From assembly GCF_009768975.1 (NCBI RefSeq), contig NZ_CP035733.1, forward strand, positions 3,330,001-3,394,000: a stretch of DNA of 64,000 bases, given 5' to 3'. This DNA is from Sphingorhabdus lacus. GTDB taxonomy: Bacteria; Pseudomonadota; Alphaproteobacteria; Sphingomonadales; Sphingomonadaceae. The notes beneath the pieces were generated by a model, which saw only the letters and a list, made by a program, of their open reading frames with translations, made no database searches and had not been told where the DNA came from. The position numbers were made by a program, and so were the translations under genes. The first letter of the stretch is position 1, and each line of letters begins with the position of its first letter. Below are positions 1 through 64,000 of this stretch, in pieces.

Positions 1-2
1 GG

Positions 3-1763
3 CAAGACATAGATGGCCGCAACCAACATTCGTTCCGCGCCTCGCTGCGGATCAATCCGGGTCCCGATACAGTCATCGATTTCATGGTCAATCACAGCAA
101 GGAAGACAGCACGCGGTCTCGCGAAAATAAGCGGCTTTGCAGGGCGACCCCGGTACTCGGCTGTTCGCCTGTATCACTCGGGTTTGACTCGCCCGATACA
201 AGCGGCGTGCTTTTCCAGACATTACTCAATGCTACGAACGCCTTTGTGTTTGGTAGCGCATTGTTTCCGGCAGGCAGCAGCATTTACGCCGGCGCGCAAA
301 ATCCTTCTGATCTTCGCACTGTTGCCACCGACTATGACTCGCGTTTTAAAGGTGAGCAGACCAATGTAACAGCCGAGATCAGCCAAAAGTTCGGGCCTGT
401 CACTTTATTGTCGCTGACCGCATTCTCGAAAGGAAATTCAGAAGCGCGGACCGATTTCGACAATGCCGTATTGCCATTCCGTTTTAACATACCAGTGACC
501 TATAATGTGGATCGCGACACGACCGTTACCACCAACCAACTTCTCACATCGGACAGTTTTGTTGCTTCGAGTCGATCATATTATCAGGAATTCAGGATAG
601 CTTCTGACTTCGCTGGGCCCTTCGATGTTACGGTGGGCGCAAACTTTTTCAACACCAAGGGCGACGCCTCTTTCCAGATTTACCATCCTGGTCTTGAGCT
701 GTTTGCCAGGCTATTGCGGGGCTTGCCGCAAGAAGCTTGGTCATTCAATGCCGACACGCGCGATGCCAGTACCAAGTCATACGCTGCATTTGGTGAGGCC
801 TATTACAATTTTACAGATGCCACGAAACTGACCGTTGGGCTGCGTTATACCAAAGACAAGAAATCGACGCGAGGACGCACCGTGTTTTTGTCGGTCCCAG
901 CGTATACCGAATTGGCCGGAAGCTACGATGCGGTCACGGGTCGCGTCGTCGTCGATCACAAACTGACCGACGATAATCTACTTTACGCTTCGTTCTCGCG
1001 TGGTTTCAAAGGCGGCGGGCTGAATGCTATCGGTTCAGCACTCCCAACTTTCGACCCTGAATATATCAATGCCTATGAACTGGGATCAAAGAACCAATTT
1101 GCCGATGGCACTATGCAGGCCAATTTCTCGGGCTTCTATTATGACTATAAAAACCTGCAGCTGGGACAAAGGCGCGGAACATCGGTTCAGACTATCAACA
1201 CAGATGCCAAAATCTGGGGCATCGAGAGCGAATTTGCTTGGGCACCTGCCGACGGTCTCCTGTTGAATGCCAATGCTTCTTACCTCAACACAAGATTAGG
1301 CGGCCTTGCGTCTGGTCAGGAAACCAGCGATCCAGCCAATCCCGCTCAGTGGAACGGCGTTGGTACACCGACGAGGACGCCTGAGGTGCGATTGACGCTG
1401 AAGGGCAACGAGCTACCCTATGCGCCGAAGTTCAAGATTGCTGTGGGCGGCGAATATAGCATGCCGCTTGGTAGCGGCGGATGGACCGCAACGATACGTG
1501 GTGACTATAGCTGGCAGAGCCGATACTTTGCGCGCGAGTTCAACACCGCAAACGACCGGATCAAGGCGTGGAGCATCGCAAATGCGTTGCTGCGGGTCAG
1601 CAATGCGGATGCGACGATCAATGTCGAAGGCTATGTAAAAAATCTCTTCAATAAGGACAATATCACCAATTCGATCATCGAAAGCGACTTGGTCGGGAGC
1701 TATCGTAACGCCCGGATATTGGAGCCTCGTACATTTGGAGTGATGACAACGTTCCGTTTTTAA
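3..1763 (+). CDS. TonB-dependent receptor, C-terminal part (5' end outside window)
   Basis: This is an outer-membrane TonB-dependent receptor, a 22-strand beta-barrel that imports a bound ligand using TonB energy. The reading frame is open from the first bases of the window, well before the first ATG at 84, so the plug domain and signal peptide lie upstream and this is the barrel part only. Typical barrel strands are visible (for example LTVGLRYTKDKKS and NLLYASFSRGFKGGGLNA), and the protein ends in TFRF, a terminal aromatic as needed for barrel assembly. Many sphingomonad receptors sit beside the enzymes for their substrate, and a dehydrogenase gene follows in the same direction. The ligand cannot be read from the sequence. 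Confidence 0.93.
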   Translation, partial: QDIDGRNQHSFRASLRINPGPDTVIDFMVNHSKEDSTRSRENKRLCRATPVLGCSPVSLGFDSPDTSGVLFQTLLNATNAFVFGSALFPAGSSIYAGAQNPSDLRTVATDYDSRFKGEQTNVTAEISQKFGPVTLLSLTAFSKGNSEARTDFDNAVLPFRFNIPVTYNVDRDTTVTTNQLLTSDSFVASSRSYYQEFRIASDFAGPFDVTVGANFFNTKGDASFQIYHPGLELFARLLRGLPQEAWSFNADTRDASTKSYAAFGEAYYNFTDATKLTVGLRYTKDKKSTRGRTVFLSVPAYTELAGSYDAVTGRVVVDHKLTDDNLLYASFSRGFKGGGLNAIGSALPTFDPEYINAYELGSKNQFADGTMQANFSGFYYDYKNLQLGQRRGTSVQTINTDAKIWGIESEFAWAPADGLLLNANASYLNTRLGGLASGQETSDPANPAQWNGVGTPTRTPEVRLTLKGNELPYAPKFKIAVGGEYSMPLGSGGWTATIRGDYSWQSRYFAREFNTANDRIKAWSIANALLRVSNADATINVEGYVKNLFNKDNITNSIIESDLVGSYRNARILEPRTFGVMTTFRF

Positions 1764-1910
1764 TTAAAGCGGCGGAAATCTCGCTTCGGTTTGGCTGACC
1801 AAAATGCCAGTGCGGCGGGATCGATCGGGTCCTGTCGTATTTTCTGCCAAGCGTATTTGAAATTTTGCACATTAATGATAGCCCTAGACTGCAAGGGAAT
1901 GGGTAGATGC

Positions 1911-2681
1911 ATGAGCAATAAGATATTTGACCTTTCGGGCCACGTCGCAGTGATTACTGGAGGCAATTCAGGTCTTGGGCTGGCGATGGCAACCGGATTG
2001 GTCAAGGCTGGAGCACAAATTGCTATCTGGGGCCGAAGTGCGAAAAAAAATGCCGATGCAGTAGCCACCTTAGAGGCGATGGGCGGTACGGCGGCAGCGT
2101 TTGAGTGCGACGTTACCGACGATGCCAGTTCTGCGGGTGCATTCACTGCCACGCTTGCGCGCTTCGGTAGCATCGATAGCTTTTATGCAAATGCCGGCGG
2201 ATCCGGCGTGCGCGGACCGTTTCACACATTGAGCCGCGCTGACTGGCAGAGCACCCATGAGTTGAATGTGCAAAGCGTAATCACTTCGTTTCAGCTTGCG
2301 ATCAAGCATTGGCTGGAAGTGAAGAAGCCCGGAAAACTTATCGTGACGTCGTCAATCGCAGGTTTGATGGGCATTCCGCAGGCTACAGGTTACTCTGCAA
2401 CCAAGGCAGCGGTCGCGGGCCTGGTCCGCGGGCTAGCGATCGAATACGGCCGTGCGGGGATTCAAGCAAACGCGATCCTTCCTGGCTTTATCGAAACCGA
2501 AATGTCGCTCGATACTCCGCAATACTTCCAAGATGGTGCAAAGCGCCGTGCGGCATCAGGTGAAATCGGGCGGCTCGAAGACATGGAGGGTATTGCGGTC
2601 TATCTGGCGTCGAAGGAAAGCCGGTTTCTCACCGGCCAGTGTATCGTCCTCGACGGCGGACACACGATTTTTCCGCTATAA
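1911..2681 (+). CDS. Short-chain dehydrogenase/reductase (classical SDR)
   Basis: A 256-residue NAD(P)-dependent oxidoreductase of the classical SDR family, expected to be cytoplasmic. The cofactor motif TGGNSGLG is at residues 16-23, NAG follows near residue 90, the catalytic Ser is at about 147-148 and the YSATK motif has Tyr161 and Lys165. PGFIETEM after the active site is also typical. An upstream in-frame ATG at 1791 exists, but ATG 1911 starts just before the conserved first strand and has a purine-rich AAGGGAATGG stretch upstream. The gene lies 147 bp after the TonB receptor and ends 2 bp from the convergent TetR gene. The substrate is unknown; the context suggests oxidation of an imported alcohol. 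Confidence 0.92.
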   Translation: MSNKIFDLSGHVAVITGGNSGLGLAMATGLVKAGAQIAIWGRSAKKNADAVATLEAMGGTAAAFECDVTDDASSAGAFTATLARFGSIDSFYANAGGSGVRGPFHTLSRADWQSTHELNVQSVITSFQLAIKHWLEVKKPGKLIVTSSIAGLMGIPQATGYSATKAAVAGLVRGLAIEYGRAGIQANAILPGFIETEMSLDTPQYFQDGAKRRAASGEIGRLEDMEGIAVYLASKESRFLTGQCIVLDGGHTIFPL

Positions 2682-2683
2682 CT

Positions 2684-3331
2684 CTAGCCGCGGGCGAGCG
2701 GCTGCTTGCGCGCCATAAATTCGGATTTAACGTTCATGATTGTGCCGATAATCATCGTGACCGTCAGATCCTCGATTGTTTTAAGGTCGAGGTCGCCCCG
2801 GCGAAGGTAGGAACCTGCTGACGCGGGCAAGCCGAAAGAAATGTCGGTTGCTGCGCGCGCGATATCATACGGCAGGTCAAAATGTTTCATGACAATCTTG
2901 GTCAGATAATCGACCGCGGCATCACGACCATATTCGGTCGGGTCATGCAGGCCAGCTACGCTCGGTTCGTTTTGCAACCTTTCGATTATCAATCCGCGCT
3001 CGTCATAATATTTGAGATATTCATGCGTGACCGAGCGCACCAGCGCTTCGAATGTGCCGGCACTCGCTGCCGCCGCCGCCTGCAAACGTCGGAGATGCTT
3101 CATCTCGCGCTGGTAAAGTTCGCGCAACAATTCGGTCAGGTTCGGAAAATAGGTATAAACCAACGATTTGCTGATGCCCGCTTCGCGCCCAATCTGCTCG
3201 ACCGTCAAGGTCGCGACACCTTCGCGCGCTACGATATCCGCGGTCTGGTCAAGGATCAGTTCGCGCCGCTTTTCGGGGCTATAGCGACGCCGCGCCTTTA
3301 TCGGCGTTTTCAGGGATACAGCACTGACCAT
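2684..3331 (-). CDS. TetR/AcrR family transcriptional regulator
   Basis: A 215-residue TetR-type repressor. The N-terminal helix-turn-helix covers about residues 20-65, with VEQIGREAGISKSLVYTYF as the recognition part, followed by a variable all-helical ligand domain. It is the last gene of a leftward series after the PQQ dehydrogenase and VOC genes (53-bp gap), so it probably controls that operon, and perhaps the divergent hydrolase or the facing SDR. No operator could be assigned with confidence. Confidence 0.9.
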   Translation of the reverse strand: MVSAVSLKTPIKARRRYSPEKRRELILDQTADIVAREGVATLTVEQIGREAGISKSLVYTYFPNLTELLRELYQREMKHLRRLQAAAAASAGTFEALVRSVTHEYLKYYDERGLIIERLQNEPSVAGLHDPTEYGRDAAVDYLTKIVMKHFDLPYDIARAATDISFGLPASAGSYLRRGDLDLKTIEDLTVTMIIGTIMNVKSEFMARKQPLARG

Positions 3332-3384
3332 GTCGCAGGGGTAGCATATTTTTGCGTTTTGAAAACCGACGTTAGCTCGCCAGA

Positions 3385-4410
3385 TTATTTAAGCGCAGCA
3401 AGTCGTTTGACTGAATGCGCGTTACCTGCAGCCAGCGCCTGCTGCACGGAAAACAAATTGCCTTCGGGGTCATAGGCATATTGCACTTTCCAGCCATCCA
3501 ACTTTATTGCTGGCCCAGCCAGCGCGACACCCAATGCTTTGAGCCGAGCCTGCTCAACTTTCAGGTCGGCAACTTCCAGCGAAAAGGCATTGTAGCCGAT
3601 GGCGTCCAGTTTTCGCCTGCCATCGGGCTTAGGCGTCGCAGGACGAACATATTGCCAGACCTCGATATCCATATTGCCGACATTCAGCCATCCTCCCTTT
3701 ATCGCAAGATTGTCGATATTGGCGACATCATCAAGGCGGGGCCGGTTTTCCTGTTCGATTGTCCGATGCGCCTTATGCGCCAGAACCTTTTCGTAGAACG
3801 CGATCATAGAGTCGCGGTCATGCACCGCGTTGGCGATGTGCGTGGTCCAAGAAGCTTCGGTGCGTTTCGGGGCATCGAGCGATTCATTTTCGATCATGAT
3901 GCCATCAGGATCACGGCCATAAGCGTAGCGTACGCCGTATCCGCCAATATCGACGCCGTCAGCTTTGCCGAAGCGCGAGATGACATCGAGGCCAGCAGCC
4001 ATAAAGCGGAATATCGCTGGGTCGGTCGACGAAGACTGGAAGCAGATATGATTGTAGCCAGGAGCGGTAATCGGCCTGCTATTTGGAGCTGCAACTTGAT
4101 CAGGATCGAAATCCATCAGTTGGATATAGCCAGTCGGCATTTCGATAAGGGCAATGTCGACACTTTTGTGCCTCGTGGATAATAATGTTTTTGGGAATGC
4201 GGAGCCGTTGACGCGATAGCGCTTAACGATCTTGAAGGGCACAGCTTTGGAATAGAAAGTGATCGTCGCATCGATATTCGACACGGTGATCGCGGCATGG
4301 TGCAACCCAAGATGCGGTCGTCCTTCCATCGACTGCGCTATCCCTGTTCCTTGCGCGGCGGCCAGGGTGGGAGAGACGATGAGTGCCGCTGCGAGAAAAA
4401 GCCGTTTCAT
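3385..4410 (-). CDS. Exported protein with two VOC (glyoxalase-like) domains
   Basis: A 341-residue protein of the vicinal-oxygen-chelate superfamily, which includes glyoxalases, extradiol dioxygenases and isomerases. A signal peptide is visible (MKRLFLAAALIVSPTLAAAQ), so it acts in the periplasm. The first VOC module starts at HLGLHHAAITVSNID, and a second module of about 120 residues starts near TTHIANAVHDRDSMIAFYEK. The start codon overlaps the stop codon of the upstream PQQ dehydrogenase gene (ATGA), so the two are translationally coupled. Export is unusual for VOC enzymes and fits a shared periplasmic pathway. The reaction cannot be deduced. Confidence 0.85.
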   Translation of the reverse strand: MKRLFLAAALIVSPTLAAAQGTGIAQSMEGRPHLGLHHAAITVSNIDATITFYSKAVPFKIVKRYRVNGSAFPKTLLSTRHKSVDIALIEMPTGYIQLMDFDPDQVAAPNSRPITAPGYNHICFQSSSTDPAIFRFMAAGLDVISRFGKADGVDIGGYGVRYAYGRDPDGIMIENESLDAPKRTEASWTTHIANAVHDRDSMIAFYEKVLAHKAHRTIEQENRPRLDDVANIDNLAIKGGWLNVGNMDIEVWQYVRPATPKPDGRRKLDAIGYNAFSLEVADLKVEQARLKALGVALAGPAIKLDGWKVQYAYDPEGNLFSVQQALAAGNAHSVKRLAALK

Positions 4411-6230
4411 TTACGCGCTCCTATTTTCCTCGGTCCGAATACAAGCAAAACATTACCCGAAATTTGCCCGAATTTGTCATAGCCCGAATTGACGATCAGA
4501 TAGCCTCCCGCAACTACGGGGCCCGCGGAGTCAATCGCTCCGCCATAGCCTTTCACGCCATTGACCGTCGGCCAGTCGCGACGCGTATCAGTGGTCCACA
4601 ATATGCGGCCATCCTCGCTGGCATACGCACGCAAGATTCCGTTCAGGGCACCGGCGAAAACTATGCCATCGGTTAATGTCACGCCTGCCGACAAGGCCGT
4701 CCGGCATTCATGCTTGTCTTCCTTGCAAACATAAGGTTCGATCTTGCTCCACAAGGGCTTGCCGGTTGCAATATCGAAAGCGTGCATCCCCTGTCGCGAC
4801 GGCCCGACCGCGCCCTTGTTCCCCGGCGTATCGGCAATCCCTGCGAACAATGTCGTATCGTCCGCTGCCATGCCCCAGTGGACACCGCCGTTAAATCCGC
4901 CCATTCCTGCGCGCTGCTGCCAAAGCAGCTTGCCGCCTCTATCTGGGTCTAGCGCATAGATCATCCCCGATTTCTGTCCCGCGAGAATGATGTCGCGGCC
5001 ATATTCGGCCTTTACCAAAATCGGCGGTGCGCCGAAATCGAGGTCCGGCCCGTCTTCCTTGGGACAGTTGATATTGTTGTTATATGCTTGCCGCCCGCAT
5101 GAAGCATTCCAAGCGTCGCCCTGTAACATCTGCTGTACCCAATGGATGCGGCCGGTGCCGAGATCAAGCGCGATGATGGCGTCGCTCTTGTCGTTGGCAG
5201 GAGACGAATAATTTTCGCCGGTGCCGATATAGAGCAGCCCGCGCTTGGCATCGACAGTCGGCGAAGACCAAACAGGCGCGCCCGAAGGACCAAAATTCGA
5301 TACGCCGTTTTTGTTCTTGCCGGTTGCTTGGGGCGCATCGGTCGTGTGCATTCGCCAAAGCGTATCGCCATCCGTGGCATCGAGTGCGGTTACGCCGCCT
5401 CGGAACGTGCAGCAGCCGTAATTGCCGTCCATTGCGCTGACAACCTCGGCCGATGACATTGGGACATAAAGCCTGCCGCCATACAGAGTGGGCGAACCGG
5501 TTATAGTGCCCGCCGGATGATCCTTAACCGACTCCTTCCAGACCAACTTGCCGCTTGTCGCATTGACCGCGTAAACATTGGCGTTGAAGTCTCCGAAATA
5601 CAGATTGCCGTCCTTGCCCAATGTTGGCGCGCTTCGCACTTCGCTGTCGGCATCGAATGTCCACCATATGCAGCCGCTGTGCGTATCGAGTGCATAGACA
5701 CGTCCGTCCTGACTACCAGTGAAGATAGCATTTTCAGTGACGGCAGGCTGCGAACGTGCGCGGGCAGCATTGGGAAAGGCAAACGCCCATTTCAATTCGA
5801 GATTGCCGATATTTTTGGGCGTCAGCCCGCCGAGTGACGCCGGCTGATAACGGCGGTTGTCGGTACCATTGCCCCAGCGGTTCCACAGCGACCTGCCGAG
5901 CGCCAAGTTGCCTTTGCACAATTGCCCTGCAACCTTGCTGCTTTTGGCACCGAGATACTCCGCAACCAGCGTGCGTTCCTCAGGTGAAATAGATTTGCCC
6001 TGTTCGCGCATCAATCCGGTTTCGAGCGCAGCAAGAATTGTAGCAGGCGTGCGTGTTTCGAGGGCCGTGCGGGTAGGGGCACCGCCTTCACCTGCGTCAT
6101 GGCACGCCGCGCAATTGCCTTGGTATAACGCCTCGGCCTTTGCTTTGTCCGCGTCGGTCAAGCCTCTATTGCCGGAGGAGCAGCCTGCCAGCAGTGCAAT
6201 TGCCAAAAGCGCGCCTAGGCGTTTGCTCAT
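4407..6230 (-). CDS. Lipid-anchored cytochrome c / PQQ beta-propeller alcohol dehydrogenase (PVA-dehydrogenase-like)
   Basis: A 607-residue quinohemoprotein. The N-terminus is a lipoprotein signal (lipobox LLAGC, Cys17). A cytochrome c domain with CAACH (residues 40-44) follows, then an eight-bladed PQQ propeller rich in WTF/LWR/LVW blade motifs. The adjacent Cys pair in NYGCCTFRGG corresponds to the vicinal disulfide of quinoprotein alcohol dehydrogenases. The order cytochrome c then propeller resembles polyvinyl-alcohol dehydrogenases; most other quinohemoproteins carry cytochrome at the C-terminus. It should oxidise an alcohol in the periplasm and pass electrons through haem c to the respiratory chain. 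ATG 6230 was chosen over an ATG 27 bp upstream because GGAGAGG sits correctly before it. Confidence 0.88.
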   Translation of the reverse strand: MSKRLGALLAIALLAGCSSGNRGLTDADKAKAEALYQGNCAACHDAGEGGAPTRTALETRTPATILAALETGLMREQGKSISPEERTLVAEYLGAKSSKVAGQLCKGNLALGRSLWNRWGNGTDNRRYQPASLGGLTPKNIGNLELKWAFAFPNAARARSQPAVTENAIFTGSQDGRVYALDTHSGCIWWTFDADSEVRSAPTLGKDGNLYFGDFNANVYAVNATSGKLVWKESVKDHPAGTITGSPTLYGGRLYVPMSSAEVVSAMDGNYGCCTFRGGVTALDATDGDTLWRMHTTDAPQATGKNKNGVSNFGPSGAPVWSSPTVDAKRGLLYIGTGENYSSPANDKSDAIIALDLGTGRIHWVQQMLQGDAWNASCGRQAYNNNINCPKEDGPDLDFGAPPILVKAEYGRDIILAGQKSGMIYALDPDRGGKLLWQQRAGMGGFNGGVHWGMAADDTTLFAGIADTPGNKGAVGPSRQGMHAFDIATGKPLWSKIEPYVCKEDKHECRTALSAGVTLTDGIVFAGALNGILRAYASEDGRILWTTDTRRDWPTVNGVKGYGGAIDSAGPVVAGGYLIVNSGYDKFGQISGNVLLVFGPRKIGARK

Positions 6231-6272
6231 TCGGTCATACCTCTCCATCCTTGCCACCAGCGATAGCTTTTA

Positions 6273-6301
6273 TTGACGTTTATTACAATAGAAGATATAG
6301 G
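6273..6301 (+). promoter_or_regulatory. Candidate sigma-70 promoter for the hydrolase gene
   Basis: TTGACG at 6273-6278 and TATAGG at 6296-6301 are separated by 17 bp in the short divergent gap. The -10 box ends only 6 bp before ATG 6308, so the transcript would be leaderless or nearly so. An inverted TATTG...CAATA pair (6271-6275, 6286-6290) overlaps it and could bind a regulator. This is only a pattern match. Confidence 0.3.
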
Positions 6302-6307
6302 TCTCTC

Positions 6308-7324
6308 ATGCGAATGCACATTCTTCGGTTGGCTCTGTGTCTCCTTCTGGCACCATACAACGCGTCCGCAAAGGAGAAGGAAAGTATCGATCCGGCTGTC
6401 GTACACGCGAACGCCAACCGCGGCGGGCCCATAAGTTACAGAGAAGGATATTTTGGCAGCGGCGATACGCGCCTTCACTATGTCGAGGCCGGGAAAGGGC
6501 CGCTCGTCATCCTCTATCACGGATTTCCGTCCTTCTGGTATAGTTGGTTCGACCAGATGGAAGCCTTGAAGGGCGGCTATCATGTGGTCGCCGTCGATGG
6601 ACTTGGAGCGGGATTGTCGGCAAAGCCCAAAGCCTTGGAACCTTACCATGTGTCGCGGTTAGCGGAACAGGTCGATGCGCTGGCACGTCATTTGAACGGC
6701 AATAAACGCTTCACCCTTATCGGACATGATTGGGGCGCGGCATTGGCCTTTGCTTATGCGCAAGCGTATCCGAAGCGGCTCAATGCGGTCATCGGCATGA
6801 GCGCGCCGCCTTACAACCAATTTCTTGACCTCGTGCGGCGAAGCACCGAGCAACAGAAACGCTCGCAATATATGCAACTATTCCAGAAGGTGACATTGGA
6901 TGATATCCAAGAACGCAAGCTGACTGAACTAATCTGGCAGCAATCTTATGGCAGCCTGATTGCGCGTGGCGACCTGACACACGACGAAGGGGCGCTGTTC
7001 CGTTCTGCATTATCAGATCCGCTTGCTATTAACGGCGGCATGAACTGGTACCGCGCCAACATGCCGCCAATATCCGAAATTACGGCAGCCACCTATTGGC
7101 CGCGCGGCAAAACGCATATCCGCGTCCCAACGTTGCTCGTTTGGGGCGAGGAAGATGGTACGTTTGTCCCGGAATTTCTGGTAAAATTGACGGATTACGC
7201 CCCAAAGGTTGAGATACTTCGTTTGCCGGGTATCAATCATTGGACGCCAATGGAACAGCCGCGAGTGGCAAACACGGCTATCGAACACTTCCTGTCGCGG
7301 CATAGTCGTCCGAACAACCGCTGA
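6308..7324 (+). CDS. Exported alpha/beta hydrolase, epoxide hydrolase/dehalogenase-like
   Basis: A 338-residue alpha/beta-fold hydrolase with a signal peptide (cleavage near residue 21). The nucleophile elbow reads GHDWGAALA, so the nucleophile is Asp141 rather than Ser. This is the signature of epoxide hydrolases and haloalkane or fluoroacetate dehalogenases. HGFPSFWYSW supplies the oxyanion hole, and the C-terminal NHWTPMEQP supplies the catalytic His. Longer in-frame starts exist, but ATG 6308 begins the signal peptide; ATG 6314 is also possible. The gene diverges from the PQQ dehydrogenase operon, and both products are exported, suggesting joint action on one substrate. Confidence 0.87.
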   Translation: MRMHILRLALCLLLAPYNASAKEKESIDPAVVHANANRGGPISYREGYFGSGDTRLHYVEAGKGPLVILYHGFPSFWYSWFDQMEALKGGYHVVAVDGLGAGLSAKPKALEPYHVSRLAEQVDALARHLNGNKRFTLIGHDWGAALAFAYAQAYPKRLNAVIGMSAPPYNQFLDLVRRSTEQQKRSQYMQLFQKVTLDDIQERKLTELIWQQSYGSLIARGDLTHDEGALFRSALSDPLAINGGMNWYRANMPPISEITAATYWPRGKTHIRVPTLLVWGEEDGTFVPEFLVKLTDYAPKVEILRLPGINHWTPMEQPRVANTAIEHFLSRHSRPNNR

Positions 7325-7709
7325 AAGGCGGGGAAACAAAGTTTTCATGAATTTGTGTAATCGATCGCGGTCGCATATTCCGCCTTGAGCAACTTGGAGC
7401 GTCGATTTTCCACCTAAAGCGCCATGCGCGGGAGCTCAAGGCATCGTTAAAGTATGGCCGCTGCTTGAGCTGTAGATCGAGTGTGCTTCAGGTTTCGACA
7501 CCTTAAAGTCGTCCACCCGAAAACTCACAACGAAGCTGTCGATCACGCAGGTAATAGATGACCCTCAAAGCGGTCATTTACGGACTCAACATTCTTGCTG
7601 AACGAATGTCCGATATTGACGGCGAGAATCAGGCAAGCAAACTGCAGCAAAGTTAGCGGTAAACGACAACGAAGCTGGCCACAGACGCCAGAGAAGTCCG
7701 GCTGAAACT
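7325..7709. other. Gene-free stretch
   Basis: About 385 bp between the hydrolase gene and the DUF1993 remnant. Short open frames are present, but none has plausible composition, start signal or recognisable family features. It appears to be decayed sequence. Confidence 0.5.
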
Positions 7710-8093
7710 TCACTGTTGCGTGACGCCAATGTCAAAAAACACGCTCGCGTCACTTGACGCGTAACTGTCCCTAGAGTCGCCCTTTCCGATCGGAACGCCC
7801 CGCATGCGTAAAATGTCATAAGCCGTAACGACGTGGAAATAGAAGTTGGGCAGTGAATATGTGAGAAGATAGGTCTCGGGCGTAAAATTTAATGTCTGCG
7901 GGCGCCAGATCGAAGCGTATGCATTTTCCTTGTCTACCGGTTGATAAACTTCAATAGCAAGGTCCTTGCCGGACCAGTCATTTACCTCTTTGGATGTGAA
8001 CGCCTCCAGCATCGTTCCCGCCTTGCCGATCATGATCTGTAGCTCGGCAAACGTATTTGGCCAGACGAGATGGGACGGGGTAATGGCGCTGGT
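7710..8093 (-). pseudogene. DUF1993 family protein remnant
   Basis: This frame encodes the middle and C-terminal part of a DUF1993 protein. YLLTYSLPNFYFHVVTAYDI followed by LRMRGVPIGKGD is the conserved core of that family. Full members have about 170 residues. Here the frame is closed upstream by a TAG at 8094-8096, the N-terminal third is missing, and the C-terminal tail after GKGD no longer resembles the family. An in-frame ATG at 8033 could give a 107-residue product without a normal start region. Further open sequence upstream of the TAG (to about 8230) does not resemble DUF1993. I call it a decayed gene. Confidence 0.65.
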
Positions 8094-8236
8094 CTACAGC
8101 CACGTAGATAACAGCACGGACCTAGGTCGTCTCACAGCCACACCGGGATATGCCGCATGGATGCGCGATGGATCTTCTTCAAATTCCGCAACGAAGCGCG
8201 ACGGGCCGCCCGCCTCCAACTGAGTTACGTCAGGGA

Positions 8237-8860
8237 TCAAGCCTGAGCTGTCTGATACCACGCAAGGGTTGGGCGAGGAATCCGCATCCTTTGCCGTATT
8301 TCGTCCGCAAATTCACGCGTCGATAGAATCTCTAGCAATTTCAAAGCGAGCTCGATGCCAGTCCCCGGCCCGGTTGAACTCATTACATGGCCATCTATCA
8401 CAAGAGGTTTGTCGACAAAGACAGCGCCATAGCTCTCCAACTCTGTTTTGCGTTTGCCGCCCGGTTGGTGGTAAACGGTTGTTTCTTTTCCTGTGAGAAT
8501 GCCAGCGGCCGCCAGCGCAATCGAAGCCACGCAAACTGCGGCTATCGGTGCCTGCCGGTTATGGAAGTTGCGAATGATATCGAGAAATGGTTCGGACAGC
8601 GCCTCTTCATAAAAGCCTGCATCCTCGAAGCCCCCCGGTATCACCAAGGCATCAAAATCATCGGGATTGATCTCGGCCAACAGCGCCTCGGGAAGGACAT
8701 CAAATCCAAAGGTCGATTTAATGGGACTTCGCACGCCAACCGACAGTTGTTCAAATGGGGCATCACCATAGATATTTGCCCAACCGAAGACTTCGGTAAA
8801 ACAACCAGCCTCCATGACCTCAAAGCCATTGGCCAATAAAATCAGCACCCGTGTTCGCAT
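8237..8860 (-). CDS. DJ-1/PfpI family protein (copy 1)
   Basis: A 207-residue cytoplasmic protein of the DJ-1/ThiJ/PfpI superfamily, whose members include deglycase/glyoxalase-like stress proteins, chaperones and proteases. The nucleophile elbow AAVCVAS places the reactive Cys at residue 110, and the N-terminal strand LILLANGFEVMEA carries the conserved acidic residue near it. A second copy of exactly the same length lies at 13111-13734, with the cysteine at the same position. Both belong to the same leftward detoxification cluster. The specific activity is unknown. Confidence 0.9.
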   Translation of the reverse strand: MRTRVLILLANGFEVMEAGCFTEVFGWANIYGDAPFEQLSVGVRSPIKSTFGFDVLPEALLAEINPDDFDALVIPGGFEDAGFYEEALSEPFLDIIRNFHNRQAPIAAVCVASIALAAAGILTGKETTVYHQPGGKRKTELESYGAVFVDKPLVIDGHVMSSTGPGTGIELALKLLEILSTREFADEIRQRMRIPRPTLAWYQTAQA

Positions 8861-8967
8861 TGACCTACCCCCCGTTCGGTCAGACCCGTTCAGGTCCGCG
8901 AGTGGGGTAGCACGATTAGGAAGTCATTGCCATGACAGGCGATCATTTCGTAACGGAGCGCAGTAGT

Positions 8968-9357
8968 CTATTGCTGCGGGAGCGGGGGTAATTTACCAAG
9001 CAATGCCGGATTTAGTTCCAGCTCCTTTGGCTTCGCCACACCTAATTCCCGGGAATGGGCAAGTTTGGCGATTTCTTTAAGCTCAAGCATATTGTAGCCA
9101 ACCATCAGCGCGCGGACGACGGCTGCGTGAATGCGCACTGGTTCATCTGAACCAAGAGCGCAGGCAAAATCTATTGCGGCGGCAATACGTATGTCGAAGC
9201 TGTGCAAGTCGCGTGCGGCATCCACTTCGGCGCCGGTCAGGCCAAGCCGGTCGGCGCGCCTGTCCAGTCGTGCGAGCGTTTTCTTGCAAGTGCAGTCCCG
9301 ATCCAGCGCAAGTTCAATGTGCAGCTTCAGGCGTTCAGTCAAAAATCTTTTGGGCAT
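8968..9357 (-). CDS. Small helical protein, AhpD/carboxymuconolactone-decarboxylase-like appearance
   Basis: A 129-residue, mostly helical cytoplasmic protein. The pattern ALDRDCTCKKTLARL and a following helical bundle resemble degenerate AhpD/CMD-fold proteins, but the usual ExxxCxxC active site is not present; only a CTC motif near the N-terminus is seen. It starts 6 bp after the glutathione transferase stop codon, so it is the last gene of a three-gene unit. The family assignment is tentative; the gene itself is well supported by composition and spacing. Confidence 0.65.
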   Translation of the reverse strand: MPKRFLTERLKLHIELALDRDCTCKKTLARLDRRADRLGLTGAEVDAARDLHSFDIRIAAAIDFACALGSDEPVRIHAAVVRALMVGYNMLELKEIAKLAHSRELGVAKPKELELNPALLGKLPPLPQQ

Positions 9358-9363
9358 AGCAGT

Positions 9364-9993
9364 TCAGATGGAATTTCCGGTCTGGCATCTTTCTATCCCC
9401 CGGCGCACAGCTTCCCGCTGCTCGATCCGGCTGGTCCATGCCTGTGCGTGGTGATAGTCCAAAAGAGAAAGGCCAGCGTAGCTTGCCGACCTAACCCATG
9501 AGAAATGGGCGATGTCGGCAATCGAATAGTCTTCGCCATTCAGCCATTCTGACTCGCCAAGCCGCTGGTCCAGCAAAGCCAGATGGCGCCGGGCCTCGCT
9601 ATGGAAACGCTCAATTGCGACAAGGTTTGCAGGATCATTTCGCAGAAAGTAGCTGGCATTGCCAAAATTTGGCCCAAGCCCCGCGACCTGCAAAAACAAC
9701 CAGCTTAAAGTCGATGCATGCGCCACTGCGCTGGTTGGTATAAGCCCCGGTTTAAGCCCTGCAATGTAGAGCAAAATCGCGCCGGATTCAAAGACAGGCA
9801 CCGATTGTCCATCGGCAAGCTTGTCGACAATTGCGGGAATTTTGGCGTTCGGATTGACCGCCCGCAGTTCCGGTACCGACGCCCCACCCCGGCTCAGGTC
9901 GACCTGGTGAAGGCGGTAAGCGATCCCGAGTTCTTCCAGAGCTATCGGCACTTTAATGCCATTGGGGGTGGGGCTGGTGAATACGTCCATCAT
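9364..9993 (-). CDS. Glutathione S-transferase family protein
   Basis: A 209-residue glutathione S-transferase. The thioredoxin-fold N-terminal domain starts MMDVFTSPTPNGIKV, has cis-Pro in the region AKIPAIVD and the ES motif (VFESGAILLYIA) that binds the gamma-glutamyl part of glutathione. The helical C-terminal domain follows from about residue 90. SPTPNG with Asn at the active site is typical of Ure2p/YfcG-like enzymes, which often have disulfide reductase or dehalogenating activity. The first ATG (9991-9993) overlaps the upstream stop (ATGA); a second ATG follows directly at 9988-9990. Confidence 0.9.
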   Translation of the reverse strand: MMDVFTSPTPNGIKVPIALEELGIAYRLHQVDLSRGGASVPELRAVNPNAKIPAIVDKLADGQSVPVFESGAILLYIAGLKPGLIPTSAVAHASTLSWLFLQVAGLGPNFGNASYFLRNDPANLVAIERFHSEARRHLALLDQRLGESEWLNGEDYSIADIAHFSWVRSASYAGLSLLDYHHAQAWTSRIEQREAVRRGIERCQTGNSI

Positions 9994-10235
9994 GGGTTGC
10001 GACCCTCTTTAGGGTTCCCATAACGGTCGCATTCAACCTGAAACGAGGCGCAGAGCGGCCATAGGATGACCGAGAAAGCGGCAAGGAAAAAGAGGCCTTG
10101 GGCGGTAATAGCGAGCGCGCCGGTCTCTCCCAGCGAAAATGCCGCGCAGCCATAAAAGACAAGGGCAATCCAGGAAAAGAAGTAGCGTCGTTGCCAACGC
10201 AGATCCTTGCTCAGGCAATGGGCATTCATGCGCAT
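9990..10235 (-). CDS. Small inner-membrane protein with two transmembrane helices
   Basis: An 81-residue protein with two hydrophobic segments (about residues 20-40 and 45-65). It has a basic N-terminus (KDLRWQRRYFF) and a polar tail. Its stop codon overlaps the start of the glutathione transferase gene by 4 bp, and it follows the SnoaL-like gene by 17 bp, so it is a co-transcribed member of the cluster. No family was recognised; it resembles the small YiaA/YiaB-like two-helix proteins only in general layout. Confidence 0.65.
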   Translation of the reverse strand: MRMNAHCLSKDLRWQRRYFFSWIALVFYGCAAFSLGETGALAITAQGLFFLAAFSVILWPLCASFQVECDRYGNPKEGRNP

Positions 10236-10252
10236 GGTGATATCCTTTTATG

Positions 10253-10717
10253 TCAGAAACCAAGTTCGCTCAGGCCCGGATGATCATCCGGCCGGCGACC
10301 TAAGGGCCAATGGAATTTGCGATCGCTTTCGGCGATTGGATGTTCGTTGATGCTGGCGATGCGCCGACGCATCAGACCATCGGCATCAAATTCCCAATTC
10401 TCGTTACCATAGGCCCGAAACCAGCTGCCGCTGTCGTCGCGATACTCATAGGTAAAGCGGACCGCGATGCGGTTGCCGTCATGGGCCCATAGTTCTTTGA
10501 CCAGCCGGTAATCCAGTTCGCGTGACCATTTGCGGGTCAGGAAAGCTTCAATCGCTTCGCGGCCATTCAGAAAGTCCGCGCGGTTTCTCCACGCGCTGTC
10601 TGCGGTGTACGCCAATGCAACGCGGGCGGGATCCCGGCTGTTCCAGCCGTCTTCTGCAAGACGTACTTTTTCGGCTGCAGACTGTTGGGTGAAAGGGGGA
10701 AGCGGGGGACGTGACAT
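10253..10717 (-). CDS. SnoaL-like (DUF1348) nuclear-transport-factor-2-fold protein
   Basis: A 154-residue NTF2-like alpha+beta-barrel protein matching the DUF1348 group. It shows [20 protein letters not shown] at the N-terminus and [20 protein letters not shown] in the sheet. The function of these proteins is not established; they recur beside glutathione transferases and LysR regulators. ATG 10717 is chosen because AAGGAA lies 6 bp before it. A much longer frame from 10831 would include a GC-rich hairpin region and is less likely. The neighbours on both sides are transcribed in the same direction. Confidence 0.85.
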
Positions 10718-10743
10718 GGATAATTCCTTTGGTTGGAAAAGGT

Positions 10744-10789
10744 AGCGGACGGCGCACAGGAGGGGGTGGGGAGGGGCGCGCCGTCCGCT
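10744..10789 (-). promoter_or_regulatory. GC-rich hairpin in the leader of the DUF1348 operon
   Basis: Perfect 12-bp inverted repeat (10744-10755 and 10778-10789, AGCGGACGGCGC and its complement) with a 22-nt loop that is C-rich in the transcript. It lies between a candidate 18-codon leader frame and the DUF1348 start. Only a weak T-run follows, so it may be a regulatory or stabilising hairpin rather than a full terminator. Confidence 0.6.
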
Positions 10790-10796
10790 CATCGGA

Positions 10797-10853
10797 TCAA
10801 GCCAAGCAGGCGATGGTCCGGATGTAATCAAAGTCGGTGATGAGTAAAATCAT
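10797..10853 (-). CDS. Candidate 18-residue leader peptide
   Basis: A short frame encoding [18 protein letters not shown]. Its ATG at 10853 has GGAG spaced 7 bp upstream, a better ribosome site than many genes here. It lies 80 bp upstream of the DUF1348 gene, with a strong hairpin between the two and an operator-like repeat farther upstream. The layout resembles a regulatory upstream frame. There is no homology evidence, and chance remains possible. Confidence 0.3.
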
Positions 10854-10948
10854 TGGGTTTCTCCATTTGAAGCGGCAGTATATTCACTGTCTGAAGCCCT
10901 TATGGTCTCGTTTAATGGATGAAAGAACAGTCGAAAAATTCAACTCAC

Positions 10949-10967
10949 TATTCCGTAATTTGTAATA
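10949..10967. promoter_or_regulatory. Candidate LysR operator (TATTCC-N7-GTAATA)
   Basis: Inverted repeat with 6-bp arms and a 7-bp spacer, one mismatch from the perfect repeat at 14569-14587 in front of the LysR gene. It lies upstream of the leftward DUF1348-GST unit. The same arm sequence and spacing in two places of the same cluster suggest that one regulator binds both. Confidence 0.5.
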
Positions 10968-11008
10968 ATATTTGTCGATCATCCCAGTCACTCCCCGGCT
11001 TTCGGGTG

Positions 11009-13135
11009 CTAAAGCTCCAATATTAGCCGTGCGGGCCCATCGCCATTTTCGGCGGCGGGAACGGCGCAACAGATTAACGCCTCATCGCTTTCCGTCTGGA
11101 AAGCAGGTTGTTCGGGATAGGTCACCGCGCCTGCGAGGATCTTGGTACGGCAGGTGCCGCAGCTTCCGCCCCGGCAGCTGAATTCCGGTGTCAGTCCGCG
11201 CGCTTCCGCGAGGTCCAGCAAGCTCCCGATCTCCGGTGCCCAACGTGCTTCCTTGCCAGAGGCCGCAAAGGCCACTGCGACCGGCTTTGTTGCCGCTGGG
11301 GCCAATTGGACGCCGGGCGTGGTTTCGACCTGGCGTTTCAGTGACGCGGGTCCGAACGCTTCGGCATGGATCCGATGGTCGGCGACGTTCAGTCCGCGCA
11401 ACCCATTGTAAATCGCTTGCATGAACGGCGGAGGACCGCACATCAGAAAGTCATAATCGTCGAAACCAAGCGCTGCGCGTAGCAAGTCCATGTCGACCCG
11501 GCCGAGGACCTCAAAATCCACTCCCTGCTCCGCGCCCTCTCCATCTTCCAGCAAACGGATGACGCGCACCGCACCGCCAGCGCGTGCCAGGAGGGAACCG
11601 AGTTCATCGTCAAAGGCACGCTCCGCTTTGTTGCGTGCGGCATAGAAAAAGATTGTGGGCCGGATATGGCGCGTGCGTAAACCTTCGTAAACGATATGGC
11701 GGAGCATCGCCAACATCGGCGTGATGCCGACGCCTGCGGCCATGAGCACCGCGGGACGGCGCTCACCAGCATCGATGGTGAAATTGCCGGCGGGAGGACG
11801 CGCATCGATGATGCTTCCGACCGCCACCTGGTCGTGCAGATAGCTGGAGACCAGACCTTCCTTCTTCACGCTGATCCGATAGGTTCCATCAGAAGGGGCC
11901 GAGGAAAGCGTGTAGGTGCGAATGACTGCCGGTGCATCAGGATCGGGTTGGACGCGGATGGGCAAATGTTGACCGGCCAGATTGGCTATCAACCCGGCAT
12001 CGTCGACGGGTTCCAGATAGAAGGAGCGGATCACGCTGCTCTCATCGACGATCTTGCTCACCTTCAGCGGACGCCATGTCGATCCCTGCTCGGCTGCCTT
12101 GCGGCGTTGCGCGGCTTGATCCCAATCGCCGGTCATCAGCGAATTTGGCGACCAATCCAGAAAGTCGAAGCGCAAGGGGAATGCGGCCTTACGTCGCACG
12201 ATCTTTTGCGGCGTAAAAGTCCACAGCCGCTCCGCACCCTGAAAGGCCGCGATGTCGGGAGACTCCAAAATGACATCTGCGCTGCCCGTCATGTGCAACA
12301 TATCGCCATTGCTGAAGTCGACAAAGACCAGTCCAGCGCGCGGGTTGCGGAGAAAATTGCCCAATGTGTTGAAATGCAGATTTCCGGCAAAGTCGGGAAT
12401 AGTGAGCACACCATCGTCGCCGATGCGCACAAAGCCTGGCTTACCTCCACGGTGGGAAGCATCGACCTGACGGCGGCCATCTTCCAGATCGATATAGGAA
12501 GCGACGAAAAATGTGTCGGCGGCTGAAATCGCGGCACGCGCATCATCATCTAAAGCGGTTAGCTGTTCAGTCGCTGGCGTTGTTTGGTCTTCCGGCGAAA
12601 GCGCGTGCCAGTTGCGGGTCTGGATATATTGCGGGCAATTGCCGAAGCTATGTTCGACTTCGACTGTAAATCCACCTTCTGAAACTGCGCCAATGGCCCC
12701 GTTCATCCGGTTGCGGCGGCGGGAGTGCAGTTCAATCCCCAACAGGCCGATGGCATCGCCTACTTTTCGATCCTTGATGGCTGGATCGCTTGGATCATAT
12801 GGCGCATTTATGGTGAGTTGCCGGGGGTCGGGGGATTGCATGAAGCCCGGCGCGCCTGCCAACACTGTCGCCCAGACATCGCCTTGGCTATCAACGGTGC
12901 CAGCGACGACAAAAGGCAATTGTTCGAAAAAGTCGCGATGCTGTTCGGGCATATGATCGCGAATGACACGGCGGCCAAATTGCTCCATCCGATCGGCAAC
13001 GCCCAGTTTGCTCTGCAGTTCGACTTCGCCGCTGTGAAAGGGCGAACCGGTCGGGATTTCGTCATTGCTGTCCATGGCATCTCTCGTTTCTATTGAAGTG
13101 GAAGTTTCCGTCAGACTTGCGGCTGGTTCAGCCAT
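11009..13135 (-). CDS. PNPOx-like / ferredoxin reductase / 2Fe-2S ferredoxin fusion protein
   Basis: A three-part oxidoreductase of 708 residues. Residues about 40-350 form a pyridoxamine-phosphate-oxidase-like split-barrel (FMN-binding fold). Residues about 355-600 form a ferredoxin-NADP reductase-type module with RTYTLSS (flavin) and GVGITPMLAML (nucleotide). The C-terminus is a plant-type 2Fe-2S ferredoxin with CRGGSCGTC near residue 654 and a later CC. Electrons should run from NAD(P)H through flavin to the cluster. The substrate is unknown; related fusions sit beside glutathione transferases. The first ATG overlaps the upstream DJ-1 gene by 25 bp; ATG 13075 (688 residues) is an alternative. 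Confidence 0.88.
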   Translation of the reverse strand: MAEPAASLTETSTSIETRDAMDSNDEIPTGSPFHSGEVELQSKLGVADRMEQFGRRVIRDHMPEQHRDFFEQLPFVVAGTVDSQGDVWATVLAGAPGFMQSPDPRQLTINAPYDPSDPAIKDRKVGDAIGLLGIELHSRRRNRMNGAIGAVSEGGFTVEVEHSFGNCPQYIQTRNWHALSPEDQTTPATEQLTALDDDARAAISAADTFFVASYIDLEDGRRQVDASHRGGKPGFVRIGDDGVLTIPDFAGNLHFNTLGNFLRNPRAGLVFVDFSNGDMLHMTGSADVILESPDIAAFQGAERLWTFTPQKIVRRKAAFPLRFDFLDWSPNSLMTGDWDQAAQRRKAAEQGSTWRPLKVSKIVDESSVIRSFYLEPVDDAGLIANLAGQHLPIRVQPDPDAPAVIRTYTLSSAPSDGTYRISVKKEGLVSSYLHDQVAVGSIIDARPPAGNFTIDAGERRPAVLMAAGVGITPMLAMLRHIVYEGLRTRHIRPTIFFYAARNKAERAFDDELGSLLARAGGAVRVIRLLEDGEGAEQGVDFEVLGRVDMDLLRAALGFDDYDFLMCGPPPFMQAIYNGLRGLNVADHRIHAEAFGPASLKRQVETTPGVQLAPAATKPVAVAFAASGKEARWAPEIGSLLDLAEARGLTPEFSCRGGSCGTCRTKILAGAVTYPEQPAFQTESDEALICCAVPAAENGDGPARLILEL

Positions 13136-13734
13136 TCTTGATCGAGTTCGGGCACGCGCATTTTGGCACGGATGTGTGCGGCATTTTGTGGCGAGGTGAG
13201 GTTGGCGAGTAAGCGCAAAGCCACCTCGACTGAGGTCCCGGGTCCGGTTGAGCTGATCAAACGGCCATCTTCGACGACGGCTTGATCCACAAATAGGGCA
13301 CCATATTGCTCAAGCTGGTCTTTTCTCTTGCCGCCTACCTGATGATAGATGGTCGCTCTGCGCCCCGCGATAATTCCAGCAGCGCCTAGTGCCAACGACG
13401 CCACGCATACCGAAGCAATGCCGCGGTCCCGGGCGTTAAAGTGCCGGATAACAGCGAGGAAGGGCTCAGACAGGGCTTCATCATAAAATCCTGCCCGGGC
13501 AAAGCCGCCGGGAATGGCGAGCGCGTCGAAGTCATTCAGGTCAAGCTCTGAAACCTGGGCTTGCGGCATGACTCGAAGTCCGAAAGTTGAACGCAAGACA
13601 GGTTTGAAACTAGCGGAGACCAGTTCGATCGGCTCGTTTCCTTCAAGGGCAGCCCATCCAAATACGTCCGTGAAACCTGCTGCTTCGAGCGGCTCAAACC
13701 CATCGGCCAGCAAAAGCAGAACCTTCTTGGTCAT
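13111..13734 (-). CDS. DJ-1/PfpI family protein (copy 2)
   Basis: A 207-residue paralogue of the protein at 8237-8860, with the same nucleophile elbow (SVCVAS, Cys110) and shared stretches such as FDALAIPGGF, EALSEPFL and STGPGT. ATG 13734 gives MTKKVLLLLADGFE, aligned exactly with copy 1; a start 45 bp upstream adds residues that copy 1 lacks. It lies between a glutathione transferase and the PNPOx-ferredoxin fusion in the same direction. It probably repairs or removes reactive carbonyl or other electrophilic products, but this is inference from the family. Confidence 0.9.
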   Translation of the reverse strand: MTKKVLLLLADGFEPLEAAGFTDVFGWAALEGNEPIELVSASFKPVLRSTFGLRVMPQAQVSELDLNDFDALAIPGGFARAGFYDEALSEPFLAVIRHFNARDRGIASVCVASLALGAAGIIAGRRATIYHQVGGKRKDQLEQYGALFVDQAVVEDGRLISSTGPGTSVEVALRLLANLTSPQNAAHIRAKMRVPELDQEWLNQPQV

Positions 13735-13835
13735 TATATGGTCACTCCGAAAAAACAGGCTGCGCCTTTTTATGGGCACTTCATGAGATCGTCCGGACGC
13801 TTCTCCGTTGGGAAAAGACGTCCGGGCGATGGGTG

Positions 13836-14456
13836 TCAGGCTGCTGCGGCCAGCCCCACTGGGGTCTGCACGAATGGAACAAAATTAGGCAAAGCCTCGA
13901 TGTTCTTCAGCCAGGCATCAACATTGGCATAGGCCGCCAAGTCGACATTGCCTTCGGGCGCGCGGGCGATGTAGCTGTACAGCGCAACATCGGCGATCGT
14001 GGGGTGGTCGCCGCCGATGATCCATTTTTTCGTCGCAAGTTCATCGTCGATATTTTTCAGAACGGCATGTGCGCGTCCGATGACTTCTTCGGCATTAAAG
14101 CCTGCGCCAAATACGGTGATCAAACGGGCGGCGGCAGGACCGAAGGCGATCTGGCCGGCAGCGACCGAAAGCCAGCGCTGTATCGCAGCTGCACCGTCAG
14201 GATCGCTTGGCAACCATTCGGTCAAGCCACGCTTTTTGGCGATATAGATCAGGATCGATGCGGAATCGGCAATGATTGTGCCGTCGTCGTCCAGCACAGG
14301 CACCTGGCCAAAGCGATTAAGCGCCAGAAATTCAGGTGCCTTATGTGCACCTTTGGCAAGGTCGACTTCGACCAGTTCGAACGGGGTTTGTGTCAGCGAA
14401 AGAAACAGCCGTGCACGGTGGGCATGGCCAGACAAAGGATGATAGTAAAGTTTCAT
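13836..14456 (-). CDS. Glutathione S-transferase
   Basis: A 206-residue glutathione S-transferase of the bacterial beta-like type. The N-terminal domain ([19 protein letters not shown]) has a Ser in the active-site loop. [20 protein letters not shown] provides the cis-Pro and the ADS glutathione-binding motif. The helical domain begins near residue 85 and contains the hydrophobic-core motif [13 protein letters not shown] 14456 is preferred because GGAG is spaced 8 bp before it; an ATG 21 bp upstream is less well placed. It diverges from the LysR gene across a 192-bp gap that holds the operator-like repeat. Confidence 0.92.
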
Positions 14457-14568
14457 GTGATAAGCTCCATAATGCATCTGCCACAGTGGATTAGGGGGAC
14501 TGGGCCTCTTGCACTGCCTTTATGGGCCTGCACTTTTGCGAACAGAACGGAGATAAAAGTCAAAGGAC

Positions 14569-14587
14569 TATTCCATTTTTCGGAATA
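14569..14587. promoter_or_regulatory. Candidate LysR operator (TATTCC-N7-GGAATA)
   Basis: Perfect 6-bp inverted repeat with a 7-bp spacer in the gap between the divergent GST and LysR genes. It is 62 bp before the LysR start. The size and the T-N11-A type symmetry suit a LysR dimer, and a near copy occurs at 10949-10967. Confidence 0.55.
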
Positions 14588-14648
14588 TTCTTGCTCCTGT
14601 AACGAAGCAGCCCCATAATTCCGGGGCGACAGTCAAAGGAATCAGAAC

Positions 14649-15545
14649 ATGGCAAAGCTTGAGGCGATGCACACATTCGTCAAAGTGGCCGAGACCAGCA
14701 GCTTTGCTGAAGCCGCGCGGCAGTTGCATATGAGTCCTCCCGCGGTGACACGCGCAGTATCCGCGCTTGAAGAGCAAATCGGCACGAGATTGTTTACCCG
14801 CACCACGCGGGTTGTTCGGTTGACCGAAGCCGGGAACCGCTATTTTGAAGATTGCCGCAAGATATTAGCGGATGTGGAAGAGGCCGAGGCTGCGGCGTCG
14901 GGGTCCTATGCGCGTCCGACCGGTGTCCTGCATGTGACGGCATCGGTGCTTTTCGGACAGCAATTTCTTCTGCCCATTTTGACCGAATTTCTTGGTGAGA
15001 ATCCGGACGTCACGGTCCGCTCCCTTTTCGTTGATCGGGTCGTGAACCTGGTTGATGAAGGCATCGACGTGGCCATCCGCATCGGACATTTGCCCGATTC
15101 CAGCCAGAGCGCGGTACGGGTCGGTAAGGTGCGGCAGGTCGTCTGCGGCGCACCTTCCTATTTTGCGGACCATGGCATTCCACAACAACCTGCAGACCTC
15201 GCCCGGCATCGCATGATTGCAGGGACGAGCTCCTTCTCCTCGCTCGACTGGTTCTTTGGGCAGGACCAGAAACATAAGGTGCACATCACCCCGAGACTAT
15301 TCTGCAACACCTATGACAGTGTGATCCGCGCCACTCTGGAAGGCTGGGGCCTATCGCGGGTGCTATCCTACCAGATAGGCGAGCATCTTGTGGAAGGCCG
15401 CTTGCAGACCGTACTCTCCGACTTTGAACAGGACCCGCTGCCAATCCATATTGTGCACCCAGAGGGCCGGCGTGCATCCGCCAAGGTGCGCGCGTTCATC
15501 GATCTCGCCGTTGACCGCCTGCGCGCCAACCGATTGATAAACTAG
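14649..15545 (+). CDS. LysR family transcriptional regulator
   Basis: A 298-residue LysR-type regulator. The winged helix-turn-helix is at about residues 5-65 (SSFAEAARQLHMSPPAVTRAVSALE), followed by a linker helix and a periplasmic-binding-protein-like effector domain. FLGENPDVTVRSLFVDRVVNLVDEGIDVAIR is typical of the CrgA/AaeR-like subgroup. It is transcribed away from the GST, DJ-1 and ferredoxin-fusion genes, the standard arrangement for a LysR activator of its neighbour. The inverted repeats at 14569 and 10949 are its likely binding sites. Confidence 0.93.
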   Translation: MAKLEAMHTFVKVAETSSFAEAARQLHMSPPAVTRAVSALEEQIGTRLFTRTTRVVRLTEAGNRYFEDCRKILADVEEAEAAASGSYARPTGVLHVTASVLFGQQFLLPILTEFLGENPDVTVRSLFVDRVVNLVDEGIDVAIRIGHLPDSSQSAVRVGKVRQVVCGAPSYFADHGIPQQPADLARHRMIAGTSSFSSLDWFFGQDQKHKVHITPRLFCNTYDSVIRATLEGWGLSRVLSYQIGEHLVEGRLQTVLSDFEQDPLPIHIVHPEGRRASAKVRAFIDLAVDRLRANRLIN

Positions 15546-15552
15546 GGACGCA

Positions 15553-16026
15553 TCAGGATTGGTTGGAAGGCGCCAATTTTGTTTGCCGGTCGAGGAGCGC
15601 ATCCAGAGACAGCTTGCCCGGACCATAGGCCATGATGCCCAAGGCAAGGGCGAACCAGCCGAAATGGGTCGAGAGAAACGCGTCGGGATAGACAAATATC
15701 TGGATGGTGAGTGTCATAACAAACAATCCCAAAGCCGATAGCCGTGTAGCCAGGCCCAAGACCAGCATGATGGGCAGCAGATGTTCGGCGTAGGTAGCGA
15801 GATAGGCCGCAATTTCGGGGTCGACGAACGGCAAGCGATATTCTTCTTCAAAAAGGAAGAAGGTGTTTTCGGACACGGTCAGCAGCCCTTCGACTTTGGT
15901 CCGTGCAGAGCTCCAGAAGATTCCGGCAAGCCCACCACGCATGGCAAGCTGCACAACGGCCTGGGGGATTTGGGACATGATTTTTGCAGGTGCAGAAAGT
16001 GCACCGGATAGGGTCGAGTTCGTCAC
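15553..16026 (-). CDS. bufD: DoxX family membrane protein (BufD-like)
   Basis: A 157-residue four-helix inner-membrane protein of the DoxX family, with EHLLPIMLVLGLATRLSALG as a typical central helix. It is the last gene of the bufferin-type operon, where DoxX partners are common but their exact role is unclear. The start is GTG 16026. AAGGAG lies 7 bp before it, and the GTG overlaps the stop codon of the DUF2063 gene (GTGA). An internal ATG at 15978 has no ribosome site. It ends 7 bp from the convergent LysR gene. Confidence 0.88.
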   Translation of the reverse strand: MTNSTLSGALSAPAKIMSQIPQAVVQLAMRGGLAGIFWSSARTKVEGLLTVSENTFFLFEEEYRLPFVDPEIAAYLATYAEHLLPIMLVLGLATRLSALGLFVMTLTIQIFVYPDAFLSTHFGWFALALGIMAYGPGKLSLDALLDRQTKLAPSNQS

Positions 16027-16754
16027 TTCATTTCTCCTTCAATAGGCGTGTGTGTGGGGACAATAATTCCGGCAATGGCCAGGTTGATAAAACGGGCAAT
16101 CAAGGTTTCGGCGGACGGATCGTCCGGATATTCCGAAATTAGGGCGGCAAAAGTTTGCGATTGGGCGAAGTGCCGTAACAACACTTCGTCATCGGCATGC
16201 GCCAACATCTCTGTCACCAGATCGTCCTGTCGCCAGATAATCGCTGTTTCCGTCGCGTCGGGTATCGGCGGCGCTGCATCGGGTTCCAACTGGGAGCGCC
16301 AGATCGACAGTGCAGGATTTTCGGAAACGACAACGGTCACCGATGGATGAAGCATTGCTGGAATATCCAGTGCCGCAATGGCCGAAGCTTCGCTTTCGAT
16401 CCGGAAGCTATCCGTATCAGCGGCATGATAGGCCTGAACGCGTGCAAACTCGATCCGCGCCACGTCGGCCAAATAGGGATAATCGCTTAGCGGGTTGAAC
16501 GTGCTCAAGAACTCGGCAAAATCATGCCCATATTCGGTCATGATCGGCGAGCGCGGAGGATGGCGCTCGACGTATAGGAGAGTAAGCGCGGAAAAATAGT
16601 CTTCCCCAACCAGCTTCTCGACTGCGGGAAAGGTTGTGCGCAATGCATTGCGCAGCGTAATCCGAAAATTGTTTCGATAGACATTGAAGCGTCCATGCTC
16701 GTCCACCGCGGGCAAATCCGTTTCGAGCAACGCGTGAGCAAATGACGCCTGCAT
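16023..16754 (-). CDS. bufC: DUF2063 bufferin-maturation partner (BufC-like)
   Basis: A 243-residue cytoplasmic protein of the DUF2063 family, annotated in databases as putative DNA-binding but known as BufC/HvfC, the partner that presents the precursor peptide to the MNIO enzyme. Characteristic segments are FNVYRNNF, FPAVEKLVGEDYF, VERHPPRSPIMTEYG and YLADVARIEFARVQAYHAAD. ATG 16754 overlaps the stop of the DUF692 gene (ATGA); an upstream in-frame ATG at 16772 would overlap more deeply and is less likely. Translational coupling to its enzyme fits formation of a complex. Confidence 0.9.
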   Translation of the reverse strand: MQASFAHALLETDLPAVDEHGRFNVYRNNFRITLRNALRTTFPAVEKLVGEDYFSALTLLYVERHPPRSPIMTEYGHDFAEFLSTFNPLSDYPYLADVARIEFARVQAYHAADTDSFRIESEASAIAALDIPAMLHPSVTVVVSENPALSIWRSQLEPDAAPPIPDATETAIIWRQDDLVTEMLAHADDEVLLRHFAQSQTFAALISEYPDDPSAETLIARFINLAIAGIIVPTHTPIEGEMK

Positions 16755-17650
16755 CACAACACCGCCGCGCACGCCGCACGCCCTATAATCTGCCGGACCT
16801 GATCGGTTTCCTGCAAGAGCGCCGACAAGGGGGGTATGTCATTATCCCGTTCTACGAGGACGGGGCGTATGCCGCCGCGGCTAATGACATGTTCGAGAAG
16901 TTCGAAAACCGGTTCGCCGACGGGATCACCATGGCTGTCGATCAGCAATGTCTGTCCATCGGCGTCCTGAATGGCCTCATGCCCTGCCACGTGAATTTCG
17001 CCGACCAGGTCCAGCGCAATGTGCGAGAGCCAGTCCTGCGCAGACCAATCATGATTATGGCATGAAACATAAAGATTGTTCACATCCAGCAGCAGTCCGC
17101 AACCTGTGCTTTGGGCAATTTGCTGCAGGAATTCGGCCTCGTGCCAACTGCTTGCCGAAAACGCGACATAAGTTGACGGATTTTCGAGGAGCATTCGGAC
17201 ACCCAGAAAATCCTGGGCTTCGTTGATGTTGGCAATGACGCGATTGAGAGTGGGCGTATCATAAACGACGGGCAAAAGGTCGTTGAAATAAACGCCGTCA
17301 TGGGACGACCATGCCAAATGCTCCGAAAAGCTGGCGGGACTAGTGCGGTCGATTAACCTGCGAAGTCGTTGCAGGTGCTCGCGATCAAGTCGCTCTTTGC
17401 CGCCGATCGAGAGCCCCACGCCATGGATAGATAGCGGCCATGCCTCGGCAATCCTGTCCAACAGGATCAGGTTAGGGCCGCCGGCGCTCATAAAATTTTC
17501 GGCATGGATCTCGACGAAATCCACAAGCGATGGATCGGCCAAAAGCGCTTCGCAATGCGCGCGCTTAAGGCCGATCCCCACACCCGAGGGCAAACCGCCG
17601 GGCCCCGTTGGGGGGATGGGCGCAGACAAGGTAGGATGCGCCCCGGACAT
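16754..17650 (-). CDS. bufB: MNIO (DUF692) multinuclear iron oxidase, BufB-like
   Basis: A 298-residue TIM-barrel enzyme of the MNIO (formerly DUF692) family. These bind two or three iron ions and oxidise cysteines of peptide substrates; in bufferin maturation they form thiooxazole groups. Expected metal-binding segments are present: VEIHAENFM, SIHGVGLSIG, FSEHLAWS, LLDVNNLYV followed by CHNHDW, and EIHVAGHE with DSHGDPV. The start ATG 17650 is 3 bp from the stop of the precursor gene. With the Cys-containing precursor and DUF2063 partner adjacent, a role in maturing a metal-binding peptide is well founded, though the exact product is inference. Confidence 0.93.
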   Translation of the reverse strand: MSGAHPTLSAPIPPTGPGGLPSGVGIGLKRAHCEALLADPSLVDFVEIHAENFMSAGGPNLILLDRIAEAWPLSIHGVGLSIGGKERLDREHLQRLRRLIDRTSPASFSEHLAWSSHDGVYFNDLLPVVYDTPTLNRVIANINEAQDFLGVRMLLENPSTYVAFSASSWHEAEFLQQIAQSTGCGLLLDVNNLYVSCHNHDWSAQDWLSHIALDLVGEIHVAGHEAIQDADGQTLLIDSHGDPVGEPVFELLEHVISRGGIRPVLVERDNDIPPLSALLQETDQVRQIIGRAACAAVL

Positions 17651-17653
17651 GGA

Positions 17654-17950
17654 TTAGCGCCGCACTTCTTTGAATTCACTCAGCTGGCCGCGGCCAGTAG
17701 GCGAGGTCTTGGACGGCATGGTGAGGCATGTGCCCTTGGGCACCAATGTCCAGGCATTGCCCTGATAGTCGCGCTTTGAGGTGCCTGCGCAGGAGGTGCC
17801 TGGGCCAGCAGCACAATCATTGTGTCCGGCAAGCGAGATGCCAAAGCATTTTTCCTGTGGCGGACGCTTTGCAGCTGCCGGACTGGGTGAAAGGCTGACG
17901 AGGGCGGTGGCTACAGCGCCCGCGATAAATGCGGAACGGGAGAGGTTCAT
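17654..17950 (-). CDS. bufA: Bufferin precursor (DUF2282, BufA1-like)
   Basis: A 98-residue ribosomally made precursor. It has an N-terminal signal peptide (to about residue 27, cleavage after PAAA), then the bufferin core with four cysteines at 35, 46, 54 and 75 ([31 protein letters not shown]). In characterised bufferins the two middle cysteines become thiooxazoles that bind copper and the outer pair forms a disulfide; the four-Cys pattern here fits. The charged tail is short. It is the first gene of the buf operon and lies 72 bp downstream of the YHS gene, with a hairpin between them. Confidence 0.9.
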
Positions 17951-17985
17951 TTTGAAAATTCCTTCTTCTGGGGTGGACGGTCCCG

Positions 17986-18015
17986 AACGGCGGCGAACAA
18001 GCGTCCGCCGCCGTT
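17986..18015 (-). promoter_or_regulatory. Hairpin between the YHS gene and bufA
   Basis: Perfect 10-bp inverted repeat (AACGGCGGCG at 17986-17995 and its complement at 18006-18015) with a 10-nt loop. It lacks a T-run, so it may set the ratio of the two transcripts rather than stop transcription fully. Confidence 0.55.
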
Positions 18016-18022
18016 GGAGGGA

Positions 18023-18523
18023 TCAGTTCAGCGATTCAGGGGTCTTGCCCTTGATCCCAGGCCAATATTCCTTGGCCTTCTCGAGATTACCGGGAATGTC
18101 GCGCTGCCAGGCAACTGCGACGTCTGCATTGACGTTCAGGTACAGTTTGCCATCAACGATTTTCCAGACAGCAGGGTCACCGTCGAGCTTCTTTTCAAGC
18201 GCAACGCCCATGGCGCAGAAGCCACCAAATTGGGGCGCGAAAGCGGCGGGATTGGCCTTGAACTTCTTCAAGTTTTCAGCGCTGGCGAAAAAGTAGCTCG
18301 CACCCTTATATTTGAAAGTCAGCGTCGGGTTGCCCTTGGTGGGTGCGCCAACCGTGAAATAGGCGACCGGGTCGTAGCCGTGCATTGCGATGCCCTGTTC
18401 ATCGGTGTTCACGGCCGACGTGGAAGTAGGGACCACTGCAAATGCAGGGCTGGACGGGATAGAAGTAGATGCGACGAGCAGGCCAAGAGCGACAAGCACA
18501 GCGCGAGTGGTACGATTAGTCAT
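18023..18523 (-). CDS. Exported YHS-domain protein
   Basis: A 166-residue periplasmic protein. A signal peptide ends near residue 29 (SSPAFA). A YHS domain follows (IAMHGYDPVAYFTVGAP, LTFKYKGASYFFASAENLKKF, GGFCAMGVALEKK). YHS domains bind metals, and the Cys/Met in FCAMG is at the usual ligand position. It lies directly upstream of the bufferin operon in the same direction, which suggests a role in copper or other metal handling. GGAG upstream of ATG 18523 supports the start. Confidence 0.88.
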   Translation of the reverse strand: MTNRTTRAVLVALGLLVASTSIPSSPAFAVVPTSTSAVNTDEQGIAMHGYDPVAYFTVGAPTKGNPTLTFKYKGASYFFASAENLKKFKANPAAFAPQFGGFCAMGVALEKKLDGDPAVWKIVDGKLYLNVNADVAVAWQRDIPGNLEKAKEYWPGIKGKTPESLN

Positions 18524-18975
18524 GATAGTGTCTCCAACTTTGGCCGTCGCCGGGTGGGACGGTCATGATGTTTCCCCGGTCTTTCCGGGTGAACCACTAT
18601 CTAGGGCGAAACGTCGTGCGCATGAATATGCGGAATAGGTAATGGATTGATGCGTTAAGTGGAATAATATTGGTTCAATCAATTGGCACCGGCAGACGCG
18701 TATCCGTCTAAAGGATGAACGGTACTCTGCCGAAATCTGCCTTGCCCTTCTCGCACAGGAATGTCGGATCGTTGCCGTTACAAATTATAACCCGTTAGCT
18801 GGCGCCAAGCATTGCCAGCATTGCAGCCGTAACGCCCAATTTGCCAGTCAAGCGGCGGCTAATAGCGTACGATTGACCACTTCTGGCGTATGACGTGCTG
18901 TTCTGCCGGAAATTTTAATATAACTATTTTGGGCGAATAATAAGTTCCGCTCCTTCATTTGAAATAAAATTGCGC
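18524..18975. other. Gene-free stretch with promoter region of the YHS/buf genes
   Basis: About 450 bp with no convincing gene. The part next to 18523 must hold the YHS/buf promoter. Two GGAATA half-sites (18632-18637 and 18661-18666), resembling the arms of the LysR repeats, are present without a clear partner arm. On the minus strand near 18800-18870 a short frame ends in LGVTAAMLAMLGAS, which looks like the tail of a lost membrane protein. Confidence 0.4.
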
Positions 18976-19072
18976 GTGTCCGGAGATTATAATTGTCATA
19001 TGGCAATTTGGGCTTCAGATTTTTCGGCAGAAATCCGTACGGCGGTCGGAGATTTTAATTGTCTCGATACAG
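18976..19072 (+). repeat. Repeat element A (related to 34310-34394)
   Basis: This 97-bp element contains two internal direct repeats (GTCCGGAGATTATAATTGTC at 18978 and a near copy at 19045), separated by a segment with TTTTTCGGCAGAAATCC. The same order of motifs (CGGAGATT, TTTTCGGC.AAATCC, GAGATTAAATTGTC.TGATAC) occurs at 34310-34394 in the same orientation. It looks like a recombinase recognition site or element end. No recombinase gene lies in the window. Confidence 0.6.
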
Positions 19073-19302
19073 TCGGCGGACACGAACTGTCACGCTTGCC
19101 GATCTCCAAACTACCTGTGCTGCTTGTCCACGGTTCGGCGAAGCCGATTGTGCCTTTCGCCGCGTTGCATGTCGCAAAAGCGGAACTAGAACATCTTGGC
19201 ATTGACGTGACGACGCATATTTCATCCGGTGTGGGACACAGCGTCGATCCCGTCGGCCTCCGCATGGGCGGAGAATTTGTCGCTAAGGCGCTGACCAACT
19301 GA
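19073..19302 (+). pseudogene. Truncated carboxylesterase/phospholipase C-terminal fragment
   Basis: The frame encodes only the last 75 or so residues of an alpha/beta-hydrolase of the phospholipase/carboxylesterase type (LPVLLVHGSAKPIVPFAALH with the acid region, then GVGHSVDP with the catalytic His). The nucleophile half is missing. The frame continues backwards into repeat element A, so the gene was cut at that element. No functional esterase can be made. Confidence 0.65.
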
Positions 19303-19385
19303 TGCTGTTTCTGCACGCATTTGGCGAGGCAGGATAGTTCATTGTCCTCAGCGGCGTTGAACTCCCATATTCTACTTCCACGCCG

Positions 19386-19505
19386 TTATGCGACAAGGCC
19401 CGAAACAGGTGCCACAGCAGGTGCAACGCTAATGCCGATGGTGATGAAAGCGCAGATCACTGCTGCGAAAGCTGAAACGATTTGGGTGCTTGCATATTGA
19501 GCCAT
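19386..19505 (-). CDS. 39-residue single-helix membrane peptide
   Basis: A very small protein starting MAQYASTQIVSAFAAVICAF, with one hydrophobic helix over residues 8-30 and a Pro/Val-rich end. ATG 19505 has AAAGGAA spaced about 8 bp upstream, a strong ribosome site; the longer frame to 19616 lacks one and has improbable composition. It stands alone, with an AT-rich upstream region suitable for a promoter. No family is recognised. Confidence 0.55.
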   Translation of the reverse strand: MAQYASTQIVSAFAAVICAFITIGISVAPAVAPVSGLVA

Positions 19506-19846
19506 GATATATTCCTTTAAATATGCCGGACCATTCCGGCCATGCGAACTACCTTGCACAGCTCGTGCCAAATACGTATTAATGTATCTTTTCAATATTT
19601 TAAGGCATATTTGCAAATACTACGCCATTGAAGTGTATCCACATATTGGGAAAAAATGCCAACCATTGGGATGTCGTTCCCGTCAGAATGAGGCTGGCTA
19701 AAACATACTGAGTTGCTCGGCTCAGCCTGAGATTTTCACGCTGCGGGCGTGTGAAAGGAAAACTATTTTGTCACTCTATACGGGGGACAGCGAACACACC
19801 GGCAGCCATCTTCGTTGCTAAAATGCCACCCCCACACCGCACAGAA
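19506..19846. other. Gene-free stretch upstream of the small membrane peptide
   Basis: About 340 bp. The first 130 bp (19506-19640) are markedly AT-rich and probably hold the leftward promoter of the 39-residue gene. An imperfect stem around TTTCACGCTGCGGGCGTGTGA (cut at 20: TTTCACGC and GCGTGTGAAA near 19734-19757) lies farther right. Nothing else is recognisable. Confidence 0.4.
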
Positions 19847-21211
19847 TTATGGCCCTGAAGGGATAATCGTGATCTCGGTTTGGCGCCCATCGATGTACCG
19901 CACGCTTTTGCCGTCAAAATATGCGTTCTCTTCGGTCCGGAAATCTACGCGTTGCCCGCCCCATTCGGGCACTGCCGCATAAGAGGTGAGCTCGATTGAC
20001 CACGCCGTGTTGGCGTTGATGGCGCCACTGCCACGTGGATCAGGGCTTTGGTTGTCCCAAAAACCGATGGACGGTCCCGCGCCATGGCCGTGCAAGCCTA
20101 TCGGGTGCGAATAAATCGATGGATCGAGCCCGGCGGCGACTGCTTCCTTGCGGGCCAGCTCCAACACCGCATTGCCACTGCGCCCGATCGCGAAATGGCG
20201 GGTGAGGATATCCTGCACGCGATTGCTGTTCGCCAACCCTTGCCTCAGACCGGCAGGGACCTTGCTCTCCCCCGGCTTCAGCACATAAGCGAGGTGCTGT
20301 ATATCGGTATTGAGACGCAGATAGGTAATGCCAAAATCGGTCCACAGCAGATCACCCGGCTGGATGATTTCTGCGCCCTCCAGCATGCCCTTTGCGCCTT
20401 GCCGCTGGATAGCCACTGAAGGATGAAACCATGGCACGAGGCCGAGTTGGAGAAGTCGGTCACGATACCACCATTGAACCTGCTCCGCTGTCGTTACGCC
20501 CGGGGTAATAACGGACTGCGAAAAGGCTTCTGCAATCAGCGCATGGGCCGTGCGGACGATGCCCGGGTACAACTCCATCTCGGAAGGCGTGCGGGTTTCG
20601 AGCCAACGGATGGCAAGTGTTTCGCCGCTGACAATCCGTTGCCGCAAAGGGACGGGTAAGGCGGAAACGAATTTCCCATACTGACTAAGCGTCATGCCGT
20701 CGGCGAACTGATAAAGATCGGAGGTGTTGATCGCAATTTTGGTCGGGTCGCGCGCGGTGATGATATCTGCGACCGATTGCCACTGATCGGGTTGTTTGCC
20801 GGGGTCCCACGCCGGTGCGAACAATCCGCCAAGCCCATAACGGCTCACAGTCAGCCGCTCGACCGGTTTCCCATTTCCGGGATCGTGGAAGATCAGGATC
20901 GTGCGGCGGCGCGCATGCATATTCTCGGCATCGAGCATGGATGCGACCACGGGTTCTTCAAAATATTCGCGGGCCACGAGCAACCACATATCGATACCCT
21001 GTTCACGCATGATCGCGGGGATAATGCTATCCAGCCGTTCAGCGAGAATGCGGTTTTCAATCTCCGCTCTTTCGCGCAGGCTCAATATTGGAGGCAGGGA
21101 CGGCGCCTGTGCTTCGGTTTCGTTCATAACGATGGGCACATGTGCACGTGCCGCAGGGTGGAAGATAAGTGCCGCAAGCAGCGCCGCTACCGGTATCATT
21201 CGTGCTGCCAT
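19847..21211 (-). CDS. Exported M24 family aminopeptidase P-like metallopeptidase
   Basis: A 454-residue protein with a signal peptide (cleavage near residue 23, AARA) and a C-terminal pita-bread metallopeptidase domain. Metal ligands can be traced as the two Asp in LLWTDFGITYLRLNTD, His in HPIGLHGHG, Glu in WSIELTS and Glu in FRTEENA. The N-terminal half (about residues 40-220) is a creatinase-like domain. Such enzymes remove an N-terminal residue before proline; periplasmic forms process imported peptides. ATG 21199 is an alternative start. It stands alone but shares the segment with other peptidase genes at 30.8-34.2 kb. Confidence 0.9.
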   Translation of the reverse strand: MAARMIPVAALLAALIFHPAARAHVPIVMNETEAQAPSLPPILSLRERAEIENRILAERLDSIIPAIMREQGIDMWLLVAREYFEEPVVASMLDAENMHARRRTILIFHDPGNGKPVERLTVSRYGLGGLFAPAWDPGKQPDQWQSVADIITARDPTKIAINTSDLYQFADGMTLSQYGKFVSALPVPLRQRIVSGETLAIRWLETRTPSEMELYPGIVRTAHALIAEAFSQSVITPGVTTAEQVQWWYRDRLLQLGLVPWFHPSVAIQRQGAKGMLEGAEIIQPGDLLWTDFGITYLRLNTDIQHLAYVLKPGESKVPAGLRQGLANSNRVQDILTRHFAIGRSGNAVLELARKEAVAAGLDPSIYSHPIGLHGHGAGPSIGFWDNQSPDPRGSGAINANTAWSIELTSYAAVPEWGGQRVDFRTEENAYFDGKSVRYIDGRQTEITIIPSGP

Positions 21212-21511
21212 TTTGCGTGCTCCCGTTCAACCTCTGCACCCCCACTGCCTCGCGGCGTCTCCGGGATCAAGCGCGATGTAAAAAAGTCGCCCGAACGAGA
21301 AAATAGCGATCCTTTGCGCCATGGGCATGCCTGCCACCAAGTTTGGAAATCAATCCAACCTCATGCGAATTTCAGGAACCCTTAGGCGCGCAAAATTGAT
21401 CCAAGGCCCCCACATTGGCTTAAAGAGAACAAATCCCAATCGCAGCCACCGCCTGATGCCATATCAGGGCATAAATGGTTTCGTAAACCAACCGTGCGAT
21501 AGATATGCGTT
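21212..21511. other. Gene-free stretch
   Basis: About 300 bp with no gene. Close to the next gene is a small palindrome, TGGTTT-CGT-AAACCA at 21476-21490, which could be an operator or hairpin near the start of the membrane-protein gene. Nothing else stands out. Confidence 0.4.
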
Positions 21512-22087
21512 GTGACAAAGACTTTCGCATCCCGGCCAATTGTTCCTCCCACCTTTTTTGTGAAAGTGCTGCTGCCTTTTGCGATTCCAATGCTTTTGAC
21601 GGCGGCGTTGGTGATCCTTGTAGGGGAGAGTTGGCCGCGCAATATTGCACCCGGATCGGGGCTCAAGATGTTCGGCTTTGCCGCGTCCGCATTGACCAGC
21701 CTGATCATCTGGCGTTTCATAACGCGTCGCATAGAGGATATGCGCGTTCTTAAAGTGGCGGCGGCTATCTGCGGTGTGGCCGGCTTGATGGGCTGGCCCG
21801 TTTGGACTGTTGGTGTCCTGCCAAGCGTGAACGGATTCAGCGTCGGTTCCCAAGAGTCGGTGCGCATGACGCTCATGCGGACAGACATCACGACGATCAG
21901 TCGCAGCAGGGCCGTCAATCATTGGGCTTGGCTGCGGCCCGAGGTGCCGACCGCTCGTGCGAAAGCGGGCAGGTACTTCATTTCCGAGCAAACTTACCAA
22001 CGGTGGAATGATCAGCGGCCCAGCACTGTTAAAGTGACGATTTCAGAGGGTTTACTCGGTGCGCAGATCGTGACCGGGTATGAATAG
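21512..22087 (+). CDS. Hypothetical membrane protein
   Basis: A 191-residue protein with three hydrophobic segments (about residues 18-37, 50-66 and 80-103), followed by a hydrophilic C-terminal part (SVRMTLMRTDITTISRSRAV). The proposed start is GTG 21512; no strong ribosome site is visible, so the true start may lie a little downstream. Distribution of hydrophobic and charged residues supports coding on this strand rather than on the antisense frames. No family is recognised. It converges with dctD. Confidence 0.6.
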   Translation: MTKTFASRPIVPPTFFVKVLLPFAIPMLLTAALVILVGESWPRNIAPGSGLKMFGFAASALTSLIIWRFITRRIEDMRVLKVAAAICGVAGLMGWPVWTVGVLPSVNGFSVGSQESVRMTLMRTDITTISRSRAVNHWAWLRPEVPTARAKAGRYFISEQTYQRWNDQRPSTVKVTISEGLLGAQIVTGYE

Positions 22088-22111
22088 CGGCGTCAGCTTG
22101 AATGCGGCGTG

Positions 22112-23461
22112 TTAATTCTGGCGTGCGCCAGATACGGGACGGAAATCCTTGGGTCTTAATCCATAGCGGTTCAGCTTGTCGTAGAGCGTTTTGCGAGGCG
22201 TCCTGAGCAGCTGCTCTAACTGGACGACATCGCCGCCAACAGCGCGCAACGCATTTTCGATAACCGTTTGTTCGAACTCCGCCACGGTCAGGTGGAGGGG
22301 ACGACGATCCGCTGCGGATCGGGTCTCCCTGTCAGGCAATGGGAGGCCGATGGCCCAAGACCGGGCGAATGCTTCGAGTTCGCGCACATTGCCTGTCCAG
22401 TCATGCGTTTGCAGATATTGCCATACATTATCGCTTACCTCACGATGCGACAGCCCGAGGTCGGCTTCGTGCCGCGTAAGGAAATTATGAAACAGAGCGG
22501 CAATGTCCTCACGCCGGTTCGCGAGGGGAACCATCAAAAGCCTCACCGCGCCGAGCCTTTCATGGAAGGTGCTTCTGCTACCATCAGAATGGTCAGGCTG
22601 TGTGTGCGATTGTCGGGTAACAACGACACGCACATTTAGCTTGCGCGACCGTTCGGCCCCGGCGGGCAGAATGGACCTGCTAGACAGGACGGATAGCAAT
22701 CGTGCTTGCAGGGTAGGGCTGGCAGTTTCGATCTCGTCGATCAGCAAAGTTCCTCCATTGGCCCGCTCGATCAAGCCTGTTCGCGACAGGCCGCCCCGGC
22801 CTGGTTCTCTCCCGAACAGAAGAAGATCGGCATCTTGATGGGTGAGCGTTCCTGCATCGACCGTGATGAACGGGCGGCTGTGGCGAGGGCCAAGTTCATG
22901 GATTAGGCGCGCAACAAAAGTTTTGCCCGTACCGGTCATTCCTTCGACGACGACATCAACTTCCGTCTCGGCCAAAGCCGATAGCATCGCGCGCAGGCGC
23001 ACAGCGAACTCCGATGAGCCGATGAAGCCGCGTTGCGCCTGCTGCTTCAGGGCATTGCGAAGCCTGCGGTTTTCCAAGACAAGCCGACGCCGTTCCGCCG
23101 CAATAGTGATGGCCCGGATCAGCGCCGCAGACGAATAGGGTTTGGTCAGGAAATCGGCAGCCCCGTCCTTAATCGCGGCCACTGCCATCGCCACGTCGCC
23201 GTGACCGGTTGTGATTATCATGGGCAGATCAGGATCCTGCTCATGAAGTTGCGCAAACAGGGCCAATCCGTCCATGCCTGGCAGGCGCACGTCGCTGACT
23301 ATCACGCCGGGGAAGTCGTTCGGGATAGCGCCGAGTGCCGTCATGGCATCGCCAAACAATGCAACCTCCATACCCTCCAGTTGCAGGGCTTGCGCAACAG
23401 CAGGACCAAGAGCCTCGTCGTCTTCGACCAGTATGACGTTGATGGGGTTGTGGCTGTTCAC
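22112..23461 (-). CDS. dctD: DctD-like response regulator lacking the GAFTGA loop
   Basis: A 449-residue NtrC-class regulator. The receiver domain has Asp14/15, the phosphorylation site Asp57, Thr85 and Lys107. The AAA+ domain has Walker A GMTGTGKT (174-181) and Walker B LLIDEIE (239-245). A C-terminal Fis-type helix-turn-helix ends the protein (LEQLLRTPRKTLYDKLNRYG). Where GAFTGA should follow the ELFG segment, the sequence reads LLFGREPGRGGLSRTG (about 214-229), so the sigma-54 contact loop is missing. ATG 23461 overlaps the stop of the kinase gene by 4 bp. Together they should sense C4-dicarboxylates and control the divergent dctA. Confidence 0.92.
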   Translation of the reverse strand: MNSHNPINVILVEDDEALGPAVAQALQLEGMEVALFGDAMTALGAIPNDFPGVIVSDVRLPGMDGLALFAQLHEQDPDLPMIITTGHGDVAMAVAAIKDGAADFLTKPYSSAALIRAITIAAERRRLVLENRRLRNALKQQAQRGFIGSSEFAVRLRAMLSALAETEVDVVVEGMTGTGKTFVARLIHELGPRHSRPFITVDAGTLTHQDADLLLFGREPGRGGLSRTGLIERANGGTLLIDEIETASPTLQARLLSVLSSRSILPAGAERSRKLNVRVVVTRQSHTQPDHSDGSRSTFHERLGAVRLLMVPLANRREDIAALFHNFLTRHEADLGLSHREVSDNVWQYLQTHDWTGNVRELEAFARSWAIGLPLPDRETRSAADRRPLHLTVAEFEQTVIENALRAVGGDVVQLEQLLRTPRKTLYDKLNRYGLRPKDFRPVSGARQN

Positions 23462-25149
23462 GGGCTAGCAATTACCATCGTAAAACGCGTGCCGCTTGCC
23501 CGAGCTTCTTCGATCAGATCTCCGCCCAATCCGCGCATGATGTCTTGCGAAATTACAAGCCCCAGACCCAGCCCGTCCGCCTTGGTCGTAACAAAGGGCT
23601 GGAAAAGTTTGGCGCGTTGATCGGCGGTAAGACCGGGGCCATTGTCTGTTACAGACAGCCGCCGGAACTTTCCCGATACACTAATGTCGATAGAAACCTT
23701 GCCCGCTCGTCCGGTAGCATCGAAGGCATTCTGCAAAAGGTTGACGAGTACTTGTTCAAGGGCAACATGTTCGCCGCGAACGACCGGGTCGAGATCCGCC
23801 TCCTGCGGCAGGATAAGGTCGATATCAAGTTGTGCGATCCGGTCTCGCAGCAGCAGTAGCGCGCCATCGATTACCTGACGCAAGGGAACATCGCGGGGTT
23901 CACGTTCGCCCCGGCGGCTGAAGCGACGCAGTTCGTCGGTTATGGTGCCGATACGGTCGGTCAGAGCGGTTATTTGGGGAAAATTAGCAGCAGCCTGGTC
24001 GTGCGCGCCGCGTTCGCCCAACCGTTCGCCGGTCTCTGCCAGGATGCGAATGGCAGCAACTGGCTGGCGTATCTCATGCCCGACTCCTGCCGTAATCTGC
24101 CCGAGCGTGGCAAGACGATTTGCCTGTTGAAGTTGTTCGCGCAGTCGCCCGGTCCGTTCGTTGATGGATGCCTCAGCACGGGCTTCGCGGCGGCGAGCCC
24201 CGAAAAATGCCAGCCCAGCGATAACGGCAGCGGCGACCAGCAGCAGAAGAAACAGCAAGCGCCCATTCGCCCTCGCCCCTGCAAGTGAAGTCGACGGATC
24301 GGACAGTAGATGCAGCTTCCAGTCGAGCGGTGCAACGGGATGAAGGCTTTCGATCAACCTGGGAACGAGTGCAGATGCTTCAGGTGTGCGGGGGTTGAAA
24401 AGGGGAAGCTTTGCCTTGCCAAACTGGCGAAAATCTTGCTGTGCATTGCGTTGCCCACGGGCAATCGGGCGGATAGTACTGAATCGCCAAGCGGGATTAC
24501 TGGTGACCAGGATCACGCCGTCCGGGTCCGTCACATAGACCCCGGCAGTGGTCTTGGCCCAGCTGGCTTCGAGCGGGTTGAACTCCACCTTTATCGCCAC
24601 CACCCCGACTGGACTACTGGAGGGACCATCGACGCGGCGGGCGATATACAGTCCCGGCCGCCGGCTAACCGTTCCCAATGCAAATTCGGTGGCTACGCCT
24701 GATGTCCGAGCATCGCGATAATAGCGCCGGAAACCATAATTGGAGCCGACAAAACTGTCCGGCTGGTTCCAGTTGCTTGCAGCGAGGGTCAGCCCGTCAC
24801 GGTTCATCAAGTAGATTACCGCGGCGCCGGTCTGTGTGGCGATCTGTTGAAGGCGCAGGTTAAGATTGCCCTGCTGCGCGTTATTGCCGGCCATGAGCGA
24901 TTGAACTTGCGGATCGCGTGCAAGCACCAGCGGCACCAGGCTGAACTTGTCGAGTTCACTTTCAAGGCCTGCTGCGAGAATAGCAGCCTCGTTCTGCGCG
25001 GCATTTTGAGCTTCATCGAGCGCCGCGGCACGCATGGTGCGATCGGTCGCCAGCAACCCGAGCGCGGCAATAAGCAGCACGCCAATCGCGATGATGCCGG
25101 CAAGGTATCGGCGCCCGGGCCGCGATAGCGTCTTGCCAATCCCCATCAT
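23458..25149 (-). CDS. dctB: DctB-like sensor histidine kinase
   Basis: A 563-residue membrane kinase. Two transmembrane helices (about 15-34 and 297-316) flank a periplasmic sensor domain of about 260 residues, as in DctB double-PAS sensors. A coiled linker (about 320-345) precedes the H-box GVGHEIRQP with His358. The ATPase domain has NLLQNAFDA (N-box), DNGPG and GLGLGL. It should autophosphorylate on binding a periplasmic dicarboxylate and pass phosphate to the adjacent regulator. It is divergent from dctA across a 307-bp gap. Confidence 0.92.
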   Translation of the reverse strand: MMGIGKTLSRPGRRYLAGIIAIGVLLIAALGLLATDRTMRAAALDEAQNAAQNEAAILAAGLESELDKFSLVPLVLARDPQVQSLMAGNNAQQGNLNLRLQQIATQTGAAVIYLMNRDGLTLAASNWNQPDSFVGSNYGFRRYYRDARTSGVATEFALGTVSRRPGLYIARRVDGPSSSPVGVVAIKVEFNPLEASWAKTTAGVYVTDPDGVILVTSNPAWRFSTIRPIARGQRNAQQDFRQFGKAKLPLFNPRTPEASALVPRLIESLHPVAPLDWKLHLLSDPSTSLAGARANGRLLFLLLLVAAAVIAGLAFFGARRREARAEASINERTGRLREQLQQANRLATLGQITAGVGHEIRQPVAAIRILAETGERLGERGAHDQAAANFPQITALTDRIGTITDELRRFSRRGEREPRDVPLRQVIDGALLLLRDRIAQLDIDLILPQEADLDPVVRGEHVALEQVLVNLLQNAFDATGRAGKVSIDISVSGKFRRLSVTDNGPGLTADQRAKLFQPFVTTKADGLGLGLVISQDIMRGLGGDLIEEARASGTRFTMVIASP

Positions 25150-25456
25150 CGACCGGCTGTCGCCTCCATCCGAGTTTCCCGGACGCGTAAACCGGCGATA
25201 GGCTGTCGGTATGGCACGTCATGGGTAAGCGACAATGGGTCCCCCCTTTTTGATCACATCAGGCAAAGACACTATGTCTGGAAATCCGCAATTATAGCAA
25301 GAAATTTGTCTGGAATATCAGAATATTCTACGCAGAATAACTCTATTTAATTGTTTTAATGAAATTTTTTCTAGAAAGCAATTTAGTTTGTGACGCCGCC
25401 AGTTTTCCTTATCTTCTTTGTAACTGGATAGTAAGTCCAGAGGAGGGGCAGATATT
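25150..25456. promoter_or_regulatory. Divergent dctBD/dctA control region
   Basis: This 307-bp gap contains two direct repeats of TGTCTGGAA (25275-25283 and 25307-25315), exactly 32 bp apart, about three helical turns. A palindrome AGAATATTCT (25320-25329) and an AT-rich stretch follow toward dctA. I find no convincing TGGCAC-N5-TTGC sigma-54 promoter on either strand; TGGCAC at 25210 lacks its partner. The strong dctA ribosome site is AGAGGAGGGG at 25438-25447. Confidence 0.5.
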
Positions 25457-26839
25457 ATGGGTGCTGTAACGCCGACTACCGTTGGGGCAGATGCGCCAGC
25501 CCGGCTGCCATTTTATCGGCAGCTTTATGTCCAAGTTCTGACAGCCATCTTTTTAGGCGCGCTAGTGGGGCACCTCTATCCCGAAATTGGCTCTTCTCTC
25601 AAGCCACTGGGTGACGGCTTTATCAAGCTGGTTAAGATGATCATTGCCCCCGTGATTTTCCTCACTGTTGCCACTGGCATATCCGGAATGCGCGATCTGT
25701 CCGCCGTTGGCAGCGTGGCGGGGAAGGCATTTGCCTATTTCCTGTTCTTTTCTACCCTCGCCCTGATCATCGGTCTTGTTGTTGGCAATATCGTGCAGCC
25801 CGGCGCAGGTCTAAACATCGATCCCGCCACCCTTGATGCCAGCAAAGTTCAGGATTACGCAAAGACATCAGAAGGCCAGACAATTGCCGGCTTTCTTCTG
25901 AACATGATTCCGGAGACTTTGTTCAGTGCCATGACCAGTGGCAATATATTGCAGGTCCTGCTTGTCGCCATATTGTCGGGCCTGGCACTGGCCGCCACCC
26001 GTCCGCACAGCGATCTGGTGCTTGATGTCCTCGCTTCGTTCAACGAGGTGATCTTCAAGCTCGTGCACATGCTGATGAAATTGGCACCAATCGGGGCATT
26101 CGGGGCAATTGCTTTCACGATAGGCGAATTTGGCATCGCATCGCTTGCCAGCCTCGCCGCCCTGGTCGCCACATTTTATCTTACGTCGCTGTTTTTCGTC
26201 ATCGTCGTGCTGGGTGTTGTCGCCTATTTCACAGGCTTTTCGATCTTCAAGATGATCCGCTATCTGCGCGAGGAACTTCTGCTCGTACTTGGTACATCGT
26301 CGTCTGAAGCGGCGCTGCCCAGCCTGATGGAAAAGCTCGAAATCGCGGGCGCGCGTAAATCCGTCGTCGGCCTGGTCGTTCCAACCGGCTATTCGTTCAA
26401 CCTAGACGGTACCAATATCTATATGACCCTGGCGGCGCTTTTCATTGCGCAGGCCGTCGGGATCGATCTCTCCATGGCGGAACAATTTGCGCTGGTACTG
26501 ATCGCCATGATTAGCTCCAAGGGCGCTGCGGGCGTTACCGGTGCTGGGTTCGTCATTCTTGCCACGACTTTATCGGTCGTGCCGTCGGTTCCGGTTGCAG
26601 GCATGGCGCTAATTCTGGGCATCGACCGGTTCATGAGCGAATGCCGCGCGCTGACCAACTTCATTGGAAACGCGGTGGCAACGATTGTGGTGGCGCGCTG
26701 GGAAGGGGCACTGGACACAGACCGCCTGGCGGCCGCGATGGCCGGCACGCCGATGCCCTTGCCCGAAGAAGATATTGAACGGCACGAACGCAGTGGGCCA
26801 CGAAGTGAGGCTTTGGCAGAGGCAATGCGTGCGTCATGA
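25457..26839 (+). CDS. dctA: C4-dicarboxylate/proton symporter DctA
   Basis: A 460-residue inner-membrane transporter of the DAACS family, importing succinate, fumarate, malate and often aspartate with protons or sodium. Family hallmarks include the serine-rich hairpin motif [17 protein letters not shown], the region [20 protein letters not shown], and [22 protein letters not shown] 25457 has a strong GAGGAGGGG site about 10 bp upstream. It is divergent from dctBD, its likely regulator, and its stop overlaps the next gene (ATGA). It therefore heads an operon with an esterase, a TonB receptor and peptidases, which is unusual for dctA. Confidence 0.95.
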
Positions 26840-27801
26840 TCGCGCGGCGTACCTTGTTACAAAATCTAGCCGCGTTGACGGCGATTGGTGCCGTACAAAT
26901 GGGCGGCACTGTGCCCGCGATGGCGCAGGAGCGGGAAGAGATTCTGCTGTGGCCTGGCAACCCACCGGGCGGGGGCGGGGTCACAGGGCCGGAAAAACTT
27001 GGTGATACAGGCGCCGGATTTGGCGCGCTTTCGAACATCTCGACCCCGCGTATGCGCGTCTATCGCCCGGCAAAGGCAAATGGAGCCGCTGTTGTGGTGT
27101 GCGGCGGCGGCGGTTATTTCCGGATTCAGTTGTGGAAGGAAAGCACACCGATTGCGCGCTGGCTGCAGGAAAAGGGGTTCACAGTCTTTGAGCTAATATA
27201 CCGATTGCCGAACGATGGCTGGGATGCCTCTGTCCCGTTCATGGATGCGCAGCGGGCAATGAAGATCGCGCGGACCAGGGCAGCCGAATTTGGTGTCGAT
27301 CCCCAGCAGATTGGCATCATGGGTTTCTCCGCAGGCGGTCACCTAGCCGGGTTTACCGCATTGCAACCGCAACGCGCTCTCTACGCCGGAGCCGACAAAT
27401 ATGAAAAAGTCAGCGCAAGACCGGATTTCTCGGTTCTTCTTTTCCCGGTCGTGTCGTTGCGCAAGCCCTATGATACAACCCGGACCCGGCGTGAACTCAT
27501 TGGCGAAACGCCCAGCGCCGAGGCAGAGAATGCGTGGTCGCTCGACACTTATGCCAGCGCTGACGCACCGCCGACGATCATTTTTGCATCGTCAGACGAT
27601 AAAACCGCACCGCCGGGTCATGGGATCATGCTCTACGAAAAACTCAATGGCGCCGGTGCTTCGGCAGAGCTGCATTTGTTTCGCGACGGCGGCCATGGGT
27701 GGGGTCTGGGGCGCCCGGAGCAAGTTTTGAGCCAATGGCCGGACATGTTCGTCAAATGGTTTAATTCAGGAAAAATAGTACAAAACAAGCAGGGAGAATG
27801 A
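26836..27801 (+). CDS. Exported alpha/beta hydrolase (esterase-like)
   Basis: A 321-residue exported hydrolase. The N-terminus [20 protein letters not shown] resembles a Tat-type signal with paired arginines. The serine nucleophile is in [10 protein letters not shown]; the oxyanion-hole region is [10 protein letters not shown] and the catalytic His is in DGGHGWGLG. This is the BD-FAE/Axe-like esterase group, active on acetylated or short-chain esters. It overlaps dctA and the following TonB receptor by 4 bp each, so it is translationally coupled to both. It may release a short acid that DctA imports. Confidence 0.88.
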
Positions 27802-30800
27802 AGATGGCAACCAGGATATTCCGCAAGCTGACATTGCTCAGCACGACCGGATTGATGACTGCAAATATGGCGTATGCGCAAGATGCTGCTACCGTCGCGA
27901 CCGAGACTGCCGAGGAGGCGGAGGCCGCAATTGTCGTGACCGGCTCACGAATCCAGGGCGCGCAGATCAACGACGTCCTCCCGGTCACCGTTCTGGACGA
28001 GCAACAGATCGAAAACACCGGTGCTTCGTCGGGCGACGAGCTTTTTCGTGCGCTTCCGCAAAACGGAACCATTGCGTTCAACGAACAAAATGCCACAACC
28101 CAGAATAATGTTCGCGGAGATGTAGGGTCGGTTAACCTGCGTGATCTTGGAACGGGCAATACGCTGCTGCTGATCAACGGTCGCCGCATGAACCTGCATC
28201 CCGGTTTCCAGACCGAACTTCTGGTGCCGGTCGTCAGTCCCGATACCAACGAGATCGCACCCGGCAGTGTTCGGCGGATCGAAGTCCTGCGCGACGGCGC
28301 GTCGGCCATTTATGGTGCTGATGCGGTCGCGGGTGTGATCAACACCGTGCTCAAGGGCAATTTGAAAGGCGGTTTTCTTGAGGCCGACTGGCGCGCGTCC
28401 GACGGAACCAGTCTCTACAGCTATTCGATCAACGGAGGACTGGGTTTTGATTTCGGCGGTGGCCGCGGTAACCTCACCTTATATGGCGGACACTTCCACG
28501 AAAACGGCCTCGGCGCGTCCGGACGCGAATATTCGCGCGACGATGATCGCACGCGATTATTGGTAGGCACCGATTTCGAAGGAGAAGCCTCGTTTAATAA
28601 CCGCAATACATTTGGTCCGTTCGGCCAGTTTGATATTCAGGCCCTGAATAACCGTACACCGATCAACGATGATGATTTCTATTTGCAGCCCAGCACGTTC
28701 ACGGGCTGCCGGCTCAGCTTCGGTAATGGCATTTGTGCCCGAAATGGGGAAACGCCGACGACCGCTGTGCGTTACAACACCATATTCGGCAACACGCTGA
28801 TCAGCCGCAAGAACCGCTACAATGCAATGGCCCTGCTGAACTACGAGCTAACCGACAATGTCGAAGCCTATTTCGAAGGCAGCTTTTACCGGTCGGAAAA
28901 CGCGCGTCAAAATGATGCGTCGGCTATTCTGAGCGCAGTTCCCGTCGGCATTTCGCGCAACGCCTATTGGAACCCCTTTGGCCCAACCACATTGGCCGGA
29001 GGGGGCGCCAATCCCAACCGGCTGCCCGGTACCACCATCCCGGCGACGGGCGCCGACATAATCATGGAACGGTATCGCTTCGTCGATGCGGGCAATCGCG
29101 GCGTGTTTGTTGATAAGAACGCCTACCGTCTTGTCGCGGGCCTGCGCGGCAATTTCGGTTCGTGGGATTTCGACACCGGCTTCGTCTATTCCGAATCGAA
29201 GCTCACCGATCTTGAAACCAACCGCGTATCGCTCACCGCGATGCAGCAATCTATCAACCGGACGACGCCAGATGCCTATAATCCGTTCAACGGTGGCTGC
29301 CTTGATGATCCCGGCCAAGGCGATTGCGCGCCGAACCCGGCATCGGTAATCGACACGTTCCGTATCAACGTGTCCCGCAAGGGCGGGACCAGCCTCGCAT
29401 TGGCAGACTTCAAGATCAGCCGTGATGATCTGTTCGTACTGCCCGGGGGTAACGTCGGTGTTGCAACAGGTATCGAATGGCGTCGTGAGACTTTTTTCGA
29501 TGATCGCGATCCGCGTCTCGACGGCACGATTACATTTACCGACAGCGTCACGGGCGTCTTCAACGGCAGCGATGTGGCGGGAACCAGCCCGTCGCCTGAC
29601 ACAGACGGAACGCGCACGGTCTATTCGGCTTACGCCGAATTGTTCGTTCCTTTGGTCAGCGAAGATATGAATATTCCGCTGGTCGAGGCACTCAATGTTC
29701 AGATGGCGGGGCGTATCGAGCGCTTTCAGGATATCGACGCGACCGCGATGGTCCCGCGTGTCGCCGCATCTTGGACCACCATCCCGGGCATCACCTTACG
29801 GGGCGCATGGTCGCAAGGTTTTCGCGCGCCCAACTTGGTGCAGGTCAATGACGACGGCACAACCCGGTCCAACACCCGCGACGATTTTGTGTTCTGCCAG
29901 GCACAGGTCCAAAAAGGTCTGCTGTCTGGCCTCGACGCATGCCCGGGTGCCGGCGTCATCAGCTTCCGGTCGGGCGCGCGGACTCTCAAGCCCGAAGATA
30001 GCGAAAGCATCAACCTTGGTATCGTGTTTGAGCCGAAGTTTATTCCCGGTCTGACACTGACGGCGGATTATTGGCGGGTGAAGCAAACCGGTCTGGTCGG
30101 AACATTTGGCGATGATAACGCAATCGCGCTGGATCTTCTCCGCCGTCTGGGCGGCAGCACGAACCCGAATGTTATTCGTGCTGCTCCAACTGTAGATGAT
30201 ATCGCATTGTTTACGGGCACCGGCCTCGCACCAACGGGCCGGATCATTCAGGTTCTCGACCCTTATCTCAACCTCGACAGCCGCGTGTCTAAGGGTTGGG
30301 ATTTTGGCATGGCCTATAATGTGCCCGATTTCGGCGCTGGTAAGTTCCGGCTCCGCCTCAATGCGGCGCGGCTGAAAAGCTTCGTGCAGAGCGCAGGAGT
30401 CGATGGCGAGGAACTGCTCGCAGGAATCGCCGCGGGTGATCTGCCGGCCGACGTGACCGTAGGCGGACTGGGCGAACTGCTCGAAATCGATGGCCGCCCC
30501 AAATGGCGTGTCAGCGGATCGATCAATTGGGAGAGCGGTCCGGTCGAGATTGGTTTGTTTGGCCAATATACCGGCAAGGTATGGGACACCAGCGTGGTGC
30601 GCGACATTTTACTGGTTTCGAATGATCCCAATGCCAATTTCTACAGGGTCAACGACCAGTTTCTAACCAACCTGTCGGTCTCTTATACGATCGATAATAA
30701 TACCGGCTTGAACGGAACGCGGTTGCGCTTTGCGATCAACAACCTGTTTGACAAGGATCCGCCGCTCGCCGACGAAACCTATGGTTTCTACAGCGAGCTT

Positions 30801-30851
30801 TATACTGCGCGTGGACGGGTCTTCCACATCGAACTCCGTAAGAAGTTTTGA
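27798..30851 (+). CDS. Large TonB-dependent receptor
   Basis: A 1017-residue outer-membrane receptor. The signal peptide ends at about residue 27 (MAYAQ). A TonB-box-like acidic stretch then EAAIVVTGSRIQG leads into the plug domain (VNLRDLGTGNTLLLINGRR; RIEVLRDGASAIYGADAVAG). The long barrel ends in FHIELRKKF. The group with VTGSRI and NLRGLG-type motifs is used by sphingomonads and xanthomonads for peptides, sugars and aromatic compounds. Location between an exported esterase and two exported peptidases suggests a peptide-like or conjugated ligand. ATG 27804 is an alternative start. Confidence 0.95.
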   Translation: MKMATRIFRKLTLLSTTGLMTANMAYAQDAATVATETAEEAEAAIVVTGSRIQGAQINDVLPVTVLDEQQIENTGASSGDELFRALPQNGTIAFNEQNATTQNNVRGDVGSVNLRDLGTGNTLLLINGRRMNLHPGFQTELLVPVVSPDTNEIAPGSVRRIEVLRDGASAIYGADAVAGVINTVLKGNLKGGFLEADWRASDGTSLYSYSINGGLGFDFGGGRGNLTLYGGHFHENGLGASGREYSRDDDRTRLLVGTDFEGEASFNNRNTFGPFGQFDIQALNNRTPINDDDFYLQPSTFTGCRLSFGNGICARNGETPTTAVRYNTIFGNTLISRKNRYNAMALLNYELTDNVEAYFEGSFYRSENARQNDASAILSAVPVGISRNAYWNPFGPTTLAGGGANPNRLPGTTIPATGADIIMERYRFVDAGNRGVFVDKNAYRLVAGLRGNFGSWDFDTGFVYSESKLTDLETNRVSLTAMQQSINRTTPDAYNPFNGGCLDDPGQGDCAPNPASVIDTFRINVSRKGGTSLALADFKISRDDLFVLPGGNVGVATGIEWRRETFFDDRDPRLDGTITFTDSVTGVFNGSDVAGTSPSPDTDGTRTVYSAYAELFVPLVSEDMNIPLVEALNVQMAGRIERFQDIDATAMVPRVAASWTTIPGITLRGAWSQGFRAPNLVQVNDDGTTRSNTRDDFVFCQAQVQKGLLSGLDACPGAGVISFRSGARTLKPEDSESINLGIVFEPKFIPGLTLTADYWRVKQTGLVGTFGDDNAIALDLLRRLGGSTNPNVIRAAPTVDDIALFTGTGLAPTGRIIQVLDPYLNLDSRVSKGWDFGMAYNVPDFGAGKFRLRLNAARLKSFVQSAGVDGEELLAGIAAGDLPADVTVGGLGELLEIDGRPKWRVSGSINWESGPVEIGLFGQYTGKVWDTSVVRDILLVSNDPNANFYRVNDQFLTNLSVSYTIDNNTGLNGTRLRFAINNLFDKDPPLADETYGFYSELYTARGRVFHIELRKKF

Positions 30852-30855
30852 TGTG

Positions 30856-32046
30856 ATGCGGCGGGCAGGAACTTGGTTGTCGCTCGCCGCGATTATTGGG
30901 ATAGGGTCGGTTGCGCACGCGCAGCCACCCGCTTCCAGTTCGAAGCCTGCGCCGTCAGGATGCCAGACAGCACAGGGCAGCGTCTATTTCGACTTTGAAG
31001 GCGCATCGCGCTCAACCTGCTATGTGGAGGATGATCGGACGCTGACAATATTAGTCACGCCAGAGCATCTGCCACCAATAAACCCGAGCCCCTGGTATGC
31101 TTTTCGCTATCGTTCAGTCGAAGGCGGCAAGCTCACCGTAAATGTGCGCTACATGGCTGCGCGCCACCGCTATGCGCCGAAATGGCGCGGGAGTGGCGAC
31201 CCAGCGGCATTTTCAGTCACCGTTGCACAGGATAAAGATGCGGTATCGATAACGCTGCCGCCCGGGGAAGGGGTCGTCAGCGGGCAGCCGATTGTGACAT
31301 CGGGTCATTATGACGATCTACTCGGAAAACTCGCAAAAAACGGGAAAGGAAAAAGGGTCATCTTGGGCCGATCGCATGATGGCCACCCGATCAGGGCCGT
31401 GCGGCTCGGGAACGCAGATGCCCCGCGCCTCGTGGTACTACTCGGGCGACAACATCCCCCCGAAGTAACCGGTGCGACGGCCATGGACGCATTTACGCTG
31501 ACAATTGCCAAGCTGATCCGTTCGGGCGCCATTGACCGCACGCAGTTCCAATTCTTGATTGTTCCATTGCTCAATCCCGACGGCGTTGCGCGTGGGCATT
31601 GGCGCGCTAACCTGGGCGGCGTAGATCTCAACCGGGATTGGGGCACCTTCAAGCAACCGGAAACGCGCGCGGTCGCGGACTGGCTCGCCCGGCTACCGAC
31701 CCAAGTACGGCCAGCGCTCATGCTTGATTTTCATTCGACAAACCGGAACCTGTTCTATGTGCAGGGTGATGAGGCAACAGCGCATGAAAAGGCGTTCCTT
31801 GCAGCTTGGCTTGGCGGCAAAGAGACCGCTTTTGCAGGCTTTCCGTTCAAGATCGAACCGCGCGATGCCAATCCCGGCTCGGGTACGACGAAGAACTGGT
31901 TCAACACCACCTATAGAATTCCAGCCTATACCTATGAGGTCGGAGATGACTCTGATCCTATAGCGGTTCGCGCGGCAGCCGAAGCACTCGCGCAAAATTT
32001 GATACCGTCGCTGGATTTGGCGTTAAAGGGAACACGGGACAAGTAA
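30856..32046 (+). CDS. Exported M14 family zinc carboxypeptidase
   Basis: A 396-residue protein with a signal peptide (SVAHAQ, near residue 22). A beta-rich N-terminal domain to about residue 125 precedes an M14 carboxypeptidase domain: HPPEVTG carries the zinc His and Glu, VDLNRDW the Asn-Arg pair, LDFHSTN the second zinc His, and TYEVGDD the catalytic Glu. It removes C-terminal amino acids, or cleaves related amide bonds, in the periplasm. ATG 30856 lies 4 bp after the receptor stop codon; longer frames run inside the receptor gene. It is part of the dctA operon. Confidence 0.9.
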   Translation: MRRAGTWLSLAAIIGIGSVAHAQPPASSSKPAPSGCQTAQGSVYFDFEGASRSTCYVEDDRTLTILVTPEHLPPINPSPWYAFRYRSVEGGKLTVNVRYMAARHRYAPKWRGSGDPAAFSVTVAQDKDAVSITLPPGEGVVSGQPIVTSGHYDDLLGKLAKNGKGKRVILGRSHDGHPIRAVRLGNADAPRLVVLLGRQHPPEVTGATAMDAFTLTIAKLIRSGAIDRTQFQFLIVPLLNPDGVARGHWRANLGGVDLNRDWGTFKQPETRAVADWLARLPTQVRPALMLDFHSTNRNLFYVQGDEATAHEKAFLAAWLGGKETAFAGFPFKIEPRDANPGSGTTKNWFNTTYRIPAYTYEVGDDSDPIAVRAAAEALAQNLIPSLDLALKGTRDK

Positions 32047-32087
32047 TTGGCAGCAAGGCCATTCCAGACAAAACCGGAGACCATAAG

Positions 32088-34232
32088 ATGCGCGTTCGCC
32101 CGATCTATCGCCTCGCCAGCCTGCTTCTATGCGTCGGAGCATTTTTTGTGGCTTCGCCCGCAATGGCAAAAGCATGCGAAACATTGGCAGCCGGGTCGTC
32201 GCAGATCGTTTTTTCGGGTTGGTCGGGGCCGAAACTGCCGGTTTTCGTGCACAAACCGCAAACGGCTGGAGCCAATAGCCGCATCCTTTTCGTCATGCAC
32301 GGCGTCAACCGCGATGGTGATCGCTATCGCGACGAATGGCGTGATCTGGCCGACAAACATGACCTCATTATCGTCGTCCCAACATTTGGCAGAGCCGATT
32401 TTCCAACAACAGACTCCTATAATTTTGGCAATATTCTAGACAAGGACGGCCGCAAAAACCCGCAGGCAAAATGGTCTTTCTCGGCAATCGAGCCTCTCTT
32501 CGACAATATTGTTTGCCGTATCGCCGGGAACCAGAAGGGTTATGCGCTATACGGGCACTCGGCCGGCGGGCAATTTGTTCACCGATATGTCGCCTTTGCC
32601 AATGCGCCCCGTTTGGAGTCCGCGATTGCCGCGAACTCCGGCTGGTACACGATGCCGGATGACAGAGCTTTCCCTTATGGTTGGGGCGGCAATGTTGATG
32701 GGCTCGTATCCGCTGAAAAAGCGCTCCAACGGCGATTGACGATTTTGCTCGGGACCGAAGATATCGACCGTAATGATCCTAATCTGCGCATAAACGAGCA
32801 GGCCGACAAACAGGGACTTACGCGCTTTGAGAGAGGGCATGGTTTTCTTGCCGCAGCGCGCAAGCTGGCAGGCCGGAATATGCCGCTGGGGTGGAAGATC
32901 GCTTACGCGCCCGGGATCGCGCACGACAATGGCGGCATTGCGCCATTCGCCATTCCACACTTGCTTAGCTCGGCTACCCGGACATCAACACCGGACGCGG
33001 TCGATGCGGGCAAGTCTGCCATCGCGAATCTAGGTTTGCGTAAAGATATTACAGCAGCGATGGCGACGATCGTGGAACTGGAACGTGACTGGGCTATCCA
33101 GCGGCTCATCGAACTGACTGAAATACCGGCACCCCCATTCGAAGAGACAGCGCGCGGGCTAGCTTTTGCCCGGATGCTTCGCGAAATAGGTGGCCTCGAC
33201 GTTAAGATAGATGAAGTCGGCAATGTTATCGCGCGGCGCAGAGGCTCTGGCGCAGGTTCCGCTGTCATGGTCGCTGCCCATCTCGATACCGTCTTTGCCA
33301 AAGACGTGGACGTGACCGTTAAGCGCAACGGAGACCGGTTCACCGCCCCCGGTATCGGTGACAATTCGCGCGGTCTGGTGTCGCTTTTACTGGTTGCCAA
33401 AGCTTTGGCGCGTCATAACATTGGGACTGAACGCGATATCCTGCTGGTCGGGACAGTGGGCGAAGAAGGCACTGGCGACCTGCGCGGAATGCGCCATATC
33501 TTTGCTCAGGCAGGCCATGGCATCGGCAGCGTCATCGCAATAGATGGCGGCGAGATGGGACGACTGATCGATACCGCGGTGGGATCGAACCGATATAGGG
33601 TGAAATTTACGGGCCCGGGCGGCCACAGCTACGGTGCCTTCGGGACCGTTAATCCACATCATGCCACAGCGCGAGCGATTGCCCGTTTTCTCGACCGCGC
33701 CGAACCCGTTGCAGCCTCCGGTACGAAGGCAACCTACTCGGTTGCATCGCTGGCAGGTGGACTTGGCATCAACGTCATACCAACTGACAGCGCGTTCGAA
33801 ATCGATTTGCGTTCATCCGACGCAAACCGTTTGTCGGCTTTGGATTCGATTCTGCGATCTGCAATCGACGCTACGCTTACCAACGAGAATGCTGGAAAGG
33901 AGCAAGGTCAGCTGCTGGCCGTCGAAATCAAAGATCTTGGAAAGCGTCCGGCAGGTACGAATGTTATCGGCTCGCCGTTGGTCGCTCATGCCGAAGTGGC
34001 CCTTTCTTATTTGGGCATCGAACCGAGCCGCAATGCTTCGTCAACCGATGCAAACCTGCCCATGTCGCTGGGTATTCCGAGCATTACCATTAGCCGAGGC
34101 GGAATTAGCGAACGTTCGCATTCGGCCGATGAATATTGGATTGCAAAGGATCAGCATCTCGGCCCCCAAGCCGCACTACTGATTGGCTTGTTAGAGGCCC
34201 GAGTGGCGAATGAGGAGAGGGTTCAAAAATAA
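32088..34232 (+). CDS. Exported fusion: alpha/beta hydrolase plus M20 metallopeptidase
   Basis: A 714-residue two-enzyme protein. After a signal peptide (AMAKA, residue 27), residues about 35-310 form an alpha/beta hydrolase of the feruloyl-esterase/PHB-depolymerase-like type, with nucleophile Ser158 in GHSAGG. Residues about 340-714 form an M20 peptidase: metal-binding His and Asp in AHLDTVF, Asp in GIGDNSRG, the Glu pair in GEEGTGDLRG, and the dimerisation-domain GPGGHSYGAFG. The join lies within one continuous frame with normal composition. It would cut an ester or acyl bond and an amide bond of one substrate. It is the last gene of the dctA operon, 41 bp after the M14 gene. Confidence 0.9.
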   Translation: MRVRPIYRLASLLLCVGAFFVASPAMAKACETLAAGSSQIVFSGWSGPKLPVFVHKPQTAGANSRILFVMHGVNRDGDRYRDEWRDLADKHDLIIVVPTFGRADFPTTDSYNFGNILDKDGRKNPQAKWSFSAIEPLFDNIVCRIAGNQKGYALYGHSAGGQFVHRYVAFANAPRLESAIAANSGWYTMPDDRAFPYGWGGNVDGLVSAEKALQRRLTILLGTEDIDRNDPNLRINEQADKQGLTRFERGHGFLAAARKLAGRNMPLGWKIAYAPGIAHDNGGIAPFAIPHLLSSATRTSTPDAVDAGKSAIANLGLRKDITAAMATIVELERDWAIQRLIELTEIPAPPFEETARGLAFARMLREIGGLDVKIDEVGNVIARRRGSGAGSAVMVAAHLDTVFAKDVDVTVKRNGDRFTAPGIGDNSRGLVSLLLVAKALARHNIGTERDILLVGTVGEEGTGDLRGMRHIFAQAGHGIGSVIAIDGGEMGRLIDTAVGSNRYRVKFTGPGGHSYGAFGTVNPHHATARAIARFLDRAEPVAASGTKATYSVASLAGGLGINVIPTDSAFEIDLRSSDANRLSALDSILRSAIDATLTNENAGKEQGQLLAVEIKDLGKRPAGTNVIGSPLVAHAEVALSYLGIEPSRNASSTDANLPMSLGIPSITISRGGISERSHSADEYWIAKDQHLGPQAALLIGLLEARVANEERVQK

Positions 34233-34309
34233 GTGGATATGCACTTGATCAACCCTGTTTTGTGGGTCTCTTCGTCCGGTCAGTTTCGCCACCTGCTGCA
34301 TGAGGCAGG

Positions 34310-34394
34310 CCCCGGAGATTGAATGTGACTTTTTGGGTAGCAACTTTTCGGCGCAAATCCCTATGGCTACCCGAGATTAAATTGTCTTGATACA
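34310..34394 (+). repeat. Repeat element B (related to 18976-19072)
   Basis: An 85-bp element with CCCCGGAGATTGAATGTGAC at its left, TTTTCGGCGCAAATCC in the middle, and GAGATTAAATTGTCTTGATAC at its right (written here as GAGATTAAATTGTC and TTGATAC). It has the same motif order and orientation as element A. It sits between the end of the peptidase operon and mipZ, so A and B bracket the accessory segment. Confidence 0.6.
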
Positions 34395-34439
34395 CCAACC
34401 ACCTTCCGCCATCACCAGCGTAATCGGAGGCAAGGCCAG

Positions 34440-35423
34440 TTGGGATTATTTGACCGCTTCAAACGGCGTAAGGCGAGGGATGCGGCACCGCCGCCTGCAC
34501 CCGTACAGCCGTGGCCACCACCACCCGTGGCGCCCATGCCCGCCTATCAGAATTTTGAGATCCCGCCCGAACCGGACCAGCCGGCATGGATGAAATATCC
34601 CGTGTCCGCTCCCAAGGGGCATATCATTGTCTTTGCCAATGAAAAGGGCGGGGTGGGCAAATCGACGTCGGCTTTCCACACCTGCATCGCCTTGTGCAAT
34701 GCGGGCGAGCGGGTGGCGGCGCTGGATGTCGACCTGCGCCAGCTAACGCTACACCGTGCATTATGGGCACGTCAGGAAAGCGAGCGCGAATATGGCGTGA
34801 AGCTTCCCGGCCCTGAACAGATCATGCTCGCGCAGCAGAACGAGAATGAGCTGGCCGAGAAGCTGCGCATGGCGCGAATCCACAACAGCTTTATCGTCAT
34901 TGATGTCGGCGGACATGACTCGCCCATTGCGCGCAAGGCCATCTTCATGGCGGATACAATTGTGACGCCGGTCAACGACAGCTTCATCGACCTCGACATG
35001 CTCGGTCATATCGATCCGCGCACGGGCGATTTCAAAACGCTTGGTAATTTCGCGCGGCTGGTTGAACATTTGAAAGACCCCGGCATTGCGTTGCGCTCCA
35101 CCCCGCTTGATTGGGTCGTCATGCAGAATCGGTCGCGAAGTCTCGCCACCAATAATGAGCGCAAGGTGCGCGATGCGCTCGACAAGATCGCGCCAGCTGC
35201 TGGCTTCCGGATCGTGCCGGGGCTAAGCGAACGCGTCACATATCGCGAGCTGTTTCCGCTTGGCCTGACCTTGTTCGATCTCGATACTTTACCCGACCTC
35301 GGGAAGGCCCAGCCCAATGCGCGTGAGGAAATATGGGCCATGTTGCGTGCGCTCAATCTGCCCAGTGCGGCCTTGAAACGGGCCATTGCCCCACCGACCG
35401 ATGACGGGAGTGATTTTGCATGA
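34440..35423 (+). CDS. mipZ: MipZ-like division-site ATPase (ParA family)
   Basis: A 327-residue ParA/MinD-type ATPase. The deviant Walker A KGGVGKST is at residues 69-76, followed by LDVDLRQLTLHRALW; FIVIDVGGHDS, TPVNDSFIDLDMLG and RVTYRELFPLGLTLFDL match MipZ of alphaproteobacteria. MipZ forms a gradient from the ParB-bound origin and inhibits FtsZ away from midcell. Compared with Caulobacter MipZ it has an extra N-terminal region of about 58 residues, rich in proline. The start is TTG 34440 with GGAGG about 10 bp upstream. Two small membrane-protein genes and an OsmC gene follow. Confidence 0.9.
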   Translation: MGLFDRFKRRKARDAAPPPAPVQPWPPPPVAPMPAYQNFEIPPEPDQPAWMKYPVSAPKGHIIVFANEKGGVGKSTSAFHTCIALCNAGERVAALDVDLRQLTLHRALWARQESEREYGVKLPGPEQIMLAQQNENELAEKLRMARIHNSFIVIDVGGHDSPIARKAIFMADTIVTPVNDSFIDLDMLGHIDPRTGDFKTLGNFARLVEHLKDPGIALRSTPLDWVVMQNRSRSLATNNERKVRDALDKIAPAAGFRIVPGLSERVTYRELFPLGLTLFDLDTLPDLGKAQPNAREEIWAMLRALNLPSAALKRAIAPPTDDGSDFA

Positions 35424-35436
35424 AGTGGAAAATTGC

Positions 35437-35631
35437 ATGAGCGGAACGGTTCTCGTGGCGCTGGTTTCTGTCGCAATCTGCCTTGGGGTGGTATTCAAGG
35501 TGGCGTCTGGCGGGCAGAAGACCCAAGGCAAAAAACGCGACGACGGGACCGGCGGATCGGTATCATCAGGCGGTAGTTCCGATTGCGGACCAACAGATGC
35601 TGGTGGTTGTGATGGCGGAGGTGGCGATTGA
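35437..35631 (+). CDS. Small membrane protein with Gly/Cys-rich tail
   Basis: A 64-residue protein. One transmembrane helix is at about residues 4-20 (VLVALVSVAICLGVVFKV), followed by a basic patch and a tail rich in glycine, serine and aspartate with two cysteines ([17 protein letters not shown]). It lies 13 bp after mipZ, and its stop overlaps the next small gene (TTGA). The similar glycine-rich tails seen in small alphaproteobacterial envelope proteins have no assigned function. Confidence 0.6.
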   Translation: MSGTVLVALVSVAICLGVVFKVASGGQKTQGKKRDDGTGGSVSSGGSSDCGPTDAGGCDGGGGD

Positions 35632-35750
35632 GCGCCGCCAAAATCATAGCCATCATCGTCTTGCTCTCGCTGGCATTTCATCTGCTGCTATTTGGATATT
35701 TGCGCCGCCGGATTGCCGCCGCCAAGCGTGAGAAGGAAAAGGAAATATGA
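35628..35750 (+). CDS. 40-residue single-helix membrane protein
   Basis: A tiny gene starting at TTG 35628, which overlaps the previous stop (TTGA) and has GGAGG about 8 bp upstream. It ends at TGA 35750, overlapping the OsmC start (ATGA). The product has one hydrophobic helix ([20 protein letters not shown]) and a strongly charged tail ([15 protein letters not shown]). Overlaps on both sides and a ribosome site support a real gene. The layout is typical of small membrane-anchored accessory proteins. Confidence 0.6.
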
Positions 35751-36166
35751 CCGAAAACCCAAATGCGACGGTTGAAAGCGCCGATGGCACATATGCCCAA
35801 CTGATCAAGGCCCGCATCCATGAATGGGCCGCAGGGGAGCCTGCCGAAGTAGGCGGGACGGACAATGGACCTACGCCTTATGAATTGCTGCTATCGGCCT
35901 TGGGGGCCTGCACCTCGATCACGTTGGAAATGTATGCGGCGCGCAAAGGGTGGCCGCTGGAAAAAGTGCATGTAACGCTGGAGCATTCCAAGGAAGAGCG
36001 GGCTGGTGAAAATGACGGAAAGCCAGTCGATATGATCGACCGGATCGTCCGGCTGGAAGGCCCCTTGGATGGGGAGCAGCGCGCCAAGCTGATTGAAATT
36101 GCCGAGAAATGCCCCGTGCATCGCACATTGACCAACCAGATCAACATCAACACCCTTTTGGGGTAA
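35747..36166 (+). CDS. OsmC family peroxiredoxin-like protein
   Basis: A 139-residue OsmC/Ohr-family protein, in the YhfA-like branch. The two reactive cysteines are in [13 protein letters not shown] (Cys55) and EKCPVHRTL (Cys122). These enzymes reduce organic hydroperoxides with dithiol partners. The start overlaps the stop of the 40-residue membrane protein gene. A terminator follows at 36231. Confidence 0.92.
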
Positions 36167-36230
36167 ATTGACTCCTGCACGGTGGGTTGATTTGCCCTTT
36201 TTGCAGGCTTATAGCGGCTTTTTAGAAGCA

Positions 36231-36255
36231 AGCGGTCCCGTGGGGCCGCTTTTTG
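36231..36255 (+). terminator. Rho-independent terminator after the OsmC gene
   Basis: Stem AGCGGTCC (36231-36238) pairs with GGGCCGCT (36243-36250) with one G-T pair, a CGTG loop, and TTTTTG directly after. It separates the mipZ-osmC unit from argD. Confidence 0.75.
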
Positions 36256-36283
36256 CCTTTTGGACCTATGGAAGGAATTTGCC

Positions 36284-37471
36284 ATGTCGATTACACCTTT
36301 GATGCCTGTCTATCCGCGGTGCGGGTTCCGGCCGGTGCGAGGTGAGGGTGCCTGGCTGATTTCCGAAGACGGCAGCCGCGCTCTGGATTTTGCCGCGGGT
36401 ATCGCGGTGAACCTTCTCGGCCATGGCCATCCGCATTTGACCAAGGCGATACAGGATCAGGCGGCTACGCTGATGCACGTGTCCAACCTGTATGGCAGCC
36501 CGCAGGGCGAGGCCTTTGCCCAGCGGTTGGTCGACACGACCTTTGCCGATACGGTGTTTTTCACCAATTCGGGGGCGGAAGCTGTCGAATGTTCGATCAA
36601 GACCGCCCGCGCTTACCACCAGAGCCAAGGCAGCGACCGGTACGAAATCATCACCTTCAAGAACGCCTTCCACGGCCGCACGATGGCGACGATTTCGGCG
36701 AGCAATCAGGAAAAGATGCACAAGGGTTTCCTGCCGCTGCTCGAAGGTTTCAAATATGTCGACTTCGACGATCTCGAAGGCGCAAAAGCCGCTATCGGTC
36801 CGAAGACTGCGGCATTCCTGGTTGAACCCATTCAGGGTGAGGGTGGTGTGCGTCCTGCGTCCGATGCCTTTATGAAGGGTCTGCGCGCGCTGGCCGACGA
36901 ACATGGCCTAATGCTCATCCTCGATGAAGTGCAGTGCGGCGTCGCGCGCTCCGGCACGCTCTATTGCTATGAACAATATGGTATCGAACCCGATATCATG
37001 GCGACCGCCAAGGGCTTGGGCGGCGGCTTCCCGGTTGGCGCGTGCCTCGCCACTGAAGAAGCGGCGCGCGGCATGGTGGTCGGCACCCATGGTTCGACCT
37101 ATGGCGGCAACCCCTTTGCCATGGCGGCTTGCCAGGCAGTTTGGGATGTCGTTGCCAATGACGAATTCCTGGCGCAGGTCCGTGCAACGGGTGACAAGCT
37201 GCGCGCGGCGCTGGAACAGTTTATCGGCAATTATCCCGACCTGTTCACCGGTGTGCGGGGCAAGGGCCTTATGCTCGGCGTGACCATGACCCACGAAACA
37301 CGCGCCTTTGTTGCCCATTTGCGCGACAATCACGGCCTGCTGACCGTGGCCGCAGGGGACAACACCTTCCGCGTCTTGCCGCCGCTGAATATTGACGACA
37401 GCCATATCTCCATCTTCATGGAAAAACTGTCGGCAGGGGCTGCCAGCTACCAAATGCCGGAAGCCGCATGA
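36284..37471 (+). CDS. argD: Acetylornithine aminotransferase
   Basis: A 395-residue class III PLP aminotransferase. In arginine synthesis it makes N-acetylornithine from the semialdehyde; the same enzyme often serves the succinyl-diaminopimelate step of lysine synthesis. [17 protein letters not shown] binds the cofactor phosphate, [12 protein letters not shown] follows, [13 protein letters not shown] holds the PLP Asp, and the Schiff-base Lys is in [17 protein letters not shown] 36284 has GAAGGAA about 8 bp upstream. The stop overlaps argF (ATGA), making an argDF operon. Confidence 0.96.
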
Positions 37472-38397
37472 CACGGCATTTCCTGAATCTGGCGGACGCT
37501 GGCGGAGACGCGATTGCGGCGATGCTCGCGGACGCAATGGACAGGAAAGCAGCGCGCACCGGCTGGCCCAAGGGGAAAGCGGACAGCGATGCGCCGCTCG
37601 CCGGGCATACGCTTGGCATGATCTTCGAGAAGAACTCGACCCGGACGCGCACGTCTTTCGAGATGGCGATGAAACAACTGGGCGGGGACAGTATCTTCAT
37701 GGCGTCCGGCCAGATGCAGCTCGGGCGGGGCGAGAGCATTGCCGATACCGCACGCGTGCTGTCGCGCTATGTCGATGCCATCATGATCCGCACCGATGAT
37801 CATGCGAAGATCGAGGAACTGGCCAAATATGCCAGCGTTCCGGTCATCAACGGCCTCACCGACTTGTCGCATCCCTGCCAGATTGTGGCGGATTTGCTGA
37901 CCGTTGCGGAACAAGGCAAGGCTTTGCCGGGACTGGAATTGGCCTGGCTGGGCGACGGGAATAATGTGCTGAACTCGATCGTCGAGGCGGCGGGTATTTT
38001 CAAGTTCAACGTCCGGATTGCCGTGCCGCAGGGTTATGAAAGCGACAGCCAGTTCGTCGAAGCGGCGCAGGCCGCCGGCGCGCAGATCACGCTGACCCGT
38101 GATGCGGCAGAGGCCGTGGCCGGGGCGGATGTCGTGGTGACCGATACCTGGGTGTCGATGGGGCAGGAGCATGCCCATAACAAGATCGCGGCCATGATGC
38201 CTTATCAGGTCAACGACCGGTTGATGGCTGGCGCAAAGCCCGATGCCAAGTTTCTGCACTGCCTGCCGGCGCACCGTGGCGAAGAGGCGACCGACGCGGT
38301 TCTCGACGGCCCGCAATCGCTGATCTGGGATGAGGCGGAGAACCGGCTTCACGCGCAAAAGTCGATTTTGCTGTGGTGCTTTGGATTGCTGGGATGA
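37468..38397 (+). CDS. argF: Ornithine carbamoyltransferase
   Basis: A 309-residue enzyme that makes citrulline from ornithine and carbamoyl phosphate. The carbamoyl-phosphate loop [12 protein letters not shown] in the central region, and the ornithine-binding HCLPAHRG are intact. It overlaps argD by 4 bp, the usual argDF arrangement in sphingomonads. hslO follows 25 bp later. Confidence 0.97.
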
Positions 38398-38422
38398 CCC
38401 ACCCGGCAGATGCCCGAACCTG

Positions 38423-39343
38423 ATGGCCTCGCAACCTGAAACCCTGAGCGACCAGCCCTTGCGCTTTTCCATTCCGGCACGCGATGCGCGGGGGCGGTTG
38501 GTGCGTCTGGATTCCGTGCTGAACGAAATCCTGTCGGCGCATGCCTATCCGCCGCTGGTGGAAAAGACATTGGCCGAGGCACTTGTTCTGACGGCCTTGC
38601 TGGGAACGTCGCTGAAGGATCAGGGAAGCCAGCTCACGCTGCAGGTCCAGACCGAAAAGGGCGCGATACGCCTGCTCGCCTGCGACTATAAGGATGGCGC
38701 GCTGCGCGGATATGCGCAGTTCGATGCGGCGACGGTGGCTTCGCTTCCGCACGATTCGACGCTATTCGGCATTTTTGGCACGGGCTATCTTGCGATAACC
38801 TTCGATCGGGCAAAGCCCGCGTCCGAAGGCGGTGGCCGCTATCAGGGCATTGTCCCGCTGGAAGGGTCCTGCCTGTCCGAGGCTTCGCAGAATTATTTTG
38901 TCCAGTCCGAGCAAATCCCGACCTTCATTCGCGCGGCGGTCGACCATGTGGATGGACGCTGCGTTGCCGGTGGAATATTGGCGCAGCATTTGCCCGAGGG
39001 CGAAGAAGGCCGCGAGCGCCTGCACGTCCGCCTCGACCATCCCGAGTGGGAGCATGTCGAAATATTGGCCTTCACGGTTCTGCCCGAAGAACTGGCGGAT
39101 CCCGAACTTCCGTTGGAAGAGATCGTCTGGCGGTTGTTTCACGAAGAAGACGAAGTGCGGGTCGAACAGGCAAACAAGCTGACCAAAGGCTGCCGCTGCG
39201 ATCCGGCGCATATTCGCGACGTTATTGCGAAATTTCCCGCCGAGGATCGCGCCGAAATGGCTGATGAAGCAGGCGATATTGTGGTTGATTGCGAGTTCTG
39301 TTCGCGACGCTTTCCGGTGAGTCTGGCAAGCTTCAACAACTGA
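38423..39343 (+). CDS. hslO: Hsp33 redox-regulated chaperone
   Basis: A 306-residue Hsp33-type holdase. The N-terminal domain starts RFSIPARDARGRLVRLD, and the C-terminal zinc centre has CRC (KGCRCDPAH) and CEFC (VDCEFCSRRF). The four cysteines bind zinc when reduced and form disulfides on oxidative stress, which switches on chaperone activity. ATG 38423 begins at the usual family start; the ribosome site is weak. It follows argF closely and may be co-transcribed. Confidence 0.94.
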   Translation: MASQPETLSDQPLRFSIPARDARGRLVRLDSVLNEILSAHAYPPLVEKTLAEALVLTALLGTSLKDQGSQLTLQVQTEKGAIRLLACDYKDGALRGYAQFDAATVASLPHDSTLFGIFGTGYLAITFDRAKPASEGGGRYQGIVPLEGSCLSEASQNYFVQSEQIPTFIRAAVDHVDGRCVAGGILAQHLPEGEEGRERLHVRLDHPEWEHVEILAFTVLPEELADPELPLEEIVWRLFHEEDEVRVEQANKLTKGCRCDPAHIRDVIAKFPAEDRAEMADEAGDIVVDCEFCSRRFPVSLASFNN

Positions 39344-39408
39344 ATTGTGACATTTGTCGCAAATTGACAGTCATTCATCGTTCATATACCACATTCTATC
39401 GTGCTTAT

Positions 39409-39427
39409 TATAACAATTGCTGTTATA
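39409..39427. promoter_or_regulatory. Inverted repeat upstream of the DUF3617-like gene
   Basis: TATAACA-N5-TGTTATA, perfect 7-bp arms, 61 bp before the start of the next gene. TTGACA at 39364 could be the -35 box of a nearby promoter. The repeat has the size of a repressor operator. Confidence 0.4.
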
Positions 39428-39487
39428 GACGTAACAAAGAAAAGGTCGCTTCGCTGAAACTGGTTAAGGTTTACGGTCAAGAAGCAT

Positions 39488-39904
39488 ATGAAAATGAAAT
39501 TCTCCCACATCACTCTCGCGGGCATTTGTGCCCTTTCTGCGGCATCGGGCGCCTATGCGATTGCACAAGGCGGCGACCTGTCGTTGCTGGAATCCGTTGA
39601 ACGCGGGATGTGGCATTTGCGGGCGGTGGGCGGTGGTCCGTCAGGTGCGCCTGTCAACCAGATTTGCGTGAATGATCCGGCCAAGCTTGTCCAGATCCAG
39701 CATGGTGCTGCGGCGTGCGAACATTATGTCGTCCGCTCCAGCGCGACTGCGGTCACGGTGAGCTATAGCTGTAAGGGCCAGGGTCAGGGCTTGACCACCA
39801 TCCGCAAGGAATCCCCGCGTCTGATCCATATCCAGTCGCAGGGCATCCGCAATAATGCGCCCTTTTCCTTTTCCGTTGAAGGACGCCGGATGAGCGCCTG
39901 CTGA
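39488..39904 (+). CDS. Exported DUF3617-like protein
   Basis: A 138-residue periplasmic protein with a signal peptide (about residues 1-24, ending AYA). It has LLESVERGMWHLRA followed by ICVNDPAKLVQIQH and paired cysteines. This matches the DUF3617 group of sphingomonad envelope proteins, whose function is unknown. ATG 39494 is an alternative start. A terminator lies at 40034. Confidence 0.75.
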   Translation: MKMKFSHITLAGICALSAASGAYAIAQGGDLSLLESVERGMWHLRAVGGGPSGAPVNQICVNDPAKLVQIQHGAAACEHYVVRSSATAVTVSYSCKGQGQGLTTIRKESPRLIHIQSQGIRNNAPFSFSVEGRRMSAC

Positions 39905-40033
39905 TCGGGCGCGGCAACGATCTTCGTTTCGCCAATTGCCGTTAAGTTAATATTTACCATTGCCGCTTAGAGGGAAGGGGTGTCTTTTTGTAGATACACT
40001 TTCCTCCCTAGCTGGCTGAATAGCCAACTACTT

Positions 40034-40070
40034 GGGCCGCACGCGAATATCGCAGGCGGCCCTTTCTTTT
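40034..40070 (+). terminator. Rho-independent terminator
   Basis: GGGCCGC (40034-40040) pairs with GCGGCCC (40056-40062), followed by TTTCTTTT. It ends rightward transcription of the DUF3617-like gene just before the convergent gcdH stop codon. Confidence 0.7.
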
Positions 40071-40071
40071 G

Positions 40072-41256
40072 TCAGAATGCGGCAATGCCCGTGATGGCGC
40101 GGCCCAATATCAGCGCATGGACGTCATGTGCCCCTTCATAAGTGTTGACCGTTTCGAGGTTCACCATGTGGCGCATGACCTGATATTCGTCGCTGATCCC
40201 GTTGCCGCCGTGCATATCCCGCGCGGCGCGCGCAACGTCGAGCGCTTTGCCGACATTGTTGCGCTTGACGATCGAGATCATGTCGGGCGCAAACTGGCCT
40301 TCGTCCATGAGACGGCCGACGCGCAAGCTGGCCTGCAAGCCAAGCGCGATATCGGTCATCATGTCCGCCAGCTTTTTCTGGTACAGCTGGTTGGCGGCAA
40401 GCGGCTTGCCGAACTGGTGCCGGTCAAGGCCATATTGCCGCGCGGCGTGCATGCAAAACTCGGCCGCACCCAGCGCGCCCCAGCTGATGCCGTAACGGGC
40501 GCGGTTGAGGCAGCCAAAAGGTCCCTTCAACCCCTGGACATCGGGGAGCAGGGCATCTTCGCCGATTTCGACATTGTCCATGACAATCATGCCGGTGGTG
40601 GAGGCGCGAAGCGAAAGCTTACCTTCGATCTTGGGCGCGGACAGGCCCTTCATTCCCTTTTCCAGCACAAAGCCGCGAATACCGCCGCCATGCGCTTCGG
40701 ATTTTGCCCACACGACAAACACATCGGCAAAGGGTGCGTTGGAAATCCAGGTCTTCGTGCCATTCAGCACATAACCGCCGTCCACCTTTTTGGCGAAGGT
40801 CCGCATTCCGGCCGGGTCGGAGCCTGCATCGGGTTCGGTCAGGCCAAAACAGCCGATCAGCGTGCCTGCCGCCAGACCCGGCAGATATTTGCGGCGCTGT
40901 TCTTCGGAGCCATAAGCATAGATAGGATGCATCACGAGCGAGGACTGCACCGAAGCCATCGACCGGTAGCCTGAATCGACGCGCTCGATTTCGCGCGCGA
41001 TCAGGCCATAGGCGACATAGGATGCGCCAACGCCGCCATATTCTTCCGGAATTGTCGCGCCGAGAAGGCCGGTCTGGCCCATCAGCGGAAATAGTTCGGG
41101 CGCGTCGCGTTCGCTGCGATAGGCTTCGATGACCCGCGGCTGGAGTTCGCTCTGCGCAAAGGCGTGGGCGGTGTCGCGGATCATGCGTTCGTCTTCGGTC
41201 AACTGCGCGTCCAGATTGAACGGATCGGACCAGTTAAAAGCTGCCATTTCGGCCAT
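40072..41256 (-). CDS. gcdH: Glutaryl-CoA dehydrogenase
   Basis: A 394-residue FAD acyl-CoA dehydrogenase. [14 protein letters not shown] and [18 protein letters not shown] are the flavin/substrate region, and the catalytic Glu is in [20 protein letters not shown]. The last motif is diagnostic of the glutaryl-CoA branch, which oxidises and decarboxylates glutaryl-CoA to crotonyl-CoA in lysine, tryptophan and benzoate breakdown. It diverges from an ALDH7-type aminoadipate-semialdehyde dehydrogenase gene, consistent with lysine catabolism. Confidence 0.94.
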
Positions 41257-41320
41257 AGATTGTCTCCAATTGATGGCCGCTCGCTAGACTTTTCCAAATC
41301 ACTAGACAAGTTCCACTTAG

Positions 41321-41402
41321 CACCGTCATGCTGAACTTGTTTCAGCATCTTACTTTTTTGCTTGGAATCGAACTAAGACCCTGAAACAAGTTCAGGGTGA
41401 CG
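41321..41402. repeat. REPIN-like inverted pair of REP hairpins
   Basis: Two imperfect palindromes in opposite orientation: GTCATGCTGAACTTGTTTCA on the left and CTGAAACAAGTTCAGGGTGA on the right. Each contains CTGAA...TTCAG, and each ends in the same TCTTA/TAAGA outer sequence. The same pair occurs at 44470-44539. The right copy overlaps the annotated GTG start of the next gene. Confidence 0.7.
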
Positions 41403-42911
41403 AAGGTGAGAACGGGTGTGACATTGGTAAAGAAGGAAGTTGAAGGATTGCTGAAACGCCTGGGCGCGTCAGCATGTGGTAACCTTGCCGTCCACACCCC
41501 AATAGACGGCAGCCAGATCGGCTCGGTGTCGATTGCCTCGCCAGCCGACATTGAATCCTCCATCGCCGCGTCGCACGACGTTTTCCTCGAATGGCGCACG
41601 GTACCCGCACCGCGCCGTGGCGAATTGGTGCGCCTTTTCGGCAATGCGTTGCGGGACCATAAGGACAGCCTTGCGCGCCTTGTCACCATCGATTGCGGCA
41701 AGCCCCTGTCCGAAGGCTTGGGCGAAGTGCAGGAGATGATCGACATTTGCGACTTCGCCGTCGGCCTTTCGCGGCAGTTGCACGGGCTGACCATCGCCAG
41801 CGAACGTCCCGGCCACCGGATGATGGAGCAATGGCATCCGCTGGGACCGACGCTCGTTATTTCGGCGTTCAACTTCCCCGTTGCGGTCTGGGCATGGAAT
41901 GCCGCGCTTGCGCTGGTCTGCGGCAACAGCGTTATCTGGAAACCGTCGGAAAAAACCCCGCTGACCGCTCTCGCCGTTCAGGCCATTTTTGAACAAGCCG
42001 TGCGCGCTTTTGGCGATGCGCCGGAGCATCTTTCCCAGGTTGTGCAGGGCGGACGCGATGTCGGTGCCACGCTTGTCGCCGACCCGCGCATCGCGCTCAT
42101 TTCCGCAACGGGCAGCACGGCAATGGGGCGCACAGTTGGGCAGGTGGCAGCCGGCCGCTTTGCCCGGTCCATCCTCGAACTCGGCGGCAACAACGCCGCA
42201 ATCATCAGCGACAAGGCCGATGTGGCGCTTGCCCTGCGCGGGGTGTTGTTTTCGGCCTTTGGCACAACGGGACAGCGCTGCACCAGTTTGCGGCGGCTCT
42301 TTGTGCATGACAGCCTTTACGACAGCTTCGTCCCCGCGCTGAAGGCGGCTGCGGCTTCAATGCCCATCGGCGATCCGCTGGACAGCGCACATCTTGCCGG
42401 ACCGTTGATTGACGAGGCAGCCCTGACCGCGATGCAGGCGGCGCTTGAGGAAGCAAAAGCCCTTGGCGGCATTCTGTCCGGCGGGGAGCGCCTGCCGGGG
42501 AACGGCGTCTATGTTCGCCCGGCGGTTGTGGAGATGGCCGCACAGGTAGGCCCGGTGCTGCGCGAAACATTCGCTCCCATCCTTTACGTGATGCGCTACA
42601 CCGATCTGGACGCGGCAATCGCGTTGCAAAATGCGGTGGGCGCGGGTCTGTCCTCTTCGATCTTCTCGACTGATGTGCGCGAATGCGAGCGCTTCCTGTC
42701 TGCTTCGGGCAGCGACTGCGGCATTGCCAATGTCAACATCGGCACATCGGGCGCGGAAATTGGCGGGGCATTCGGCGGTGAAAAGGAAACCGGCGGCGGA
42801 CGCGAGTCCGGGTCGGACGCTTGGAAAGCCTATATGCGCCGGGCCACCAACACGATCAATTATTCGAACGAACTGCCGCTTGCGCAAGGTGTGACTTTTG
42901 ACCTAGGCTGA
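41397..42911 (+). CDS. amaB: ALDH7-type alpha-aminoadipic semialdehyde dehydrogenase
   Basis: A 504-residue aldehyde dehydrogenase. FGTTGQRCTSLRR holds the catalytic Cys, LELGGNNA the Glu, and GTSGAEIGGAFGGEKETGGG plus ESGSDAWKAYMRR are the ALDH7 signature. It oxidises aminoadipate semialdehyde (piperideine-6-carboxylate) to aminoadipate in lysine catabolism. The longest frame begins at GTG 41397, inside the REPIN repeat. A TTG at 41448, preceded by GGAAG and AAGG, begins closer to the usual family start and is a good alternative. It is divergent from gcdH. Confidence 0.92.
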   Translation: MTKVRTGVTLVKKEVEGLLKRLGASACGNLAVHTPIDGSQIGSVSIASPADIESSIAASHDVFLEWRTVPAPRRGELVRLFGNALRDHKDSLARLVTIDCGKPLSEGLGEVQEMIDICDFAVGLSRQLHGLTIASERPGHRMMEQWHPLGPTLVISAFNFPVAVWAWNAALALVCGNSVIWKPSEKTPLTALAVQAIFEQAVRAFGDAPEHLSQVVQGGRDVGATLVADPRIALISATGSTAMGRTVGQVAAGRFARSILELGGNNAAIISDKADVALALRGVLFSAFGTTGQRCTSLRRLFVHDSLYDSFVPALKAAAASMPIGDPLDSAHLAGPLIDEAALTAMQAALEEAKALGGILSGGERLPGNGVYVRPAVVEMAAQVGPVLRETFAPILYVMRYTDLDAAIALQNAVGAGLSSSIFSTDVRECERFLSASGSDCGIANVNIGTSGAEIGGAFGGEKETGGGRESGSDAWKAYMRRATNTINYSNELPLAQGVTFDLG

Positions 42912-42927
42912 CGGGCAGGAGAGACCT

Positions 42928-44394
42928 ATGCTTGTCGAAAAATTGCCGCCGGTAAAGGCCACGCTGCAGCCCAGTAATCATCCTTATCTGAACGGGGCGT
43001 GGACCCCGCAGCATGAGGAGGTGAGCGCCTTTGACCTTGACGTGATCGAAGGGGCCATTCCCGACGATATTGACGGCATCTATCTGCGCAACACCGAAAA
43101 CCAGTTGCATCAGCCACTTGGCCGTTATCACCCCTTTGATGGCGACGGTATGATCCACCAGATTGACTTTTCAGGTGGCAAGGCAAGTTACCGCAACCGT
43201 TTCGTCCGCACCCGCTGCTTCGCGGCGGAGCAGGACGCGGGCGGCTCGCTTTGGGGCGGGCTGATGGACCGCACCGGCACCTCCAAGCGCCCCGGCTTCG
43301 GTGCGCATGGCGGCCTCAAGGATTCGTCCAGCACCGACATTATCGTCCATGCCGGCAAGGCCGTGTCGACCTTTTACCAATGTGGGGAGGGTTATGTTCT
43401 CGACCCCGAAACGCTGGATCAGTCGGGCGTCGCATCCTGGGTTCCGCTTGATGGTATTTCAGCACATCCCAAGGTCGATGAACGCACGGGCGAGCTTCTG
43501 TTTTTCAACTATTCGAAGCACGCGCCTTATATGCATTATGGCGTCGTCGGTCCGGATGGGAAACTGGCGCATTATGTTCCTGTTCCCTTGCCGGGGCCAC
43601 GCCTTCCGCACGATATGATGTTCACGCCGAACTGGTCCATCCTGTGCGACTTTCCGCTGTTTTGGGACGAAGAATTGTTGAAGCGCGATGTGCACGTCAC
43701 GCGCCTTCACGAAGGGATGCCATCCCGCTTTGCGCTGATCCCGCGCTATGGCCAGCCCGAAGACATTCGCTGGTTCGAAGCCGACCCCACATTCGTCCTG
43801 CATTTCATCAACGCCTATGAAGAGGGTGATGAAGTCATCCTCGACGGCTATTTCGAAGAAGACCCTTATCCGCCGCCCATCGAAAGCGCAGGCGAATATG
43901 CGCATATGATGGCCTATGTGGATGAGCATAGCTTCAAACCGAAGCTGCACCGCTGGCGCTTCAATCTGGCGGACGGGACCACGAAAGAAGAACGGCTTGA
44001 CGACCGCATTCTCGAATTCGGGATGATGAACCAGCGCTTTCTGGGTCTTCCTTACCGCTATGCCTATAGCACCACGTCGAAGCCGGGCTGGTTCCTCTTC
44101 AATGGTTTTGTGAAGCATGATCTGGAAGCCGGTGCGTCCGAACAGGTGATGCTGGAGGATGGTCGTTACGGCAGCGAAGCCCCCTTCGCCCCGCGCACCG
44201 ACGCAAAGGACGAGGATGACGGCTATCTGGTCAGTTTCGTTATCGACGAAAACCGCGGCACGTCGGAATGTATCCTGATCGACTGCAAACGGTTTTCCGA
44301 AGGCCCCATCTGCCGCATCGCTTTGCCGCATAAAATATCAAGTGGCACCCACGCCCATTGGGTCGAGCGGCAAGATTTGCGGAAATACGGTTGA
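42928..44394 (+). CDS. Carotenoid oxygenase family protein
   Basis: A 488-residue iron(II) dioxygenase of the RPE65/carotenoid-cleavage family, which splits a C=C double bond in carotenoids, stilbenes or phenylpropenes. The four iron-binding histidines are in ISAHPKVD, RLPHDMMF, VLHFINAYEE and SGTHAHWV. The propeller pattern YLRNTENQLHQPLGRYHPFDGDG is typical. Sphingomonads use members for lignostilbenes and carotenoids; the substrate cannot be assigned here. It follows the ALDH gene by 16 bp with its own ribosome site (AGGAGAG), so it may be co-transcribed. Confidence 0.9.
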   Translation: MLVEKLPPVKATLQPSNHPYLNGAWTPQHEEVSAFDLDVIEGAIPDDIDGIYLRNTENQLHQPLGRYHPFDGDGMIHQIDFSGGKASYRNRFVRTRCFAAEQDAGGSLWGGLMDRTGTSKRPGFGAHGGLKDSSSTDIIVHAGKAVSTFYQCGEGYVLDPETLDQSGVASWVPLDGISAHPKVDERTGELLFFNYSKHAPYMHYGVVGPDGKLAHYVPVPLPGPRLPHDMMFTPNWSILCDFPLFWDEELLKRDVHVTRLHEGMPSRFALIPRYGQPEDIRWFEADPTFVLHFINAYEEGDEVILDGYFEEDPYPPPIESAGEYAHMMAYVDEHSFKPKLHRWRFNLADGTTKEERLDDRILEFGMMNQRFLGLPYRYAYSTTSKPGWFLFNGFVKHDLEAGASEQVMLEDGRYGSEAPFAPRTDAKDEDDGYLVSFVIDENRGTSECILIDCKRFSEGPICRIALPHKISSGTHAHWVERQDLRKYG

Positions 44395-44602
44395 GGGTTA
44401 CAATACCCTCCCGACCGCGGGAAGAGGGGAGCATATTTCACCCTCCCGTCACCCTGAACACCCAACCCCGTCACCCTGAACTTGTTTCAGGGTCTTAGTA
44501 CTTCGGCGTTGAAAAATAAGACCCTGAAACGCAGTCACCGGAGGTGAAATAAATTGTGCTCTGCACGCCTTCGGCTCAAGGATGACGGCGTTTGAAAACT
44601 CT

Positions 44603-44682
44603 CTCCGCGAACTCCGCGAACTCTACGTGAACCTGATACCATCGCTTTTCCGGTTCACGTAGAGTCCGCGGAGTTCGCGGAG
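44603..44682. repeat. 31-bp inverted repeat with 18-nt loop
   Basis: Arms at 44603-44633 and 44652-44682 match in 30 of 31 positions. The left arm begins with tandem CTCCGCGAA copies. The structure resembles other dispersed palindromic repeats in sphingomonad intergenic regions. Confidence 0.75.
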
Positions 44683-44765
44683 AAATTAGAATAAAGCCTT
44701 CGCGCCTTCGCGCGAACCAATCCCTTTCCTCCTTATTCCCTTTTTCCTTCTGACGGAAAATAGTA

Positions 44766-44803
44766 GCCTTATTCCCCTCCCGCAAGCGGGAGGGGAATAA
44801 GGC
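44766..44803. repeat. 18-bp perfect palindrome
   Basis: GCCTTATTCCCCTCCCGC, an AA loop and the exact complement. It could be a bidirectional transcription stop without T-run or a mobile repeat unit. Confidence 0.75.
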
Positions 44804-44896
44804 GCACGATCGCCGCACCTCCCAAAAATTCCCCCTTTCCATCAACGACAACCCGCGAACGCGTCGCTTTTCCGGCGGGCACCTAAACGCGTCAAG

Positions 44897-44939
44897 TTGA
44901 CATACATAGTCATGCTATCTAATAACCATAGCATTACTA
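44897..44939 (+). promoter_or_regulatory. Promoter and operator candidate of the autotransporter gene
   Basis: A consensus TTGACA (44897-44902) is followed by TCTAAT (44918-44923) at 15 bp or TAATAA at 17 bp. A 12-bp inverted repeat with one mismatch (TAGTCATGCTAT at 44907-44918, ATAGCATTACTA at 44928-44939) brackets the -10 region, where a bound regulator would block polymerase. The start codon is 50 bp farther on. Confidence 0.45.
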
Positions 44940-44988
44940 TCTTTAAACCACGTCAATTCCGACCCCAAGTTTAGGAAAAGAAAAGCAA

Positions 44989-47900
44989 ATGAATATCGAA
45001 TCAAAAGCGCGCGCCGGCTTCACCTCCATCATGCTTCGCGGAGGTCGCATGACAAAATGGAAGGGTCAGGTCGCCAGCTATGCGCCGCAAGTCGGTCATT
45101 TGCAGTCTGTTTCGGTCGCCGCGATGGCCGCCGCCCTCGCCTTTGGCGGTGCGATGGCGGTGCCTTCGGAGGCGCAGGCTCAGGATGTGACGGTCGTTGT
45201 CGACAGCGGGGCGCCTGCTCCGGTTGCTGAAGTCAACAATGGAGATGGCGCTCTGATCATACGCGCAACCGTGCCGGTCACCGGCGTGGAGGCGACCAAT
45301 GCGGCCAGCGCCACGGACCTCGACATTGAAACAGATGACATCACAAGTCCATCGAACGGAGTCCTGGCGACCAATAACGGGTCGGGTCTGACGTCCGTCA
45401 ACACCACCGCAGGTGTGGTGAGCGCGACGGGCGGGAGCGGTATTAGCGTCAAGACGTTCGGTAACGGTCTGGATATCAATGCGGGTCAGGTAAGTGGCTC
45501 AAACATGGGCATCTCGGCCGAGAATGTCGGTTTGGGTGTGACCAATGTCACGGCGACCGGACCGATATCCGGCGGCTTTTCACATGGCGTCAGCGTCTTC
45601 ACCGATGGATTGACGAGCGACATCAACGTCAATGTTGCGGATGTGAGCAGTGGTGAAAAAGCGATCACTGTCACACGAAACGGTGGTGGCCCCGGCGACA
45701 TCAACATTACATCCACCGGCACGTTGAATTCATTTGCACTGGGCAATATTTCCACGGTCGGCGTTGACGCGAGCATTCAAGCGGACACGGCGCAGGGCAA
45801 TATCAACATTGATGTCGCCAACATCGTGGCTGGCGCGGGCATTGTGACGAAGAATTTTGCGGAAGGCGGCACCTCCATTGCATCGTCTGGCACGATCACC
45901 TCAACGGCGGGTTCGGGCGTTCATGTTGTCCAGGGTGGCCAAGGTTTCGACGTCAATATCGACGTGAATGATGTCAACGCAAAGACGGTCGGCATCGTCG
46001 CTCAGAATTTCGGCGGTGGTGATGTGGTCATCGACGCCCATGATGTGACCGGCGGCACAGGCGGGATCAGCGGCTTTGTAAATGGCGGTGGTACGATCTC
46101 GATCACGACGACCGGGACCGTCAACGGTGGCGCGGACGGGGATGGCATAGCTGTCACCGCCGCAGCTGGTCAAACGTTGCCCACCCCCATTTCCATTTTC
46201 TCGGCTTCGTCCGGTGGTTTCGGCATTTTGGCGAATGAACCTATCGTCAACATCAATGTCGGCACGGTGACCGGTGGAGAAAATGGCATTGCTGTCACAA
46301 ACGAAGAACCAGGTGACACCCTGATCACATCAACTGGAAAAGTTACAGGACAGAAGCTCGTTGGGGTCAGCGCCATCAACGGTGTTGACGCGATCAATTT
46401 GACCATCGATCTTGTCGATGTCGAAGGCAACACTTACGGTGTCTATGCCATCAACAATGGCATTGGGGCGAGCGTCCTTAGCGTGACCGGAACCGCTACG
46501 GGCAATTCGCGAGATGGCATTCACGCCGAAAACAACGGGTCGACGGGCGATTTGTCGGTCACTGCCAATATTGTTTCCGGCGGAAGGGATGGCATTGAGG
46601 CCATCAACAACGGCAATGGCGTTTCGACAATCATCATCAACGGGATCGTCGATGGCAAAAATGGCGACGGCATTCGCGCCATTAACAATGGTGACACGCA
46701 GGGACTGTCGGTTTTTTCGAACGACATATCCGCTACCGCCTCCATCACGGGCAGCAACTACGGCATTTTCGCGCAGAATGAGGGCTCGAACGGAACCGTC
46801 ATCAACGTCGCCGGCCTTGTCAAAGGCACAGCCAGTAATGGAATCTATGTCTACAATGGCGCGAATACTTCGACGTTAGAAATTACCGCGAACAATGTCG
46901 AAGGTGCGTTGGATGCCATTAAAGCGATTAATAAAGGCACGGACAACACAACCATCACTCTGAACGGGAGCGTAACTGGCGGAGCGGGCTATAACGGCAT
47001 CTACGCGACGAACGCAGCTTCGGCGAAGGATTTGACGATCACGTCGACCGCCCTGTCGGTTGCAGGCGCTGCGACAGTGGAGGGTGACGTCAATGGCATC
47101 CTTGCGGTCAATGACGGCGTGGGTGGTTCGACCACCGTGTTGAGCCTGGGCAAAGTTGTCGGCACGACCGCCAGCGGCATCGACGTGGTGAACGAGGTAG
47201 GCACAGTTGATCTGTCGGTCACGGCCAATGATGTCGAAGGCGCTTTGAACGCGATCAAGGCGATCAACAACGGCACCGGCGATACCAGTGTGACGCTGAC
47301 AGGCACTGCGACCGGTGGGGCTGGTTTCAACGGTATCAACGTCACCAATGACTCAACCGCGCGCAATCTTTTGGTCAACGCGACGAAGCTTGCGGTGGCC
47401 GACGCGAATGGTGTGGTCGCAGCGACGGTTCAGGGCGGTGACAACGGTATCCTTGCGGTGAACAATGGCACGGGCTTCACCACTGTGAAGGCCGCCGGAA
47501 AGATTGTCGGAACCACTGGCAACGGCGTTGAGGTCAGCAATGCAGCGGTGGGCACCGCCGATCCGGCGACCGGCAATGTGCTGAGCGTGGAAGTGAACGA
47601 CGTCGATGGCGCACAAAATGGTATCTTTGCGATCAACAATGGCACCGGCAATGCGCTTGTAAAGGCTACCGGTACGGTAACAGGCACGGCCGGTAACGGG
47701 ATCAGCCTGGCCAATAACCAGAATGGTCTTGATATGACCATTGAAGCCAACAACGTAACGGGTGGTTTGATCGGCATCTCGGCGGTCAACAACGCAAAGG
47801 GCGCAACCAATGTTACCGCGACCGGCGCTGTGACCGGGCAGGCCGCTGAAGGTATCCGCGCATCGAACGTTGCAAGTGGCACCAACATCAAGGTGGACGC

Positions 47901-50900
47901 ACTTGGCGATGTGTCCGGTAACACGGCGGGCATATTGGTCGACAATGATGGCAGCGGCTTCTTTCTGGTCAAAGTAGGCGGCAACGTCACCGGCGGGGCG
48001 GCCTTCAGCGGCATCAGCGCCGACAACGCGACGACCGCGAAAGACCTGACCATCACCGCCACCAATGCGAACGCAACGATTGAGGGCGGCTATAACGGCA
48101 TCCGCGCGATCAACCGTGGCGTCGGTGGATCGACCACGGTCTCGGCAGCTGGCACAGTGGTAGGGACAAGCAATGCAGGCATCTTTGCATCAAATGAGGT
48201 CAACACCCTCAACCTGACCGTCAACGCCAACAATGTCACCGGCGGCACCGACGGCATCTTTGCCGAGAATAAGGGTACAGGCTTTACGACTGTGACAGCC
48301 AGCGGAGCAGTCACTGGTGGTGTGAACGGGAACGGCATCTACGCGACGAACGCGGCTTCGGCGAAGGATCTCACCATCTCGTCTACCGCTTTGTCGGTTG
48401 CAGGTGCTGCGACCGTGCAGGGCGGTGTAAACGGTATCCTTGCGGTCAATGACGGCGTGGGTGGTTCGACCTCTGTTACAGCTGCCGGTAAAGTTGTAGG
48501 CCGGTCGTACAACGGTATCGACGCCACGAACAACACTGGCACAGTTGACCTTACCATTACTGCGGCAGATGTTTCTGGCGCTTCAACCGGCATATTGGCT
48601 TTGAACTATGGTTCTGGCGCAACCACCGTTATCTCGACAGGCACGGTAACGGGTACCGATGAAGACGGCATCGTCGTTTATGGCAGCGGTGCTGGAGATA
48701 TTACTGTTCGATCTGTCAATGTGTCGGGTGAAGAAGGTATTGATGTCACCAATTTTGGAAATGGGTCGTCAACCTTCATTACGTCGACCGGCAACGTCGA
48801 AGGCAAAGAATTAAACGGTATCTATGCCTACAACTCCGCAGCGGCGAAGAATCTGACTATCGCTGCGGTTAATGTGAGCGGTTTGAGTAACGGTATCTTC
48901 GCCGAAAACCAGGGCACTGGTTCAACAACAATAACCGTAAGCGGCAATGTAACGGGCGGTGCTGATGACAATGGCGTCTATGCAACGAACGCTGCATCAG
49001 CAAAGGATCTGACGATCAATGCGACGAAGCTTGCGGTTGCGGATGCAACTGGCGTGTTGATACCTACGATATTAGGAGGTGAATACGGTATACTCGCTAA
49101 AAACTACGGCCTTGACGGGTCAACGAATATAACGGTTGCCGGTGCTGTTGTTGGCTCAGTAAGTGACGGTATTCGCGCGACAAACTATAGCGGCGCGAAA
49201 GACATTATCATATTTGCAAATAGTGTCACAGGCGGTGACAACGGAATTATTGCAGAGATGGAAAGTGGAGCTGTCGGCGAGATAAATGTTACTGCACTTG
49301 GTGAGGTGATCGGGACATTGAATAACGGCATTGATCTCACAAATGACAATGCTTCTACCAATCTGATTGTCACAGCAAACAAGGTGACCGGTGGCGGTAC
49401 CGGAGTGTTCGTACAGAATAGTGGCATAGGTTTTACGCAATTGACGTTGACTGGCGATGTGCGTGGCGCAGATTTTGGCATAAGCGCGACGAACGCGGCG
49501 ACCGCAAAAGATCTGACAATTAATGCAACGAACGCGGCTGCGACGATTACAGGAGGAGGTTTCGCTGGTATCCGCGCGGTCAATGACGGCGTCGGTGGTT
49601 CCACCAACGTGTCGAGCCTGGGCAAGGTTGTCGGCACGACCGGCAGCGGCGTCGATGCCACCAACGAGGTAGATACCCTCAACCTGACCGTCAGTGCCAA
49701 TGATGTCACTGGCGGCACCATAGGCATCAACGCGTCGAACAAGGGAACCGGCTCTACTCTGGTTAAATCGACGGGTCTTGTCAGTGGCGCAAACGGCGAA
49801 GGTATCTTGGCCGTGAATGAAGGGACCAGCCTGTCGATTGATGCGACGGATGTTACCGGTTCAGCTGATGCAATCGATGCGACAAATAATGGCTCTGACT
49901 TTACCTCTATTGTTCTCAGAGGAAATGTGACCGCCGGACGCATTGGTGTAGATGTAAAGAATGCCGCAACTGCAAAGGATGTGACAATCATCGCCGCCAA
50001 TCCAGCGGCTGTGATAACAGGTGCCAATAACGGCATAGTCGTAAATAATTCCGGCAAAGATGCATCTACTTCAATCACTGTCGCGGGAGATGTAATTGGC
50101 ACAAATCTGGCTGGCATAAATGTTCAAAACAATAGCGGGACAGCCAACCTCACCATCAATGCGGCCGATGTGAGCGGCGGCACCGATGGCATTTACAGCT
50201 TGAACGCCGGCACTGGATTTACGCGAATCACAACTTCTGGCGTGGTTGCAGGCGATAACAAAGGCATTAGCGCGAACAATCTTGCCTCGGCCAGTGACCT
50301 GACAATTAACGCACATATCGTGAGTGGTGAGAAAGCCATTATCGCCCTTAATCAGGGTACCGGATCGACTTCGGTGCGGACTACAGGTCTCGTCACAGGA
50401 ACCGTTGGTAATGCAATATCCGTCACCAATCAGGCCTTGGCAGAGAGCCTTGCCATTGATGTGGTAGATGTCACGGCGAACGTCGAAAACGGTATTGACG
50501 CCATCAACAATGGTAAAGGCGTTACCGCATTGACCGTTCGGGGGGATGTTAACGCTGGCCGGATAGGGATTAACGTTCTCAATGCCGAATCTGCGAAAGA
50601 TGTGACTATCGCTGCGGCTGATATCGCGACGTCGATCGTGGGAGCGAACAACGGTATAATTGTCACCAATTTCGGTCAGGGAGCATCTACCTCGATCGCT
50701 GTTGCTGGCAGTGTGGAGGGTACAAAACTTACCGGCATTACCGTTCAAAACAACATTGGCGCAGCTAACCTCACCATCAGCGCAAATAACGTGAAAGGTG
50801 GGACAGACGGCATATTCGCCATAAATCAAGGGACAGGTTCGACCGAGATTAAAACGTCCGGCGTGGTAGAAGGCGTTTTAAAGGGTATCTCGGTAAACAA

Positions 50901-53244
50901 CTCGGCGTCGGCGAAAGATCTGACAATCAATGCAGCTAATGTGGCGGGCTCGATCACCGGGGGCGTCAACGGTATCCTGGCGTTGAACAACGGTATTGAC
51001 GGATCGACCACCATCACGGCGGCCGGTACGGTTACAGGGACAACCAATGCGGGCATCTCTGCATCGAATGAAGTCAACAGTCTCAACCTGACCATCAATG
51101 CCAACAACGTCACAGGCGGGACCGACGGGCTTGTCGCGTTCAACGGAGGCAAAGGCGCAACCACGCTGGATGCTAAGGGCGACATCAAGGGTGTGCGCGA
51201 TGGTGTGCATATTGAAAATGCCGCCACTGCGTCGACACTAACGGTATCGGTGAAGAATGTAACCGGCGGTATCGATGGCCTGGATGTCATCAACGACGGC
51301 ACAGGAGCATCGACCGTTTCAATCAGCGGAAAAGTTGCTGGCGGAACGGGCGTGGGCGTGGCGACGACCAGCAAGGCTGGCAAGTTGACGACCATAAATC
51401 TTGCAGCGACAGCGGATGTTTCCGCAACGTCCGGAAATGCCATCACCAACGATCTGGGTGATAGCGTTCTGAACGTTGCAAATGGCGCCGTCATCACAGG
51501 TACTGTTCGTCTCGGCGACGGAAGCGATACGGCGAACATCCTGCTTTCGAGCACGGCCGCGTTCGCCGGGGTTACCGCGCTGGATGGTGGGGACAATTTT
51601 GCTGCTGCGGATGGTTTTGTGGACACGCTCAACTTGAACGGTGCAGGAAGTTTTGACCTGGTCGGTGCGCGTGTAACAAATTGGGAGTTGATCAATTTCA
51701 ATGCGGGAACTGTCGGCTTCAGCGATGCGCTGATCACCGCCGGGGCGCTGAATGTGAACAACGGTGCCACCCTCAACGCTGCAAACAGCCTGGTCGCAAC
51801 GGCAAATGTCAATGTCGCGTCCAACGGTACGTTGCTGGTGGGCAACGTGAGTGGCAACAGCAATGCACGCATTGTCGGCGATTTTACGAGCGCCGGATTA
51901 GTCAATCTCAGCGGTACGGTTGGCAAAGCAGGCGACAAGTTGAATGTCACTGCGAACTTCACCGGTGCAAATGGGCGAGTGCGCTTGGATACTGTGCTCG
52001 ATGGTGACAATTCGCCGACAGATACACTCAATATTGCCGGTAATGCCATCGGCAGCACCCTGATTGTCGTCAAAAATGTGGGCGGCACAGGGGGTCTGAC
52101 CCTCGGCGATGGTATCAAGCTCGTTCAGGTTGGTGGGAAGTCCGACCAAACAGCATTCCGATTGCTCGACGAAAACGTTCAGGCGGGCGGCTTCCGCTAT
52201 GGTCTGTTCCTCGGCGGCATCGCTGACCCCAATGACCAGGATTGGTATCTGCGCACCACAGGTCTCAGCGATGTTGCCGCAACCACCCTTTCGTTCGCAC
52301 GGTTGAGCGATGATATCGCAATGACCTTCCTGGGCACCTTGCACGAGCGCGTTGGTGAGCAAGAGCATCTTGCGAAACGCGGATATAGTGGCGGCGCGAT
52401 GAGCGGGTTGTGGGGACGGTTCGTCGGCAAAGGCTTCCGTGAACGTCTCTCTTCGCGCATATTGGGTGATGTGAAGTCCAACGGGTCCATTACGGGTCTG
52501 CAGATGGGTCTTGATATCGTCCGCAATATCAAGGGCGACGGCTCTGCGACATTTGCCGGCATCTATGCGGGCCATGCCGATGGAAGTTCGTCCGACCAGA
52601 ATGTCTTCCGCGGAACCGCTCGTCAGTCGGGTACTTCGAAAAGCGATGGTTGGCTGGCCGGCATCTATGGAACCCACTATGCTCCGTCGGGATGGTACGC
52701 CAATGCTGTGATCCAGTCGAACTGGCTCGATGCCAAGGCGATCGGCCGGAACGGTACGACGCTGGAGACAGACGGTCGCACGTGGCTGGGATCTGTGGAA
52801 CTGGGTAAAGCGCTGAAGCTGGCAGAGCGTGCCGAGTTCGAAACGCAAGTCCAGTTGATCTATGGCAACACCAAGTTCGACACCGCTCTCGACAGCAGCG
52901 GGGCCGAAAACAGGGTTGATATCGAAAACAGCCTGATCGGCCGTGTCGGTTTCCGCCTCAAGACCACCAAAGGCGAAAAATATAACGCTGAAGGCGGCTT
53001 GTTCAGTGGGTACCTCAAGGCGAACCTGTGGCACAATCTGTCGGGCGCTGATGTGGAGCTGACCAATGCAGGTCAATCGGTCGGCGGTTTTGAGCCCAAA
53101 AAGACATGGGTCGATGCGGGTCTTGGAACCACGCTGACAATGTCGAAAAACACAGAGCTGTTTTTCGATGCGGATGTGGATTTCGGTCTCGACCAGAAAA
53201 CCACCGCCGGAACCGGAAAAGTAGGTCTGCGGATCAACTGGTAA
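44989..53244 (+). CDS. Giant autotransporter (type Va) with about 2400-residue repetitive passenger
   Basis: A 2751-residue surface protein. A long N-terminal extension leads to a signal peptide that ends near residue 65 (AQAQD). The passenger, to about residue 2150, is built of alternating rungs of about 25 residues: one type with GI.A.N.G.G.T.V...G.V.G, the other with N...AKDLTI.A..V.GG. This fits a beta-helix. A pertactin-like linker (LNVNNGATLNAANSLV) precedes the barrel domain at about 2470-2751, which begins GLWGRFVGKGF and ends in W. Autotransporters of this size usually act as adhesins or in cell aggregation. ATG 44989 has AGGAAAAG upstream. A 12-bp hairpin follows the stop codon, and a TIGR03032 gene lies 170 bp later. 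Confidence 0.9.
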   Translation: MNIESKARAGFTSIMLRGGRMTKWKGQVASYAPQVGHLQSVSVAAMAAALAFGGAMAVPSEAQAQDVTVVVDSGAPAPVAEVNNGDGALIIRATVPVTGVEATNAASATDLDIETDDITSPSNGVLATNNGSGLTSVNTTAGVVSATGGSGISVKTFGNGLDINAGQVSGSNMGISAENVGLGVTNVTATGPISGGFSHGVSVFTDGLTSDINVNVADVSSGEKAITVTRNGGGPGDINITSTGTLNSFALGNISTVGVDASIQADTAQGNINIDVANIVAGAGIVTKNFAEGGTSIASSGTITSTAGSGVHVVQGGQGFDVNIDVNDVNAKTVGIVAQNFGGGDVVIDAHDVTGGTGGISGFVNGGGTISITTTGTVNGGADGDGIAVTAAAGQTLPTPISIFSASSGGFGILANEPIVNINVGTVTGGENGIAVTNEEPGDTLITSTGKVTGQKLVGVSAINGVDAINLTIDLVDVEGNTYGVYAINNGIGASVLSVTGTATGNSRDGIHAENNGSTGDLSVTANIVSGGRDGIEAINNGNGVSTIIINGIVDGKNGDGIRAINNGDTQGLSVFSNDISATASITGSNYGIFAQNEGSNGTVINVAGLVKGTASNGIYVYNGANTSTLEITANNVEGALDAIKAINKGTDNTTITLNGSVTGGAGYNGIYATNAASAKDLTITSTALSVAGAATVEGDVNGILAVNDGVGGSTTVLSLGKVVGTTASGIDVVNEVGTVDLSVTANDVEGALNAIKAINNGTGDTSVTLTGTATGGAGFNGINVTNDSTARNLLVNATKLAVADANGVVAATVQGGDNGILAVNNGTGFTTVKAAGKIVGTTGNGVEVSNAAVGTADPATGNVLSVEVNDVDGAQNGIFAINNGTGNALVKATGTVTGTAGNGISLANNQNGLDMTIEANNVTGGLIGISAVNNAKGATNVTATGAVTGQAAEGIRASNVASGTNIKVDALGDVSGNTAGILVDNDGSGFFLVKVGGNVTGGAAFSGISADNATTAKDLTITATNANATIEGGYNGIRAINRGVGGSTTVSAAGTVVGTSNAGIFASNEVNTLNLTVNANNVTGGTDGIFAENKGTGFTTVTASGAVTGGVNGNGIYATNAASAKDLTISSTALSVAGAATVQGGVNGILAVNDGVGGSTSVTAAGKVVGRSYNGIDATNNTGTVDLTITAADVSGASTGILALNYGSGATTVISTGTVTGTDEDGIVVYGSGAGDITVRSVNVSGEEGIDVTNFGNGSSTFITSTGNVEGKELNGIYAYNSAAAKNLTIAAVNVSGLSNGIFAENQGTGSTTITVSGNVTGGADDNGVYATNAASAKDLTINATKLAVADATGVLIPTILGGEYGILAKNYGLDGSTNITVAGAVVGSVSDGIRATNYSGAKDIIIFANSVTGGDNGIIAEMESGAVGEINVTALGEVIGTLNNGIDLTNDNASTNLIVTANKVTGGGTGVFVQNSGIGFTQLTLTGDVRGADFGISATNAATAKDLTINATNAAATITGGGFAGIRAVNDGVGGSTNVSSLGKVVGTTGSGVDATNEVDTLNLTVSANDVTGGTIGINASNKGTGSTLVKSTGLVSGANGEGILAVNEGTSLSIDATDVTGSADAIDATNNGSDFTSIVLRGNVTAGRIGVDVKNAATAKDVTIIAANPAAVITGANNGIVVNNSGKDASTSITVAGDVIGTNLAGINVQNNSGTANLTINAADVSGGTDGIYSLNAGTGFTRITTSGVVAGDNKGISANNLASASDLTINAHIVSGEKAIIALNQGTGSTSVRTTGLVTGTVGNAISVTNQALAESLAIDVVDVTANVENGIDAINNGKGVTALTVRGDVNAGRIGINVLNAESAKDVTIAAADIATSIVGANNGIIVTNFGQGASTSIAVAGSVEGTKLTGITVQNNIGAANLTISANNVKGGTDGIFAINQGTGSTEIKTSGVVEGVLKGISVNNSASAKDLTINAANVAGSITGGVNGILALNNGIDGSTTITAAGTVTGTTNAGISASNEVNSLNLTINANNVTGGTDGLVAFNGGKGATTLDAKGDIKGVRDGVHIENAATASTLTVSVKNVTGGIDGLDVINDGTGASTVSISGKVAGGTGVGVATTSKAGKLTTINLAATADVSATSGNAITNDLGDSVLNVANGAVITGTVRLGDGSDTANILLSSTAAFAGVTALDGGDNFAAADGFVDTLNLNGAGSFDLVGARVTNWELINFNAGTVGFSDALITAGALNVNNGATLNAANSLVATANVNVASNGTLLVGNVSGNSNARIVGDFTSAGLVNLSGTVGKAGDKLNVTANFTGANGRVRLDTVLDGDNSPTDTLNIAGNAIGSTLIVVKNVGGTGGLTLGDGIKLVQVGGKSDQTAFRLLDENVQAGGFRYGLFLGGIADPNDQDWYLRTTGLSDVAATTLSFARLSDDIAMTFLGTLHERVGEQEHLAKRGYSGGAMSGLWGRFVGKGFRERLSSRILGDVKSNGSITGLQMGLDIVRNIKGDGSATFAGIYAGHADGSSSDQNVFRGTARQSGTSKSDGWLAGIYGTHYAPSGWYANAVIQSNWLDAKAIGRNGTTLETDGRTWLGSVELGKALKLAERAEFETQVQLIYGNTKFDTALDSSGAENRVDIENSLIGRVGFRLKTTKGEKYNAEGGLFSGYLKANLWHNLSGADVELTNAGQSVGGFEPKKTWVDAGLGTTLTMSKNTELFFDADVDFGLDQKTTAGTGKVGLRINW

Positions 53245-53256
53245 TCGCAAATGCAG

Positions 53257-53285
53257 TTGGCGGAGTGCTTCGGGCGCTCCGCCAA
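53257..53285 (+). terminator. Hairpin just after the autotransporter stop codon
   Basis: TTGGCGGAGTGC (53257-53268) pairs with GCGCTCCGCCAA (53274-53285) with one T-G pair and a TTCGG loop. There is no T-run, so it may be a partial terminator or protect the long mRNA 3' end while the next gene is still transcribed. Confidence 0.5.
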
Positions 53286-53413
53286 ATGCTGCGTGACTGG
53301 CACGTAAACACGACATTGCGCCGATGACCCGATTGCGACGGGCGCGGCATCAGGAAGCATTTTCCAACTGGGGAGCTGTGCCGGCTGGCAGGCTGATGAA
53401 TAGGAGACCCGAG

Positions 53414-54547
53414 ATGAAGAACACGACCAAGAAAAAATCAGAGGGCGCAAGCACGCCGCAACCTGTGACGTCCGAAAGTTCGTCCCCGGAATCGAACAGT
53501 ATCAAATATTCGCAATCCGGTGGCCTCGTCGCCTTGCTGGCGCGGTTGAACATTTCGGTTGCGTTCACATCCTATCAGTCTGGTCTCCTCTATCTTCTGG
53601 GACGGAACAACCAGGGCGCCCATCTGCACCAGACGGGGATTCCCAAGCCGATGGGCCTGTCATTTGACGAGGGCATATTGTCCCTGTCATCGGGGTTCCA
53701 GATCATGTCGTTCCAGAATCCGCTGGCGCCGCATGAGCGTGTGAATAATCTCTTCGATGCTTGCTTCGTGCCGCGGGAAGTGCACATGACGGGCCTGTTG
53801 GATGCGCATGATGTTGGCGTCACGAGCGATGGCAGTGTGGTGTTCGTCAACACGCAGTTCAATTGCCTCGCCACTCCGGATCCGCGGCACAGCTTCAAGA
53901 TGCTCTGGAAACCCGCCTTCACCAAAGAGCTGGTCAAGGAAGATCGGTGCCATTTGAACGGCCTCGCGATGCAGAATGGCGCGCCGGCTTATGTGACGGC
54001 GGTGAGCAAATCGGATACGATCGACGGCTGGCGGGACCGGCGGGCGAGCGGGGGCATTGTCATCGACGTCGCCAAGAACAAGGTCATATGTAACGACCTG
54101 TCGATGCCGCATTCGCCGCGGATGCATAAGGGCGAGCTGTGGGTCCTGAACTCCGGAAAGGGCGAGATCGGTGTCGTTGAAGGCGCTACGTCGGGCAAGG
54201 GCAAGTTTGTGCCGCGCGCATTCTGCCCCGGCTTTGTGCGGGGGCTGGCGTTTTACGAGGACTATGCCTTTGTCGGCCTGTCCAAGCCCCGTTATGAACG
54301 GTTCGAAGGCCTGGCGCTGGACGAGCGTTTGAAGGAAGCCGACAGCGAACCCTGGTGCGGTATTCAGGTCATTGATACGAAAAGCGGGACATGCGTCGAG
54401 TGGTTCCGCATCGATGGCGCGGTGGCCGAACTTTATGATGTGGAAATTCTGCCGGGCATCGCTTGCCCCATGGCGCTAAGTCCTTCTTCGCCGGAAATCA
54501 TGAATTTCCTGACATGGGAAGGCAGCAGCTTGGCTGTTGCGGGATAG
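53414..54547 (+). CDS. TIGR03032 family protein
   Basis: A 377-residue protein matching the TIGR03032 family of unknown function. Characteristic stretches are LLDAHDVGVTSDGSVVFVNT, FNCLATPDPRHSF, KEDRCHLNGLAMQNGAPAYV and SDTIDGWRDRRASGGIVIDV. The pattern of short repeated beta-strands suggests a beta-propeller. There is no signal peptide; the N-terminal 40 residues are polar and probably disordered. ATG 53414 is chosen because AGGAGA is 8 bp upstream; a longer frame from 53324 has no such site. It follows the autotransporter gene in the same direction, which suggests a linked role. Confidence 0.85.
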   Translation: MKNTTKKKSEGASTPQPVTSESSSPESNSIKYSQSGGLVALLARLNISVAFTSYQSGLLYLLGRNNQGAHLHQTGIPKPMGLSFDEGILSLSSGFQIMSFQNPLAPHERVNNLFDACFVPREVHMTGLLDAHDVGVTSDGSVVFVNTQFNCLATPDPRHSFKMLWKPAFTKELVKEDRCHLNGLAMQNGAPAYVTAVSKSDTIDGWRDRRASGGIVIDVAKNKVICNDLSMPHSPRMHKGELWVLNSGKGEIGVVEGATSGKGKFVPRAFCPGFVRGLAFYEDYAFVGLSKPRYERFEGLALDERLKEADSEPWCGIQVIDTKSGTCVEWFRIDGAVAELYDVEILPGIACPMALSPSSPEIMNFLTWEGSSLAVAG

Positions 54548-54579
54548 GGTCTTGCCAATCGTTCGGTAAATCCGGCGGC

Positions 54580-54951
54580 CTAGGCCGCTGGAAAACCGTA
54601 CCAAAGATAAAGCCAGAACAGGCCGGCAACCAACCCGTTGGAAAGGCCGAACTCAGCCATCGCCTTTCGCGACAGCTTTTCCGCTTTATACAGCGCAAGG
54701 CTCAGCACGCACGCCCAGCTTTTGAGTGCCGCCCCGAAAATCAGGAACGGCCACACAAATTCGGGTTTGAAGAACAGATAGAGGTAAAACAGGCCGAAGG
54801 TTAAAGCCGTGCCCGACACGAACAGCCGCAGCTGCCAATAATCGTCCGGCCCCGAAACTCTGTGCATTCCCCGCAAGGATGAGATGAACAGATTGACCGC
54901 ACCATAACCATTTAAGGCAGCGCCCGCGATCAACACATAATTTAAGGGCAT
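54580..54951 (-). CDS. Hypothetical membrane protein
   Basis: A protein of about 123 residues with four hydrophobic segments (LNYVLIAGAALNGYGAVNL, LRLFVSGTALTFGLFYLYL, FVWPFLIFGAALKSWACVL and GLVAGLFWLYLWYG). The start at ATG 54951 precedes the first helix; GGAA lies about 11 bp upstream. In-frame ATGs at 54990 and 55011 would add a polar 13-20-residue segment. It converges with the TIGR03032 gene. No family is recognised. Confidence 0.65.
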   Translation of the reverse strand: MPLNYVLIAGAALNGYGAVNLFISSLRGMHRVSGPDDYWQLRLFVSGTALTFGLFYLYLFFKPEFVWPFLIFGAALKSWACVLSLALYKAEKLSRKAMAEFGLSNGLVAGLFWLYLWYGFPAA

Positions 54952-55484
54952 CCAACATTTCCAATCGGCACCAATATTTCGGATTCCCATAAAAAAACGG
55001 ATGGCAGACATCGCGAGATATCATGCCATCCGAGTTTGGGTACGATCACTAGGAAGGTGAATGAACCTGCGCTCATTCGGATCGACCAGCCCGTCATGGA
55101 AATAATGGGGAACCATGACGGGCTGGATTGACACTGCCATTTTCAAACACCGCAAAACGGTCCCGAAGTTGACGTTGCCAAATCTCAAAAGTCCTAAGAA
55201 AACAGCCTTGGCCTGCAGACCTCCTCTGTCTGATGCCGTATGTACATAGCGTTGCTAGGTTTGTAAATATAGTGACGCTACGAAAAATAAAATATTCGCG
55301 AAATTCTTCCGTCTAATTTCAGAGAGATAGCGCGAAGCTGCAGAGAATATGATTTCCCGCCCTCAAATTGGGCTCAAAAATCCCCGAAAACCGACGAATC
55401 ACGCCGGAAAATGCAAAGGATCAGAAGTCGGTTGGCACGCCCGAACATATACCGGCATCCTAAACGAGGCTGCCCCGTGAACGC
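54952..55484. other. Gene-free stretch with a strong hairpin
   Basis: About 530 bp without a gene. It contains a perfect 14-bp inverted repeat (CCAGCCCGTCATGG at 55086-55099, complement at 55113-55126, 13-nt loop). An AT-rich zone around 55240-55300 may hold the leftward promoter of the membrane protein gene. Confidence 0.55.
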
Positions 55485-56105
55485 CTATCGGCTCGCCAGT
55501 TTCAACGCGGTGCCGCTTTTTACACCCAACCCCGTCAGGCCTAAAATGATCATGTCCGATATCCGCCGGTCGGCGTCGGCACGTTCCAGACGTCTCTCAA
55601 CAAGATTGGCCATAAGAATTTGGCACAATCCGAGCCAGTAGAGCACGCCGCTACCCTCTGCCTCAGGTCGCACAAGACCTGCATCGACCGCCGCCCTGAA
55701 ATCATGAACCAGGCCCTGGTTGAGCGGGTGGTCACGCGCGGTTGAACTTGCGTTACTGCGCAACAACACGGCGGTGCGCTTGGGATTGTTGCGTGCAAAG
55801 TCAGCCGCAACGCGCATGCCTCCTGCGATGCGCTTAACGGGGTCCGTCACGTCCGCATTGGCCCGCGTCACCATTGCTTCGAGTTCGACGCGCACTTCGG
55901 ACGCGATGGCTTCGGCAAAAACCTGTTTGTCGGGAAAATGGTTGAAGAAACTCCCTTTGGCGACCCCGGCACGGGCAACCACTTCATCAATGGCGATCGC
56001 ATCAATCGGACGTTCGACCAGCAGTTCGAAACCGGCCGCGATCAAGGCGGCGCGTGTTCGTGCGGCACGCGGAGATATGTTGAGGGGTTCGGGATGACTG
56101 GCCAT
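55485..56105 (-). CDS. TetR/AcrR family repressor of the aromatic cluster
   Basis: A 206-residue TetR-type repressor with the N-terminal helix-turn-helix at about residues 15-60 (IDEVVARAGVAKGSFFNHF). It diverges from the extradiol dioxygenase operon across 80 bp containing two palindromes of the same TTGACT/AGTCAA type. This arrangement suggests that it represses both its own gene and the catabolic operon until a pathway compound binds. Confidence 0.92.
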   Translation of the reverse strand: MASHPEPLNISPRAARTRAALIAAGFELLVERPIDAIAIDEVVARAGVAKGSFFNHFPDKQVFAEAIASEVRVELEAMVTRANADVTDPVKRIAGGMRVAADFARNNPKRTAVLLRSNASSTARDHPLNQGLVHDFRAAVDAGLVRPEAEGSGVLYWLGLCQILMANLVERRLERADADRRISDMIILGLTGLGVKSGTALKLASR

Positions 56106-56118
56106 TGCCGGATATTAG

Positions 56119-56134
56119 TTGACTAGATAGTCAA
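56119..56134. promoter_or_regulatory. TetR operator candidate 1
   Basis: The perfect 16-bp palindrome TTGACTAGATAGTCAA lies 14 bp before the tetR start and has the length typical of TetR-family sites. Its arms are repeated in the second palindrome 27 bp to the right. Confidence 0.65.
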
Positions 56135-56145
56135 GTGCAATCTAT

Positions 56146-56161
56146 TTGACTAAAAAGTCAA
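56146..56161. promoter_or_regulatory. TetR operator candidate 2
   Basis: TTGACTAAAAAGTCAA, with the same outer arms as site 1, lies 25 bp before the dioxygenase start. Centre-to-centre distance to site 1 is 27 bp. Confidence 0.65.
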
Positions 56162-56185
56162 CTATGAGTCGGAGAGGGAGCCGGA

Positions 56186-57205
56186 ATGGCGGTTATCAAG
56201 ATCCAGGATATTGCGCATGTGCGTTTTGCCGCGCCCGACTTGGCCGTCATGCGCGCCTTTCTCGAAGATTTCGGCATGCATTGTTTCGAAGAAGGCGGCC
56301 GACTTTACGGCAAAGGCGCCGACGGTCGCCCCTTCGTCCATGCCACGCACAAGGGGGATGCCAAATTCCTCGCGGTCGGATTCCGTGCCGCCGATGTGGC
56401 AGACCTCGAAAAACTTGCTGCTTCAGAAGGCGTGCCGGTTGAGGACCTTAACGAACCGGGCGGCGGCAAGATTGTCCGGCTATCCGATCCGGATGGCTAC
56501 AGCGTAGAAATTGTCGCGGGACAGGCAAAAGCAGCACCCACCCCGCCGCCGACCGACCCCTTGCGTAACAGTGCATTTGCCCAACCACGGCTGCGCGCGT
56601 CTGTCCGGCTTGACGCCGCCCCCGCCCATGTCCGCCGGATCGGCCACGCGGTCCTTAAAGTCCGAGACTTTCGTGCATCGGAAAAATGGTACAAGGACCG
56701 CTTCGGTTTCCTGACGTCGGACGAGGTCGAGGCGGCAAAGGATGTGCCGTTGGGCGCGTTCATGCGCTGCGACAGGGGGGATGAACCTTCCGACCATCAC
56801 ACACTGTTTTTGGCCCAATTGCCGGGCGAACTGGGCCTGCTTCATGCCGCGTTTGAGGTCAGCAACCTCGATGATCTGATGCTCGGTCACCAGCATCTGA
56901 AAGCCAGGAAGCATAAGCCTGCTTGGGGTGTAGGCCGACATATCATGGGCAGCCAGATTTTCGATTATTGGAAAGATCCGTTCGGCAACGAACTGGAACA
57001 TTGGACAGATGGCGACCTTTTTACCGCAGCCGACCCGCCACAGAAAATGCCCATGAGCGCCTTGCTCGCCGTGCAATGGGGTAGTCCCCACCCGATGTTT
57101 GCCGGAAAGATGCCGCCACCGCCGGCTCTTATTGCTTTCTTCACCGCCCTTTCGATCCGCCTGAAACAGATGTTCACCCGCCAGCACAAAGGAACCGCCG
57201 CATGA
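56186..57205 (+). CDS. Type I extradiol (VOC) ring-cleaving dioxygenase
   Basis: A 339-residue two-domain VOC protein of the catechol 2,3-dioxygenase-like type. The iron-binding triad is in the second domain: His154 (IGHAVLKV), His220 (LLHAAFEV) and Glu271 (NELEHWTDGD), with spacing close to known extradiol enzymes. It should open a catechol-type ring next to the two hydroxyls. The first domain starts IAHVRFAAPDLA. Its stop overlaps the FAH gene by 4 bp (ATGA). The natural substrate is unknown. Confidence 0.9.
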   Translation: MAVIKIQDIAHVRFAAPDLAVMRAFLEDFGMHCFEEGGRLYGKGADGRPFVHATHKGDAKFLAVGFRAADVADLEKLAASEGVPVEDLNEPGGGKIVRLSDPDGYSVEIVAGQAKAAPTPPPTDPLRNSAFAQPRLRASVRLDAAPAHVRRIGHAVLKVRDFRASEKWYKDRFGFLTSDEVEAAKDVPLGAFMRCDRGDEPSDHHTLFLAQLPGELGLLHAAFEVSNLDDLMLGHQHLKARKHKPAWGVGRHIMGSQIFDYWKDPFGNELEHWTDGDLFTAADPPQKMPMSALLAVQWGSPHPMFAGKMPPPPALIAFFTALSIRLKQMFTRQHKGTAA

Positions 57206-58041
57206 AACTCGCTACCTACACAGCCAACGGACAAACCCGCACGGGCATCGTCGTCGGTGATGCGATTATCGACAGCGGTGTCGCGGGAACGATGATCGAC
57301 CTCATCCGGGATTGGGATCACCACAAGGGCGATCTTGAAAAGAAAGCTGCGGCAGGCGGGGGTGTCCCGTTGACATCGGTGCGGCTTGAAGCACCTGTGC
57401 AACGTCCCGGCAAAATCTTCGCGATCGGACTCAATTACGCCGATCATATTGTTGAATCCAAAATGGAAACACCGCAGCGGCAGGTCTGGTTTACCAAGGC
57501 GCAAACCAGCGTCAACGGACCGTATGACGATATCGAGATCGCCAAAGGGACGATGACCAATGACTATGAGGTCGAACTGGTCGCCATCATCGGAAAAGGC
57601 GGCAAACATGTGAGCGCAGATGATGCTGCGGGCACCATTTTTGGCTATTGCGTCGGCAACGATGTGACCGAGCGGATGTGGCAGCATGGCGGGCCCCAAT
57701 GGTCGCTGGGGAAAAGCTTCGATACCCATGCGCCCATGGGGCCATGGATCGTTACAGCAGATGAGGTCGACGACCCCCATAGCCTTGGCCTTCGTTGTTT
57801 CGTCAACGGCGAGCAACGCCAGAGTTCGAATACCGAACATCTCGTGTTCAACATCTGGAGCCAGATCGAGCATCTGTCCGTTGGTATGACGCTGGAGCCC
57901 GGCGATTGCCTGTTCACCGGGACACCCGGTGGTGTCGGTGCCGCCATGGATCCCCGCCAGTTCCTTCAGCCGGGCGATATCGTCCGCTGCGAAATTGACG
58001 GATTGGGCCATATTGAAGGCACCATGGTCGCGGAAGTCTAG
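57202..58041 (+). CDS. Fumarylacetoacetate hydrolase family protein
   Basis: A 279-residue FAH-superfamily enzyme. AIGLNYADHIVESK opens the catalytic domain; the acidic metal ligand is in DYEVELVAIIGK; GYCVGNDVTERMWQ, TRTP-like FTGTPGGVG and a C-terminal GDIVRCEIDGLG are conserved. Members hydrolyse or decarboxylate ring-fission products. Coupling to the extradiol dioxygenase gene by ATGA overlap suggests that it acts on that product. The next gene follows after 3 bp. Confidence 0.92.
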   Translation: MKLATYTANGQTRTGIVVGDAIIDSGVAGTMIDLIRDWDHHKGDLEKKAAAGGGVPLTSVRLEAPVQRPGKIFAIGLNYADHIVESKMETPQRQVWFTKAQTSVNGPYDDIEIAKGTMTNDYEVELVAIIGKGGKHVSADDAAGTIFGYCVGNDVTERMWQHGGPQWSLGKSFDTHAPMGPWIVTADEVDDPHSLGLRCFVNGEQRQSSNTEHLVFNIWSQIEHLSVGMTLEPGDCLFTGTPGGVGAAMDPRQFLQPGDIVRCEIDGLGHIEGTMVAEV

Positions 58042-58044
58042 GCA

Positions 58045-59487
58045 ATGATGCTCGACTGCGATGTGCTGATTGCGGGCGGCGGTCCGACAGGCGTAACCTT
58101 GGCAATTCTGCTCGCAAAGCGCGGCATCTCGGTCATCGTTCTGGAAAAAGAGGCGGACATTTATCCGCTGCCCCGTGCCGCGCATATTGACCATGAAGGA
58201 ATGCGCATATTGCAAGAAGCCGGTGCGGCCGATGATGTCATGGCGACAAGCCGCCGCGTTACCCGCTATGATTTCCTCAATGCCAAGGGCGACCTGCTGC
58301 TGCGGTTCACCGGATCCGATCGAACCGGACCCGGCGGGTGGCCGGCGGCAAATATGATCCATCAACCCAGCGTCGAGACTGCCTTACGCCGATCTCTGGC
58401 TTGCGAGACACTAGCAACGCTGCACAGCCGGTGGGAATTGACCAGTTTTCAGGACGAAAGCGATTTCGTCACCGCACAGATCAACACGCCGGATGGCGAT
58501 CAGACAATCCGTGCGCGGTATCTTGTCGGTGCGGACGGTGCGCGTTCGCCCGTTCGCAAAATGTCGGGCATCCACTTTGACGACCTCCGCTTCGAAGAAG
58601 CGTGGCTCGTCGTCGATATGCTCGTGGACGACTATTTCAGGTTGCCCACCGCAAATTTGCAGATTTGCAATCCCGAGCGGCCAACGACCTGCGTGCTGAT
58701 GGGGGAAGGGCGGCACCGTTGGGAATTCATGATCAAACCGAACGAAACGGCCGAACAGGTGAGCGACGACGCCTTCATCGAAAAGCTGATGGAACCCTGG
58801 GACGTCAAAGGCGCCGTGCGGTTGGAGCGCAAGGCGGTTTACACCTTCCGCGCGCGTATTGCCGAACATTGGCGCAAGGGACGCGTGCTCTTGGCGGGGG
58901 ACGCGGCACATCAGACACCACCTTTTGCCGGGCAGGGGATGTGTTCCGGATTGCGTGATGCGGCTAATATCGCGTGGAAGCTGGCGGCGGTCGTAAAGGG
59001 TGAAGCGGATCCGAGGCTTCTGGATAGCTACCAGAAGGAACGTGCGCCGCATTTGCGTGCAACAATCGACATGGCGATCATGATGGGACGCATGGTCTGC
59101 ACGACCAGCAAATGGTCAGCATTCATGCGCGATATGAAATTCAAACTGGGGCGGATGCTGGGCAAGCTTCCCGACGGACCGCCCGCCTATCCGCCGATAA
59201 TGGAAGGGGCCATATTGGCGGGCAGCGAGGGCGCGGGCCGTTATTTTCCGCAACTCATGTCTGCAAACGGTGTACGCATCGACGATATTCTTGGAAATAG
59301 GCATTGGCTAATCGAACGCGACCGCCTGACCGAACCGGCTCTGGCGCCCTTTGGTCATTCGCTGTGCGAATGGCTTGATGCACACAATGCGGACGCCGTG
59401 CTCGTGCGCCCTGACCGGTATGTCTTCGGAACCGGTTCGCGCGACCAGTTACACGCGGCTTGGCAGAAAATGACCGGCACAGCCTGA
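58045..59487 (+). CDS. FAD-dependent aromatic hydroxylase (MhpA-like)
   Basis: A 480-residue class A flavin monooxygenase. GGGPTG (residues 11-16) binds ADP, LVGADGARSPVRK is the DG motif, and GDAAHQTPPFAGQGM is the GD motif that binds flavin ribityl. These enzymes hydroxylate phenolic rings with NAD(P)H and oxygen; MhpA-type members make the catechol for extradiol cleavage. It is the last gene of the ring-cleavage operon. Thus hydroxylation, ring opening and hydrolysis are all encoded here. Confidence 0.92.
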   Translation: MMLDCDVLIAGGGPTGVTLAILLAKRGISVIVLEKEADIYPLPRAAHIDHEGMRILQEAGAADDVMATSRRVTRYDFLNAKGDLLLRFTGSDRTGPGGWPAANMIHQPSVETALRRSLACETLATLHSRWELTSFQDESDFVTAQINTPDGDQTIRARYLVGADGARSPVRKMSGIHFDDLRFEEAWLVVDMLVDDYFRLPTANLQICNPERPTTCVLMGEGRHRWEFMIKPNETAEQVSDDAFIEKLMEPWDVKGAVRLERKAVYTFRARIAEHWRKGRVLLAGDAAHQTPPFAGQGMCSGLRDAANIAWKLAAVVKGEADPRLLDSYQKERAPHLRATIDMAIMMGRMVCTTSKWSAFMRDMKFKLGRMLGKLPDGPPAYPPIMEGAILAGSEGAGRYFPQLMSANGVRIDDILGNRHWLIERDRLTEPALAPFGHSLCEWLDAHNADAVLVRPDRYVFGTGSRDQLHAAWQKMTGTA

Positions 59488-59515
59488 GCCGCGATTTGCG
59501 CGTATGCGACGTCGC

Positions 59516-60433
59516 TTATGCGACCGAGGCGGTGGTAACGGCGGGATTCAGAAGTTCCGCATTTTGGCGGGTAATCTGCATCAGCCAGTTCTTGCCGGCC
59601 TTTATGCGCTCAAGCGAACGGTTATCCTTATGCGTGACCAACCAGAAATTCCGGTTGATCGTGCTTTCCGGAAATATCGATGTCAGTGTGTCATCCGTGT
59701 CGCCGATAAAGCATGGCAACACCCCAATGCCTGCGCCGACTGCGACCAGTCTGTGTTGTGCGATGATGCTCGACGAGCGGATATCGGGTGTCAGACCGGG
59801 TACGAGATCATCCAGATAGTTGAGTTCGGGCGCATAAACCAGGTCAGGAATATAGCCGATCAAATGATGCTCGTTCCCCAATTCCTTTAGCCGCGTTGGC
59901 TGACCGTTTCGGGCAAGGTAGTTTTTACTCGCATAGAGCCGCAATTGATAAGACGACAGTTTCTGCGCGATGACATGTCCGGCTTTAGGCCGTGACATGA
60001 CGACAGCAATATCCGCCTCCCGTTTGGACGGACTTAAAAAACCACTACTGGCCACAATTTCCAATTGGAGTTCGGGGTAACGTTCCACAAATTGGGGGAC
60101 ATGCTGGGTCAGGAACCATGAGCCGAATCCTTCCGACACACTAATGCGCAACGTACCGCTCGGCCCGCTGCCCCGCGGTGCCGTCGGCTGGACAGCGTCG
60201 GCCGCCGCGGCCATAACTTCAATTGCGTTGAGCAACTTCTCCCCGGCCTGTGTCACGGCCTGCCCCTCGCGGGTCTGCTCGAACAGGGTGTAGCCGATCT
60301 GGCTTTCGAGCCTGCGGATACGGCGCCCTACGGTTGTGGCATCGACGCCCATTTTCTTTGCCGCCCGTGCGATTTGCCCGGTCTGCGCCACGACGATAAA
60401 CGCCCGATAATCGTTCCAATCATTTACCTGCAT
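59516..60433 (-). CDS. LysR family regulator
   Basis: A 305-residue LysR-type regulator with the winged helix at about residues 5-60 (TGQIARAAKKMGVDATTVGRR) and the effector domain from about 90. It resembles the group with NDWNDYRAF at the start. ATG 60433 is preferred; a TTG at 60454 would lengthen it by 7 residues. It diverges from mmsA, and an inverted repeat in the gap is its likely site. It may control the mmsAB operon and the convergent hydroxylase operon end is unrelated by direction. Confidence 0.9.
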   Translation of the reverse strand: MQVNDWNDYRAFIVVAQTGQIARAAKKMGVDATTVGRRIRRLESQIGYTLFEQTREGQAVTQAGEKLLNAIEVMAAAADAVQPTAPRGSGPSGTLRISVSEGFGSWFLTQHVPQFVERYPELQLEIVASSGFLSPSKREADIAVVMSRPKAGHVIAQKLSSYQLRLYASKNYLARNGQPTRLKELGNEHHLIGYIPDLVYAPELNYLDDLVPGLTPDIRSSSIIAQHRLVAVGAGIGVLPCFIGDTDDTLTSIFPESTINRNFWLVTHKDNRSLERIKAGKNWLMQITRQNAELLNPAVTTASVA

Positions 60434-60477
60434 AATTGCAGGTATCGCTAGCAATATTATATGTTGCCTGCAATTAT
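60432..60477. promoter_or_regulatory. Inverted repeat between lysR and mmsA
   Basis: Perfect 11-bp arms ATAATTGCAGG (60432-60442) and CCTGCAATTAT (60467-60477), 24 bp apart. The left arm covers the lysR start codon, so a bound protein could both activate mmsA and block its own gene. Confidence 0.55.
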
Positions 60478-60521
60478 AGATTGGCTCACATAGCAGCGAA
60501 CTTATTCGAGAGAGGATATTT

Positions 60522-62018
60522 ATGCGGCAGGTCGATCATTTCATTCATGGCGGTGCAGGCGCGGCAGGAACGCGTTTTGCCGATATCATGGACCCCAATA
60601 ATGGCGGCGTTCAGGCGCAGGTTGTGCTGGGTGACCGATCCGTGCTGGATGCCGCTGTGGCCGCCGCACAGGCAGCGCAACCCGCATGGGCCGCAATGAA
60701 CCCGCAGCGCCGTTCGCGCGTGATGTTCGATTTCAAAGCCCTGATCGAAAAGCATATGGACGAACTTGCCCATATGCTGAGCGCCGAACATGGCAAGGTC
60801 ATCGCCGACAGCAAGGGCGATATCCAGCGCGGACTTGAGGTTGTGGAGTTCTGCTGCGGCCTTCCGCATGTGTTGAAGGGGGAATATACCCATGGCGCAG
60901 GACCCGGCATCGATGTCTGGTCGATGCGCCAGCCATTGGGCATTGGCGCAGGCATTACGCCGTTCAATTTCCCCGCGATGATCCCGCTGTGGATGGGTGC
61001 GGTTGCGACCAGTGTCGGCAATGCCTTCATTCTGAAGCCATCGGAACGCGACCCGAGCGTGCCCAACCGTTTGGCGGAACTCTTTCTGGAAGCAGGCATG
61101 CCTGCCGGGATTTTCCAGGTCGTGCATGGCGACAAGGAAATGGTCGATGCGATCCTCGACCACCCGGCCATCAGCGCAGTCAGCTTTGTCGGTTCTTCGG
61201 ATATCGCGCATTATGTCTACAACCGCGGCGTTGCTGCGGGCAAGCGCGTGCAGGCCATGGGCGGCGCGAAGAACCACGGTATTGTGATGCCCGATGCCGA
61301 TCTCGACCAGGTGGTCAACGATCTGACAGGCGCCGCTTTTGGCTCGGCTGGTGAGCGCTGCATGGCGTTGCCTGTCGTGGTGCCGGTGGGCGACGATACT
61401 GCCGAGCGGCTGAAGGCCAAGCTCATTCCCGCCATCGAAGCCTTGCGGGTGGGAATCTCGACCGATGCCGACGCGCATTATGGTCCGGTGGTGACCGCAC
61501 AGCACAAGGCGAAAGTCGAAGGCTGGATACAGACCTGCGTCGACGAGGGCGGCGAGCTGGTGGTCGATGGCCGGGGCTTCAAGCTGCAGGGGCATGAAGA
61601 AGGCTATTTCATCGGCCCGACGCTGTTCGACCATGTCACCACGGATATGGAAAGCTACAAGGAAGAGATCTTCGGCCCCGTGCTGCAGATGGTACGCGCC
61701 GCCAATTTCGAAGAGGCGCTCGCGCTGCCGAGCAAGCATCAATATGGCAATGGCGTAGCGATCTTCACCCGCAACGGCCACGCCGCGCGCGAATTTGCGG
61801 CGCGGGTAAATGTCGGCATGGTGGGCATCAACGTGCCGATCCCCGTGCCAGTCGCCTATCACAGCTTTGGTGGCTGGAAACGCTCGGGCTTTGGCGACAC
61901 CGATCAATATGGCATGGAAGGCATCAAATTCTGGACCAAGGTCAAGAAGATCACCGCCCGCTGGCCTGACGGTTCGCCGGACGGCACCAACGCCTTCATC
62001 ATTCCGACAATGGGGTAA
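60522..62018 (+). CDS. mmsA: Methylmalonate-semialdehyde dehydrogenase (CoA-acylating)
   Basis: A 498-residue CoA-dependent aldehyde dehydrogenase. The catalytic Cys is in GSAGERCMAL, and GAGITPFNFPAMIPLWM and the C-terminal NVPIPVPVAYHSFGGWKRS are diagnostic of MmsA. It converts methylmalonate semialdehyde to propionyl-CoA (or malonate semialdehyde to acetyl-CoA) in valine and inositol breakdown. The mmsB gene follows 5 bp later. Confidence 0.96.
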   Translation: MRQVDHFIHGGAGAAGTRFADIMDPNNGGVQAQVVLGDRSVLDAAVAAAQAAQPAWAAMNPQRRSRVMFDFKALIEKHMDELAHMLSAEHGKVIADSKGDIQRGLEVVEFCCGLPHVLKGEYTHGAGPGIDVWSMRQPLGIGAGITPFNFPAMIPLWMGAVATSVGNAFILKPSERDPSVPNRLAELFLEAGMPAGIFQVVHGDKEMVDAILDHPAISAVSFVGSSDIAHYVYNRGVAAGKRVQAMGGAKNHGIVMPDADLDQVVNDLTGAAFGSAGERCMALPVVVPVGDDTAERLKAKLIPAIEALRVGISTDADAHYGPVVTAQHKAKVEGWIQTCVDEGGELVVDGRGFKLQGHEEGYFIGPTLFDHVTTDMESYKEEIFGPVLQMVRAANFEEALALPSKHQYGNGVAIFTRNGHAAREFAARVNVGMVGINVPIPVPVAYHSFGGWKRSGFGDTDQYGMEGIKFWTKVKKITARWPDGSPDGTNAFIIPTMG

Positions 62019-62023
62019 GCTCC

Positions 62024-62893
62024 ATGAAAATCGCGTTTATCGGGCTGGGCAATATGGGCGGCGGGATGGCTGCGAACCTTGTGAAAGCAGGGCATGAGGT
62101 CAGCGCGTTCGACCTGTCGCCCGAGGCGCTTACCCGGGCGGAGGAGAATGGCTGCGCTGTCTTCGGCACCGTGCAGGAAGCCGTAACCGGCGTCGATGCC
62201 GTCGTATCAATGCTTCCCAATGGCGCCATTGTCGACGCGGTCTATGGCGCGGATGTCATCGGCCAAGCGCCGCAAGGCGCGCTGTTCCTCGATTGCTCCA
62301 CCATTGATGTGGACACCGCGCGTAAAGTAACAACGGCTGCAGAGGCCGCAGGCTATGCGATGGTCGACGCCCCGGTATCGGGCGGAATCGCCGCGGCCAA
62401 TGGCGGCACGTTGACCTTCATGGTCGGTGGCACAGACGATGCCTTCGCGCGGGCCGAACCAATATTGGCGGCGATGGGTAAGGCGGTTATCCACGCGGGA
62501 ACGAGCGGCGCAGGGCAGGCGGCGAAAATCTGCAACAACATGCTGTTGGGCGCTTCGATGATCGCGACTTGCGAGACGTTCAGACTGGCGGAAAAACTCG
62601 GCCTCGATCTCCAGACCTTTTACGACATCTCGTCCAAGGCATCGGGTCAGAACTGGTCGATGACCAGCTATTGCCCCGTTCCCGGCGTCGGCCCCCAAAG
62701 CCCCGCGGATAACGGCTATCAGGGCGGCTTTGCAGCAGCGCTGATGTTGAAGGACCTGAAGCTCGCGATGGAAGCGGCAGACTCGGTCGATGCCGAAGTG
62801 CCCATGGGCGAAAAAGCCGCCGCGCTTTACGAGGCTTTCGCCCAAAACGGTTCAGGCGGCATGGATTTTTCGGCGATCATCAAAACGCTTTAA
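62024..62893 (+). CDS. mmsB: 3-hydroxyisobutyrate dehydrogenase
   Basis: A 289-residue NAD-dependent enzyme that oxidises 3-hydroxyisobutyrate to methylmalonate semialdehyde, the substrate of MmsA. The Rossmann motif GLGNMGGGMAANL, the DAPVSGGIAAA segment and the catalytic Lys in GAGQAAKICNNML are clear. It forms a two-gene valine-degradation operon with mmsA and converges with rfbA. Confidence 0.96.
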   Translation: MKIAFIGLGNMGGGMAANLVKAGHEVSAFDLSPEALTRAEENGCAVFGTVQEAVTGVDAVVSMLPNGAIVDAVYGADVIGQAPQGALFLDCSTIDVDTARKVTTAAEAAGYAMVDAPVSGGIAAANGGTLTFMVGGTDDAFARAEPILAAMGKAVIHAGTSGAGQAAKICNNMLLGASMIATCETFRLAEKLGLDLQTFYDISSKASGQNWSMTSYCPVPGVGPQSPADNGYQGGFAAALMLKDLKLAMEAADSVDAEVPMGEKAAALYEAFAQNGSGGMDFSAIIKTL

Positions 62894-62902
62894 GGGCAGC
62901 TA

Positions 62903-63769
62903 TCACTTTTGCGCGAGATCCAGCAGATATTTCCCATAGGCTGTTTTCTCAAATAGCCTGCCCCGGGCGATAAGCTGGGTCTTGTCAATAAAGCCCTGCA
63001 AATAGGCGATTTCTTCGAGGCAGGCGATTTGGGTGCCGGTTCGTTTCTGGATCGTGCGTACAAATTCGCTCGCCTCAATCAGGCTGTCATGCGTGCCGGT
63101 ATCGAGCCAGGCATAGCCCCGGCCCATCCGTTCCACGTAGAGCTGATCGGCTTCCATGTAGATCCGGTTGAGATCGGTGATTTCAAGTTCGCCGCGGGCA
63201 GACGGCTTTAGCTGACGTGCATATTCCGCCGCGTTTCCGTCATAAAAATAGAGGCCGGTAACCGCCCAGTCCGATTTGGGCGCGGTCGGTTTTTCTTCAA
63301 TGCTGATTGCGCGTCCGTCGCTGTTCAATTCCACCACGCCATAAACGGTAGGATTGTCGACATGGTACGCAAACACCGTGGCACCCGTGGTTCGCGTCCG
63401 GGCATGGGATAGAAGTTCGCTAAAGCCGGCGCCGAAAAATATATTGTCACCCAGAACAAGCGCGGACGGTTCAGTACCTATAAAATCGGCTCCGATATGA
63501 TAGGCCTGGGCAAGACCCTCTGGCTTGGGTTGAATGGCAAATTCGATATTCAGGCCAAGCTCGCGGCCATCGTCGAAAAGACGCCGATAATTATCAATAT
63601 ATTCGGGCGAAGAAATGATCAGAATGTCACTAATTCCCGCCAGCATCAGCGCCGACAACGGGTAATAGATCATCGGCTTATCATAGATAGGCAGCAGCTG
63701 TTTGTTGACTGCCAATGTCGCGGGGTGAAGGCGTGTGCCGCTACCCCCTGCTAAAATAATGCCACGCAT
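62903..63769 (-). CDS. rfbA: Glucose-1-phosphate thymidylyltransferase
   Basis: A 288-residue nucleotidyltransferase that makes dTDP-glucose, the first step toward dTDP-rhamnose for surface polysaccharide. GGSGTRLHP binds nucleotide, [15 protein letters not shown] and [19 protein letters not shown] follow in order. ATG 63769 starts at the usual MRGIILAGG; upstream in-frame codons reach back to 63829 without support. It lies 22 bp after the end of rfbD. Confidence 0.95.
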
Positions 63770-63791
63770 AGAATAATCCCTGGTACGATAT

Positions 63792-64000
63792 TTAACGAAA
63801 ATGTTCTTCCAATATGCTGTCGACCGCATGTTGCCAGCTTTGAGCTTCTATTCCAAAATCCCGCGCAAGCTTCCGGGTAGCCAGTCTCGAATTGGCAGGC
63901 CTGCGGGCAGGAGTAGGGTAAGAGGTCGTCGGTATCGGCGTAAGCTGTGGTGCGCGAACGCCAAATTTTTCCGCTTGTTTGAAAATATAGGCGGCCAGCT
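63792..64000 (-). CDS. rfbD: dTDP-4-dehydrorhamnose reductase, C-terminal end (partial)
   Basis: A frame of 68 codons open to the right edge, ending at TAA 63792. It encodes the typical RfbD end, with [17 protein letters not shown], the family's conserved C-terminal motif, and a final helix. The N-terminal NADPH-binding part lies outside the window. With rfbA it forms part of a dTDP-rhamnose operon. Confidence 0.85.

Follow-up and report, generated by a model that had tools for sequence, protein, structure and literature searches.

The closest described counterpart of the locus considered here is the Buf1 bufferin operon of Caulobacter vibrioides (CC3254-CC3257; PMC3511200, PMC12452194), in which genes for a DUF2282 precursor, an MNIO enzyme, a DUF2063 partner and a DoxX protein follow one another in this order. 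According to the published account, BufB and BufC modify BufA, the modified cysteines being the central two of the precursor, and BufA is exported and buffers copper (PMC12452194). Bufferin operons are described there as a four-gene core; tandem precursor genes are known, and additional genes are reported in “extremely low proportions,” with unrelated genes admitted to the survey only if at most 10 bp separated them from a relevant one (PMC12452194). Another parallel is provided by the captophorin/oxazolin HvfABCX operons, which likewise encode an MNIO, a DUF2063 partner, and a DoxX-type protein.

We analysed a window of 64,000 nucleotides from Sphingorhabdus lacus (positions 3330001-3394000 of the 3.46-Mb genome, one contig), where the same four genes are preceded by a gene for a YHS protein (Table 1).

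Table 1. Features in and around the YHS-bufABCD cassette (positions within the window)
Feature	Position	Strand	Details
YHS protein	18023..18523	-	166 aa; signal about 1-29 (by eye); single Cys103, Lys112
Hairpin, YHS stop to bufA	17986..18015	-	stem of 13 pairs, loop of 4 nt, not followed by a T run
bufA, Buf1/DUF2282 precursor	17654..17950	-	98 aa; Cys 35, 46, 54, 75
bufB, MNIO bufferin maturase	16754..17650	-	Pfam and NCBIfam profiles
bufC, DUF2063 partner	16023..about 16757	-	open frame extends back to 16772
doxX, DoxX membrane protein	15553..16026	-	DoxX profile
Block upstream of YHS	18600..18670	-	letters CAATCCATT and CCTA common to 5/5 aligned loci
LysR gene, convergent to cassette	14649..15545	+	Pfam

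An earlier note on this DNA had placed the five genes in the order YHS, bufA, bufB, bufC, doxX, and both order and place hold, with matching coordinates and all genes on the minus strand. YHS and bufA are separated by 72 nt and bufA and bufB by 3 nt. Where the note had described ATGA and GTGA overlaps, the GTGA is present at the bufC-doxX junction, but the bufB-bufC junction reads TGATG if bufC starts at ATG or GTGA if it starts at GTG. The four-cysteine precursor with a signal peptide described in the note is likewise recovered (84.6 bits to the Pfam DUF2282 model; the signal peptides of BufA and the YHS protein were judged by eye), as is the bufferin-type operon as a whole: BufB scores 331.7 bits with MbnB_TglH_ChrH and 350.7 bits with NF050167 (MNIO_BufB; cut-off 310), and BufC (DUF2063, 90.7 bits) and DoxX (54 bits) exceed their Pfam cut-offs. 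With a four-cysteine DUF2282 precursor, a bufferin-type MNIO, a DUF2063 partner and DoxX, the last four genes of the cassette are an ordinary Buf1 operon; what is new is the YHS gene. Relative to the Caulobacter operon, the window adds this gene in front and a hairpin between it and bufA. It differs from HvfABCX in that its precursor is of the DUF2282 type rather than one with EGKCG repeats, and the HvfB, HvfC, and HvfX models score below cut-off. The same five genes, at 36-74% identity, are found in two further drawn loci (L065 and L066) and in remoter genomes, and this recurrence argues that their order is not due to chance. The conserved block upstream of YHS might be a promoter or regulator site.

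The surroundings of the cassette deserve brief mention. The region 11009-15545 holds genes for the LysR regulator, a GST, and DJ-1/PfpI-like and reductase-like proteins (LysR, GST, and CMD being assigned by Pfam, the other two by eye), and looks like an electrophile/oxidant stress cluster; the matching region of L063 has a CMD gene as well. The LysR gene also adjoins the cassette in L063, L065, and L066 (by eye). Upstream of YHS, a short plus-strand ORF (18970-19302) resembles, by eye, an alpha/beta hydrolase C-terminus and is possibly a gene remnant.

The YHS-bufABCD linkage, which the earlier note had seen in this stretch, recurs well beyond it. We examined 337 alphaproteobacterial genomes, 119 of which have DUF2282. 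With adjacency taken from printed coordinates, at least 12 of them carry a YHS gene immediately before bufA and on its strand; these span seven family codes (f1, f41 x3, f51, f82 x3, f105, f123 x2, f155); about 0.0075 linkages within 500 bp would be expected by chance across the 53 genomes that have both. The two families also co-occur, DUF2282 being present in 53/102 genomes with YHS versus 66/235 without (p 4e-5, with kinship left in). A scan of 149 genomes of the family found DUF2282 in 46, YHS in 21, and both in 15, with adjacency only in the window genome and one other (G097). A phylum-wide scan of 299 genomes, overlapping the class set (DUF2282 in 63, YHS in 62), found linkage in the window genome and in G486, the only case outside the class, where the order is YHS-thioredoxin-bufABCD. 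The thioredoxin there could be explained by the reductant that HvfBC requires in vitro, partly to hold the substrate cysteines reduced (PMC13419390). The block recurs in two named Sphingorhabdus genomes, where BufB is 93-94% identical, and the MAG PA4 is also linked. A Thalassobaculum from a hydrothermal plume carries YHS-DUF2282-DUF692-DUF2063-DoxX-sigma70-NrsF on a mobilizable plasmid (L175, NZ_CP139716.1).

Among the drawn loci, with L065 and L152 counted once as a single contig, the complete five-gene order is present in 13 distinct ones; L143 has YHS-bufA-doxX without bufBC. Looser arrangements occur too, with YHS at 1.4 kb (L148) and 3.4 kb (L149) from bufA on the opposite strand and at 4.4 kb on the same strand (L150). 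Because bacteria of scattered lineages have the gene at this same place, it probably does belong to some bufferin sets, as a component not described before. It is dispensable for bufferins, since only about 1 in 10 of the DUF2282-bearing genomes of the class (12 or more out of 119) have it in front, as does a single genome outside the class in the phylum scan. The gap between YHS and bufA (27-200 nt in 16 drawn loci; 33 nt on the Thalassobaculum plasmid) is such that a YHS partner would escape a survey limited to 10 bp, as the published one is described (PMC12452194).

One might ask whether the linkage reflects shared regulation only, with co-induction as the reason why the gene of an independent envelope-stress YHS protein leads the operon. 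Such an explanation, which we regard as rather unlikely, would fit the scattered distribution of the cassette, with linked and unlinked labels changing 7 times on the BufB tree (at least 3 forced, versus 15.4 in shuffles), so that linked loci are more scattered there, and with YHS relatives of the same type occurring alone elsewhere. Against it stand the fixed order and strand, YHS preceding bufA in 14/14 directly linked distinct loci, and the clustering of the linked YHS proteins on their own tree. In that tree of 76 rows, 16/16 linked copies fall in one 26-row part along with 10 unlinked ones (branch support 81/93, which is moderate and below the starred level), and the labels change 4 times, at least 3 of them forced, versus 14.7 in shuffles. 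Divergence is correlated as well, with Mantel r values over the 16 cassettes of 0.77 for YHS-BufB, 0.78 for YHS-BufA, and 0.86 for BufA-BufB. From the label changes and the correlated distances it follows that the genes of the cassette for the most part evolve together, yet with more than one gain or loss. The earlier picture of a single unit that includes YHS is thus backed by recurrent position, order, and strand and by divergence parallel to that of BufB and BufA, and the five genes would presumably be co-transcribed.

The window cassette also differs from the Caulobacter operon in having no sigmaF-type motif nearby. The motif GTAACC-N16-CGAA, described for Caulobacter sigmaF (PMC3511200), has no match within two mismatches on either strand between 11888 and 27481 of the window, and in this respect the cassette does not fit the Caulobacter sigmaF regulon. 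The same genome holds a second bufferin locus (L151, G000:C1:2669000-2682000) that shares bufB, bufC, doxX, and a DUF2282 bufA with the window cassette but differs in having a Buf2-like six-cysteine precursor (5577-5861) before bufB, a convergent doxX-bufA pair, and two exact copies of the motif; no YHS gene was found at this locus. A further copy lies near an NrsF gene at C1:636526. Across distinct bufA loci, the motif with at most one mismatch accompanies 0/15 linked and 34/74 unlinked ones (p 3.5e-4; about 1 in shuffles), a contrast that is in part kinship. The Thalassobaculum plasmid cassette has its own sigma/NrsF pair, yet no GTAACC-N16-CGAA before YHS.

The hairpin before bufA pointed out in the earlier note is present (minimum free energy of the 72-nt gap, -31.9 kcal/mol; z -3.6). 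In the Sphingorhabdus trio, L064 has two stem pairs as G-U, which keep pairing, and L063 loses one outer pair; inverted repeats were seen by eye both after YHS and before bufA in L172. More widely, z is below -2 in 10/16 drawn YHS-bufA gaps, the hairpin sequences varying among lineages, and 4/16 gaps fold about like their own shuffles (z -1.2 to 1.4). In the 70 nt past the YHS stop, z falls below -2 in 8/15 linked versus 18/68 unlinked loci (p 0.03), with median z of -2.8 and -0.7, respectively. The hairpin is real, but its strength exceeds that found after other YHS genes only modestly. The proposal that it sets a fixed ratio of YHS protein to bufferin is a weak possibility, given this difference between linked and unlinked loci and the four gaps that fold about as their shuffles do. 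As no T run follows it in the window, a role in processing or stabilising would be likelier than termination.

The YHS protein itself scores 33.7 bits with the Pfam YHS model and, over its whole length, 146.9 bits with NCBIfam NF041384, well above the cut-off of 70. Together with Cys103 at the Cys/Sec site, this makes it a member of that (seleno)protein family, the cysteine sitting where the selenoprotein form is described as having a GxU motif (PMC13188914). Compared with the family at large, linked copies differ by Lys112 and, in most cases, by C-A-[MFY]-G at the cysteine. In a comparison of 77 distinct proteins (16 linked, 61 unlinked), Cys103 is present in 16/16 linked and 60/61 unlinked copies, and Lys112 in 16/16 linked and 9/61 unlinked copies, those nine all lying in the 26-row tree part; L148, in the same part, lacks it. 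Both residues are also found in L172 and L175. With a profile of 21 relatives (16 linked and 5 unlinked), linked copies of the class rank near the top, as expected from the make-up of the profile, and among the next loci Lys112 is seen in 14 copies that are not directly linked.

Copper binding by a YHS domain has a precedent in the Mycobacterium phlei adenylyl cyclase, whose specific activation by Cu(II) has been ascribed to its YHS domain, with D178, C181, C204, and C208 as proposed ligands (PMC4626032). This precedent, the recurrent linkage with a copper-buffer operon and the CueR-like regulator adjoining one linked copy (L138) make it conceivable, though fairly unlikely in our view, that YHS binds copper as a chaperone or as a second buffer and hands metal to bufferin. 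Matched by spacing rather than by alignment, however, the ligands proposed in that account correspond to D51, A54, A80, and N84 of the window protein, leaving a single cysteine. By this mapping the classical YHS/TRASH site of one Asp and three Cys is incomplete, three of the four places being replaced, and a metal site by family resemblance is not supported. With one of four proposed ligands kept in linked YHS proteins, a copper site by homology is unsupported. An AlphaFold model (mean pLDDT 80.7, with blocks of 89-98 across residues 51-160) matched no PDB entry at E 0.001 or better. By sequence profile, residues ~54-99 match YHS repeats in solved structures of cilia chains, which carry the labels adenylate kinase 9 and CFAP276; neither search found a solved structure that accounts for the C-terminal part with Cys103.

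We also considered the YHS protein as a second substrate of BufBC, with Cys103 converted to a thiooxazole prior to export. It is Sec-exported by eye and encoded right before the MNIO unit, its C-A-x-G resembles the C-A-A-G of BufA, and tandem precursor genes are on record (PMC12452194). Yet relatives located apart from bufferin genes have C-A-x-G too, C-A-F-A takes its place in two linked copies, and we saw by eye no signal-peptide motif common to YHS and BufA, the bufferin leader being described as a Sec signal (PMC13419390). We hold this reading to be very improbable.

The neighbours of this type of YHS gene offer further hints. One linked copy (L172) is accompanied by thioredoxin, AhpC, and likely AhpF genes, and L138 by a cation-efflux gene and a MerR regulator whose best match is CueR (116.7 bits; cut-off 147.4). 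AraC regulators with a Cupin_6 domain adjoin two linked copies (L140 and L172) and make up 6 of the 50 neighbour ORFs of the 14 not directly linked Lys112 loci (six loci, by eye); around 56 unlinked loci they account for 3 of the 149 neighbouring ORFs, and those three belong, by eye, to L050, L051, and L062, all with Lys112. RclR was the best NCBIfam match for 6/6 of the AraC proteins tested, at 76-127 bits, far below the NF040475 cut-off of 400, and they are not assigned to RclR. The E. coli RclR, which drives the Cu(II) reductase RclA, is described as being activated by HOCl via Cys21 and Cys89 (PMC7464077); the L172 regulator has cysteines at 24 and 87. On named plasmids, YHS stands beside AraC and grxC or near DsbD and DsbA, and on others nothing similar is adjacent. 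The 25 commonest of the 93 neighbour families of the 56 unlinked loci include none of thioredoxin type; YceI (5) and HMGL (5) lead, and CMD is found twice (149 ORFs). The YceI-like genes are thus joint commonest Pfam neighbours of the unlinked loci L033-L106. We treat the RclR-like and redox neighbours as no more than a lead.

Considering the linkage and the Cys/Lys pair along with the selenocysteine form of the family and the neighbouring redox-type genes, we propose, at roughly even odds (about 0.5), that this Buf1 operon is headed by an accessory YHS gene, whose product is most likely a single-thiol accessory on the oxidising side of copper stress. BufB and BufC would turn the two central cysteines of BufA into thiooxazoles in the cytoplasm, as published for Caulobacter Buf1; a Sec signal would take BufA to the periplasm, where it would bind excess copper, with DoxX as a putative membrane helper. 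The YHS protein would be exported alongside, and its Cys103 and Lys112 might serve as a thiol sink, a switch, or a hand-over partner of bufferin, rather than as a classical YHS/TRASH metal site. In favour of the single-thiol accessory we count the class-wide linkage, the co-occurrence of YHS with DUF2282, the YHS Mantel values, the Cys103/Lys112 pattern, and the thioredoxin, AhpC, CueR-like, and RclR-like neighbours. Against it, most bufferin sets do without the YHS gene; L148, with YHS 1.4 kb from bufA, lacks Lys112; no solved structure accounts for the part with Cys103; the window cassette has LysR beside it, not AraC; the RclR-like scores are low; the Cys/Lys pair is also present in relatives distant from bufferin genes; and thioredoxin-type families are absent among the commonest unlinked neighbours. 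More speculatively still, and with little probability attached, YHS-bufABCD could be an unreported recurrent cassette that links copper buffering with oxidant defence, in which a periplasmic Cys103-Lys112 thiol switch or sink shields or reloads bufferin, under oxidant-sensing regulators in some hosts. The pair would then resemble that of NemR, in which HOCl is described as forming a Cys106-Lys175 bond (PMC7464077).

Literature searches turned up no paper on a link between YHS and bufferins, and the term YHS is absent from the main texts of PMC12452194, PMC12668002, PMC13097082, PMC12538549, PMC8224329, and PMC13419390. The linkage provides a genetic handle on the NF041384 (seleno)protein family, to which the literature found assigns no function, and the YHS protein is possibly a second half of copper protection.
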